Assembly: GCA_030647355.1 (NCBI GenBank)
Contig: JAUSIS010000010.1
Span: 1 to 48,145 of the forward strand
Length of the DNA stretch: 48,145 nt
Reading direction: 5' to 3'
Source of the DNA: a bacterium
Lineage (GTDB): Bacteria; Patescibacteriota; UBA1384; VFKW01
Below, piece by piece: positions 1-48,145 of the stretch. The notes under the pieces were generated by a model that was not told where the DNA came from, did no database searches, and saw only the letters and a program-made list of their open reading frames with translations. Made by a program: the position numbers and the translations under genes. Numbering within the stretch: position 1 is the stretch's first letter; each line of letters opens with the position of its first letter.

Positions 1-1
1 T

Positions 2-322
2 AATTATTTACTAATACGGGAAGGATTTGTGCCAATAAATATTAAATTTATTGATCGAAAAATGTATTACGAAGCGTTCAAAGAATTTGATGAGAAAGGC
101 AAGACTGCTATTATGGAAGAAATGGTTGGAAAAGCGCTAACAAATAGCTACCATAAACGATTGGCGTATCTGGAGGGTAAAAAAATTATTTCTCTTGTCA
201 ATTATGCAAAAGATAATAAAATTTCCCATTCAAACCTTATTAATAAAGCTAATCGTCAAACCATTGAGGCCTTTTTAGAAAAAGGTATTTGGAAAATAGG
301 CATTGATAATAATGAAGAATGA
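2..322 (+). CDS. Fic family protein, C-terminal fragment (5' end outside window)
   Basis: The frame is open to the left edge (NYLLIREGFVPINIKFIDRKMYYEAFKEF...). It resembles the segment following the Fic core (pPI.i...dR..YY.al) plus a C-terminal helical region. The catalytic HxFx(D/E)GNGR motif would lie outside the window. Confidence 0.6.
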   Translation, partial: NYLLIREGFVPINIKFIDRKMYYEAFKEFDEKGKTAIMEEMVGKALTNSYHKRLAYLEGKKIISLVNYAKDNKISHSNLINKANRQTIEAFLEKGIWKIGIDNNEE

Positions 323-398
323 TGTTTTGTAAATTTCTAAGTTATATAAAGAGAAAAACAAATTAAAGGTTGGACTAGAGCTAAATAAAATATTTCCC

Positions 399-427
399 TT
401 GACCAAGCGCCTTTTTGAGAATAGAAT
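399..427 (+). promoter_or_regulatory. Putative sigma70 promoter of the defence operon (TTGACC-N17-TAGAAT)
   Basis: -35 at 399-404, -10 at 422-427, exact 17-nt spacer, upstream of the ATG at 467. Confidence 0.5.
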
Positions 428-466
428 AAAATTAAAGCAGGGGGTAATTTTGTATAGGGATTAAAA

Positions 467-3400
467 ATGAACACAGATTTGACATTCATTACAAATGAAA
501 AAGATCAAAGTCTAAAAGATAGATTCGAGATATTAATCAAAGATACCCGATTTTTTGATTGTTTGGTTGGCTATTTTTATGCCAGTGGTTTTCATGCTCT
601 TTACAAATCATTAGAAAATACTGAAAAAGTTAGAATTCTTATTGGAATCAGCACCAACAAGCAAACCTACAATATGATGCAAAGTGCTAAACAGCCGATT
701 CAGCAACCGCTACAATTTTCAAGCGCCGAAGCTAAACAAGAAATCGAGGGTTTAGTTGAAAAAGAAATGGAAGATTCAGAAGATAATCAAAATACTGCCG
801 AAGGAGTAAGCAAATTTATTGAATGGATAAGAAACCAAAAACTGGAAATTCGGGCGTATCCATCAGAAAAAATTCATGCCAAGCTCTATATTATGACATT
901 TACCGAAGGCGATCGAGACAAGGGTAGAGTTATTACCGGTTCTAGTAATTTCACCCAAGCCGGCTTAATTGATAATTTGGAATTTAATGTTGAACTTAAA
1001 AATAGTGCCGACTACGATTTTGCCAAAAATAAATTTAATGATCTTTGGGAAGATGCTGTTGACGTTAGCGAGAAATATATTGAGACGATTCAAACAAAAA
1101 CATGGTTGAATGACGATATTACGCCGTACGAACTTTATCTTAAATTTTTGTATGAATATTTCAAAGACGAATTAAGCCAAAGTGATGAAGTTTTTATTAA
1201 ATATCTTCCAGCTGAATTTAAAAGATTGGAATATCAAGAACAAGCCGTGTTAAACGCTAAAAAAATTCTCGCAGAATACGGCGGCGTTTTTATTTCAGAC
1301 GTTGTCGGATTAGGTAAAACTTACATCGCCGCTATGCTCACTAATCAATTAGAAGGTAGGACTTTAGTTATTGCTCCACCGGTGCTTTTAGAGAAAAATA
1401 ATCCGGGTTCTTGGCCAAATGTTTTTGAAGATTTTCAAGTTCGCCAGACGCATTTTGAATCAATCGGCAAATTAGATAGTTTAGTTGAACAAGGAACCGA
1501 AAAATATACTAATGTTATTATTGATGAAGCTCATCGTTTCAGAACCGAAAGTAATGTTACCTACGAAAAACTTGCTGAAATTTGCCGAGGTAAACGCGTA
1601 ATTTTAGTTACGGCCACACCATATAATAATTCACCCAAAGATATCCTTAGCCAAATTAAACTTTTTCAAAAAGCGAGGAAAAGCACTATTCCTGGTCTGC
1701 CTGACTTAGAAAGATTTTTTAATAGTTTAGATAAAAAAATTAAAGATTTAGATCGTCAAAAAGATTACGCTGACTATATTAAAACTGTCAAAGAAAATGC
1801 TCAAGAAATTAGAGAAAAGGTTCTTAAATATTTAATGGTTCGCAGGACACGGGCAGAAATCATGGCTTATTTTGGAAAAGATTTGGAAACACAAAATCTG
1901 AAATTTCCCGATATTGAAAAACCGGAACCGTGTTTTTATGAACTAGACGATGATGAAGATAAAGTTTTCACTAAAACAATTCAGTTAGTGACTAAGAATT
2001 TTAATTATGCTCGCTACACACCGCTACTTTATTACAAAGGCCCGCTAGATCAACCAGTTGAGATTGCTCAAAGAAACATGGGTAAATTCATGAAAATCCT
2101 TTTAGTCAAAAGGCTCGAGAGCAGTTTCTATGCATTTAGGCAAACCCTTAATCGCTTTACACATTCTTACGAGCAGTTTATAGCCGAGTTGGAAAAAGGT
2201 AATGTCTATGTTAGCAAAAAATATACTAGTAAACTTTTTGAATTTTTAGAAAATGATGATGATGAAGCTATTCAAAGGCTAATTGATGAAGATAAGGCCG
2301 AAAAGTATACTAGCGACAATTTCAAGCCCGAATTTAAGCAGGATTTAGAAAGTGATCTAAAAACATTAAGAGAAATTCAAGAACTTTGGAAGCAAGTACA
2401 TCGTGATCCAAAATTAGAGTCATTAACCGATAGCCTGAAATCTAAACAAATTCTGAAAGAAAATAAAATTATTATCTTTACCGAATCTAAAGAGACTGCT
2501 CAGTATTTGGCGAAAAATCTTGAAATGTCATTTTCTGGATCAATTCTTCTGTTTACCGGAGAATCCGGACAAGCTATTAGAGATGAAGTTATTGAAAACT
2601 TCGACGCTAAATCACGCAACCAAAGTGATAAATACAGAATCTTAATCACAACTGAGGTTTTGTCTGAAGGTGTAAACCTGCACCGTTCTAATGTAGTTAT
2701 TAATTACGATATTCCCTGGAATCCAACACGGATGATGCAAAGAGTCGGCCGTGTAAATAGAGTTGACACGAAATTTGATAAAATTCATACCTTTAACTTT
2801 TTCCCAACTAAACAAGCTAATGATGAAATCAAGCTTAAGGAAGCGGCTGAAGCAAAAATCAACGCCTTTATTACATTACTTGGTGCCGACGCTCAGCTTT
2901 TAACTGAAGGGGAACCGATCGAACAACACGAATTATTTAATAAACTTACATCTAAAGTAACGCTTACTGGTGAAGATGGCCTCGAGGAAAGCGAGTTAAA
3001 ATATTTACACCTTATAAAAGGTATCCGAGACAAAGATCCTGAAACTTTTGAAAAAATTAAAAGATTGCCTAAAAAAGGCAGAACGGCAAAAGCTCATCAA
3101 GCAGAAAGAGATAGTTTATTAACCTATTTTAGACGAGGCAAACTCCAAAAATTCTTCAAAGCCGATAAAAATGAGGACTCCAAAGAGGTTGATTTTATCT
3201 CAGCGGCAAAACTTTTAGAATCTGATCCACAGACCAAAAAAGAGCAAATACCGAATACATTTTTTACATTGTTAGACAAAAATAAGCAGGCGTTTGCTTT
3301 TAGTACTACAGAAGAATTAGTGGAGACTGACTTACGCGGTGGTCGAGACAGCGCTACCCAAGTTTTAAGAATCATCAGGGCAACTCTAAAAGATCGACGA

Positions 3401-3655
3401 CAATTTACGGATGAACAAGAATTGTACTTGAAAAAAATTATGACTCAGCTTGAAGAGGGAGGGTTACCAAAACAAACGTCAAAAGAAGCATTTAAGGCCC
3501 TTCAGGAAGAATTTAAAACAGGGATTAATCCCCTTAGAATTTTAGCGGTATTACAATCAAAGATTCCGGAAAAGTTACTTGAAAGTCATTACGCTGAAAA
3601 CCAAACTTTCAATTTCGGTAAACGCGAAGTAATACTCTCAGAATATTTGGTCTAA
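467..3655 (+). CDS. PLD-family nuclease domain fused to SNF2/SF2 helicase (restriction/defence type)
   Basis: N-terminal single PLD-like motif (HAKLYI...GSSNFTQAGL). Helicase motifs: DVVGLGKT, IIDEAHRFR, LVTATPYNN, IIFTESKETAQYLAKNL, TTEVLSEGVNLHRSNVVINYDIPWNPTRMMQRVGRVNR. Confidence 0.9.
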   Translation: MNTDLTFITNEKDQSLKDRFEILIKDTRFFDCLVGYFYASGFHALYKSLENTEKVRILIGISTNKQTYNMMQSAKQPIQQPLQFSSAEAKQEIEGLVEKEMEDSEDNQNTAEGVSKFIEWIRNQKLEIRAYPSEKIHAKLYIMTFTEGDRDKGRVITGSSNFTQAGLIDNLEFNVELKNSADYDFAKNKFNDLWEDAVDVSEKYIETIQTKTWLNDDITPYELYLKFLYEYFKDELSQSDEVFIKYLPAEFKRLEYQEQAVLNAKKILAEYGGVFISDVVGLGKTYIAAMLTNQLEGRTLVIAPPVLLEKNNPGSWPNVFEDFQVRQTHFESIGKLDSLVEQGTEKYTNVIIDEAHRFRTESNVTYEKLAEICRGKRVILVTATPYNNSPKDILSQIKLFQKARKSTIPGLPDLERFFNSLDKKIKDLDRQKDYADYIKTVKENAQEIREKVLKYLMVRRTRAEIMAYFGKDLETQNLKFPDIEKPEPCFYELDDDEDKVFTKTIQLVTKNFNYARYTPLLYYKGPLDQPVEIAQRNMGKFMKILLVKRLESSFYAFRQTLNRFTHSYEQFIAELEKGNVYVSKKYTSKLFEFLENDDDEAIQRLIDEDKAEKYTSDNFKPEFKQDLESDLKTLREIQELWKQVHRDPKLESLTDSLKSKQILKENKIIIFTESKETAQYLAKNLEMSFSGSILLFTGESGQAIRDEVIENFDAKSRNQSDKYRILITTEVLSEGVNLHRSNVVINYDIPWNPTRMMQRVGRVNRVDTKFDKIHTFNFFPTKQANDEIKLKEAAEAKINAFITLLGADAQLLTEGEPIEQHELFNKLTSKVTLTGEDGLEESELKYLHLIKGIRDKDPETFEKIKRLPKKGRTAKAHQAERDSLLTYFRRGKLQKFFKADKNEDSKEVDFISAAKLLESDPQTKKEQIPNTFFTLLDKNKQAFAFSTTEELVETDLRGGRDSATQVLRIIRATLKDRRQFTDEQELYLKKIMTQLEEGGLPKQTSKEAFKALQEEFKTGINPLRILAVLQSKIPEKLLESHYAENQTFNFGKREVILSEYLV

Positions 3656-3657
3656 AC

Positions 3658-6600
3658 ATGAATAGAGAAACTTGTTATAAAATTATTAAAGATACTCTTC
3701 AAAGCGGTTTCGATAAGGAGCGGTTCAATTTTTTTATTAAAAACCTTCTCAATGCAATTGATGAATCTAAAGCTTTTCATGCTCGTGGTCATGTCAGAGA
3801 ACAATTTAAACAAACTGCCGGCATAATTAAAACTTACGAAAGAATTGGTACCTACAGTGATCCTGAGGAAAAGAAAATCGATATATTAATTGTCTATCTA
3901 GAAAAAGAAAACTCAATTGATCGGGCAAGAACCACATTACGAAATTTTGTTGCTGATTACTTAAAACAACGAGGTCAAAAAGATGCTGCCTTAGTCGCTT
4001 TTGTTTCGCCAAGCTTTGATGATTGGCGTTTTTCGCTTATTAAAATGGACTATAAGTTTGAGGAAAGTAAAAGCGGTAAAGTCAAAGTTAAAGAAGAATT
4101 TACGCCGGCTCGGCGATGGTCATTTTTGGTCGGAGCGAAAGAAAATTGTCATACCGCTCAAAGTCGTTTAGCACCGCTCATTGAAGATGATTCGCTTAAT
4201 TTGAATCTTCACCAATTAGAAGAAGCTTTCAATATTGAAAAAGTCACCAAAGAATTTTTCGAAAAATATCGGGAATTATTCCTAATTCTTAAAGACAATC
4301 TCGACAAAATGGTTGCCAAGGATTCTAAAATCAAAAACGATTTTCAGGAAAAGGATATTGACACCATTGATTTTGCCAAAAAACTTTTGGGTCAAATCGT
4401 CTTTCTTTATTTCTTGCAAAAGAAGGGTTGGTTTGGCGTTGAACGAGATTCAAACTGGGGTACTGGACCAAAAGACTTTTTACGCCAACTTTTTAAAGGA
4501 AATCATGGCGATTACAAAAACTTTTTTAATGAAATTTTAGAGCCATTATTTTATGAAGCTTTGGCTCGTGAAAGAGATGATAATTATTACGGACGCTTTA
4601 ATTGCAAGATTCCGTTTCTCAATGGTGGTCTTTTTGATCCGATCGGAAATTACGACTGGGTTCACACAGATATTTTATTAGAAAATGAACTGTTTTCGAA
4701 TGAAAATAAAGACTTAAAAACCGGTGATGTTGGCGACGGTATTTTAGATATTTTTGATCGTTATAATTTTACCGTTCGTGAAGATGAGCCGTTAGAAAAA
4801 GAAGTTGCCGTTGATCCAGAAATGCTTGGAAAGGTTTTTGAAAATCTTTTGGAAGTTAAAGACCGTAAATCAAAGGGAACTTATTATACTCCCCGTGAAA
4901 TTGTCCATTATATGTGCGAGCAAAGTTTGATTAACTATTTAGCAACTGAACTTCCAAATATTGGCAAAGAAGATGTTGAAGAATACATCAAAATCGGCGA
5001 CCAAGTATTAGAAAACGAATACTGGGTCGCTCTAAGCGGTGAAAGCGGTACTAAAAAATTCAAAATCAGTCCTACGATTATTGCCAATGCTGAATCAATT
5101 GATAAGAAATTGGCTGATATTAAAGTCTGCGATCCAGCGATTGGTTCCGGGGCATTTCCTGTGGGTATGATGAACGAAATTGTCAACGGGAGAATCGCCT
5201 TAAATCCATATATTAATCAAAAAGAGAATCGTACGGCTTATGATTTTAAAAACGAAGCTATTACAAACTCTTTATATGGTGTTGATATTGACCCCGGAGC
5301 GGTTGAAATTGCCAAACTCCGTTTATGGCTTTCCTTGGTGGTCGACGAGGACGACATTCATCATATCAAACCTCTGCCAAACTTGGACTATAAAATAATG
5401 CAAGGCAATAGCTTACTTGAAGAATTCGAAGGTATTAAACTTTTTGATGAAAAAATTATTCCCCAAGATAAAGCGGATAAAGAAGCTCGGGTCAGATCAG
5501 CTAATGAAAAAATATCCGAATTACAAAGGGAATATATTAAACTTCATTCGTCAGGCAATTTAAGCAAAATAAATGAACAATTAATAAAACAACAAATTAA
5601 AGATCACCAGAAAATTATTGCGAATCAAGAAATTAAACCAAAGACTAGTAATAACATAGATCTTTTCAAGCAGTATGATGAAACAAAAAGGAAGTGGGAC
5701 GAACTAACCGAACTGCATAAAAATATAATCAATGAATCAAATCGTGATGATAAAAATATAATGCTCAATCGTGCCTCGGAACTGGAATGGGAATTTATCG
5801 AAGTAACCTTGAAGCGTGAGGGTAAATTTAATTCGCTAAAAAAGGTTGAACAATTTAGAAAAAATAAAGCTAAGCCATTCTTCCTCTGGCGTTTACACTT
5901 CTCTGATGTTTTCAAGATTAAGAATGGTTTTGATATTGTCATTGCAAATCCGCCATATGTTAACGTTTTTGAACTGGATAAAGACAAAGAATTTGATAAG
6001 AAAATTTATCGCGATAAGTATAAATCCGCTTCAGGGGCATTTGACTTATATATCTTATTTCATGAATGGTGCATCGATCTGGCTAAACAAGATGGAGTTA
6101 TAACTTTGATATCACCCAATAAATATCTGTCCGCGGAATATGCTCAAAAGTTGAGGGAATTCATCGTAAATAACGCGACATTTGTTAATCTTGTTGATTT
6201 ATCTTCAATCAAAGTTTTTGATGCGAGTGTTTATCCAATAGTATCGATATATCAAAAATTCTTAACCAACTACCCCATACAAGTCTTAAAAGGATCTGGT
6301 GAAGTGGGAAACATTCAAATCCTTGGCAATAATGTGTACCAGCAAGACCAGATGAAAACCAGCCCTAAGTTAATTTGGAGTTTCCTTCTTTCTGGATCAT
6401 CCGGTCTATATCAAAAAATAAACAGCCATCATAAAATTACCGATGTTTGCAACGTGACTGCGTCATTTTCCGTAGATGAGGCATATAAGATTAAAAAATT
6501 GGTTTACAATGCTGAACAGCAAAATTCACAATTACCTTGTAAAAAACTAATCATAAGCTCCAATATATATCGTTACTATGTTTTATGGGGCAAGGGGTCA

Positions 6601-7140
6601 GTAAGTTATCTTAAGGATAGATTTCAAAAACCTTTTGTTGCCCTAGATCCAAATATTCTTTCCCAACATAGACTCGATCAGATAAACAACGAGAAGATAA
6701 TAATAGCCGGGATGACTAAAGAACTAAGAGCTTTTTTAGACAGTAATGGCGAATTTGTTGCTGGAATACCTACGGTTTTATTGACTAACTTTAAAACTGA
6801 CAGCAGATACCTTCTAGGATTGATTAATTCAAAACTCTATAATTTTTATTTTCACCTCCTCTTCGGATCATTGTCATTAGCAGGTGGTTATTTGAGAATT
6901 GGTGTTCCACAGATTAACTCCCTCCCATTTATAGAATCTAGTGCTAAAGATAAAAATTTGATTATAAGTTTAACGGAAAGCATTCTTTTGATTACCTCTT
7001 CAAGCGACTATTCTGAAAGTATTGCCAAACAATCTCAGGTTAAAGAATATGAACATCAAATCGACCAAATGGTCTATAAGCTTTATGACTTAACACTGGA
7101 AGAAATTGAAGTTGTGAAGGGAACTATTAAAAATGAATGA
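3658..7140 (+). CDS. Eco57I/TaqI-type N6-adenine DNA methyltransferase with C-terminal specificity region
   Basis: KGTYYTPREIVHYMCEQSL, motif I VCDPAIGSGAFPVGMM, motif IV FDIVIANPPYV; 1160 aa. The C-terminal TaqI-like region (LLGLINSKLYNFYF...INSLPFI) resembles target-recognition domains. Confidence 0.92.
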   Translation: MNRETCYKIIKDTLQSGFDKERFNFFIKNLLNAIDESKAFHARGHVREQFKQTAGIIKTYERIGTYSDPEEKKIDILIVYLEKENSIDRARTTLRNFVADYLKQRGQKDAALVAFVSPSFDDWRFSLIKMDYKFEESKSGKVKVKEEFTPARRWSFLVGAKENCHTAQSRLAPLIEDDSLNLNLHQLEEAFNIEKVTKEFFEKYRELFLILKDNLDKMVAKDSKIKNDFQEKDIDTIDFAKKLLGQIVFLYFLQKKGWFGVERDSNWGTGPKDFLRQLFKGNHGDYKNFFNEILEPLFYEALARERDDNYYGRFNCKIPFLNGGLFDPIGNYDWVHTDILLENELFSNENKDLKTGDVGDGILDIFDRYNFTVREDEPLEKEVAVDPEMLGKVFENLLEVKDRKSKGTYYTPREIVHYMCEQSLINYLATELPNIGKEDVEEYIKIGDQVLENEYWVALSGESGTKKFKISPTIIANAESIDKKLADIKVCDPAIGSGAFPVGMMNEIVNGRIALNPYINQKENRTAYDFKNEAITNSLYGVDIDPGAVEIAKLRLWLSLVVDEDDIHHIKPLPNLDYKIMQGNSLLEEFEGIKLFDEKIIPQDKADKEARVRSANEKISELQREYIKLHSSGNLSKINEQLIKQQIKDHQKIIANQEIKPKTSNNIDLFKQYDETKRKWDELTELHKNIINESNRDDKNIMLNRASELEWEFIEVTLKREGKFNSLKKVEQFRKNKAKPFFLWRLHFSDVFKIKNGFDIVIANPPYVNVFELDKDKEFDKKIYRDKYKSASGAFDLYILFHEWCIDLAKQDGVITLISPNKYLSAEYAQKLREFIVNNATFVNLVDLSSIKVFDASVYPIVSIYQKFLTNYPIQVLKGSGEVGNIQILGNNVYQQDQMKTSPKLIWSFLLSGSSGLYQKINSHHKITDVCNVTASFSVDEAYKIKKLVYNAEQQNSQLPCKKLIISSNIYRYYVLWGKGSVSYLKDRFQKPFVALDPNILSQHRLDQINNEKIIIAGMTKELRAFLDSNGEFVAGIPTVLLTNFKTDSRYLLGLINSKLYNFYFHLLFGSLSLAGGYLRIGVPQINSLPFIESSAKDKNLIISLTESILLITSSSDYSESIAKQSQVKEYEHQIDQMVYKLYDLTLEEIEVVKGTIKNE

Positions 7141-8758
7141 AAAACAATACTACACTGAGCTCAATAGTCATATTACAAAAATTTTAACTTCAACTGCCTC
7201 TAAAAAATTAATTGTTGCTGGGCCTGGAACAGGTAAAACAAGTTTCTTTGAAAAAGCTGTTCATCATTATGGCGGTAATAAAGATGATTATTTAATCCTT
7301 ACCTTTATAAACAATCTAGAAGATGAACTTCAAAAAGACCTTGGCGATTTAGCGAAGGTTTATACATTTCACGGATATTGCCATTATCTTTTAAGGAAAA
7401 ACTCTAGTTTAAGGTATGGACTGCTAGACAATTTTGAATATTATCCAGCATTGATCGAACTTGTTAAGTCTGATTGGAGAATATTAAGCAAAAGTGAAAG
7501 CCCAAAATTTGTGAAACTTATGCGCGATACTTCTGCAGATATATCAACGGATTTTTTCTTAAAAAGAGGAAATTATTACAATGCTGCAGGTTATGACGAC
7601 TCTGTTTTCCGTGTATATAAATCTTTAGACAGCGGAAAAAATATTAGCGAAAAGTACAAGCTAATTATTATTGATGAATATCAAGATTTTAATTTACTTG
7701 AAACCTCCGTATTGTCCAATATCATAGATTCTAATTCAACGCTTGTTGTTGGCGACGATGACCAAGCTCTGTATTGCCAACTTAGAAATTCAGACCCTGA
7801 ATTTATCAGAAGTTTGTTTAAAGGAGAGGATTTTGAAAATTTTGAGTTGCCTTTTTGCCTAAGATGTCCAAGTGCTGTGATATCGGTCTTTACTAAAATT
7901 ATCGAAAACGCAAAAAGAAAAGGCCTACTAAGTAAAAGAATAAATAAAAAATTTAATTTCTTTCCTCCCATTAAAGAAAAGGATAGTAGAAATTATCCAA
8001 AAATTAAGCTAATGATTTCGTCAGTGCAAAGAAAAGGGGCTAATTATTTTGGTAGATATGTTCTAAAAGAACTAGAAAAGATAACTGACGAAGAAATCAA
8101 GGAATCTTTTGAGAAAAACTTTCCCACTGTATTGATAATTGGGCCAACTTATTATCTAAAAAGTCTTATTCCTATTTTTGATGAAGAAAATCTTAAATAC
8201 GAATTCAAAGAAGACAAAACAGGATTAAACGTTAATATTGAAGACGGATTAACGCTAATAAGTGCAGACGAAAGATCTAATTTAGGTTGGCGTATAATCA
8301 TTGAGGCCTGTAAGCCTGAATTCTACACCAAGTGTGTTTCGTCATCTGTAAATAATGATGAGATTTATAGCACCCTTCCGAAAGAATTTACTGAGGATGT
8401 TCTTAAAAAAGCAAAGTCCATGGAAACAAAAGAAGAACCAAATGTCGAACTGAATATTGATAAAACAAAGCCTCTTGTTAAACTAGTTACCTTTGAAGGC
8501 GCAAAAGGCCTATCGGCCCAAATGGTTTTTATTTTGGGGCTACAAAATGGAGATTTACCCAGAAACCCGACAGCCATAATCGATATAGAGGTTTGTAAAT
8601 TTCTTGTCGCTTTGACCAGGACACGAAAACAATGCCATGTCTTATCTACCACAAATTTTGCAGGCAAAAGAGTATATCCATCAGAATTTATTAAATGGAT
8701 GGGTAGTGAAAATTTAGATATTGTAAGGATAGACAAAAATTATTGGCATGCGAAATAA
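7133..8758 (+). CDS. Compact UvrD/PcrA-like SF1 helicase
   Basis: VAGPGTGKTSF (Walker A), TFHGYCHYLL, LIIIDEYQDFNLLE (motif II), LVVGDDDQALY (III), VTFEGAKGLSAQMVFI (V), LVALTRTRK (VI). Overlaps the methyltransferase stop by 8 bp (ATGAATGA). Confidence 0.88.
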   Translation: MNEKQYYTELNSHITKILTSTASKKLIVAGPGTGKTSFFEKAVHHYGGNKDDYLILTFINNLEDELQKDLGDLAKVYTFHGYCHYLLRKNSSLRYGLLDNFEYYPALIELVKSDWRILSKSESPKFVKLMRDTSADISTDFFLKRGNYYNAAGYDDSVFRVYKSLDSGKNISEKYKLIIIDEYQDFNLLETSVLSNIIDSNSTLVVGDDDQALYCQLRNSDPEFIRSLFKGEDFENFELPFCLRCPSAVISVFTKIIENAKRKGLLSKRINKKFNFFPPIKEKDSRNYPKIKLMISSVQRKGANYFGRYVLKELEKITDEEIKESFEKNFPTVLIIGPTYYLKSLIPIFDEENLKYEFKEDKTGLNVNIEDGLTLISADERSNLGWRIIIEACKPEFYTKCVSSSVNNDEIYSTLPKEFTEDVLKKAKSMETKEEPNVELNIDKTKPLVKLVTFEGAKGLSAQMVFILGLQNGDLPRNPTAIIDIEVCKFLVALTRTRKQCHVLSTTNFAGKRVYPSEFIKWMGSENLDIVRIDKNYWHAK

Positions 8759-8780
8759 AAATCATCGAGGAGTCAGTAAG

Positions 8781-9548
8781 ATGAATGAATCAGCAGGCAA
8801 TAAACAAAGTAGAGTTTTTATTAAAGATTTGGATGGGTGCACATGGCAGTTGTTTTCGTTATCTCAGAATAAAAAGGATGGGAGTATTTATCTTGGATCG
8901 CTCGAATTTACAGCATTTGAGTGGCTTACATTTAGAGTAGAAAAAAACAAACTAAAACCCTTTAAGATCGTGCAGAATTCTAGTGGACACCTAAGTGTAC
9001 ACGCCTCTGGACAAACGCGAATTACCTCGAGCGAATATGACGATAAATTAATTATTAATGGTCATCATTTATTAAAAAAGGTTGAAAAAGATATTAGCTT
9101 GCGACATTTGTTTACAATGTTTCCTAGAAAACCAGATAAGGCTCCAAATTCAGAAGCTGGCGCAAGAAAAAGTGATGTGACTGCAAACACTAGTAAAAAA
9201 ATTCGCCCTTTTGTTATTTTAGCCTATGCATTACCCCGCGTCGGTTTTAAGGTAAAGTTTCAAGCGTCATTTTGCATTGATGATTTAGAAACTGAAGATA
9301 TTCCTGGCATTCTAGGAGTAATAACTTTTCCGTTAATTCACCATGATATTTTTATGGTTATATATCGAACAAAATTCATGGATGAATGGCCTAAGAAACA
9401 TATAGTCCAATACACAGATGGAATTATAGTGCCCATGTTTTTTGGTGAATCAGACAGAAAGATTCGTGTAGAATTTAAGATCCCTGAATTTTCATTACAA
9501 AATAATGAATTAGGAATAAAAATTCAGTGCGCAAGAGATGAAATATGA
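8781..9548 (+). CDS. Hypothetical protein of unknown family, defence-operon member
   Basis: ORF with a gaggag SD upstream of ATG 8781; the longer ORF start at 8748 lies inside the helicase gene. Two beta-rich halves appear joined by a charged linker (PDKAPNSEAGARKSDVTANTSKK). No family recognised. Confidence 0.75.
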   Translation: MNESAGNKQSRVFIKDLDGCTWQLFSLSQNKKDGSIYLGSLEFTAFEWLTFRVEKNKLKPFKIVQNSSGHLSVHASGQTRITSSEYDDKLIINGHHLLKKVEKDISLRHLFTMFPRKPDKAPNSEAGARKSDVTANTSKKIRPFVILAYALPRVGFKVKFQASFCIDDLETEDIPGILGVITFPLIHHDIFMVIYRTKFMDEWPKKHIVQYTDGIIVPMFFGESDRKIRVEFKIPEFSLQNNELGIKIQCARDEI

Positions 9549-9949
9549 AAACCACCCGAATTTTAATTTTAGAAGATGATTTGAAAACGCTGTCCGTCAT
9601 AATGGGTAGTTTATTTTCACTTGAGGAGGAATTGGTTGGAAAGTTGGATTTTGCGGTTACAGTATTTTCTGAATATACTGAAGTTGAGAATTATTTAAAT
9701 AAGATAGAAAAGCCGAATTTTGATATTGTTTTACTAGATAGGGATTGTAAAATGTGCGGTTCATTCCACATATTAGATTTTGAAAAGTTTGGCAAAGATA
9801 AAATCGTCTCTATATCCTCTACTCCAGAGTGGAACGAGGAAGCAAAAGAAGCCGGGATAAGCAGAATTGTTCCGAAAGATTATTCCGATCTTGAGGATTT
9901 TGGGAAGCGATTGATTGAAGAGATTCGTAATATAATAAGCGAGGAATAG
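9545..9949 (+). CDS. Stand-alone response-regulator receiver (REC) domain protein
   Basis: RILILEDD acidic pocket, FDIVLLDRD phospho-acceptor region, VSISST, IVPKDY conserved Lys; 134 aa, no output domain. ATGA overlap with the preceding gene. Confidence 0.8.
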   Translation: MKTTRILILEDDLKTLSVIMGSLFSLEEELVGKLDFAVTVFSEYTEVENYLNKIEKPNFDIVLLDRDCKMCGSFHILDFEKFGKDKIVSISSTPEWNEEAKEAGISRIVPKDYSDLEDFGKRLIEEIRNIISEE

Positions 9950-10867
9950 GTGTTAGGACAGAATAGAATTCCAAAGGAATATTGGTTCTTGATTAGTTCG
10001 GGAGTTTTGTCCGGATTGATTGTTTTTAGCGGGGCAATTTTCAAGCGCTGGGGATTTTCACTCATGGAAGTTTCGATACTGCCGTTTGTGCCGGCTGTAA
10101 TTTTTTTGGTGCCGTTTTTAAGAGGCAAGAGAAAAGAATTTTCTTTGGGAAACCTGAAGATACTCCTGGTATGGTCTCTGGTAGCCGCCTTTACAGTTAT
10201 GACACAATTTGGAGCAGTGATGGCAGGGGCATCGGTAGCGATGACGGTACTTTTACTATATACACAGCCAATTTGGACAATTATAAGCAGCCGGATATTT
10301 TTTAAGAAGCGCATCTTATGGATGGATATAATAAATTGTTTAGTTGTTGTTTCAGGGATTATTTTACTAATTGAGCCCTGGAAAATAAAAGATCCGGGAA
10401 GTACTTTAGGAATTATTATTGCTCTATTTGGAGGGTTAGCGCTGTCAGGCTGGATTACGATTGGCTGGTATGTGGCGCAAAAGAAAATTGATCCTTATGC
10501 GGCAAAATTTGCCGAAACAATCATAGAATCGGTAATAATTTTTGCGGTGTTAAATATAGTGCAATTGTTCATTAAACAAAATCATATTAACCGACTATCA
10601 TTGCATTGGCCGCTTGGAATATGGTTATTTATTTTAATTTTTACACTGCTGACGCAAGTAGTAAATCATGTGCTTTACTTGAAAGGTACGCGAAAAGTGC
10701 CAGCAATAAATGCAGGGATAATGATGATGCTTGAGCCGGTGAGCGGCACAATTTTAGCGGCGCTATTTCTTGGACAAGTAATTGGAGGGAATATAGTACT
10801 CGGCGGAGGTTTAATAATTTTAGGAAACTATTTAGTAATTCGAAGGGGTGAAAGCATAGCTAGCTAA
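9950..10867 (+). CDS. EamA/DMT-family transporter
   Basis: About 10 hydrophobic helices in two EamA-like halves. GTG start immediately after the REC gene stop. Confidence 0.85.
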   Translation: MLGQNRIPKEYWFLISSGVLSGLIVFSGAIFKRWGFSLMEVSILPFVPAVIFLVPFLRGKRKEFSLGNLKILLVWSLVAAFTVMTQFGAVMAGASVAMTVLLLYTQPIWTIISSRIFFKKRILWMDIINCLVVVSGIILLIEPWKIKDPGSTLGIIIALFGGLALSGWITIGWYVAQKKIDPYAAKFAETIIESVIIFAVLNIVQLFIKQNHINRLSLHWPLGIWLFILIFTLLTQVVNHVLYLKGTRKVPAINAGIMMMLEPVSGTILAALFLGQVIGGNIVLGGGLIILGNYLVIRRGESIAS

Positions 10868-13208
10868 CCATCTGGTTTAGAAGAAGGCGGCGCTCAACGG
10901 AAGCGATAACTTTGCGGGTGGAAACAATCATATCGGGAGTCACGGAAACCGAGGTTGCCCCGCTTTTTACCATTAACTCGGTAATTTCCGGGTAGACCGA
11001 TGGGGCTTGGCCGCAGATTGAGACTGTAACATTGCGCTTGCGGCAGGTGGTGATAACATGTTTTAAGGATAGTTCGACTGCTTCATCTCTTTCGTCAAAC
11101 TCCGTTGCCAGAGCCGGATTATCTCTATCGCAGCCGAGAGTTAATTGTGTGAGGTCATTGGAGCCAATTGAAACTCCATCAATTCCGAGATCGCAGAATT
11201 TGTCTATTAAGATAACCGTTGAGGGCACTTCGCACATAATCCAAAGTTTGAAATCGTGGTCTTGCTTAAGTCCTGAATCGGTTACGATTTGTCTGACGGC
11301 GATGAATTCCGCAATTGAGCGGACAAAAGGAATCATTAGCCAGAGATTAGTTAAATCACCAGCCCGGACTTTTTTGAGGGCTTCAAGTTCCAGTTTGAAT
11401 AGATCCGGTTCTTTTACATAACGGAATGCTCCCCGATAGCCGATCATTGGATTGGCTTCTTGCGGTTCAAACTCGGCTCCGCCTTTCAGGTCTCGGTATT
11501 CGTTGGTTTTGAAATCGGTTGCCCGATAGACTACCGGCCTAGGATAAAACGCTTGGCAGATCGTTTGCATGCCTTCTGCGAGCTTATCTACAAACTCTTT
11601 TGAGCGTCCATCCTTCATCATGGCGCGGGGATGTTCCCCCATACCGGCAATGATAAATTCCGCTCTCAAAAGTCCTACTCCATCAACCGGCTGGGCGGCG
11701 ACTTTTTCGGCTAAATGCGGTTCGCCTAAATTCACATAGACTTTAGTACCGGTAATGATGGGTGTCGGTTCGTAAGAGCCAGGGGTAGGAGAATTTGATT
11801 GGGTACCCGGAGAACTGGCTACTCCGGTCGGAATAGTAACTTTTCCTTTGTAAACAAGACCTTTGGCGCCATCCACTGTAATCATCTGACCCATTTTCAA
11901 AGTAGAAGTGGCGGTGCCGGAGCCAACAACACAGGGAATACCTAACTCGCGTGAAACTATGGCGGCGTGCGAGGTACGGCCGCCGGTATCGGTAACGATG
12001 GCGGCGACGCGGCGCATAGCTGGGACATATTCCGGATTAGTCATTTCGGTAACCAAGACGTCACCTGGCAGTACTTGGTCAATTTCAGTCGGTTTGTGGA
12101 TTATTTTGACCGGACCGCTGGCAATGCCCATGGAAGCCGCTGCTCCCTTGAGGATGACCTCACCGCTGGCTTGAGGTGTTGGCGCTACTCCGGTAGGAGA
12201 TTGTTCGGTAGGTACGCTCGTTGCACTATTTTGAGTGGCAGGCGACTCTTTTTTTAATGTGGTAATAGGCCGGGATTGCACCAAGAATACTTTTTCGTCT
12301 TTGTCTATCGCCCATTCCATATCATTGGGATGGCCATAATGAGCTTCGTTTTTCTTGGCTAGACCGCCTAGCACCAGGATTTGCTCATCAGTGATTTTTT
12401 GCGTTTCCTGCTCATCGTGCTTTACGGTTACATGTTTGTCGCCGCCTTTGGGGTCGCGGACAATTTTCCAGGTCTGTTTTTTTATTTCTTTACTGACTAT
12501 TTGCAAGGGTTCTTTACTCAAAACATAATGATCCGGATCGATCGAACCAAGAACGATAGCCTCGCCTAATCCCAAGCCAGCATCAATGACAATTTTGCCG
12601 GTATCGCCGGAAACAGGGTCGGCGGCAAACATCACGCCTGACGCTACTGATTCAACCATAATCTGCACGGGGATGGCAATTCCAACTTTGAGATGGTCAA
12701 AATGATTGATAGTCCGGTAATAAATAGCGCGGGGCTCGAAAAGTGATGCCCAAGCTTTCTGGACCGCTTTAACAACATTTGAACCACCCTTGATATTCAA
12801 AAAAGTTTCCTGTTGACCGGCAAATGAGGCATCCGGCAGATCTTCGGCAGTGGCTGATGAGCGGACCGCAACAAAAACATCCTCTTTGCTGGAAAGTTTG
12901 TCGTAGGATGATTTAATCTGCTCTGAAAGATTTTTGGGCATTGGCGATTCGAGGATTGCCGTTTCTAGTTCCTTAGATAATGCATTTAGCGTTTTAGAAT
13001 CTTCCGGGTTGATATTGCATAGCACATCTTTTATCTTTTTATCCAGCTTAGTATTATCCAGAAAGGCGTAATATGCATCTGCCGTAACTATAAAACCAGG
13101 CGGAACGGGAAGTCCGGCCCGAGTCATCTCGCCTAAATTGGCGCCTTTGCCGCCGACTAAAGGAATATCGTCTTTGCCAACTTCAGCAAACCAAACTATA
13201 GATTTCAT
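10860..13208 (-). CDS. ppsA: Phosphoenolpyruvate synthase / PPDK-like protein
   Basis: GGKGANLGEMTRAGLPVPPGF, RSSATAEDLPDASFAGQQETFLN, TGGRTSHAAIVSRELGIPCVVG (catalytic His domain), C-terminal PEP-utilising TIM barrel (SIGSNDLTQLTLGCDRDN...CGQAPS). SD ggagg before ATG at 13208. Confidence 0.92.
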   Translation of the reverse strand: MKSIVWFAEVGKDDIPLVGGKGANLGEMTRAGLPVPPGFIVTADAYYAFLDNTKLDKKIKDVLCNINPEDSKTLNALSKELETAILESPMPKNLSEQIKSSYDKLSSKEDVFVAVRSSATAEDLPDASFAGQQETFLNIKGGSNVVKAVQKAWASLFEPRAIYYRTINHFDHLKVGIAIPVQIMVESVASGVMFAADPVSGDTGKIVIDAGLGLGEAIVLGSIDPDHYVLSKEPLQIVSKEIKKQTWKIVRDPKGGDKHVTVKHDEQETQKITDEQILVLGGLAKKNEAHYGHPNDMEWAIDKDEKVFLVQSRPITTLKKESPATQNSATSVPTEQSPTGVAPTPQASGEVILKGAAASMGIASGPVKIIHKPTEIDQVLPGDVLVTEMTNPEYVPAMRRVAAIVTDTGGRTSHAAIVSRELGIPCVVGSGTATSTLKMGQMITVDGAKGLVYKGKVTIPTGVASSPGTQSNSPTPGSYEPTPIITGTKVYVNLGEPHLAEKVAAQPVDGVGLLRAEFIIAGMGEHPRAMMKDGRSKEFVDKLAEGMQTICQAFYPRPVVYRATDFKTNEYRDLKGGAEFEPQEANPMIGYRGAFRYVKEPDLFKLELEALKKVRAGDLTNLWLMIPFVRSIAEFIAVRQIVTDSGLKQDHDFKLWIMCEVPSTVILIDKFCDLGIDGVSIGSNDLTQLTLGCDRDNPALATEFDERDEAVELSLKHVITTCRKRNVTVSICGQAPSVYPEITELMVKSGATSVSVTPDMIVSTRKVIASVERRLLLNQMVS

Positions 13209-13238
13209 TTGCCCCTCCAACCCGCCGAAGGCGGGGAT

Positions 13239-13252
13239 CCGCCAATTGGCGG
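13239..13252. repeat. Palindromic repeat CCGCCAATTGGCGG, copy 1
   Basis: Perfect 14-bp palindrome, identical to 13964-13977. Confidence 0.9.
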
Positions 13253-13304
13253 ATTAAATTCTAATTTCAAACGACAAGTAATATGCGTGTCACGTATCTT
13301 AATT

Positions 13305-13778
13305 TTAGTCTTGATTGTCTAATATGGCAAGTGATTTTTTGATTATTTCATAGGAATACCCGCGGCGGGCAAGGAATGAAGCAAGGCGGCGTTTTTGTGT
13401 TTCTTTCGGCAGAGATTTTAGGGTCTGTATTTTCCTTTTGGCAAGATTGAGGGCAATTTCAGTCTCGTCGGTATCTAACTCTTGCTCGATATCTTGCCAA
13501 GCGAGAGTAATGTCGCTAGGACTAATCCCCTTTTGCTTTAGTTCGCGATTGATTAAAAATTTTGATTTTGGGTTGAAGTTTAATCTATCTTTAATCCACG
13601 ATTTGGCGTAGCGGACATCGTCGAGCATTTTTTTGTTTTTTAAAAACACGATAGCTTTTTGGATATCGGCTTCTTCAAAATCTTTTTTTTCCAGCTTCAA
13701 TTGCAAATCATGGGCGGAATACCAGCGCCGTTTAATCATATTTAAGGCAGAAGTGAGAGCTAGTTTGTCTTTTTCCAT
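13305..13778 (-). CDS. recX: Regulatory protein RecX
   Basis: ALNMIKRRWYSAHDLQLKLEKKDF...AIVFLKNKKMLDDVRYAKSWIKDR...LINRELKQKGIS matches RecX helical repeats. Confidence 0.85.
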   Translation of the reverse strand: MEKDKLALTSALNMIKRRWYSAHDLQLKLEKKDFEEADIQKAIVFLKNKKMLDDVRYAKSWIKDRLNFNPKSKFLINRELKQKGISPSDITLAWQDIEQELDTDETEIALNLAKRKIQTLKSLPKETQKRRLASFLARRGYSYEIIKKSLAILDNQD

Positions 13779-13822
13779 AGGAGTATTATAGCATGATTTT
13801 CGGCGTAAGTTCGCCAGTATTT

Positions 13823-13840
13823 TATGCGCTACGGCGCATA
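13823..13840. repeat. Short hairpin (tatgcgc tacg gcgcata)
   Basis: 7-bp perfect inverted repeat with 4-nt loop. Confidence 0.7.
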
Positions 13841-13845
13841 GCATT

Positions 13846-13894
13846 GTAGGGGATAGGATGCTCAGAGTTTCGAAGCCCGCACCCTATCCCCTAC
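13846..13894. repeat. 12-bp inverted repeat (gtaggggatagg ... cctatcccctac)
   Basis: Perfect arms at 13846-13857 and 13883-13894, 25-nt loop. Confidence 0.8.
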
Positions 13895-13963
13895 CACCCC
13901 AACCCTGGGCACGACTTTTTGGGAGCACTTCGAAAAATGTTTCTTCCTGCAAAAAAGAACTCA

Positions 13964-13977
13964 CCGCCAATTGGCGG
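13964..13977. repeat. Palindromic repeat CCGCCAATTGGCGG, copy 2
   Basis: Identical to 13239-13252. Confidence 0.9.
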
Positions 13978-14038
13978 TTCAAACAAGCATTTTTGCAAGG
14001 CGGATTATTTCCCTTCGTTTCCTGAAAAAGAGAGATAA

Positions 14039-14067
14039 TTGACATTAAAAGAACGAGAGAGTAAATT
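14039..14067 (+). promoter_or_regulatory. Putative promoter TTGACA-N17-TAAATT
   Basis: Consensus -35 at 14039-14044, 17-nt spacer, -10 at 14062-14067, upstream of the 14114 gene. Confidence 0.4.
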
Positions 14068-14113
14068 TTTAATTGGAAGGTAGTTAAAGTATTATTAATT
14101 GAAGGGAGAAAAC

Positions 14114-14482
14114 ATGGCAGAAGATGAAATAAAATTGTCGGAGGGAGCAGATAAGTTTGTGGCAACAAGTGCTGATGAGGAAGTAGAGCAAGACGATGAC
14201 TATGATACAGAATGGGAAAAGGTTGAACCCCAAATCGAAGAACTATTAATGAATTTGCGAGAGAATACGGAAGATCACTTAGTTGACGACGAGCACTTAT
14301 TTGCATTTCCTGCTGGGGAGGATTTAGAAACTATACGGAATGAAGGGTATGCCAAAGTGCGAGAAGCCGGGGTTGACATCGATGACAGGGGAGTGATTAC
14401 TCTGAAGAATGGGAATAGGTACATTTTGAGCTTTGTGGCTCACAAAGAGGGTAATGTTACTGCAATGTTAGCTACTTATTAA
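14114..14482 (+). CDS. Hypothetical acidic protein
   Basis: gaaggga SD then ATG (MAEDEIKLSEG...); followed by an intrinsic terminator. No family recognised. Confidence 0.7.
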   Translation: MAEDEIKLSEGADKFVATSADEEVEQDDDYDTEWEKVEPQIEELLMNLRENTEDHLVDDEHLFAFPAGEDLETIRNEGYAKVREAGVDIDDRGVITLKNGNRYILSFVAHKEGNVTAMLATY

Positions 14483-14494
14483 TCCTCTTGCAAC

Positions 14495-14528
14495 AAAAGC
14501 CGTCTTGAACTTAATGGGACGGTTTTTG
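14495..14528 (+). terminator. Intrinsic terminator
   Basis: aaaagccgtc ... gacggtttttgt hairpin plus T-run just after the stop at 14482. Confidence 0.7.
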
Positions 14529-14547
14529 TGTTGACCTATTCTAGATA

Positions 14548-15600
14548 TTACTTAGCCTTGGCGGCGGCGCGGATCTTTTTTTCGATTTCACTAGCAATTT
14601 TAGTCTCTTTTTTGAGAAATGCTTTGGCGGCTTCCCTACCTTGGCCGAGTTTTTCTTCGCCATAGGTAAACCAAGCCCCCGATTTTTCTACTATATTGTA
14701 TTGAACGCCTAAATCTATTAATTCCCCTTCTCGGGAAATTCCTTCGTTGTACATAATATCAAACTCAGCGATTCGAAAAGGCGGAGAGACTTTATTTTTA
14801 ACCACTTTAACTTTAACGTGATTACCAATTATACTATCGCCTTCTTTGATCTGTTCATTGCGGCGAATATCAAGACGAACCGAGGCATAAAATTTCAGAG
14901 CATTGCCGCCGCTAGTGGTCTCGGGATTGCCGAACATTACACCAATTTTCATACGGATTTGATTGATGAAGATAGTGGCTGTTTTGCTTTTGGAGATCGC
15001 GCCGGTGAGTTTACGCAGGGCTTGCGACATCAAGCGAGCTTGGACACCCACCATAGCATCGCCCATTTCTCCTTCAATTTCGGCGCGCGGGACTAGAGCG
15101 GCGACCGAGTCAATAACGACAATATCTACTGCATTGGAGCGCACCAGTGTTTCACAAATTTCAAGGGCTTGTTCACCGGTATCCGGTTGAGAAATTAAAA
15201 GCTCATCCAGATTTATTCCCAATTTTTTAGAATATTCAGGATCGAAGGCATGTTCAGCATCAATGAAAGCAGCCAGCCCGCCAGCTTTTTGAGCGCAGGC
15301 AATAGCTTCCAGAGCGAGGGTGCTTTTACCGGCTGATTCCGGACCGTATATTTCAATGATTCTGCCTTTGGGGAACCCACCGACTCCGAGGGCTATATCG
15401 AGTCCTAATGACCCACTCGAGATAGATTCAATTTGCATAACATTGGAGGCGCCCAGTCTCATGATAGCGCCTTTGCCAAATTGTTTTTCAATCTGACTAA
15501 TTGCCATATCAAGAGCCTGTCTTTTGGCGGAATTTTCATGGGAGCTAGCTACTGAGGGTTTTTCTATTGGCTGTTCCGCTTGAGCGGTGGCTTTTTCCAT
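14548..15600 (-). CDS. recA: RecA recombinase
   Basis: [115 protein letters not shown]. No intein. Confidence 0.99.
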
Positions 15601-15620
15601 ATATTTTCCTTTCTTTTATC

Positions 15621-15700
15621 AGGTTCCAGGTGACAGATTACAGGTTTTAGGAGAACCATGTCTCCTATCTCCTATTGCCTGCAACCTATCACCTATTTTG
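15621..15700. repeat. Imperfect inverted repeat of aggt/cctat modules upstream of recA
   Basis: aggttccaggtgacagattacaggttttaggaga faces tctcctatctcctattgcctgcaacctatcacctat. Confidence 0.6.
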
Positions 15701-16391
15701 GTTTTATGTCTACTACTTTTATAACATGAATACTACGCCGGTCAAGCCGATTTTTGGCTACAATCTGCAGGGTGGTCATATCTTGACTCAAACTCACGTC
15801 TTGAGAAAATTTTCCATTCGTAGCAACATTAATCGGTTCGTTATTAATGTAGATGTAGGTTCCCGGGTCAGTGCGTCCTTCAATAGTAATTTTATCGCTG
15901 GTAATTGTCTGGTTATTTAACGGTTTTGTGATAATCAGAGAGGGCGGCGAGGAGAATTTTTCTACTGCCCACCAAATGTAAATTAACAGACTCAGTACAA
16001 CAATTATTCCGAATATCGTGACAATTGATTTAGGTGTTATGGAGAAGTCAAAACGCGAAAAATGACTATTGGGTGAAAAGCTTTCTTTAGTTTTATCGTT
16101 TGGGACTCGGCTATTGGCGGCATTCCATTCAATTTTATATTGGGAAATAATTGCATTCGCAGGTAAAGAAAGATATTCGGCGTAACGGCGCAGGAAACCG
16201 ATAGCATATACTTCCGAAGGGAAATGTTCAAATTGTCCATCTTCAAAGGCAGCCAAATATTTGGATCGGATGTTGGTATCTCTTTCGGCATCTTCAAGAG
16301 ATATATTAATGCGTTTTCTGGCTATTTTGAGTTTTTGAGCGACAGTTTTTGTACCACGCAATTCTTTTGTTTTAAATGCTTTAGTCACCAA
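15693..16391 (-). CDS. RodZ-like HTH / single-TM protein
   Basis: TVAQKLKIARKRINISLEDAERDTNIRSKYLAAFEDGQFEHFPSEVYAIGFLRRYAEYL (HTH_25-like), TM (SIVTIFGIIVVLSLLIYIWWAV), C-terminal Ig-like segment. Confidence 0.8.
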   Translation of the reverse strand: MVTKAFKTKELRGTKTVAQKLKIARKRINISLEDAERDTNIRSKYLAAFEDGQFEHFPSEVYAIGFLRRYAEYLSLPANAIISQYKIEWNAANSRVPNDKTKESFSPNSHFSRFDFSITPKSIVTIFGIIVVLSLLIYIWWAVEKFSSPPSLIITKPLNNQTITSDKITIEGRTDPGTYIYINNEPINVATNGKFSQDVSLSQDMTTLQIVAKNRLDRRSIHVIKVVDIKPK

Positions 16392-16472
16392 AAAATCCTT
16401 ATCTAACTTAGGGTAATTACAAATTTCATACTAACAGAAAAGTTATAATCGGAAAAGGTTGATACAAGTTCA

Positions 16473-18569
16473 TTAATATTGAGTGTCGGAGTAATTGCCG
16501 CCAGTGGTAGAATATGAGTCAACTAAAATATCGCGAGGTTTAGAGCCGTCGGCAGGACCGATTACGCCATTTTCTTCCATGAGATCAAGGAGGCGAGCGG
16601 CACGGGCATATCCCACTCTTAATCGTCTTTGCAGTAGTGATGCAGAGGCCTTGCCGGCTTGGATTACCACTTCTTTGGCTTCATCATATAGATCATCGTC
16701 AGCTTCAGCGCCTGCTCCGCCAATACCGCCGGCGCGGCTAGCTTTATAATTGAGAACAGATTCGTCATATACGGCAGAGCCTTCTTTTTTGAAGAAATCG
16801 GTTATTTCTTTGATTTCTTTATCAAGGACATTGACACCTTGAATACGTCTTGGCTGGCCAAGTTCTGAGCTCAAATAGAGCATATCCCCTTTGCCGAGTA
16901 GCTTATCGGCGCCCGCTTGGTCGAGAATTGTCCGAGAATCTACCTGACTGGCGACAGCAAAGGCAATGCGAGTCGGCATATTAGCTTTGATTAAGCCGGT
17001 TATTACATCAACAGACGGGCGCTGGGTGGCAACGATAAGATGAATACCGATAGCGCGCGCCATTTGGGCAAGACGGACAATTGATGCTTCTACTTCATTG
17101 GCGGCTTGCGCCATTAAGTCGGCTAATTCGTCAATAATTAAAATAATGTAAGGCAATTTTTGCCCATCGGGCGGATTATCATTGTATGCTTGAATATTTC
17201 TGCGACCAATGTCGGCAAACAATTTGAATCGGCGATCCATCTCGTTGACAGCCCATTTTAGAACATTAACCGTCTTATCAACATCAATAACCACTGGGGC
17301 AAGCAGATGAGGGATGCCATTATATTCGGTAAACTCAACACGCTTTGGATCGACTAGTATGAGACGGAGATCGGCAGGTGAATTTTCATAAAGCAGGGCG
17401 GTAATAATACTATTAATACAGACGGATTTACCACTACCGGTTGATCCGGCAATAAGGAGGTGGGGCATTGATTTGAGATCGACACAGAAGGGCTGACCGG
17501 CAACATCTCGGCCTAAAGCCAAAGTTAAGTTTGATTTAGCTTTGGAGAAAGAATCGTCTTCAATAATTTCCCGCAAAGTCACAGTAGCAGGTTTTATGTT
17601 AGGGATCTCGATACCAACTGCTGATTTGCCGGGAATCGGCGCTTCCATGCGCAGAGATTTGGCGGCTAAGGATAAGGCAATGTCATTAGCGCGAGCGGTA
17701 ATCTGATTTAATTTTACCCCCTCGGTTGGTTTGAGAGTATACTGGGTGACAGTCGGGCCGACATTTACTTCCGACATAGTCACATCAATACTAAATTCGC
17801 GCAAGGTTTTTTCAATGATGGCAACATTTTTGTTAATATTGCCAGATTCGGCTTTAGTTGTGGAATAGTCAAGAAGGTCAATGGGCGGGAATACCCAATT
17901 TTCGCCTGTGGCGGAAAAAATACTTGGTTGCTGGGGAGAGGGAGGGGCGCCCGGCTGGGGTTTGCGGCCAGCTACAAAAACAGGCGCTCTAGGTTCGTTG
18001 ATTTTAACTTTAGGCGAGAGTTGTTCATCTGACTGCTCATCCCCTTCCCCTGCTTCGCGCCATCTTTGAAGGAGCCCGCCAATATTAGTATTAAAAGCAA
18101 TCATGAGGAAAATAACACTCAAAATCAATAAGACAACCGTTCCACCGGCTGTGCCAAGGAAGGAGGTAAATAGATGGGAGACAAGTGTTCCCAGTTGTCC
18201 GCCAATTCTGGGAGCAATAGCCGGTACAGTGAGAAATGAACCGATTACGCCGATGGTGATGGAACCGCGGAGCATTTCCTCTTCGCGGAAGCGGAAAAGG
18301 TTGATTCCGAGAATAAGAAAAGCTAGTGGGAAGATATAGCCATAGAAACCCCATAGTCTAGTGAATAATTTCAAAAAGAATGCGCCAACAGGCCCAGCAA
18401 GATTAAATATTGCTAAGATAAAGACTAAGCCAAGTGAAAAGAGTATCAAAGCGAGAATCTCTTTGGAAATTTTGATGTCTAGATGCCAGTCAAATTGCTC
18501 CCAGATAGTTGGTTCCCGGTAGCGGCGGCGAGAGTTACCAGAGCGGCGGCGGCGGCGTTTTAGAGCCAT
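16473..18569 (-). CDS. ftsK: DNA translocase FtsK/SpoIIIE
   Basis: N-terminal TM segments, MPHLLIAGSTGSGKSVCINSII, LRLILVDPKRVEFTEYNGIPHLL, LPYIILIIDELADLMAQA, C-terminal winged-helix gamma domain. Likely start at 18569 (MALKRRRRRSG). Confidence 0.97.
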   Translation of the reverse strand: MALKRRRRRSGNSRRRYREPTIWEQFDWHLDIKISKEILALILFSLGLVFILAIFNLAGPVGAFFLKLFTRLWGFYGYIFPLAFLILGINLFRFREEEMLRGSITIGVIGSFLTVPAIAPRIGGQLGTLVSHLFTSFLGTAGGTVVLLILSVIFLMIAFNTNIGGLLQRWREAGEGDEQSDEQLSPKVKINEPRAPVFVAGRKPQPGAPPSPQQPSIFSATGENWVFPPIDLLDYSTTKAESGNINKNVAIIEKTLREFSIDVTMSEVNVGPTVTQYTLKPTEGVKLNQITARANDIALSLAAKSLRMEAPIPGKSAVGIEIPNIKPATVTLREIIEDDSFSKAKSNLTLALGRDVAGQPFCVDLKSMPHLLIAGSTGSGKSVCINSIITALLYENSPADLRLILVDPKRVEFTEYNGIPHLLAPVVIDVDKTVNVLKWAVNEMDRRFKLFADIGRRNIQAYNDNPPDGQKLPYIILIIDELADLMAQAANEVEASIVRLAQMARAIGIHLIVATQRPSVDVITGLIKANMPTRIAFAVASQVDSRTILDQAGADKLLGKGDMLYLSSELGQPRRIQGVNVLDKEIKEITDFFKKEGSAVYDESVLNYKASRAGGIGGAGAEADDDLYDEAKEVVIQAGKASASLLQRRLRVGYARAARLLDLMEENGVIGPADGSKPRDILVDSYSTTGGNYSDTQY

Positions 18570-18586
18570 AGCCCTCCTGTCTAAAT

Positions 18587-18608
18587 CCAGTATATAGTAT
18601 AGAGTATT
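18587..18608. repeat. Dispersed repeat CCAGTATATAGTATAGAGTATT, copy 1
   Basis: 22 bp identical to 28000-28021. Confidence 0.85.
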
Positions 18609-18654
18609 TTGTATCAAGGAATAGCTGGTTTGGTGAAGGTTAAAAACCAGTTAT

Positions 18655-18684
18655 AAAAAAACTAGCCCGGGCGATCCCGGGCTT
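18655..18684 (-). terminator. Intrinsic terminator of the 18711-19100 gene
   Basis: Minus strand agcccgggatcgcccgggct followed by agttttttta. Confidence 0.85.
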
Positions 18685-18710
18685 TGGCCAAGAGCGATGC
18701 TCCGGCCGAT

Positions 18711-19100
18711 TTATTCGGCTTCCAGCAGGTAATCCCCCGAAGGGGTCTTCCGCCAGTAGCCGGTCACTGCTTTGTCTTGCTCAAGTTCCTTCTGTCCGAC
18801 CTGGAAGACCGAGACCACATGGTCACCGCTTCGCAAGTCGTAGTAGGAACCGATACGGGCATTGTTGCCCTCAACTGGTCCAGCCATTCGGCTGTTGAGT
18901 TTGAGGGTGCCTGCCACTTGGACATATGCATTGATCTGTGCAACTGGATTCTTACAGAGGGAACCGACTGTTAGCCGTTCAGGATTAGGGTTATAGATTA
19001 CCCCAATACCCTTCAGCAGGACAAGGACTATAAGGACGATTACCACTACTGCAATATAGTCCATTGGTTCCGTAAACAGACCTTTTAGCCATCTCAGCAT
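18711..19100 (-). CDS. Hypothetical membrane-anchored protein
   Basis: N-terminal TM (MDYIAVVVIVLIVLVLLKGIGVIY) plus ~90 aa soluble domain; minus-strand SD-like ggagg upstream of the start, own promoter and terminator. Confidence 0.75.
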   Translation of the reverse strand: MLRWLKGLFTEPMDYIAVVVIVLIVLVLLKGIGVIYNPNPERLTVGSLCKNPVAQINAYVQVAGTLKLNSRMAGPVEGNNARIGSYYDLRSGDHVVSVFQVGQKELEQDKAVTGYWRKTPSGDYLLEAE

Positions 19101-19149
19101 TGACTTCCTCCATGAAGTTAATAGGAAAATTCAGTAATTCTGAATCCAT

Positions 19150-19178
19150 AGTATAGCACTAAAAAGCCGATTTGTCAA
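19150..19178 (-). promoter_or_regulatory. Putative sigma70 promoter TTGACA-N17-TATACT
   Basis: -35 (complement of 19173-19178), -10 (complement of 19150-19155), exact 17-nt spacer, upstream of the 19100 start. Confidence 0.75.
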
Positions 19179-19264
19179 GAGTAGACCGATCGGTTAACAG
19201 GTTGGCTTATAACTAATTGCAAGGGTTAGTTTATGGCTGAGTAATCTTCTGTTGGGTTGGATAC

Positions 19265-19292
19265 AAAAAAGCAGGCGAACGCCTGCTTTTTT
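19265..19292. terminator. Intrinsic terminator 3' of RNase J gene
   Basis: aaaaaagcaggc gaac gcctgctttttt, symmetrical, could act bidirectionally. Confidence 0.85.
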
Positions 19293-19309
19293 AATGACTA
19301 TTTGAATAG

Positions 19310-21106
19310 TTAGATTTCTATGACTACCGGAATGACCATAGGATGGCGCTGAGTAGCATTGAAGAGGAATTCACTCATTTGATCGCGAATGGTTTTTTTA
19401 ATCAGTTCATAGTTAGCTGGGGTCCGTTCATAGGCACTGGCGAAGATATGTTTGACTTCCTGGCGAGATTTGTAGATGAGGTCTTCTGCTTCACGCATAT
19501 AGACAAATCCGCGGGAAATGATATCGGGAGAGGTCATAATTTTGCCGGTACGGTGATCAACAGTTATGATGACAACAAAGATACCGTCTTTTGCCATAGC
19601 TTGACGATCGCGCAGGACAATATTACCAACGTCCCCTACCCCAGAGCCGTCAACAAGAATGTTACCGGATTGGACCTTTTCTTTGGTGACAGAGCCGACT
19701 TTTTGATCAAATTCTACAACTTGGCCATTTTCAAAGATGATGATTTTGTTAGGATCAATACCCATGCTTTCAGCCAGTTTGCCATGTTCTACGAGATGAT
19801 GATAGTCTCCATGGATAGGGATAAAATATTCCGGTTTAGCCAAAGCAATCATAGTTTTGAGGTCTTCCTGATTGGCGTGACCGGAAACATGGACGTCGAG
19901 CTGTTTGTTCAGGATGACACTGGCGCCGAGTCGGTAGAGATTGTTAACTGTATCATCAATTGCTGCTTCATTGCCGGGAATGGGCGAGGCAGAGATAACA
20001 ATAGTGTCGCCTTTTTTTATTTGTATCTGGCGGTGTTCACCGGCTGCCATGCGGACGAGAGCTGAGAATTCCTGCCCCTGGCTACCAGTGCACATAATGG
20101 CAACTTCATTATTTGGAAGGTGATTTATGTGACGAATATCTTGAAGCAGGCCTTGAGGGACTCTCAGATAGCCAAGTTGCATGGCGATATTGACATTACG
20201 TTCCATGGATCGGCCGGCAATTACCAATTTGCGGCGGTTTTTAACTGCCGCATCAATAACTTGCTGGACACGGGTTATCTGGGAGGAAAAGGAAGAGATG
20301 ATAATTCTACCTTTAGTATCTTTAAAGATATTGTCAAAAGTTTGCGAGATTATTTGCTCGGAGATGGTGTAGCCGGGAATCAGAGCATTGGTCGAGTCGG
20401 TAAGTAGAGCGCGGACTCCATCACCAGCTAGTTCGGCGATTCTGACAACATCGGTTGGCTTGCCGAAGACCGGAGTATAATCAATTTTCCAGTCTACCAG
20501 GTGGAGGAATAAGCCACTGGGAGTGCCAACGGCAAAACCTAATACATCCGGAACCGAGTGAGTTAAGTGAATTGCTTCAATATTGAAGACACCGAGTTTT
20601 ATTTTGTCGCCGGGGGTAATGATGTTAAATTTAGCTCCTTTGATGCCTGATTCTTCAAATTTCGCCTGAAGAAAACCGGCGGTCAGAGGGGCGGTGTAGA
20701 TAGGAGCGCCAAGTTTCGGCCAAGTGTAGGGCATAGAACCGATATGGTCTTCGTGTCCGTGGGTAATAAAAATACCGCGGATCATATTCTTCTTTTCCTC
20801 AAGGTAGGTGATGTCAGGAATGGTAAAATCCACTCCCAACATTTCAGCGGAAGGAAAACCCATACCAGAATCAAAGACAAGTATATCGTCATTGTATTCA
20901 TAGATATACATGTTTTTGTCGCCGATTCCGTCTTGTCCGCCGAGAGCAATCAAGCGTAATTTGTTTCTTGGAGCGGTTTTGATAAGTTTAGCTTTGACCT
21001 CTTGAGCAGGTTTGATAGGTAAGGGCATGAGGGAAGAATTAGATCTTGAAATCGGTAAATTTTTTGGAGTCACTTCGACAAAAGCAGGTGTTTTTGTAGG
21101 ATACAT
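19310..21106 (-). CDS. rnj: Ribonuclease J
   Basis: GGQDGIGDKNMYIYEYNDDILVFDSGMGFP, THGHEDHIGSMPY, SGHANQEDLKTMIALAKPEYFIPIHGDYHHL (beta-CASP metallo-beta-lactamase). Confidence 0.95.
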   Translation of the reverse strand: MYPTKTPAFVEVTPKNLPISRSNSSLMPLPIKPAQEVKAKLIKTAPRNKLRLIALGGQDGIGDKNMYIYEYNDDILVFDSGMGFPSAEMLGVDFTIPDITYLEEKKNMIRGIFITHGHEDHIGSMPYTWPKLGAPIYTAPLTAGFLQAKFEESGIKGAKFNIITPGDKIKLGVFNIEAIHLTHSVPDVLGFAVGTPSGLFLHLVDWKIDYTPVFGKPTDVVRIAELAGDGVRALLTDSTNALIPGYTISEQIISQTFDNIFKDTKGRIIISSFSSQITRVQQVIDAAVKNRRKLVIAGRSMERNVNIAMQLGYLRVPQGLLQDIRHINHLPNNEVAIMCTGSQGQEFSALVRMAAGEHRQIQIKKGDTIVISASPIPGNEAAIDDTVNNLYRLGASVILNKQLDVHVSGHANQEDLKTMIALAKPEYFIPIHGDYHHLVEHGKLAESMGIDPNKIIIFENGQVVEFDQKVGSVTKEKVQSGNILVDGSGVGDVGNIVLRDRQAMAKDGIFVVIITVDHRTGKIMTSPDIISRGFVYMREAEDLIYKSRQEVKHIFASAYERTPANYELIKKTIRDQMSEFLFNATQRHPMVIPVVIEI

Positions 21107-21226
21107 GTTATATTTTTCCTTTCCCCCTCACTACCGCTTCCAGTAAAACGGACTACGTCCTGTTATTACATTGAACGCAGAGTGAGGGACTACGCCTCAT
21201 TAAGATGAGGCTTGCTTATTATTATT

Positions 21227-21799
21227 TCAAGTTAAGTTATCTAACTGCCTTAATAACTTTGGTAATTTTTTAAAATCGGTTTTCAGTATCTTTTCCATAT
21301 CGGGGCGGTAAAGGGCTACGGCCGGGTGGAACAGGGGAAAGTAGACTTTGCCATTTCTTTTTCTAAATGCTCGGCCATGTATTTGGGAGATACTGCCCAT
21401 ATTTGGTAAAAAATAGTTCATAGCATGGCGGCCGAGGGTCACGATTACCTTTGGGTCTATGATTTTAATCTGGTGTTTGAGCCAAGTAGAGGTACAGATT
21501 TCAATTTCATCCGGCATAGGATCGCGGTTCCCAGGTGGTTGGTCTTTAACAATATTGGTTATATAAACATCTTGGCGATTCCAGCCAACCATTTTCAATA
21601 AATTATCTAAAAATTCACCAGCGGCGCCAACAAATGGTCTGCCAAGTTTATTTTCCTGTGCCCCAGGTGCCTCTCCAACAAATACAATTTCAGAGTGGGG
21701 ATTTCCTTCACCGGGCACAACATTAATGCGATTTAAGTGGAGGCGGCATTTTTGACAGTCTCGCATTTCATTTGCAAGCGAATTTAATTCCTGCGGCAT
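21227..21799 (-). CDS. Uracil-DNA glycosylase, family 4
   Basis: CQKCRLHLNRINVVPGEGNPHSEIVFVGEAPGAQENKLGRPFVGAAGEFLDNLL; Cys motif for the Fe-S cluster; LFHPAVALYRPDM. Confidence 0.93.
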   Translation of the reverse strand: MPQELNSLANEMRDCQKCRLHLNRINVVPGEGNPHSEIVFVGEAPGAQENKLGRPFVGAAGEFLDNLLKMVGWNRQDVYITNIVKDQPPGNRDPMPDEIEICTSTWLKHQIKIIDPKVIVTLGRHAMNYFLPNMGSISQIHGRAFRKRNGKVYFPLFHPAVALYRPDMEKILKTDFKKLPKLLRQLDNLT

Positions 21800-21914
21800 C
21801 GAGATCCCCTTTATTAGGTCTGTTGTTGAATATCATTTTGACTACATACTACCAATTTTCGCTTCAAGAGCACATTTATCGGCAGACCTTATTGGAGTAC
21901 TAAACAGTGGGGTC

Positions 21915-21943
21915 ATTGTACTTTAAATATAACAAATTGTCAA
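21915..21943 (-). promoter_or_regulatory. Putative promoter TTGACA-N17-TACAAT for the UDG gene
   Basis: Complement of 21938-21943 (-35) and 21915-21920 (-10), 17-nt spacer. Confidence 0.5.
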
Positions 21944-21964
21944 TGGTTACAGCGCTTTATGATT

Positions 21965-24091
21965 TTATTGGGAATTTGCTTCGGCTTTGGCGGCTTTCAA
22001 TGACAAACTGATCCTGCCTCGTTCTTTGTCAATTTCCATGACTTTAACGGTTACAGTATCCCCGACTTTAACTACATCTGTGACTTTGGCTACGCGCTCT
22101 TCGGAGAGCTGAGAAATATGAATCATCCCTTCTTGGTTAGGAAGAATTTGGACTACAGCGCCAATCTCATTACCTTTGATGCGGTCTTTGATAATTTGAG
22201 TGATTGGACCAGTGAAAATCTCACCGATTTTCGGTTCACGCGCCATACCATTAATAAGAGATAAGGCGATTTCAGCTGCTTTAGCGTCGGTTGAGGAAAC
22301 CAGTACCGTGCCGTCATCTTCAATATCTATACTGATAATTTCTTTGCCGCCGGCTTGGGCAATAATTCCATTGATGTTTTTTCCACCCGGACCGATAAGT
22401 TCACCAATCTTTTCGGGACTTATAGTGGTTTTATAAATTCGAGGGGCGTAAGGTGAGAGTTCGGCTCTGGGGGAAGGAATAACCGATTCTATTAAATCCA
22501 AAATTTTCATCCTTGCGATTTTGGCATGGGCAAGAGATTCTTTTATTATTTCTTCGGTTAATCCGTCGTTTTTGACATCAAGTTGTATGGCAGTAAGACC
22601 CTTGCGAGTTCCGGTAATTTTGAAATCCATATCGCAAGAGAAGTCTTCGATGCCTTGAATATCGGTCATGACACGATGAGTTTCTTTACCAGATTTATCT
22701 TTACCCGCGACAAGGCCGATGGCAATACCGGCAACAGGAGCAGAAATTGGGACGCCTGCGTCCATTAGTGCCAGGGTGGAGCCGCAAGTAGCAGCCATTG
22801 AGGATGAGCCATTGGATGATAAAACTTCAGAGACTAAACGAATAGTATATGGGAAATCGTCCCGGCTGGGTATTACAGGAATCAGAGCGCGTTCAGCCAG
22901 GGCGCCATGACCTATTTCCCTTCTGGAGGCACCTCGAAGCGGTCTAGTTTCACCGGTTGAAAAAGGCGGGAAATTGTAGTGGTGCATATAACGTTTTGTT
23001 CCCTCTTCTTCCATTGTTTCAATCGCTTGTTCATCACCGGGAGCACCTAATGTCGCGATGGTTAATACCTGTGTTTGACCGCGAGAAAACAAGCCCGAGC
23101 CATGAACTCTTGGAATAAAGGCAACTTCGGCTTCTAGAGGTCGAATTTCGTCGAAAGCACGACCGTCGGGACGAATCCCATCTATTAAAATAGCGTTTCG
23201 AACTTCTTTTCTGATTATATCGTCTAAAGCCATCTGTAGATCGTTGAGTCCATATTTATCATCTAGTCCGGTAAAAACTTCTTCTTCTATCTCGATGAAG
23301 GCTGCTTCGCGTTTTTGTTTCTCTGTTTGGTGAATCGCTTTGGTGAGTTTTGGGGCAATTATCTTTTTGATCTCGTCCTGGATCGGGGACTTTTCCTCTT
23401 TAATGGCAAGACGAGCTATCTCTTTGTTGTTTTCGGATTGCAGTTTAATAGCTGGTTGATACTTTTCAAAGCCAAATTGGATTGCTTTAGCAATAGTGTC
23501 TTCATCAACTTGCTCGACTCCGCCTTCGATCATTAGAACTTTCTTGTCACTTCCGGAAACTATTAGATCAAATTCACTCTTTTCCATCTCGGGTTCAGTA
23601 GGATTAATGACTAATTCGCCGGCAATATAACCGACTCGACTGGCGCCGATCGGTCCGGAAAAAGGAGCTTGAGTTTGCATCAGAGCCGCGGAGGCGGCGG
23701 TTATGGCAATGATGGCAGGGTCATGTTCTAGATCGTAAGATAATACAGTAATGATTATTTGGACATCAAGACGAAAATCTTTAGGAAAAAGCGGGCGTAT
23801 TGAGCGATCTACCAGCCGTGCGGTGAGGATGGCTCTTTCGGTCGGGCGGCCTTCTCGTTTTATGAAGCGGGAGCCGGAGATTTTTCCAGCGGCGTAGAGA
23901 CGTTCTTCATATTCAACGCTTAGCGGGAAAAAATCCACTCCTTCTCGCGGCTTTTGGGCGATTACGGCAGTTGCTAGAATAACAGTGTCGCCCCATTGAG
24001 CAGTCACAGATCCATCGGATAATCCTGCTAGTTTGCCAGATTTAATAATTAGTTCTTCTTTCCCAAAAGGGATAGAATAATTTTGAGTCAT
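21965..24091 (-). CDS. pnp: Polyribonucleotide nucleotidyltransferase (PNPase)
   Basis: Two RNase PH cores, KH domain (ELIGPGGKNINGIIAQAG) and S1 domain; start MTQNYSIPFGKEEL at 24091. Confidence 0.97.
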   Translation of the reverse strand: MTQNYSIPFGKEELIIKSGKLAGLSDGSVTAQWGDTVILATAVIAQKPREGVDFFPLSVEYEERLYAAGKISGSRFIKREGRPTERAILTARLVDRSIRPLFPKDFRLDVQIIITVLSYDLEHDPAIIAITAASAALMQTQAPFSGPIGASRVGYIAGELVINPTEPEMEKSEFDLIVSGSDKKVLMIEGGVEQVDEDTIAKAIQFGFEKYQPAIKLQSENNKEIARLAIKEEKSPIQDEIKKIIAPKLTKAIHQTEKQKREAAFIEIEEEVFTGLDDKYGLNDLQMALDDIIRKEVRNAILIDGIRPDGRAFDEIRPLEAEVAFIPRVHGSGLFSRGQTQVLTIATLGAPGDEQAIETMEEEGTKRYMHHYNFPPFSTGETRPLRGASRREIGHGALAERALIPVIPSRDDFPYTIRLVSEVLSSNGSSSMAATCGSTLALMDAGVPISAPVAGIAIGLVAGKDKSGKETHRVMTDIQGIEDFSCDMDFKITGTRKGLTAIQLDVKNDGLTEEIIKESLAHAKIARMKILDLIESVIPSPRAELSPYAPRIYKTTISPEKIGELIGPGGKNINGIIAQAGGKEIISIDIEDDGTVLVSSTDAKAAEIALSLINGMAREPKIGEIFTGPITQIIKDRIKGNEIGAVVQILPNQEGMIHISQLSEERVAKVTDVVKVGDTVTVKVMEIDKERGRISLSLKAAKAEANSQ

Positions 24092-24178
24092 GTGGTTTCT
24101 CCTTTTAGGAGCCAAGGTGGGAAGCAAGATTATCTTACTCCTTTACTCTGACTCCTAAGAATTAATTTTAATGTGTAG

Positions 24179-24436
24179 TTATTTTCTTAGCCCCAGATCG
24201 TTAATTAAAACTTCATAATGCTTGATGTCTCTTTGTCTTATGTAGTTTAAAAGAGCTCGGCGATGACCAACCATTTTTAAAAGTCCCCGACGGGAATCGA
24301 AATCTTTTTTATGCGACTTTAGATGGTCGGAAAGATCATTGATTCTCTCGGTCAAAAGTATAATCTGGACAGATGTCGAACCAGTATCTTCTTTATGGGT
24401 TTGGTATTTCTTGAGTAATTGAGTTGCTTCCGGCAT
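24179..24436 (-). CDS. rpsO: 30S ribosomal protein S15
   Basis: [54 protein letters not shown]. Confidence 0.98.
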
Positions 24437-24634
24437 ATTATTTATACCTCCAGGAGTATATTATCATATCGGCGGATATTTGACAAGAGAAAGACGAATA
24501 ATGACAAAGGTCAAATGATAAATTACAAATGATTTAGACAAAATCCAAATCTTCATTTCGTTCCGCTCATTCACGTAAGATGAATGGTACCTATGTAAAT
24601 GACGAGCAAATGACAAATGAGGGAGGAAAGATAA

Positions 24635-27600
24635 TTAGGGAGCGACATTTGATAAGAATACGGACTGGATGTTGCTGAAACCAGGGAGAGCCCGTTTTGA
24701 TGAGTTATTTGATAGATAGGAGTTGTATTTTAGCGTTGAGTTGTTGCCAATATATGGCAGGGTGATATTGTTGCGGGCGGCGAGGAATCCTTCAAAGTCT
24801 AGTGCACTCGTACGATTATCTTGGATTACTGCATTATTGCTTGAGTAGATAGCGGCTTGGATAGTGTTGGAAGAGCGGTTGATGGTGACACTGCCGCCGA
24901 CGATAAAACCAAGCCCGTTTTTTTTAGGATCTGCCGAAGATACGCTGCCGTTTATTGTTAGGTTTCTAGAGACGATTATTGTACCATACCCAGAATATCT
25001 AAGATTCGCTATTACTAAATCTCGGGGGGAACCATCAGAATTAACAATATACCAGATACCCCCTTCCGGATAACGTGAACCGGATGATGTAGGAATTCCA
25101 GTGTTACTGTTGAGATTCCAGTTGGGAATAATGGTGCCGGGACCTAGAGGCAACAGACTTGTTTTTATGGGATTGGTTGGGCGATATTGATAAGCTTTTT
25201 CGGTTTTTAGGTTATTTAAATTCTGGGTAAGGGTTGTGTTGAATTTTGTCCAATCAATAGTATATCCTGACAGTATTTTGCATGTACCAGCTGTTCTACA
25301 GACATTACTAGGACTAATATTACGTCCGGCGACTATTGAGTTAGTTTCTACTTTGAAGCTGCCAAGCTTTACATCATTATGAGCGGCGACATCACCTGTT
25401 ATGTATGAAGGGAAGGGTTCAACAATAATTGTTAAATCATAATATCGATTGAATTCAATCGGACAGGGTACCGGCTGATCCGGTGCAATACTGGCATAGG
25501 TAACTGTTTTGGTTTGGTAGCCGGCAGGATCAGGATTAGCCGTAACACTATAACAGTCAGGAGGATCGCCGCTGATTGGTAGATTAAAGGTGTATTCGCC
25601 TTTGAGTGGATCGGGAGATGGAGTCGGAGGGGGTGTACCGGTATGACCAAACGCGGGAGGGAAATCCGGTCTTAAGACCGTAAGTTGAGTATTAATGCGA
25701 TCACCTTTAGAATTAACAACCGTGACATGAAGTTGGCCTGAATGTATGCTGATTTTCCCCCCCCCGCCGCCGCCGCCTCGATTGTCTCCACCATGTTCAC
25801 CGTTAGCAAAGAGACCAAGTATGGGATAGCCGGGTCCGATGCCATCAAAACCATTAGCGGCTCCGCCAAAAACTGTTGCCAGAGGGATCATTAGGTCGCT
25901 GTAGACTATGCGACCGCCAAATTGTATAAGACCACCGCCACCGCCACCGCCATATGCCCATGCTTCAACTTTTCCACATCCGACTTGTCCACTCTTGTGA
26001 TGTTCTGATTCTCCAAAAGTTCCATTGGCAGTTACATAGCTGCCGTTTGACAATATGATACTGTGTTGGGTTTCTAGAGAAATACGTCCTCCGCCGTTTC
26101 CACCAAGGGCATCGGCTACTTTGTTATTGCAAGAACCTCCCCCTCTGTCTTCTGCGTAAGCAAAACCGCCACCCGAGCCGTAGTCAATTACAGAAGAAGG
26201 GTAAGCCGGTCCTCCGTAACCCCAAGTATCTCCTTGTTCAGGAGTGCCCCCAGCTCCATATGAGCCGCCGCCGCCTGCTTTCGTATAATCATTACGATTA
26301 CCCACAAAATGGACAGCCTCGCCGCCGCTGGGACCGTAACCGTTTTGTCCGTCTGCTTGACCGCCCGGATAACCTTTACCATCTACATTGATAGTTCCGT
26401 TGCTTTTTAGCGTAATACCGCCAACGGTAACAATATCAACTTTTTTCCAGCGGGCAGTGCCAGCCGTTTCATCAGAGAGGGAATGGTCACCATCGCTATC
26501 TTGCGCCATATCAGCGATGGCTAGAGCATCGTGGGTTAAGACTCCATTACTTCTAACAGTCAGACCAAGAAAATTTCTTCTGCTGTCACAGGCTGTGTCA
26601 CTTCTGGCATCTACACGACCCCATCCGGGCGCTGTACCAATTTCACAGTTTTGTCCGGTCGAGTGGGCGACAGGCAGAGCATCTTCATATTTATCGTCGA
26701 GGAACCATCTATAACGACACTTATTATCGCTTCGTCTGATATTAACAAAGTTATAAAGTCCTATGCTATTTTTACATTCCAAATGAGTGCCAGCGGTTGG
26801 CCAGACTTTGACGGCCCCGGCATCAATAGTAGCGCCATCAATAACGACATCCTGGTTTTCACATTCTGCAGGGATCGAGGTAGCTCCACTCATAAAAACA
26901 CAGGCTTTCTCTCCTATGGAAACCGAAGGATCGATGTAAATGTAGCCACCACCGCCACCGCCGCCGTGGCCGGCGCCGCCGGCGCCGCCGTTAGCTGTAA
27001 TATTATAAAAAGTACCGGCGGGTTTAATGAAAGTTCCATTTGCCGCACCTGTACCGCCCGTGCCGGCATTGGCACCGGCAGATATCATTGTGCCATAAGG
27101 ATAAAAGAATTGATTAGCGCTTAGCCAAATAGAGCCGCCAGCTCCGGCACCGCTGTAGGCACGACCAATTTGAGTGCCGTCTCTACCGCTGGCAAAGATG
27201 CCGCTTGTAGTGCTAAGTATCCGTATATCGCCGCCGACCCGAAGATCAATTCGGCCGCCGCCGCTACCGCCGTTAGCAGTACTGCTGCTTTTTTTTGCGC
27301 TCCCACCGCCAGAGCCAAGTTTGAGTGGATTAATATCGGGAATGCTAGCAGACTGGGCATAGGGGGTGCCGCCTGCTCCCGTGATGGGCAGGCTGCCGGC
27401 GCCGCCTCTTCCTATAAATGCGCCGCCGCCGGCAGAGGCATAGTAGAACCATGAATTCGTCAACGCCCCAATACCCGGTCCCGGTCCGGTACCATTTGAT
27501 CCAGCAGTACCACCTCGATAGCCACGCTGGGAAACATCAATTTTACCCCCGTCGTCTAAAGTCACATCGCCCGCAATTTCCAAACTGACTTTTTTATCGC

Positions 27601-27949
27601 TCGAGATTGTGTCGGTTGATGAAAAATATGGGTGGGTTAAGATAGAATTACCGGTAATTTTTAAGCTGTTGAAGCGGTGATGGCCGGCAATAGTTACTGT
27701 CCCTCGTCTAATTTCGATATCGTCACCTTCGTAAGTCATATTGGTTGCACTGATGGTAGCGCTGGAATTAAAAATTCGCACTGCACCAATTAATATTGGA
27801 GCGTTAGTGTTTTGTTGAGGGCTATTCTTGTCTGATTGGGAAAAACCAATAACCAGGGCAAGAATAAATAATATTCCCAGTTTTAATATAAACTTGGTGT
27901 TTTTTCTGTTTATCAAACTTTTGAGATGGCGCAACACTTCCCCTCCCAA
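24635..27949 (-). CDS. Large glycine-rich secreted/surface protein
   Basis: N-terminal hydrophobic segment (FILKLGILFILALVIGFSQ), repeated G-rich modules (GGGGGGGYIYIDPS, GGGGGGGLIQFGG, GGGGGGGKISIHSG), C-terminal beta-helix-like/pilus-adhesin-like region. Exact start uncertain (TTG 27949 or GTG ~27937). Confidence 0.85.
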   Translation of the reverse strand: MGGEVLRHLKSLINRKNTKFILKLGILFILALVIGFSQSDKNSPQQNTNAPILIGAVRIFNSSATISATNMTYEGDDIEIRRGTVTIAGHHRFNSLKITGNSILTHPYFSSTDTISSDKKVSLEIAGDVTLDDGGKIDVSQRGYRGGTAGSNGTGPGPGIGALTNSWFYYASAGGGAFIGRGGAGSLPITGAGGTPYAQSASIPDINPLKLGSGGGSAKKSSSTANGGSGGGRIDLRVGGDIRILSTTSGIFASGRDGTQIGRAYSGAGAGGSIWLSANQFFYPYGTMISAGANAGTGGTGAANGTFIKPAGTFYNITANGGAGGAGHGGGGGGGYIYIDPSVSIGEKACVFMSGATSIPAECENQDVVIDGATIDAGAVKVWPTAGTHLECKNSIGLYNFVNIRRSDNKCRYRWFLDDKYEDALPVAHSTGQNCEIGTAPGWGRVDARSDTACDSRRNFLGLTVRSNGVLTHDALAIADMAQDSDGDHSLSDETAGTARWKKVDIVTVGGITLKSNGTINVDGKGYPGGQADGQNGYGPSGGEAVHFVGNRNDYTKAGGGGSYGAGGTPEQGDTWGYGGPAYPSSVIDYGSGGGFAYAEDRGGGSCNNKVADALGGNGGGRISLETQHSIILSNGSYVTANGTFGESEHHKSGQVGCGKVEAWAYGGGGGGGLIQFGGRIVYSDLMIPLATVFGGAANGFDGIGPGYPILGLFANGEHGGDNRGGGGGGGKISIHSGQLHVTVVNSKGDRINTQLTVLRPDFPPAFGHTGTPPPTPSPDPLKGEYTFNLPISGDPPDCYSVTANPDPAGYQTKTVTYASIAPDQPVPCPIEFNRYYDLTIIVEPFPSYITGDVAAHNDVKLGSFKVETNSIVAGRNISPSNVCRTAGTCKILSGYTIDWTKFNTTLTQNLNNLKTEKAYQYRPTNPIKTSLLPLGPGTIIPNWNLNSNTGIPTSSGSRYPEGGIWYIVNSDGSPRDLVIANLRYSGYGTIIVSRNLTINGSVSSADPKKNGLGFIVGGSVTINRSSNTIQAAIYSSNNAVIQDNRTSALDFEGFLAARNNITLPYIGNNSTLKYNSYLSNNSSKRALPGFSNIQSVFLSNVAP

Positions 27950-27999
27950 TTAGCCAGATTTCGAAAGTTATTTATTTAATTGTAACATAGACCAAGTAT

Positions 28000-28021
28000 C
28001 CAGTATATAGTATAGAGTATT
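28000..28021. repeat. Dispersed repeat CCAGTATATAGTATAGAGTATT, copy 2
   Basis: Identical to 18587-18608. Confidence 0.85.
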
Positions 28022-28040
28022 AAGTATTTAGAGGAATTCT

Positions 28041-29186
28041 TTAAACTTGGGCCTCGCGGATGCGCTCGAGAATCGAGCTTTCTTCTTGGGCCAAAGTAGT
28101 ATTTGGAATATCAAATCCAGCTGCAGCTTCGTGGCCGCCGCCGCCAAAAAGATTGGCAAGTCGAGCTACGTCAACGCCTTTTTCGACTGCTCGCAGGTTG
28201 CCATGAACGCCGCCTTTGCGCTCTGAGAGAAGCAGAGCAAAATCAATATTAGGAGCAGTTTTCAAGAGTTCGTCAATTACACCGCTTGTTTCTGATTCGC
28301 TAGCCCCCGATGCTTCGAGGTCCTGTTGAGTAATTGTGGACCAAATAAAGCGATGCGGGATATCTTCTTGGACATTAGCTAACGCTTTGCCCCAGAGTTT
28401 GAGAGTTGATAGAGGTCTGGTCTTATAGATCTTCTTGACTATTTCCTGCTGCTTGGCACCCGCGGCGACCAATTGGGCGGCGACGGTGAAAGATTTGGGA
28501 GTGGTTGAAGCATTCTGAAAGCTGCCAGTGTCAGTTGTAATGCCAGTTAGAAGAGCTGTAGCGATATCCGAGTCGAGCAAAGGTTTTTCCCGGCCTAATG
28601 ATTCGAGAAGAGCAACGAGAATCTCGGCAGTGGATGTGGCGGTTAAATCTATCCAATTCACTTTACCAAAATGATCATTAGATATATGGTGATCAATATT
28701 TACGATGGGGGTTTCATAAAATAGCGAGGTATTATTATCATAAATTGATCCTAGCCGCGACTCAAGATCGGAACAGTCGAGGATAATGGCTAAATCAAAA
28801 CGTGCCATACTTTGCTGAAATGAGACATCTTGTGGTTCAAAAAAACCTTGCGTAGGGGTGATGACTATATGGAGTTTTTTCTCATCTGCCAAGCGCTTGT
28901 AACCAAGTTTATCAACGTCGGTTTTAGCTAAGTCAACAGTAATTATAAAATCTTTTGCCCCTGTTAATTCTTGGGAAACAAGATCGGCTGAAGGAAGAAA
29001 TTGCAAATATTCAGGGATAGGGTCGGCGCAAACAGCAACTACTTCTTTATCAATTTTTTTGAGAGCTAAGGTGAGAGCAATAAGACTACCAAAAGAGTCG
29101 CCATCAGGATTAATATGAGAGGCAATGAGAATCCGTTTGGCACTGCGAATTAATTCTATAGATTGCTGCTTGGGGGTTAACTCCAT
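28041..29186 (-). CDS. DHH/DHHA1 phosphoesterase, NrnA-like
   Basis: ILIASHINPDGDSFGSLIAL, IILDCSD, IVNIDHHISNDHFG, C-terminal FGGGGHEAAAGF. Confidence 0.93.
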   Translation of the reverse strand: MELTPKQQSIELIRSAKRILIASHINPDGDSFGSLIALTLALKKIDKEVVAVCADPIPEYLQFLPSADLVSQELTGAKDFIITVDLAKTDVDKLGYKRLADEKKLHIVITPTQGFFEPQDVSFQQSMARFDLAIILDCSDLESRLGSIYDNNTSLFYETPIVNIDHHISNDHFGKVNWIDLTATSTAEILVALLESLGREKPLLDSDIATALLTGITTDTGSFQNASTTPKSFTVAAQLVAAGAKQQEIVKKIYKTRPLSTLKLWGKALANVQEDIPHRFIWSTITQQDLEASGASESETSGVIDELLKTAPNIDFALLLSERKGGVHGNLRAVEKGVDVARLANLFGGGGHEAAAGFDIPNTTLAQEESSILERIREAQV

Positions 29187-29225
29187 AGTTGCTCACCTTT
29201 CTGCCCTCCATATAGTTAATGTCAT

Positions 29226-29254
29226 ATTATAGCACTACAAGGGATAAGCGTCAA
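29226..29254 (-). promoter_or_regulatory. Putative promoter TTGACG-N17-TATAAT for the nrnA-like gene
   Basis: Complement of 29249-29254 (-35) and 29226-29231 (-10), 17-nt spacer. Confidence 0.6.
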
Positions 29255-29255
29255 G

Positions 29256-29288
29256 GTTACTCAAAATTCTATGTTACTCAAAATTCTA
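29256..29288. repeat. Tandem repeat gttactcaaaattcta x2 (17-bp period)
   Basis: 29256-29271 and 29273-29288 identical. Confidence 0.85.
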
Positions 29289-29377
29289 AATGTTCTGTAA
29301 TGTCCTGTAAACCAGAGTATTTACAATCGAGCTATTTTTTGGTAATATTGACGTTGAATAGGAGAAAGGACTGAATA

Positions 29378-29719
29378 ATGCCTAATACAAAATCAGCGAG
29401 AAAATCTTTAAGGGTGAGCGTCAGACGAAATAGCGAGAATCGTCAAACAAAAACAAATTTGCGACAGGTATTAAAAGCAACCAGTGATAAAAAACTGCCT
29501 GAAGTATTCAGCGCTTTGGATAAAGCGGCGAAAAACCATATAATGCATCCTAACAAAGCCGCGCGACTGAAATCGAGGGCCGCAAGACAATTGTCTGATT
29601 TTGGCAAGGAAGCTGAAAAGACAGTAAAGCCGACAAAAGCAGTTAAACCAAAAAGTAAAGCAGTAAAAAAGAGTACTGCCAAAAAAACTGCGACTAAAAA
29701 GAAATCTGTAAAGAAGTAG
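29378..29719 (+). CDS. rpsT: 30S ribosomal protein S20 with Lys-rich C-terminal extension
   Basis: MPNTKSARKSLRVSVRRNSENRQTKTNLRQVLKA...KAAKNHIMHPNKAARLKSRAARQL, then KPTKAVKPKSKAVKKSTAKKTATKKKSVKK. Confidence 0.93.
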   Translation: MPNTKSARKSLRVSVRRNSENRQTKTNLRQVLKATSDKKLPEVFSALDKAAKNHIMHPNKAARLKSRAARQLSDFGKEAEKTVKPTKAVKPKSKAVKKSTAKKTATKKKSVKK

Positions 29720-29814
29720 TCGAGGCAACACAGGTTCGAGACTAGGCCGTCTTGAATAAAGCTCCGGCAACTAAGGTCTCCTACGCATAAAGCTACGTAA
29801 GACCAAGGAGGGTT

Positions 29815-30369
29815 ATGCCGCGTTGGCGCTATATATTCCTATATTCAGGCGGGCTGTTTTTCGAATTAGCGAGTTTGATTGTAATTTTAGTCGTGATTGG
29901 TGTGCTTATTAACTATTTTTTATTCTCAATCACTCCTATTAAAGGGGCAAGTATGGAGCCCAATTTTTTCAGCGGAGATTGGACATTAATAAACAAATCG
30001 TCCTATATAAAAAATTCTCCTAAGCGGGGGGACGTGGTGGGGCTTCGTTTTCCGGGAGATCCTAATTCCGAAAAATATATCAAACGAGTGATTGGTTTAC
30101 CAAAAGAACAATTAATAATCAGCGGGGGCAAAATTTTCATTAACTCTGTGGAGCTTAAGGAAGGTTACTTGCCTAAAGATACTTTTACCATCCCCGATCT
30201 ATCCGTTCAATTGCACGAGGATCAGTATTTTTTGATAGGAGATAACCGCAACAATTCTTCGGATTCAAGGATTTGGGGACCTGCCAGTAAAAAAGAGTTC
30301 ATTGGCCGAGTGATATTTGTCATATTTCCATTTAAAAATTATCAATATATATCACAGCCAAGTTATTGA
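29815..30369 (+). CDS. lepB: Signal peptidase I
   Basis: GASMEPNFFSGDWTLINK (catalytic Ser), KRGDVVGLRFPGDPNSEKYIKRVIGLP (catalytic Lys), YFLIGDNRNNSSDSRIWG; aaggagg SD. Confidence 0.95.
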   Translation: MPRWRYIFLYSGGLFFELASLIVILVVIGVLINYFLFSITPIKGASMEPNFFSGDWTLINKSSYIKNSPKRGDVVGLRFPGDPNSEKYIKRVIGLPKEQLIISGGKIFINSVELKEGYLPKDTFTIPDLSVQLHEDQYFLIGDNRNNSSDSRIWGPASKKEFIGRVIFVIFPFKNYQYISQPSY

Positions 30370-30395
30370 GTCTATCTTAATCTCTCTTAATCTCT

Positions 30396-31922
30396 CTAAT
30401 CAATTATTGGAGTACGGCTAACAATAAGATTATTGCTAGTATAGGCGATGAGGGGAAAGAGCAAATTAGCAAAATCCTCAATACTGACAATGGAAGGGTC
30501 GGAATCGAACCAATAAGGACGAGCAAATGGAACTTCAAAGAAATGCTTAGTCCAATCAACTTCGGCATTCAAGCAAACCGCATATGCAAGGTATTTGGTA
30601 TAAGGGCTTTGGTTTGCATCTTGAAAATCAATCGGTTTGCTTTGTATTAAATAGTTTCGGAAACGAAGCCAGGCAAGGCGAGCAGATTTGCCTTTAGGGG
30701 TAAGGATAGGCATTTTGGGAGCAAAATATAAAATAAGTGTAGCTGAAGCCATCATTCCAATCCAGAAGAATATTAAGAAAGGAAATGTTCTATTGAAAAT
30801 GATATTCAAAATAAAGCCCAGGGAACCGGCGAAAAAGAGAATAATTCCGTTTAATTTATATTTTTGATGGGTTAAACCCGGATTTTGCTGGAAATAGCCC
30901 TGATCAGTAACCAAGTTATATATTTCTAGAAAAACTTGAGCCATTTTTTCACTGAAAAGTGAACGATCGAGGGCTTTATTTATGTCCCGCAGATTATTCG
31001 TAGCTGATTTTGTCTCAAATATTTTAGAAAGTAATAATTTTTCATATTTATTTAAGTTATAAATCTCTTCTGATTCAAGCGCCCGCCCACGACCGAAGCT
31101 GAAGTTATTATGGCCTTCATAGATATGAATATAACCACGCTGGGCAAGATCAATCATTGTAGCGGATATTTCCCGAGCACCGATACGCCCATGAACTAAA
31201 ACTCCAATGACCGCGGGGGGAATGTTCTCGGGTAAAGTAGCGACCATCTGTTTTGTATCGACTCGATTGTAAATCCAGCGCTTTATGAGCATAGAGGATA
31301 AGAAAATCAATGTAATGAGAGGTAGGAGAAGTCCAATAATAATCCAGGTACTTATTGATAAACTGGTAATATCAAAGGCGCTGGATCGCCACCAGGGAGG
31401 GGTGATGATTCCTTTGGGCAGTCGAGTGTAAACGGCAAAAAAGGAATCGGGGCCTAAAAATTGCCCAGAGAAAATAATGGTGTGATCGTCCAGCATTGTA
31501 GCGTAAGTATTTTTTGTATAGCCGGCATCGGTGTGTTTTGATTGAACTTCATAATAAATCTGCGGTTTATTGATATTCGATTGAAACCGTACCTCAACCG
31601 TTAAATTATCTATATAAACGCCGGGTTTATCGAGAATTTTGTAGCGGACTATATCGTAATCCCTGTCAAGCTGTACTGTACTTACGACATGACCATCTTT
31701 GAATATCCGGCCGTCGTTGGTGACATTAAGGTTGACGGATTGCGAGTTGCCAGTGGAGGGTTGGCTGGGTGCTTGCATAGGGTCGGCAGACATATAAGAA
31801 TGATAGCTTTTAATACCAAATAGGCCAATGATTACTAGGGATATGGCTACAAAAAAAACGAACTGCTTTTTATAGAAGCCAGCGCCTTTAAATAATTCTT
31901 TAATGAGCTGCCAGTTGCTCAT
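30396..31922 (-). CDS. DUF2207-like predicted membrane protein
   Basis: N-terminal TM, beta-rich ectodomain, TM, PENIPPAVIGVLVHGRIGAREISATMIDLAQRGYIHI, further TM pair. Start at 31922 behind ggagggga. Confidence 0.75.
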   Translation of the reverse strand: MSNWQLIKELFKGAGFYKKQFVFFVAISLVIIGLFGIKSYHSYMSADPMQAPSQPSTGNSQSVNLNVTNDGRIFKDGHVVSTVQLDRDYDIVRYKILDKPGVYIDNLTVEVRFQSNINKPQIYYEVQSKHTDAGYTKNTYATMLDDHTIIFSGQFLGPDSFFAVYTRLPKGIITPPWWRSSAFDITSLSISTWIIIGLLLPLITLIFLSSMLIKRWIYNRVDTKQMVATLPENIPPAVIGVLVHGRIGAREISATMIDLAQRGYIHIYEGHNNFSFGRGRALESEEIYNLNKYEKLLLSKIFETKSATNNLRDINKALDRSLFSEKMAQVFLEIYNLVTDQGYFQQNPGLTHQKYKLNGIILFFAGSLGFILNIIFNRTFPFLIFFWIGMMASATLILYFAPKMPILTPKGKSARLAWLRFRNYLIQSKPIDFQDANQSPYTKYLAYAVCLNAEVDWTKHFFEVPFARPYWFDSDPSIVSIEDFANLLFPLIAYTSNNLIVSRTPIID

Positions 31923-31946
31923 TTCTCCCCTCCAGAGCACTATTAA

Positions 31947-32897
31947 CTATTCAACAGCCCTGAATGATCCTAGACATAATTCTAATAGAAAAAGATCGAG
32001 GGCTATCTCTGGATTAATTATACCCGTTTTAATAGTGTAATCAAGGTCTCCCAGTTTTTCATAGATTGCTCTTAAGGCAGTCGGGGTGAAATTTTTGGCT
32101 TGGATAGATGCTTTTTTGAAAACCAGCGGATGGATGCCTGGAATATTGTTTAGTTTTGGATTTTGTTTAAGAGAATCCTGAACTATCAGTAAAGTTCTAA
32201 AACCATATACAAACATGGAAAATAGATAGATCGGTGAATCACCGGCAGCCAGACGCCCCCGAAGATGGGCGGCAGCCGTTTTCAGATCGCGCGAGCTAAG
32301 GGCATCTATCAGCCGGAAGATATCACCGGCTGGTTCAAAATGGATAATAGCAGCTAGTTTGTCGGTGGTGATACCCTCCGGGCAGTAGCTGATTAATTTG
32401 TCAATTTCATTTTTCAGTCGCCAAAGATCAGGGCCTATTTTAATGAGGGATTCGAGAGCATGCTTTTCTATCGGTACACCAGAAGCGGAAAATTGTTTGG
32501 CTGTCCATTGACGCAGTTTGATTGGATCAAGATATGCATATTCTTCAGCCAATTTGGGTCTGTTTAATGCCTTGAAAAGAGAATTTCGTTTATCTATTTT
32601 TTCGCTTTCATAGAAAATGGCCAGGGTGGAACGGGGTATTTTCGGTAGGAAATCCTCGATTGATTGCTGAGCATCTTTAGCGCCTTGTGAGATGAGATTG
32701 TGGATGATTACCAGCCGTTTGGGGGCAAGAAAGGGAGACGCCCAAAGTTGGCGGATAATTTCCTCCGCCTTAGTTTTGGCGCCGTCAATGTGGGCAAGAT
32801 TAGTATCGCCAAGATTTGTGTCGGTATATTTTTGACTGATAACACGGAGTTTGGCTCGCGATCGGTAGGTGTCTTCTCCGTAAATTAAGTAGCTCAT
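31947..32897 (-). CDS. holA: DNA polymerase III subunit delta
   Basis: YLIYGEDTYRSRAKLRVI, SPFLAPKRLVIIHNL, IFRLIDALSSRDLKTAAAHLRGRLAAGDSPIYLFSMFVYGFRTLL, IYEKLGDLDYTIKTGIINPEIALDLFLL. Confidence 0.9.
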   Translation of the reverse strand: MSYLIYGEDTYRSRAKLRVISQKYTDTNLGDTNLAHIDGAKTKAEEIIRQLWASPFLAPKRLVIIHNLISQGAKDAQQSIEDFLPKIPRSTLAIFYESEKIDKRNSLFKALNRPKLAEEYAYLDPIKLRQWTAKQFSASGVPIEKHALESLIKIGPDLWRLKNEIDKLISYCPEGITTDKLAAIIHFEPAGDIFRLIDALSSRDLKTAAAHLRGRLAAGDSPIYLFSMFVYGFRTLLIVQDSLKQNPKLNNIPGIHPLVFKKASIQAKNFTPTALRAIYEKLGDLDYTIKTGIINPEIALDLFLLELCLGSFRAVE

Positions 32898-32949
32898 TAG
32901 AACTCTCCATTATCCAAGGATGAGCATATTATAACTGATTGCCCAAGTA

Positions 32950-32978
32950 TTGACAAAACGGGTAAAATATGGTATAGT
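32950..32978 (+). promoter_or_regulatory. Sigma70 promoter TTGACA-N17-TATAGT
   Basis: Consensus -35 at 32950-32955, 17-nt spacer, -10 at 32973-32978, upstream of ATG 33022. Confidence 0.8.
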
Positions 32979-33021
32979 ACTGGATACAGCTTTGAATGTT
33001 TTTCTGATTTGGAGGGTTCAG

Positions 33022-33504
33022 ATGAATCGGTTGCAAGGTTGGGTAAATTCTAAGTGGCTCAATGCGCTGGTGGTAGTAGTGGTACTGATCGCAATAAACT
33101 GGATCGTATCACGAATATCGCCTAGGGGTAACTGGATCTTGGCGAGAGTGTCAATAGTCACCGCGCTTTGGTTCCTGCGAAGCTGGATTGAACCACTCTG
33201 GAACGGAATGTTCCAAGTGTTCGATCGACTGATCGCACTCGATAAGAGCTTCGTAGCGAGGCTGCGGAGTTGGCTGGTGTCCCGGTGTTGGTGGAAGACA
33301 CTGGCAGCGCTGATTTTCCTAGTAGCTGTTGGCTTCCTTATGATACAGGTGGCACCGTGGGGTGGGTGGCTACTGGCTTGGGTACTAACCCACGTCATAG
33401 TCTGGCTGCTAAAGTTAGCAGCTGTGCTAGCCTGCATCGCTCTCGGAGCGATCATCAAGGCGGTGGTAAGCAATAACGCCTGCACGCCCCCTACCACACC
33501 ATGA
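33022..33504 (+). CDS. Hypothetical multi-TM membrane protein
   Basis: ggagg SD then ATG (MNRLQGWVNSKWLNALVVVVVLIAINWIVSR...), several hydrophobic helices. The ORF's TTG at 32950 is inside the promoter. Confidence 0.7.
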   Translation: MNRLQGWVNSKWLNALVVVVVLIAINWIVSRISPRGNWILARVSIVTALWFLRSWIEPLWNGMFQVFDRLIALDKSFVARLRSWLVSRCWWKTLAALIFLVAVGFLMIQVAPWGGWLLAWVLTHVIVWLLKLAAVLACIALGAIIKAVVSNNACTPPTTP

Positions 33505-33524
33505 CTTTAGCCCTTATAGGGCAC

Positions 33525-33552
33525 AGGGAGACTTCGGTCTCCCTTTCGCTTT
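33525..33552 (+). terminator. Intrinsic terminator (agggagac ttcg gtctccct)
   Basis: 8-bp stem with UUCG loop followed by a T-rich tract. Confidence 0.85.
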
Positions 33553-33561
33553 TTATTGAAA

Positions 33562-36276
33562 CTATTGGACTAATTTGAGATCGGCCCAGTTTAGACCTTC
33601 TTCTATTTTGACTACCAGCGGCACTTCTAGGATATATGCGGATTCCATAATTTTTTTAAGATCTTTGGCGACCGGACTTATTTTATCCTCGGGCACTTCG
33701 AGAACCAATTCATCATGTACTTGCAGAAGAAGACGCACAGAATCAGACAATTCTATATATTTTTCTACATCAATCATGGCTAATTTAACAATGTCAGCAC
33801 CGGTTCCTTGGATAGGCATATTAATTGCCGCTCGCTCGGCTGAATTGCGCACCACAGCACTTGCAGAATATATTTCCGGAATGTAGCGTTTGCGGCCAAA
33901 AAGGGTCTCGACGAAGCCATCCTGTTTAGCTTTAGCAACAGTGTCAATCATATATTTTTTGACACCTGGATAGGTAGTAAAATAGTGGTCAATCAGAGCT
34001 TTGGCTTCGTGTTGGTCTATTTCCAGCGCTTGGGCGAGACCATAAGGGCTAGTTCCATAAATAATTGAAAAATTAACCACTTTAGCCATGCGCCGATCAA
34101 TACCGAGACGATTAGAAGTCTCCTCGTGAATATCACGTCCGGCTCTAAATGCCTCGATCATTGCCTCATCTTTAGATAAATGAGCCATAACACGCAGTTC
34201 TATCTGGGAATAGTCGGCAGAAAGTAATTTAAAGCCCTTTTCGGCAATGAAAGCTCGGCGGATTTCTTGACCGAGTTCGGTGCGAATAGGAATGTTTTGT
34301 AGATTGGGCTCGGAAGAGGAGAGACGGCCGGTTGTTGTAATTGTCTGGTTGAAGCTAGTATGGAGACGGCCATCGCTTCCAACAATTTTTGGCAGAGCTT
34401 CTATATAGGTATTGAGTAATTTGGTCAGTTCTCGAAATTCGAGAATACTATCAATAACCGGATGAGTGCCAAGCAGTTTCTCCAGTTCGCCGGCGGCGGT
34501 GGAGATACCGGTTTTACCTTTTTTTATTTCAGCGCTGGAGAGTTTTAAGACATTAAAAAGAACATCGGCTAGCTGGCGGGGAGAAGCGATATTGAAAGTG
34601 GTGCCGGTCTGGCTATAAATTAATTTTTCTAACTGAACGAGTCGTTTTCTGAGTTCTTTTTGCAGTTTACTTAGGTAATTGATATCAATTTTGACGCCGG
34701 CGATTTCCATATCCGCTAGGATTTTTACGAGTGGCATATCGAGTTCATAGAATAATTTTTTTAGCTGGCGATCGGCTAGTTGGGGGGATAGTTTTTGCCA
34801 GAGACGGAAAGTGCAGTGAGCGTCTTCGGCCGAATAGCGAGCTACTTGATCGAGAGGTGCTTCGGCTAAATTGCCCTGTTTTCTTTCGCCGATTAAATCA
34901 GTAAGTGGAATCTTCTCGAATCCCAGTTCAACAAAGCTGACAGTATCCAAGCTATGGCTGCGAGAGGCGGGATTTAAAATATAGGAAGCAATCATGGTGT
35001 CAAAGTAAATCGGATTTAAACAAATATCATATTTTTGAAGATTGGTGTAATCGTACTTAATATTATGACCGATTTTTTGAATCTCTGGATTTTCTAACAG
35101 GGGTTTTAGGTGCTTCAAAATATAGTCCTGGGTTAGACAGCGTAATTTGCCGCAGTTAATATGGTTCATCGGAATGTAATAGGCATCGTCATTGTCTGAA
35201 GCTAGCGATATGCCAATGAGATTGTTATTGAGGTAGTCTTGCTCGGTATCAACCACGAGATGGGAAGATTTTTCTAATTTATCAATTAAGGCGATAAGCT
35301 TGCTTTCGTCGGTAATAATGTGCTCTTGGAATTCGGAGCTTTTTACTCTTTGGGGTTCGGAAGTATTTTTGGCAAAAAGTTCTCCTTGCGTTGTTTTTTG
35401 AGACGGGGTTCTAGATTCGGGCAATCGAGGGAGAAGCGATTTAAATTCTAACTCTTGGAAAAGTTCGACGGCTTTTGCGCGATCGTAGTCATCAATCATA
35501 CATTGTTTAAGTTGAAGCTGGATAGGAATATCGCAAACAATTGAAACCAGTTTTTTATTTAATTTAAGGCGGTCTCGGTTATCTTCGAATGCTTGCTTTA
35601 TTCTATCGGGCAATTCGTTTAGATGAGATAAGATACCTTCCATCGTACCGTATTGCTGCAAAAGCGAAGTGGCGCCCTTTTCTCCTATTCCAGGGATACC
35701 GGGAATATTATCCGAGCTGTCACCTCTTAAAGCTTTGAAGTCAATAAATTGTTCCGGGGTCAGTCCGTAACGATCCTGCACAGCTTGCGCATCGTAAATT
35801 ACGGTATCGGTAAAACCTTTCCGCATGGTATAGACTTTTGAGATGTGATTTACGAGCTGAAGGGTATCTAAATCGCCGGTTACTATAATTGTTTCAATAT
35901 TTTTTTCGGTGGCTTGAGTGGCGAGAGTGCCGATTATGTCATCAGCTTCAAAACCTTCTTTTTGGAAAATAGGGATGTTTAGAGTTTCCACTATTTGTTT
36001 GATGCGAGGTATTTGATCATACAATCCCTGATCCGCTTTAACGCGGGTTGCTTTGTATTCTTTATATATTTCATGGCGAAAAGTAGGCGTGGCAAGATCA
36101 AAAGCCACAGCACAGTAGGTCGGATCAATATCCTTGATTGCTTTGAGGAGAATCATAGTAAAGCCATAGACAGCATTAATCAGCTCACCGGATTTGGTGG
36201 TCAAGGGCGGCAGAGCGTGGAAGGCGCGATGAATGATGGCATTGCCATCTATTAACATTAGGCGCTGTTTTTTCAT
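33562..36276 (-). CDS. polA: DNA polymerase I
   Basis: 5'-3' exonuclease domain (LMLIDGNAIIHRAFHALPPLTTKSGE), DnaQ-like region (VVDTEQD, IGHNIKYDYTNL), polymerase motifs (LLSADYSQIELRVMAHLS, RMAKVVNFSIIYGTSPYGLAQ, LLLQVHDELVLEVPE). Confidence 0.97.
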   Translation of the reverse strand: MKKQRLMLIDGNAIIHRAFHALPPLTTKSGELINAVYGFTMILLKAIKDIDPTYCAVAFDLATPTFRHEIYKEYKATRVKADQGLYDQIPRIKQIVETLNIPIFQKEGFEADDIIGTLATQATEKNIETIIVTGDLDTLQLVNHISKVYTMRKGFTDTVIYDAQAVQDRYGLTPEQFIDFKALRGDSSDNIPGIPGIGEKGATSLLQQYGTMEGILSHLNELPDRIKQAFEDNRDRLKLNKKLVSIVCDIPIQLQLKQCMIDDYDRAKAVELFQELEFKSLLPRLPESRTPSQKTTQGELFAKNTSEPQRVKSSEFQEHIITDESKLIALIDKLEKSSHLVVDTEQDYLNNNLIGISLASDNDDAYYIPMNHINCGKLRCLTQDYILKHLKPLLENPEIQKIGHNIKYDYTNLQKYDICLNPIYFDTMIASYILNPASRSHSLDTVSFVELGFEKIPLTDLIGERKQGNLAEAPLDQVARYSAEDAHCTFRLWQKLSPQLADRQLKKLFYELDMPLVKILADMEIAGVKIDINYLSKLQKELRKRLVQLEKLIYSQTGTTFNIASPRQLADVLFNVLKLSSAEIKKGKTGISTAAGELEKLLGTHPVIDSILEFRELTKLLNTYIEALPKIVGSDGRLHTSFNQTITTTGRLSSSEPNLQNIPIRTELGQEIRRAFIAEKGFKLLSADYSQIELRVMAHLSKDEAMIEAFRAGRDIHEETSNRLGIDRRMAKVVNFSIIYGTSPYGLAQALEIDQHEAKALIDHYFTTYPGVKKYMIDTVAKAKQDGFVETLFGRKRYIPEIYSASAVVRNSAERAAINMPIQGTGADIVKLAMIDVEKYIELSDSVRLLLQVHDELVLEVPEDKISPVAKDLKKIMESAYILEVPLVVKIEEGLNWADLKLVQ

Positions 36277-36334
36277 TTCAGGGTGATTATAACAGAAAAG
36301 AGGTTCCAAATAAAGCTCAAGGGTGCCAATAGGC

Positions 36335-36363
36335 TTGATAGGAAGGGCGAAATGACATATAAT
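36335..36363 (+). promoter_or_regulatory. Sigma70 promoter TTGATA-N17-TATAAT
   Basis: -35 36335-36340, -10 36358-36363, 17-nt spacer. Confidence 0.75.
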
Positions 36364-36395
36364 GCAGCTAATAACTTGACTGCTTAACTCAGGAG

Positions 36396-37124
36396 GTGGG
36401 TTCGTTGCTTAAAAGGTTGAAGAAAGAGTTGAAGGCGTGGATGACGTTGCCGGAGTTTACCTCTGAGATGTACGATCCATCGGCTTATCACCCACTAGCG
36501 TACGATGTGTCACGGCTGTTTGTCGCTTGCTTCTTAGGGCTCCAGCCCTGGATAAGCATCGACACCTTAAACCGCCAAGCACTCCGCAGGATGAGGAAGT
36601 CCTTCCTTCTCATCTGCAATCACATCAGCTACATTGATGTGCTGCTGATGGGAGTTGCGCTCGGGAGACGGAGAATCAGGTTTATGGCGAAGGAGGAACT
36701 TTTCCGCATCCGATTTCTGCGCGGGTGGATGCTAGCAGTGGGAGCTTTTCCAGTCATCCGAGAGGGCGCCGATGCAAAGGCTCTCGGGTCTGCAAGAAAG
36801 TTTCTTGAGGATGGCCAGATTGTCTGCTTGTTCCCGCAAGGGACCACGCTGCATGACCCGGAAACGGTCGAGAAGATTAGTCCCGGTGTCGGGATGCTAT
36901 CGTTACGATGTAAGCCGCGGCCAGAAGTTCTGCCGGCAGGACTAGCGATTGAATGGCGTCGTAAGGAGCTGTTGATGCCGAAGAAAGTGGTAAGCAACTT
37001 CGGCTGGGTGCTTGATCCGGACGAGTTTGGTCGAGACATCGAACGGTTCAATGATCAGGCACTTATAGCCCTGCAAGACGCCCTGGCTCCAGCCGTCCGG
37101 CGCCTTCATAGCTTAATGGCATAG
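36396..37124 (+). CDS. PlsC-like 1-acyl-sn-glycerol-3-phosphate acyltransferase
   Basis: NHISYIDVLLMG (NHxxxxD), FMAKEELFRIRFLRGWMLAVGAFPVIR, LFPQGTT (EGTR-like). Start could be GTG 36396 or TTG 36405 after aggagg. Confidence 0.8.
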   Translation: MGSLLKRLKKELKAWMTLPEFTSEMYDPSAYHPLAYDVSRLFVACFLGLQPWISIDTLNRQALRRMRKSFLLICNHISYIDVLLMGVALGRRRIRFMAKEELFRIRFLRGWMLAVGAFPVIREGADAKALGSARKFLEDGQIVCLFPQGTTLHDPETVEKISPGVGMLSLRCKPRPEVLPAGLAIEWRRKELLMPKKVVSNFGWVLDPDEFGRDIERFNDQALIALQDALAPAVRRLHSLMA

Positions 37125-37147
37125 CAACGGGTAAAACCGTTGCTCTT
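37123..37147 (+). terminator. Intrinsic terminator (agcaacggg taaaa ccgttgct + T-run)
   Basis: agcaacgggtaaaaccgttgctcttttt. Confidence 0.85.
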
Positions 37148-37162
37148 TTTGTTATTTATATA

Positions 37163-37191
37163 TTGTTCAATTTGAAGACAAAGCATATAAT
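37163..37191 (+). promoter_or_regulatory. Putative promoter TTGTTC-N17-TATAAT
   Basis: -10 at 37186-37191, -35-like at 37163-37168, 17-nt spacer. Confidence 0.6.
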
Positions 37192-37243
37192 AGCCAAAGG
37201 ATTGTTCTTCGATATTTACATCAACTACTTGGAGGCACAGGAA

Positions 37244-38569
37244 TTGAAAAATCGGTTTTGGCTGCTATTGGTTGTATTGCTGGTTATTGATGCAACAGGA
37301 GCAAGGGCGACAAGTATCCCGAACATTAAGAGCAAAGTGAAGAATGTGCTGGTGGAGATCGCCCAACTGATCATTGGAGAAAAAGGAGCTCCACCGCCAA
37401 AGACTGCTGAACAACTGTTCATCATGATATCGGGGATGGATTATCGTAAGGATCCACCCAAGATCGTGGGAAAACCCCATCCCACCAACAAACCGGATAC
37501 GGCATACCTGGCGTCACTGGGTAAGCATGCTTGGTCAATGAAGATGCCTATCGTCAAGACGACCGAACCCTTTAGCCAGAAGAAAGTACTGCCTGATAAT
37601 GCTATGCTGCAGGTGCATTATTTGTCACAGTTTTGGAGCGAGAATCTCAAGAAAAACTTGAACTGCGGACCGGCAGCATCGGAAACGGCGGCGGCGTATG
37701 CATTAGATCGCTGGCCAACGGTTGAGAACATCAAGAAGCTGAATGAGCTGATGGGGCACAATAAGTTGCATGGGGCGATGACCGGCTATGATGAGTTGGT
37801 CAAAGCCAGCTGCGAGTTGTATGGCTTGCCTATCGAGCGTAAGCATTTGACGCTAGAGCAGGCGTGCGAGTATCTGGACAATGGCGAACCGGTCGTTGTG
37901 GCAGTAAAGTACGGTCTGCTTTCCGAAAGAGGCGATAAGTACTTCAAAGTCGGGCATTTTCTGACTCTTGTTGGGTGGGAACCCGAGAATGTACTGGTCA
38001 ATGATCCCGATAATATCAGGGCGCCCAGTGCTTCGCGAACCTACAACAGAGAGGAATTTGTCAAAGCAATGGCCGGAATGAATAATAACTGTCTGGTTGG
38101 TTATCGCAAGAAGGGAGCTCTACCGCCAGAACAGGGACGAATCATAACTGGTCATCGCACCAAACTCCGGCTAACTTCTCGCCAGATGACATTCAATGCA
38201 AACGGCGTCGACCAGAGACTGATCTGGTGCAGAGAGTTCACACTAGATAAGTCGGATCTAGAGAATGTTGACAATGTAGCTGTTATGATCAATGTATTAG
38301 GAGTGGAGGGAGCGCTCATCAAAATCAGTGTAAACGGTTGCCTATTGTTTTCGCTCCCCTTTTCCAAACAGTTATTCGACTATAAGGCGTTTGGAGAGTA
38401 TAAGCTTTCGAGCAAGCTTTACCCCCTCTATGCAGGCAAGAATATGCTAGATCTAGAGATCAGCTATCCAGCCGTCAGGCAGGATGGCATAGGTGTGCAA
38501 ATCCAGGAAGTTACTTTCTCGTTGGGCTATCCGCCTGAGCCTATTACTGACAAGTCAATCATATTATGA
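37244..38569 (+). CDS. Secreted C39-family-like (papain fold) peptidase
   Basis: Signal peptide (LKNRFWLLLVVLLVIDATGARA), NLNCGPAASE (Cys), FKVGHFLTLVGW (His), VLVNDPDN (Asp), C-terminal beta domain. ggagg SD before TTG 37244. Confidence 0.8.
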   Translation: MKNRFWLLLVVLLVIDATGARATSIPNIKSKVKNVLVEIAQLIIGEKGAPPPKTAEQLFIMISGMDYRKDPPKIVGKPHPTNKPDTAYLASLGKHAWSMKMPIVKTTEPFSQKKVLPDNAMLQVHYLSQFWSENLKKNLNCGPAASETAAAYALDRWPTVENIKKLNELMGHNKLHGAMTGYDELVKASCELYGLPIERKHLTLEQACEYLDNGEPVVVAVKYGLLSERGDKYFKVGHFLTLVGWEPENVLVNDPDNIRAPSASRTYNREEFVKAMAGMNNNCLVGYRKKGALPPEQGRIITGHRTKLRLTSRQMTFNANGVDQRLIWCREFTLDKSDLENVDNVAVMINVLGVEGALIKISVNGCLLFSLPFSKQLFDYKAFGEYKLSSKLYPLYAGKNMLDLEISYPAVRQDGIGVQIQEVTFSLGYPPEPITDKSIIL

Positions 38570-38573
38570 CTAT

Positions 38574-38600
38574 TAAACCGGCAGATTCTGCCGGTTCTTT
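38574..38600 (+). terminator. Intrinsic terminator (aaccggcag att ctgccggtt)
   Basis: 9-bp stem followed by cttttag. Confidence 0.85.
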
Positions 38601-38666
38601 TAGCCCCAGATATTAACCTTTTGGGCAAGGGTAAATCAGATAGGAATACTGGTTTTTTTATTAAAA

Positions 38667-40028
38667 TTATTTGAGACTGCGAGATCTTATATCGCCGGTT
38701 TTGAGCAATTCTTTGATTAATTCTTCAGTGACTTTTCTATCTGACCAAGGGATGCGTTTATCACCTACCGCCATAGTTTCCTCTGCGCCTTTACCGGTAA
38801 TAATGACGACATCGCCGCTTGTAGCCAAAAGCAGGGCTTGCCTTATTGCTTCGCGGCGGTCGGAGATGCGCCACCACCATTCCCCTTCTCCCATACTTTT
38901 AGTTTTGAAGATTTTGAATTGAGACTTTTTATATTTTGTCTTGGGTTTGCGGGAACGAGTCAGGCCAGAAGCAATTTGATCAATTATAGATTCCGGGTCT
39001 TCTGTGTGCGGGTCTTCGTTGGTAAAAATAATATTATCGGCAAAATGAGCGGCAATTTCGCCCAAGAGCGGACGTTTGGTTTTGTCGTGATTACCGGCCG
39101 AACCCAAGACGGCAATCAATTTACCTTTTGTGCCATTTTTTATTGTCTGGTAGGCGTTTTGTAGAGCTTCGGGGGTGTGGGCGAAATCAATTAGAACTGT
39201 AAAATTTTGCCCTGAGTCAATTGATTCCATGCGACCGGCAATTCCCTTAACCGATAATAAACCGCTTTTAATTCTATCAATCGGTATGTGCTGGGAGAAG
39301 GCAAAGGCGGCGGCGGCGAGAGCGTTGTAGACATTGAATTTACCGGGAATATTTAAGAAAATCGGTGTTTGTCCGTGAGAACCAATGATAGTAAAGGAAA
39401 CACGATCCGGGCCATATAAAATTTTCTTGGCAACATAATCGGCTTTACTATGAATCGCATAAGTAAGCTGGCTTTTTGTCGTATGTTTCAGAAAGGCAAC
39501 GGCGGATGGGTCGTCGGCATTGATTACCGACACATAGGGCGATTTAGCGAATAATTTTTCTTTGACTAGCCGATATTTAGTAAAGGTTTTGAAATAGTCC
39601 AGATGATCATGGGTCACATTAGTAAGGACGGCGGCTTCAAAAGGAATACCCCAGATACGATATTGGGAAATAGCATGAGCGGAAATTTCAAGGATAGCAT
39701 AAATACATTTTTCCTTGGCGGCTCTATGTAAAAATTTCTGAAGATCATAAGGATCAACTGTAGTCATATTTTTTTTATTTTTTACTACTTGGTCGCCGAT
39801 TTGAAAATCAATTGTGGTTGCCATGGCGACTTTGCAGCCAGCTTGACGGAGTATCGAAGCAATTAAATGACAGGTGGTAGTTTTCCCATCCGTTCCAGTT
39901 ACGCCAATAACTTTAAGAGAGGCACCCGGGTAACGGAAAAGAGAGGCAGCGCTTTTGGCACGTATTTTATGATATTTTAAAATAGTTCCCTCCGATAGGA
40001 ACCGTTGAATTATCCGTTTTATACTCAT
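38667..40028 (-). CDS. murE: UDP-N-acetylmuramyl-tripeptide synthetase
   Basis: IGVTGTDGKTTTCHLIASIL, TNVTHDHLDYFKTFTKYRLVKEKLF, VLIDFAHTPEALQNAYQTIK, LGSAGNHDKTKRPLLGEIAA, GKGAEETM. Confidence 0.94.
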   Translation of the reverse strand: MSIKRIIQRFLSEGTILKYHKIRAKSAASLFRYPGASLKVIGVTGTDGKTTTCHLIASILRQAGCKVAMATTIDFQIGDQVVKNKKNMTTVDPYDLQKFLHRAAKEKCIYAILEISAHAISQYRIWGIPFEAAVLTNVTHDHLDYFKTFTKYRLVKEKLFAKSPYVSVINADDPSAVAFLKHTTKSQLTYAIHSKADYVAKKILYGPDRVSFTIIGSHGQTPIFLNIPGKFNVYNALAAAAFAFSQHIPIDRIKSGLLSVKGIAGRMESIDSGQNFTVLIDFAHTPEALQNAYQTIKNGTKGKLIAVLGSAGNHDKTKRPLLGEIAAHFADNIIFTNEDPHTEDPESIIDQIASGLTRSRKPKTKYKKSQFKIFKTKSMGEGEWWWRISDRREAIRQALLLATSGDVVIITGKGAEETMAVGDKRIPWSDRKVTEELIKELLKTGDIRSRSLK

Positions 40029-40031
40029 TAT

Positions 40032-40973
40032 TTAGATGACTCCGTGCCTTCTTCGTTTTTGGGCTAGACAGAACATCTTATAATAGATTGGATTAAATAT
40101 CAAATCAAACGAACCGAGCAGGTGAACATATGAGCCGCCAAATTGCTCTTTGAACCGAGCAAACCCGGCATAAGGGTGGTTGGGCTGATCGGGCGGAGCA
40201 GCTCCGAGCATATCGTAAGTCTGGCAATTGCGTCTTTTGGCTTCTTGTATTACTTCCCAATGAGCAAGGTAGGGTGCCATCGTTTCCTTGTGCTCAAAAG
40301 ATGAACCGCCATAAAAATAACTGGCTACGCCATCATAGTAGGTAATGATCAAAGCCGCAAGTGGTTTGCCTTCATATTTGGCGAGAAATAAAGCTCCTGA
40401 ATCATTGTCGTAAAGTACGGAAAGTAAGTCTTTAAAATATGCTTTTTCCCGCACGCCGAAGTTTTTTCTACCGCCGGTACAGGCAATGAGCGAATAGGCA
40501 ATGTCCGTGTCTTTATCCAGGTTGGCAGTGTCGTTATGGGTTTCAACTTGAACGCCGTGTTTTTCGGCTACTTTGATATTGTAGCGGCCTTTTGGCTTCA
40601 TTTGGGCGAGAATTTCGTCGTTAGTCCCGGAAATATCAATTATTCTTCGATGGTCAGGCTGAACGAATTCGAAGGATTTTTTGTAATGATTTGCAGTTAG
40701 TTCTTTTTGGATGTCTTGGCGTTCGGTTGGTTCGAGAATTTCCAGGCGGGTAAAAATCAGCTTGTGGCTCTTAGTATATAATTTAATTTCTTTGGAAAAT
40801 TGGGGAATCCAAGACGCCCAATCTTTATTACTCACTTCCGGAATATAAGCCATCGAGTAATCTTTAAAAATTTTCTTAATTAAAGCCGAGGTGTCGGCAA
40901 TATTATACTGTTGCCAGCCGCTTTTGGCTTTGAACTGGGCCCAAAACGGGGTTTGAAGAATGCTTTTTGACAT
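40032..40973 (-). CDS. FemX/FemAB-like peptidoglycan interpeptide-bridge aminoacyltransferase
   Basis: TPFWAQFKAKSGWQQYNI, LAQMKPKGRYNIKVAEKHGV, GKPLAALIITYYDGVASYFYGGSSFEHKETMAPYLAHWEVIQEAKRRNCQTYDMLGA, GFARFKEQFGG. Confidence 0.88.
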   Translation of the reverse strand: MSKSILQTPFWAQFKAKSGWQQYNIADTSALIKKIFKDYSMAYIPEVSNKDWASWIPQFSKEIKLYTKSHKLIFTRLEILEPTERQDIQKELTANHYKKSFEFVQPDHRRIIDISGTNDEILAQMKPKGRYNIKVAEKHGVQVETHNDTANLDKDTDIAYSLIACTGGRKNFGVREKAYFKDLLSVLYDNDSGALFLAKYEGKPLAALIITYYDGVASYFYGGSSFEHKETMAPYLAHWEVIQEAKRRNCQTYDMLGAAPPDQPNHPYAGFARFKEQFGGSYVHLLGSFDLIFNPIYYKMFCLAQKRRRHGVI

Positions 40974-41034
40974 ATGATTATTATAGAGTAAATTTTGCGG
41001 GTTGGGAAGTGATGGAATGGAAACGGATGTACGA

Positions 41035-41055
41035 AAAAACCGCCCGAAGGCGGCA
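41035..41055 (-). terminator. Intrinsic terminator of the 41062-41505 gene
   Basis: Minus strand gccgcc ttcg ggcggtttttt, just 3' of the stop. Confidence 0.85.
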
Positions 41056-41061
41056 TACTGA

Positions 41062-41505
41062 TTAAGCAACCAGTTGGATTTCTCCAGTTTGACGGGAAAT
41101 AAACTCAAGGAGAAGATCTATTCGACCCAGACTGAGGTCGAGATCCGCTCCACATCTATCCGAGGTGCGAGCCAGATATTCTTTGGCCCTTACCTCCGTC
41201 AGCGCGACAGTTATCCTGGGATCGGTGAGCTGGACTCTACCTTCTACGAATGCACGATGGAGCGGACGGTAGAAATTGTACTCCACTATCACCTTTTCCA
41301 GCTCCCTGTCTATCCTGGCGAGCTGGTGGTAATTTATCCATGCCAGCACTTGCATGATCCAATTGCCCTGTTTCTTGTCAGCTATCTTTCCTTGCAGATC
41401 GTTTGCCAGGTTGATCAGCTGACATTGCCGGATATTCAATCGGTAGAAAGCGTTCTCCAGAATGCTGCGGACGTCGTTTTGCACGTCAGACAAGGTCAGT
41501 TCCAC
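41062..41505 (-). CDS. Hypothetical protein
   Basis: GTG-started 147-aa ORF (MELTLSDVQNDVRSILENAFYRLNIRQ...), own consensus promoter and terminator. No family recognised. Confidence 0.7.
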   Translation of the reverse strand: MELTLSDVQNDVRSILENAFYRLNIRQCQLINLANDLQGKIADKKQGNWIMQVLAWINYHQLARIDRELEKVIVEYNFYRPLHRAFVEGRVQLTDPRITVALTEVRAKEYLARTSDRCGADLDLSLGRIDLLLEFISRQTGEIQLVA

Positions 41506-41534
41506 GACAACCCCCTATATGTATTAGTGGCTGT

Positions 41535-41563
41535 AGTTTACCTTGAATTCGGTTGAATGTCAA
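41535..41563 (-). promoter_or_regulatory. Sigma70 promoter TTGACA-N17-TAAACT
   Basis: Complement of 41558-41563 (-35) and 41535-41540 (-10), 17-nt spacer. Confidence 0.7.
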
Positions 41564-41588
41564 GGGAGTAAGAGATATAATTGGGAAT

Positions 41589-42740
41589 ATGAGTAAGATT
41601 TTAGCAATTGAGACTTCGTGTGATGAGACGGCGGCAGCGGTTGTGGAAGGAAAAGAGGAAAACGGCAAAAGTAGATTGTCTATTTTAGTAAATGTAGTAT
41701 CGAGTCAAATAGAATTACATAAAAAATTCGGGGGCGTTTATCCTGAAGTGGCATCAAGAGCCCATGCGGAAAAAATCATTCCGGTAATTGAGGAAGCGTT
41801 AGAGAAGTCCGAAACTCAATCCGCCAGCCGGCGGACAAATGTCAAATTCAATCTAAAAGACGCGATGAAAGAAATCGACGCCATCGCTGTCACGTATGGG
41901 CCGGGCTTAATCGGCTCATTGGCAGTTGGTCTGGCGGCGGCTAAAACTCTCGCTTATTGTTTTGATAAGCCAATAATTCCAGTTCACCATTGGGAAGGAC
42001 ACATTTACTCGAATTTTATTCGAGAAAAAGCAAAAAGTAAAAAGCAAAAAGTAAAAATACCGGGGTTTCCGAGTTTAATATTAACGGTTTCGGGTGGGCA
42101 CACGAGTTTGATACTTATGAAGGATCATGGCAAATATGAAATTCTGGGGCAAACCCTAGATGATGCGGCTGGAGAGGCGTTTGATAAAGTAGCGCGGCTT
42201 TTGGGACTTCCTTACCCCGGGGGACCGAGTATTTCCGCAGAGGCGGACAAAATTAAATATCAAATAGTAAATAGCAAAATTAAGGAGCGTTGCACGCAAG
42301 AATTCAATTTACCAAGACCAATGATTAACTCCAAAGATTTGAATTTTAGCTTTTCCGGCCTTAAGACAGCTGTTTTATACAAAATTAAGGCACTGGACAA
42401 ACTAGATGAAAAGCATAAGGCGGCTTTAGCGGCGGAATTTCAGGATGCAATAACTGATACTCTTGTTTCAAAGACAATTCAGGCAGCAAAAAAATATCAT
42501 CCGAAGTCAATTTGTTTAACAGGCGGGGTGGCGGCAAATAAAATGCTAAGAGAAAAATTTTTAGATATTGAAAAATACTTAGAATATCAGCCAGATATAT
42601 ATATTCCGGCCGCGGAATTGACTACAGATAATGCGACGATGATTGGGGCAGCCGGCTACTATCATTTACTTTTGGGTAAGACTAGCAAGTGGTATGATAT
42701 TAATGTAGCTTCAAACGCTACATTAAATAGCAAAGAGTAA
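41589..42740 (+). CDS. tsaD: tRNA N6-adenosine threonylcarbamoyltransferase
   Basis: ILAIETSCDETAAAVVEG, GVYPEVASRAHAEKIIPVI, VTYGPGLIGSLAVGLAAAKTLA, HHWEGHIYSNF, VSGGHTSLILM, FSGLKTAVLYKI, TGGVAANKMLREKF. Start ATG 41589. Confidence 0.96.
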   Translation: MSKILAIETSCDETAAAVVEGKEENGKSRLSILVNVVSSQIELHKKFGGVYPEVASRAHAEKIIPVIEEALEKSETQSASRRTNVKFNLKDAMKEIDAIAVTYGPGLIGSLAVGLAAAKTLAYCFDKPIIPVHHWEGHIYSNFIREKAKSKKQKVKIPGFPSLILTVSGGHTSLILMKDHGKYEILGQTLDDAAGEAFDKVARLLGLPYPGGPSISAEADKIKYQIVNSKIKERCTQEFNLPRPMINSKDLNFSFSGLKTAVLYKIKALDKLDEKHKAALAAEFQDAITDTLVSKTIQAAKKYHPKSICLTGGVAANKMLREKFLDIEKYLEYQPDIYIPAAELTTDNATMIGAAGYYHLLLGKTSKWYDINVASNATLNSKE

Positions 42741-42769
42741 ATAGAAAAAAGTAAAAACAAAGGGAAAAA

Positions 42770-43120
42770 GTGAAAGAAAGAAATCAAGAATTTATTTTAA
42801 GGGTTGAGAACTATACATTAGCTGTTATTGATTTATTAAGAACTCTGCCGAAAGATTATATTTTCGATACTATTGGAAGGCAGTTAATAAGAAGTGCTAC
42901 CAGTATCGGAGCAAATATTATTGAGGCGCAGGCAGCGGCAAGCAAGAAAGACTTTGCTAATTTTTTTAATATTGCCCTGAAATCAGCCAATGAGACAAAA
43001 TATTGGATAAGAATTCTCAGTAAATTAAAGAAAGGGCTCACTGTTGACCGGATCTACAACGAAACTGAAGAAATCAGTAAAATTCTAGGCAAGAGTTTGT
43101 TGACAATGCGAGGAAAATGA
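42770..43120 (+). CDS. Four-helix-bundle protein (23S rRNA intervening-sequence protein family)
   Basis: FILRVENYTLAVIDLLRTLPKDYIFDTIGRQLIRSATSIGANIIEAQAAASKKDFANFFNIALKSANETKYWIRIL. Confidence 0.9.
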   Translation: MKERNQEFILRVENYTLAVIDLLRTLPKDYIFDTIGRQLIRSATSIGANIIEAQAAASKKDFANFFNIALKSANETKYWIRILSKLKKGLTVDRIYNETEEISKILGKSLLTMRGK

Positions 43121-43178
43121 TTTTCGATTCAGTTTTGTTTTTTCTTTTTGCTTTTTTATCTTTTATTTTACCGGAGGT

Positions 43179-43727
43179 ATGGTGAAAATTCCAATTACTT
43201 ATTTAATTTTAGCGGTTGTTGTGCTACTCACTATCAGCGCTACGAGGCAGAATTTTATAAAGATAAATAAGGAAGCGGAAAGTCTGGCGCAGATCCAGCA
43301 ATCAAAAGATATCCAGTTATATGCAGAACATGTAAAAACATTAAATGATGCCAGCTTCATTACCAAAAGAGGTATTGGTTTTTTGAAAAAGGGGCAGATA
43401 GAATTGGCCTGTGCGGCATTAGAACAAGGGGCGAAATTGGATAGTAATTACCGAGATGCCAGTTTTTATTTGGGTTATGCATATTTAAAAGAGTTGCAAA
43501 ACAGACAGAAGGAATTATCACTCAATGAGAGGCAGGATTTACTGGCGAAGGCAAAGAAGGCACTGATGAAAGCGCAAAGTATTGATCCTTTGTATCCAAT
43601 GACTAACAAGCTGTTAGCGATTATTAGCGATAGCCAAAATAATGACAAGGAAAAACGCTTGTGGTATGCTCGATATGACACAGTAACCGGCAAGAAGGTT
43701 GATATTGATCTAATATCTGTCAAATAG
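43179..43727 (+). CDS. TPR-like single-TM protein
   Basis: N-terminal TM (YLILAVVVLLTISATR). Helical repeat: GIGFLKKGQIELACAALEQGAKLDSNYRDASFYLGYAYLKEL...AKKALMKAQSIDPLYPM. Confidence 0.75.
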   Translation: MVKIPITYLILAVVVLLTISATRQNFIKINKEAESLAQIQQSKDIQLYAEHVKTLNDASFITKRGIGFLKKGQIELACAALEQGAKLDSNYRDASFYLGYAYLKELQNRQKELSLNERQDLLAKAKKALMKAQSIDPLYPMTNKLLAIISDSQNNDKEKRLWYARYDTVTGKKVDIDLISVK

Positions 43728-43745
43728 CCGGCTAAGGAGGGGTTC

Positions 43746-46700
43746 GTGAGGAAGTTTTCTAAAATAATGATTTTCCTGGTGCTAATAACATTAGTGCTGG
43801 GAAGTTTTAGTTTTGCTAAGACTATTCCTAATGCACAAGCGGATGCATCAGGGAGAGTCAGTAATCTAAAAGCAGTAACCGGCCAAGAAACTGGTTTTTG
43901 GAATGGCGATAAATGCTACATAATTCTTTACTGGCAGCCGCCTTCCGCAGATGGTAGTTATGTTTATAAGGTAACAAATCAAAACAGCGATTTACAAACG
44001 AACATAAGCGAAACTTACTCAAAAAAGCTGCATAAAACTTGCGGCAACACATACACATTTAATGTTCATACAATGCTGCAATCGTCAGGCAATTACGACC
44101 AAGATGTCGGCGTAGTTGAAATTACAAAGCAAATGAAAGCCGAATCTTTTTCTGGAACAGCTTCGGGTGGTAATTATGCACCGACAAAGTTTAAAGTATA
44201 TAAAAGCTATCAAGAGGATGGTTGTCCGTCATTATTGTTTAAATGGGACTGGCCGGAAGAAAAATCCAACTTAGACCACTATAACATTCGACATGGCCAA
44301 ACAGTAATGAAACAAAATATAGAATCAACTACTTTTGAATATACGGCTGATAAAGGCAATGGTTGGAGTAATTTGCCCGGGAGTTTCAGTGTGGACTCAA
44401 TGTACGAAGGGGGGTCTTTCGGCTCTGGCGTAAAAAAGGGATCCTCCACAGCGACAGTTACGGGATCGGTTTGTGTGAATTTAAATACAAATGCTACAGG
44501 CGGCACAGGCGGTGGTACGGGTGGAACCGGTGGAACGAGTGGCACCGGAGGTAGTGGCGGTACTGGTACGGCAACTGGTGCTTCTGGAACCGGTGGAACG
44601 AGTGGCACCGGAGGTAGTGGGGGTAGCGGTAGTGGATCAGGACCGGCAAGTTCAAGCGGAAAGTGTGAAAAAGCAGGTTGGTTGAAGACCGTCTTTGATC
44701 CTTTGGGCACGTCTATTCAGTATATGCAGTGCGCAGTGTTGGCTGGGATTGATGATGCGATGGGATGGGTTATTAAATATATGGATGAGGTATTACAAGT
44801 TTCCAGCGCAAAGGATGGCAGCCACCGTGGCTGGGGAGATAACTTGGCTTTCTGGAAAGTTAACAGAGCGCATGCCAGCTTGTCGTCGGCATTAAACCCC
44901 GATCTTAATGTAGCGTCTACGTGGGGTACGAATTCTAAAGCAACATTTGTGATAAAAATATGGGATACTTTGCGCGCATTTATTAATTTTTTTGTTATTT
45001 TTATAATTATTTTCATGGCTTTTGCTAATATATTCCGTATCAATATTGATAAGTATGCAGTTAAAAAAGCTTTGCCTGGTCTGGTATTAGGGATTCTACT
45101 GGCTAATTTCAGCGGATTTATATGCAGAGAAATATTGGATATTTCCGAGTTGCTACAAAAGTTTGTTACCGGAGGACATGCACCGGCTACCATAGTATTA
45201 GGGGCACTGAAAGTATTCGCTGTGCCAACGTTATTAACGATAATCGGGGGTATAGCGTTAGGGGCAGGAGCAATTTTACCTTTTGTTTTTATATTGGTAT
45301 TAATATTTGGCATTGCTTTATTACTTGCCGGGCTAATCATTCTATTTGCTTTAACATTAAGGGTCGGGATTATTTTTGCTCTTTATGCAATTTCACCTCT
45401 GGCTTTTCTCTGCTTGGGTTCGCCTTTGACGACAAAGATGTTTCAGAAATGGTGGAATGAATTTATAAACTGGGCGTTTGTACCGGTTGCGATGTATTTT
45501 GTATTGTCGCTAGCGATGCAAGCCGGTGATGCATTAGGTAGCTATGCGATTATTCGGATGGTGATGGTTCTTGCTTTGATCTGGACGGCAGTTTTTATGC
45601 CATTCAAATTAAAGGGGTGGCTCGGCGGAGCGGTGGCAGGCTTTGCGATGGGGAGTCTGTTAAAGCCGGCGGGAAAATATGGCTTAGCGGCAGGCAAGGG
45701 TCTCGCCGGCAATACAATTGATAATAGCTCATTGAAGAAGATGTCAACTGGTGCAACTGCGAGAGGTCTTGCCAATAGATTCCAGGGGAGAGGACGGATT
45801 GGTAACTATATTGGTGGAGGTTTAGATAAATATGCAAAGTCTTTGGATAAGATTTCGTGGGCTGACGTACTAACCGGTCGAGCAAAAAGGTCTTATCAGA
45901 AGGAGAAGAAGCGTTTCGAGGGAGAAAGAGAGGAGTTAAGCGGAGCTGGTGCAGCAGCACTTGCCAATGTGGTAAGAACGCGTAACCCTGATTCAGCGGG
46001 GAGTGCCTATCGTGTGGCCTGGTCGCAGGCAATTAAGAGAGCGGCGGCAAGGACTCCGGGTTATAATAAAACAGCGACAACAAATGAAATAGCGGTGAAT
46101 GGCGAAGATATGTCAGATGCGACTTTTGCAGATTATTTAGGAAATAGGTTTTTAAAGAATGCAAGCCATGATGACAATGATTGGATGCAAAGCGTACTCG
46201 ATGATGATATTCGCAGTCGCACAGGCGCAACTCCACAAGAGAGGGCTGCAGCATTGAAAAGGAGAGATGGTTTCTTGCATAGACATAATTTTGGAAAAAA
46301 CGACACGGGCATGACTGATTTTTTAAACGAAGTAAAGAACAATGGCGGATTGACAACGATTCAGACGAGTGCCATGCTGACGAGAAGGGCAACCAGGTTA
46401 CAGCAAGGGTTGGATGCTTATGGTCAGGATCCAAGCCGGGCGAGCTCACCGGAGGATACGGAATTAGTAAACATAGCAGTAGAGGAAGTGGCCAATGCGG
46501 CAACAAGTAATGCGCAAAATAGACAAATGTCTCACACCAATGCGATTGGTATTGATCAGACTACCGGTCAGCCGAGAATCGCAGGTGCCCTTGAGCAAGC
46601 GCAAGCGTCTCTGGCGGATAAGAATAAACTATATTCCCAAGGCGGGGCACGCGGTGAATCGAGGCTTGACCAGGTAAATGTCGAAATAGAGATGACAGAT

Positions 46701-47141
46701 GCCGCTGGTAAAGTGACCACAGATCGTATGCAGGCAGTAGATACTAGACAAAAAATCATAGACGGAGAAGCAGGTTTAACCAATGTGGTAATACTGCAGG
46801 TAGCGCAAGATGCAGATATGGCCAGTAAGCAAGAAACTGAACAATGGGCCCAGGCGCATCCCTTGACAAGAGAAATAAAGGGACAGATTATTGCACGAAA
46901 GATCATCTTAAATGAAGGTAATGAAGTACATCTGCACGATGGAACGCCTTTGGCCATTGACACTAATAGTAAGGGTAAATATAGGCAAAATGTAGCGGCG
47001 GCAGTGAACGACCCAGCTAAAAAAGAGTTCAGAGCTGATTTGCTGGCAAATGGGGTAATAGTTCCAGACCCGGCAAGGACTGGACAATATCTTTGGGGTG
47101 GCGTAGTAAATGGATGGGATCTGGGGAATGGTCAAGTTTGA
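43746..47141 (+). CDS. Large secreted/polytopic membrane protein, VirB6/TrbL-like core with long hydrophilic C-terminal tail
   Basis: Signal peptide (KIMIFLVLITLVLGSFSFAKT), Fn3-like ectodomain, Gly/Thr/Ser repeat region, ~6-7 TM core (FINFFVIFIIIFMAFANIF...LKGWLGGAVAGFAMG), ~470-aa soluble tail. ggagg SD before GTG. Confidence 0.75.
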   Translation: MRKFSKIMIFLVLITLVLGSFSFAKTIPNAQADASGRVSNLKAVTGQETGFWNGDKCYIILYWQPPSADGSYVYKVTNQNSDLQTNISETYSKKLHKTCGNTYTFNVHTMLQSSGNYDQDVGVVEITKQMKAESFSGTASGGNYAPTKFKVYKSYQEDGCPSLLFKWDWPEEKSNLDHYNIRHGQTVMKQNIESTTFEYTADKGNGWSNLPGSFSVDSMYEGGSFGSGVKKGSSTATVTGSVCVNLNTNATGGTGGGTGGTGGTSGTGGSGGTGTATGASGTGGTSGTGGSGGSGSGSGPASSSGKCEKAGWLKTVFDPLGTSIQYMQCAVLAGIDDAMGWVIKYMDEVLQVSSAKDGSHRGWGDNLAFWKVNRAHASLSSALNPDLNVASTWGTNSKATFVIKIWDTLRAFINFFVIFIIIFMAFANIFRINIDKYAVKKALPGLVLGILLANFSGFICREILDISELLQKFVTGGHAPATIVLGALKVFAVPTLLTIIGGIALGAGAILPFVFILVLIFGIALLLAGLIILFALTLRVGIIFALYAISPLAFLCLGSPLTTKMFQKWWNEFINWAFVPVAMYFVLSLAMQAGDALGSYAIIRMVMVLALIWTAVFMPFKLKGWLGGAVAGFAMGSLLKPAGKYGLAAGKGLAGNTIDNSSLKKMSTGATARGLANRFQGRGRIGNYIGGGLDKYAKSLDKISWADVLTGRAKRSYQKEKKRFEGEREELSGAGAAALANVVRTRNPDSAGSAYRVAWSQAIKRAAARTPGYNKTATTNEIAVNGEDMSDATFADYLGNRFLKNASHDDNDWMQSVLDDDIRSRTGATPQERAAALKRRDGFLHRHNFGKNDTGMTDFLNEVKNNGGLTTIQTSAMLTRRATRLQQGLDAYGQDPSRASSPEDTELVNIAVEEVANAATSNAQNRQMSHTNAIGIDQTTGQPRIAGALEQAQASLADKNKLYSQGGARGESRLDQVNVEIEMTDAAGKVTTDRMQAVDTRQKIIDGEAGLTNVVILQVAQDADMASKQETEQWAQAHPLTREIKGQIIARKIILNEGNEVHLHDGTPLAIDTNSKGKYRQNVAAAVNDPAKKEFRADLLANGVIVPDPARTGQYLWGGVVNGWDLGNGQV
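44523..44620 (+). repeat. Intragenic 63-bp-period repeat (35-bp identical units) coding GTGGTSGTGGSG
   Basis: ggaaccggtggaacgagtggcaccggaggtagtgg at 44523-44557 and 44586-44620. Confidence 0.9.
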
Positions 47142-47217
47142 GCTTAAGTTTCAAAATATGGCAATTGACACGCATGTTTGGCTTGGTAAATAAATTAGGA
47201 TCGAAATTGGAGAGCAA

Positions 47218-47955
47218 ATGGGAGACTTCGCTGTTGGGTTAATGATAGAGCGATTAAGGACAACTGGAAAGTACGATGACAAAGTACTGGATTTATTTAA
47301 GTTACTTGTTTATCGGGAAGAGGATGAAATAGATGAATGCAGAATGTTAATGTTAGCCCAGTATGAAAAACTCTGGGATGAGTTGGATTACTATTTAGTA
47401 GCTGAATGCCTTGATGAACTCGGTGAAGAGATAGGCAAGGTATTGTCCCCAATGCTTGATGAAACAAAAAATAGCAGGGATCTCTCAGGAGTCCTAGGAA
47501 AAATATCGGAATTAGTAAATGCAAGTCAGGACAGTTTGCTAATTGGGAAGTTGACCCAATGCTCTGAAAAGCTGACTACATTAAATCAGACTTTACTTTA
47601 TACGAAGCAAGTTATGAGCATAAACCCATATAAAGTATATTTAGAATACCTTATCTCCTTTCGCTTAGAAGATGGAAGTTATATTACTGATAATAAAATT
47701 CTTGTTAAAAAAGAGGTGGACAAATTAATACAAACTAAGAAACTTTTGATTAAGGCGGGTGAGCGAACAATTGGCGAATTTACAAATGTAAAGTCGCAAA
47801 TAAAAGAAACGCCATTAATTCCACCAGGAGTAAAAAGAATGATCATGGACGGCATGACGGCAAAGGTCGTGGCGCTGATAGTAGATCGGGCAATTGGTGT
47901 GACAAATTTTCTTATTGTTGGCTATATTGATTATTGGGATTGGCAATTCGAGTAA
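47218..47955 (+). CDS. Hypothetical helical protein
   Basis: 245-aa ORF, ATG start, no family recognised. Confidence 0.6.
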   Translation: MGDFAVGLMIERLRTTGKYDDKVLDLFKLLVYREEDEIDECRMLMLAQYEKLWDELDYYLVAECLDELGEEIGKVLSPMLDETKNSRDLSGVLGKISELVNASQDSLLIGKLTQCSEKLTTLNQTLLYTKQVMSINPYKVYLEYLISFRLEDGSYITDNKILVKKEVDKLIQTKKLLIKAGERTIGEFTNVKSQIKETPLIPPGVKRMIMDGMTAKVVALIVDRAIGVTNFLIVGYIDYWDWQFE

Positions 47956-48007
47956 TCTATAAATTAATTTAACCTGGATATCTTCCAGTTAATTTTGATA
48001 CGGGATG

Positions 48008-48145
48008 TCAACGCAAAATAGAAATGTCCGCTTTTAGCAATTTAGAAATGTCCCTTTTTTGGTGCACAATGACAAACTTTTTCCATGGATGATTTGCTTT
48101 CGGCGTCCAGGGAATTTGCGGATTTTCTTTCTCCTTTCTTTTTAC
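48008..48145 (-). mobile_element. IS transposase C-terminus (ISNCY-like), 5' part outside window
   Basis: Minus-strand frame open to the right edge: VKRKEKENPQIPWTPKANHPWKKFVIVHQKRDISKLLKADISILR*. PxxxHPWxxF plus the RDIS/ADIS tail coincides with the duplicated tagaaatgtcc motif, as in IS ends. Confidence 0.6.

Follow-up and report, generated by a model that had tools for sequence, protein, structure and literature searches.

A divergent single-domain receiver of Patescibacteria, probably an optional switch attached to the ends of unrelated phage-defence operons

DtcB, the stand-alone receiver of the Detocs system, drains or blocks a histidine kinase. Detocs as a whole comprises three genes that form a two-component system used in defence, with a PNP effector that degrades ATP (PMC11249213), and FixT is a single-domain receiver able to act by binding, in its case inhibiting the kinase FixL (PMC7078487). 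A further departure from classical signalling is cRec, a divergent receiver with a predicted role in cyclic-phosphate processing that lies outside kinase signalling; its phosphodiesterase activity is itself a prediction (PMC7824862, PMC9503650). Here we compare with these systems a receiver-like gene (hereafter REC) encoded in the window, by which we mean the whole 48,145-nucleotide stretch of patescibacterial DNA that was analysed.

The REC open reading frame (9545-9949, + strand) encodes 134 amino acids. Its start codon shares bases with the stop codon of the gene before it (ATGA), in agreement with the earlier note, which had read REC as an orphan receiver at the end of a restriction-like operon, coupled by translation to the protein encoded just upstream. 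The four genes upstream (467-9548) lie on the same + strand and are tightly spaced or overlapping. The core of the operon is an HKD/PLD-SNF2 helicase (467-3655, 1062 aa) that matches Pfam PLDc_2, SNF2-rel_dom and Helicase_C and the PADLOC model C3a139 'HKD+Snf2' (E 5.5e-53). It is followed by an Eco57I/type IIG-like adenine methyltransferase (3658-7140, 1160 aa; Pfam Eco57I at E 1.8e-36 and TaqI_C, PADLOC REase_MTase_IIG at 840 bits), a UvrD-like SF1 helicase (7133-8758, 541 aa; Pfam UvrD-helicase, E 6.3e-24) and a 255-aa protein without assigned family (8781-9548, with a second in-frame ATG at 8748). For this last product, Pfam, NCBIfam and PADLOC returned no family and the PDB no relative, and its single-sequence fold model has a pLDDT of 34. 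The single relative found, at 56% identity, is encoded in genome G224 (L032, 10724-11470), where it also stands last in a restriction operon; REC does not adjoin it, yet is present elsewhere in that genome. In the window, REC is likely the last gene of the operon, as originally proposed. That boundary is uncertain because an EamA-family transporter ORF (9950-10867, + strand; Pfam EamA) begins with a 0-bp gap after the REC stop; this ORF is probably outside the system, with read-through from REC being possible. At the start of the contig, a 97-aa ORF (29-322) has a RelB-antitoxin match below threshold, and any partner would fall past the contig end.

An AlphaFold model of the REC protein, built with 29 family sequences as input, has a pLDDT of 93.6 and a pTM of 0.89. 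Its top PDB match by Foldseek is the ComE REC domain (4mld; E 2.8e-4, probability 1.00, TM 0.74), and the next-best matches are likewise receiver domains. A family profile aligned by hhalign with one built on 20 canonical receivers of the same genomes gave a probability of 88.7% (E 2.6e-6), with E10/D11 (9572-9577), D65 (9737-9739), S91 (9815-9817) and K111 (9875-9877), all on the + strand, in register with the canonical acidic pair, phospho-acceptor Asp, Ser/Thr and Lys. Modelling and alignment together place REC in the receiver domain superfamily, with a predicted (beta-alpha)5 fold, so that both the fold and the phospho-acceptor that the earlier note had put up for checking were borne out. 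The ORF is more than a chance reading frame, since homologues at E<=6e-10 occur in ten other genomes of a 381-genome sample of the phylum and the predicted structure resembles a receiver.

Standard annotation misses this protein. It is not recognized by Pfam, NCBIfam or PADLOC, it does not reach the curated threshold of PF00072 (Response_reg), and PF00072 matches only 3/32 family members (E 0.04-0.5). Weak matches to PBECR1 and DUF7000 lie under the Pfam cut-off and were taken as chance. The classical marks of a phospho-switch, Lys-Pro and an aromatic switch residue, were not found across the 32 aligned members: position K+1 is Asp instead of Pro (Asp in 29/32), K-3 is Val, Ile, Ser, Ala or Thr and aromatic in none, and D+4 is Lys in place of the canonical Pro. 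A DRDC..GSFH signature takes the place of the standard switch features. The receiver residues first described as canonical are therefore so at the acidic pair, D65, S91 and K111, and non-canonical at K+1, K-3 and D+4. The alignment indicates a phosphoryl site that has been retained and a usual relay from that site that has been lost.

Conservation of the site is strict. None of the 32 aligned members departs from E10, D11, N52, D60, D65, F74, S91, N97 or K111, and R66, D67, C68, S73 and H75 are kept in 29-31 of them. R66 and C68 vary in members found later, as in LLDFDDKLGRSFH of L096. L094, L096 and L097 form a subfamily with DYDD or DFDD replacing DRDC, in which the phospho-Asp and SFH/TFH are retained. 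Comparison of the window REC with the REC of another locus, L033, gave a dN of 0.16 with saturated dS, a sign of strong purifying selection. These observations bear on the suggestion that REC has degenerated into an inert scaffold: loss of the Lys-Pro and aromatic switch positions would suit it, but invariance of every catalytic residue and the strength of selection make it extremely improbable, and we have abandoned it.

The family comprises about 40 single-domain proteins, nearly all from Patescibacteria, with a patchy distribution. A clear member is present in 11/381 genomes of an even sample of the phylum (the window genome included). Matches occur in 22/382 genomes of the class of genome G227, some as fragments only, and in 4/55 genomes of the window's own class. 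Scanning GTDB contigs gave 34 loci, mostly in named patescibacterial lineages (Berkelbacteria, Moranbacteria, Daviesbacteria, Levybacteria, Roizmanbacteria and others). Three are labelled outside the phylum, as Izemoplasmatales, Nanoarchaeota and Alphaproteobacteria, and the first two are possibly misbinned because their contigs are short. Searches of IMG/VR viral contigs, PLSDB plasmids and INPHARED phages returned no homologue, so a phage origin is unsupported. A literature search of incomplete coverage returned no description of this family, which we regard as a formerly uncatalogued receiver family of ultra-small (Patescibacteria-type) bacteria.

The relation of REC to the restriction operon is real but optional. 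A single further operon of this type was found, in locus L033, and the two REC proteins are 79% identical, compared with 33% for the helicase and 35% for the methyltransferase; REC was therefore acquired separately from the core genes. Five homologous helicase or helicase-methylase loci from other phyla, on plasmids of Parabacteroides, Prevotella, Natrinema, Microcystis and Thermococcus, proved receiver-free both in their annotation and in a six-frame HMM search. The earlier note had counted routine absence of the gene from homologous operons against its reading; absence from these five goes part of the way to refuting that reading. Independent recruitment and the five receiver-free loci argue that REC is not a core subunit of HKD-helicase/IIG methylase systems. 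Phospho-regulated restriction, raised in the earlier note, may still be a property of the PLD-helicase/methyltransferase system, one that on this comparison would not be specific to the window operon. Among N6_Mtase matches in REC-positive genomes, only 2/16 lie within 10 kb of REC, and this scarcity, together with the identity gap to L033, led us to drop a dedicated restriction-modification partner role. The REC tree is grouped by host class (0/200 shuffles were as clustered) and contexts vary inside clades; the simplest reading is a gene mostly kept within host lineages and reshuffled among operons.

With ORFs called mechanically, the upstream gene could be scored for 29 family members, and in 20 of them a same-strand gene lies no more than 65 bp ahead, ATGA overlaps included. 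A convergent gene lies downstream of many members. About 15 loci have Pfam-supported defence-type genes near REC. For example, L033 has an HKD-helicase/methylase pair as in the window and a GmrSD gene downstream; L038 a type III methylase, ResIII and PD-(D/E)XK; L039 (=L024) type I restriction, a nuclease-like/FtsK-gamma protein and a trypsin-like protein; L044 (=L026) PD-(D/E)XK; L046 DUF2779; L048 AAA_15/AAA_21 (OLD) plus UvrD; and L053 a MazG-like gene plus a Schlafen-group helicase. KAP NTPases occur in L040 and L055, GmrSD in L058, an AAA_11/AAA_12-PLD protein in L098, a divergent N6_N4 methylase in L095, a D12 methylase in L096 and Schlafen AlbA_2 in L037. Many members have non-defence neighbours, such as DUF6909 (L099), PPDK (L044) and EamA (window), and other members lie near serine recombinase-like and terminase-small-like genes, judged by sequence appearance only. 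Enrichment of defence genes around REC is a strong impression from the loci inspected. The recurrent neighbours of REC relatives make a defence connection likely, and gene order marks REC as a defence-associated accessory gene, its coupling to defence genes recurring in independent loci. The same comparisons indicate repeated recruitment to many unrelated defence modules, usually close behind another cistron. Co-location in an island does not prove that REC and defence genes function jointly.

Some further neighbours recur. A trypsin-like serine protease is found near REC in L029, L039, L041, L054 and L055, confirmed by Pfam in L029, L039/L024 and L054. An approximately 80-aa protein (...TSDLALAS...) is encoded near REC in L036, L045 and L047, and in L036 and L047 a serine recombinase-like gene accompanies it, a context that suggests carriage of REC by an integrative element of these bacteria.

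FtsK-gamma, a winged-helix domain, reads DNA motifs within FtsK. Outside FtsK, and in defence surroundings, it is fused to REC in L044 (=L026; 9992-10606, PF09397 E 2.4e-23), forms a small protein encoded by the next gene after REC in L033 (6671-6991, E 9e-27), ends a nuclease-like protein encoded two genes before REC in L039 (7553-8428) and is found close to a remnant of REC in L101 (9924-10262). A further case in L097 is weak. Confident FtsK-gamma domains number four in 0.60 Mb of REC neighbourhoods, compared with three non-FtsK copies in about 24 Mb from 26 REC-free genomes. Given the DNA-reading role of the domain in FtsK, these proteins are candidate output partners of REC, or they may be just another general defence-island gene.

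One possible explanation for this mixture of contexts is that REC is bystander cargo, a mobile accessory gene that lands in islands of defence genes and mobile elements, acts on host physiology and has no role in restriction. It would account for the patchy presence in each genome sample, the truncated REC remnants in several genomes, the serine recombinase-like genes near members, the homologous operons lacking REC, and a tree clustered by host class in which neighbours differ. Repeated tight coupling to defence cistrons, a second recruitment to the same operon type in L033 and the FtsK-gamma association and fusion all run against it, and we consider it somewhat unlikely.

The source of any phosphoryl group is a separate question. 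The window contig (C7) has no histidine kinase and no PF00072 protein, and REC has no output domain; the earlier note had stated the absence of the kinase and of the output domain. Elsewhere in the window genome, off the window contig, lie three HisKA kinases (contigs C3 and C12) and a minimum of four canonical receivers, with HATPase_c/HisKA matches on contigs C3, C5 and C12. Histidine kinases are present in 24/25 REC-positive and 20/25 REC-negative genomes and do not discriminate between them. In the neighbourhoods read, no kinase gene adjoins REC, except at the divergent member L031. One Patescibacteria-type genome, G245 (L029; a single contig, 99% complete), has an intact REC, no HisKA and no PF00072, and a GyrB-like protein as its sole HATPase. 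It allows a kinase-independent function for REC, as a single genome in which divergent kinases could be missed, and makes a kinase-free receiver in defence a directly testable question. These kinase data bear on whether REC could be a phosphate buffer or kinase inhibitor, draining or blocking a histidine kinase of the host as DtcB does or as FixT does with FixL. Kinase inhibition by single-domain receivers is known (FixT, PMC7078487), and several of the kinase-bearing REC-positive genomes have exactly one kinase. We nevertheless regard it as very unlikely, as G245 has no detectable kinase to inhibit, typical members have no linked kinase, and the links to restriction operons and FtsK-gamma would be left unexplained.

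An intact active site in a genome without detectable two-component proteins speaks for an enzyme, in which a cRec-like REC site would hydrolyse a phosphate-containing small molecule or a nucleic-acid end and there would be no phospho-switch. The extra near-invariant residues around the site (R66, D67, C68, S73, H75, N97) and the loss of switch residues point the same way, and such chemistry has been proposed for cRec (PMC7824862, PMC9503650). However, the family has no profile likeness to phage cRec whereas canonical REC matches, Lys111 is retained, and candidate RNA-repair or NAD genes nearby are few (a Nudix-like ORF in L046 and the MazG-like gene in L053). We judge an enzymatic role unlikely.

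Our preferred reading, held tentatively, is that REC is a phosphorylatable single-domain receiver, of a family centred on Patescibacteria, and that its role is that of an accessory switch in operons for defence and of mobile elements. The gene has come to stand at the ends of many phage-defence operons that are unrelated to one another, probably as an optional switch and not a fixed component of the restriction system in the window. D65 would be phosphorylated by a resident kinase or by a small phosphodonor, and the altered surface of REC would bind a partner. In some loci the partner may be the FtsK-gamma DNA-binding protein, and in others a product of the operon itself, in the window for instance the 8781-9548 protein. 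Such binding would modulate the linked defence genes, in their expression or in their activity, with REC acting as an optional regulator and not as a catalytic subunit of restriction. The accessory-switch reading draws on the receiver fold, invariant catalytic residues and purifying selection; on the tight same-strand coupling, varied defence neighbours and separate acquisition; and on the FtsK-gamma association and fusion and the kinases in nearly all REC-positive genomes. Unlinked kinases, G245, the missing Lys-Pro and aromatic K-3, the many non-defence neighbours and the few nearby N6_Mtase genes count against it. A bolder version, which we hold to be distinctly unlikely, would make REC a general patescibacterial plug-in for almost any defence operon that, with FtsK-gamma proteins, gates defence by kinase-free phosphoryl or phosphoester chemistry. 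On the accessory-switch reading, the family would consist of receivers that the standard receiver profile fails to see and that have moved between defence operons. This would suggest that restriction and other phage defences can acquire phospho-signalling or receiver-type chemistry as a transferable addition, in a phylum where defence has received little study.

Among described systems, Detocs shares with REC a stand-alone receiver (DtcB) in a defence setting. The window operon has no DtcA kinase, the kinases of the genome being on other contigs, and a Pfam scan of the operon genes found no DtcC receiver-nucleosidase (PNP) effector; membership in Detocs is rejected on both counts. Like the family, cRec is a divergent REC met outside kinase signalling, and it too has D-x-D at its active Asp, but its DDxR, DHDL and HSxNPxG motifs, seen in the examined phage set, set it apart. 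Membership was rejected by profile comparison, in which hhalign gave a probability of 0.4% against a small reference of 10 phage sequences gathered with a consensus probe; a functional analogy is possible despite this mismatch. Operons of an HKD/SNF2 helicase with a type IIG methyltransferase are represented by the window genes at 467-7140, and differ in that the five such loci in other phyla are receiver-free. FixT, like REC, is a receiver without an output domain, and it acts through protein binding, but it has a four-Cys Fe-S motif and a dedicated kinase where the REC family has one conserved Cys and no linked kinase. Compared with single-domain response regulators of the CheY/Spo0F type (PF00072), the family falls below Pfam detection, lacks Lys-Pro and the aromatic switch, carries DRDC..GSFH and typically has no adjoining kinase, while sharing with them the REC fold, the acidic pair, D65, S91, K111 and a single-domain architecture free of any output domain.
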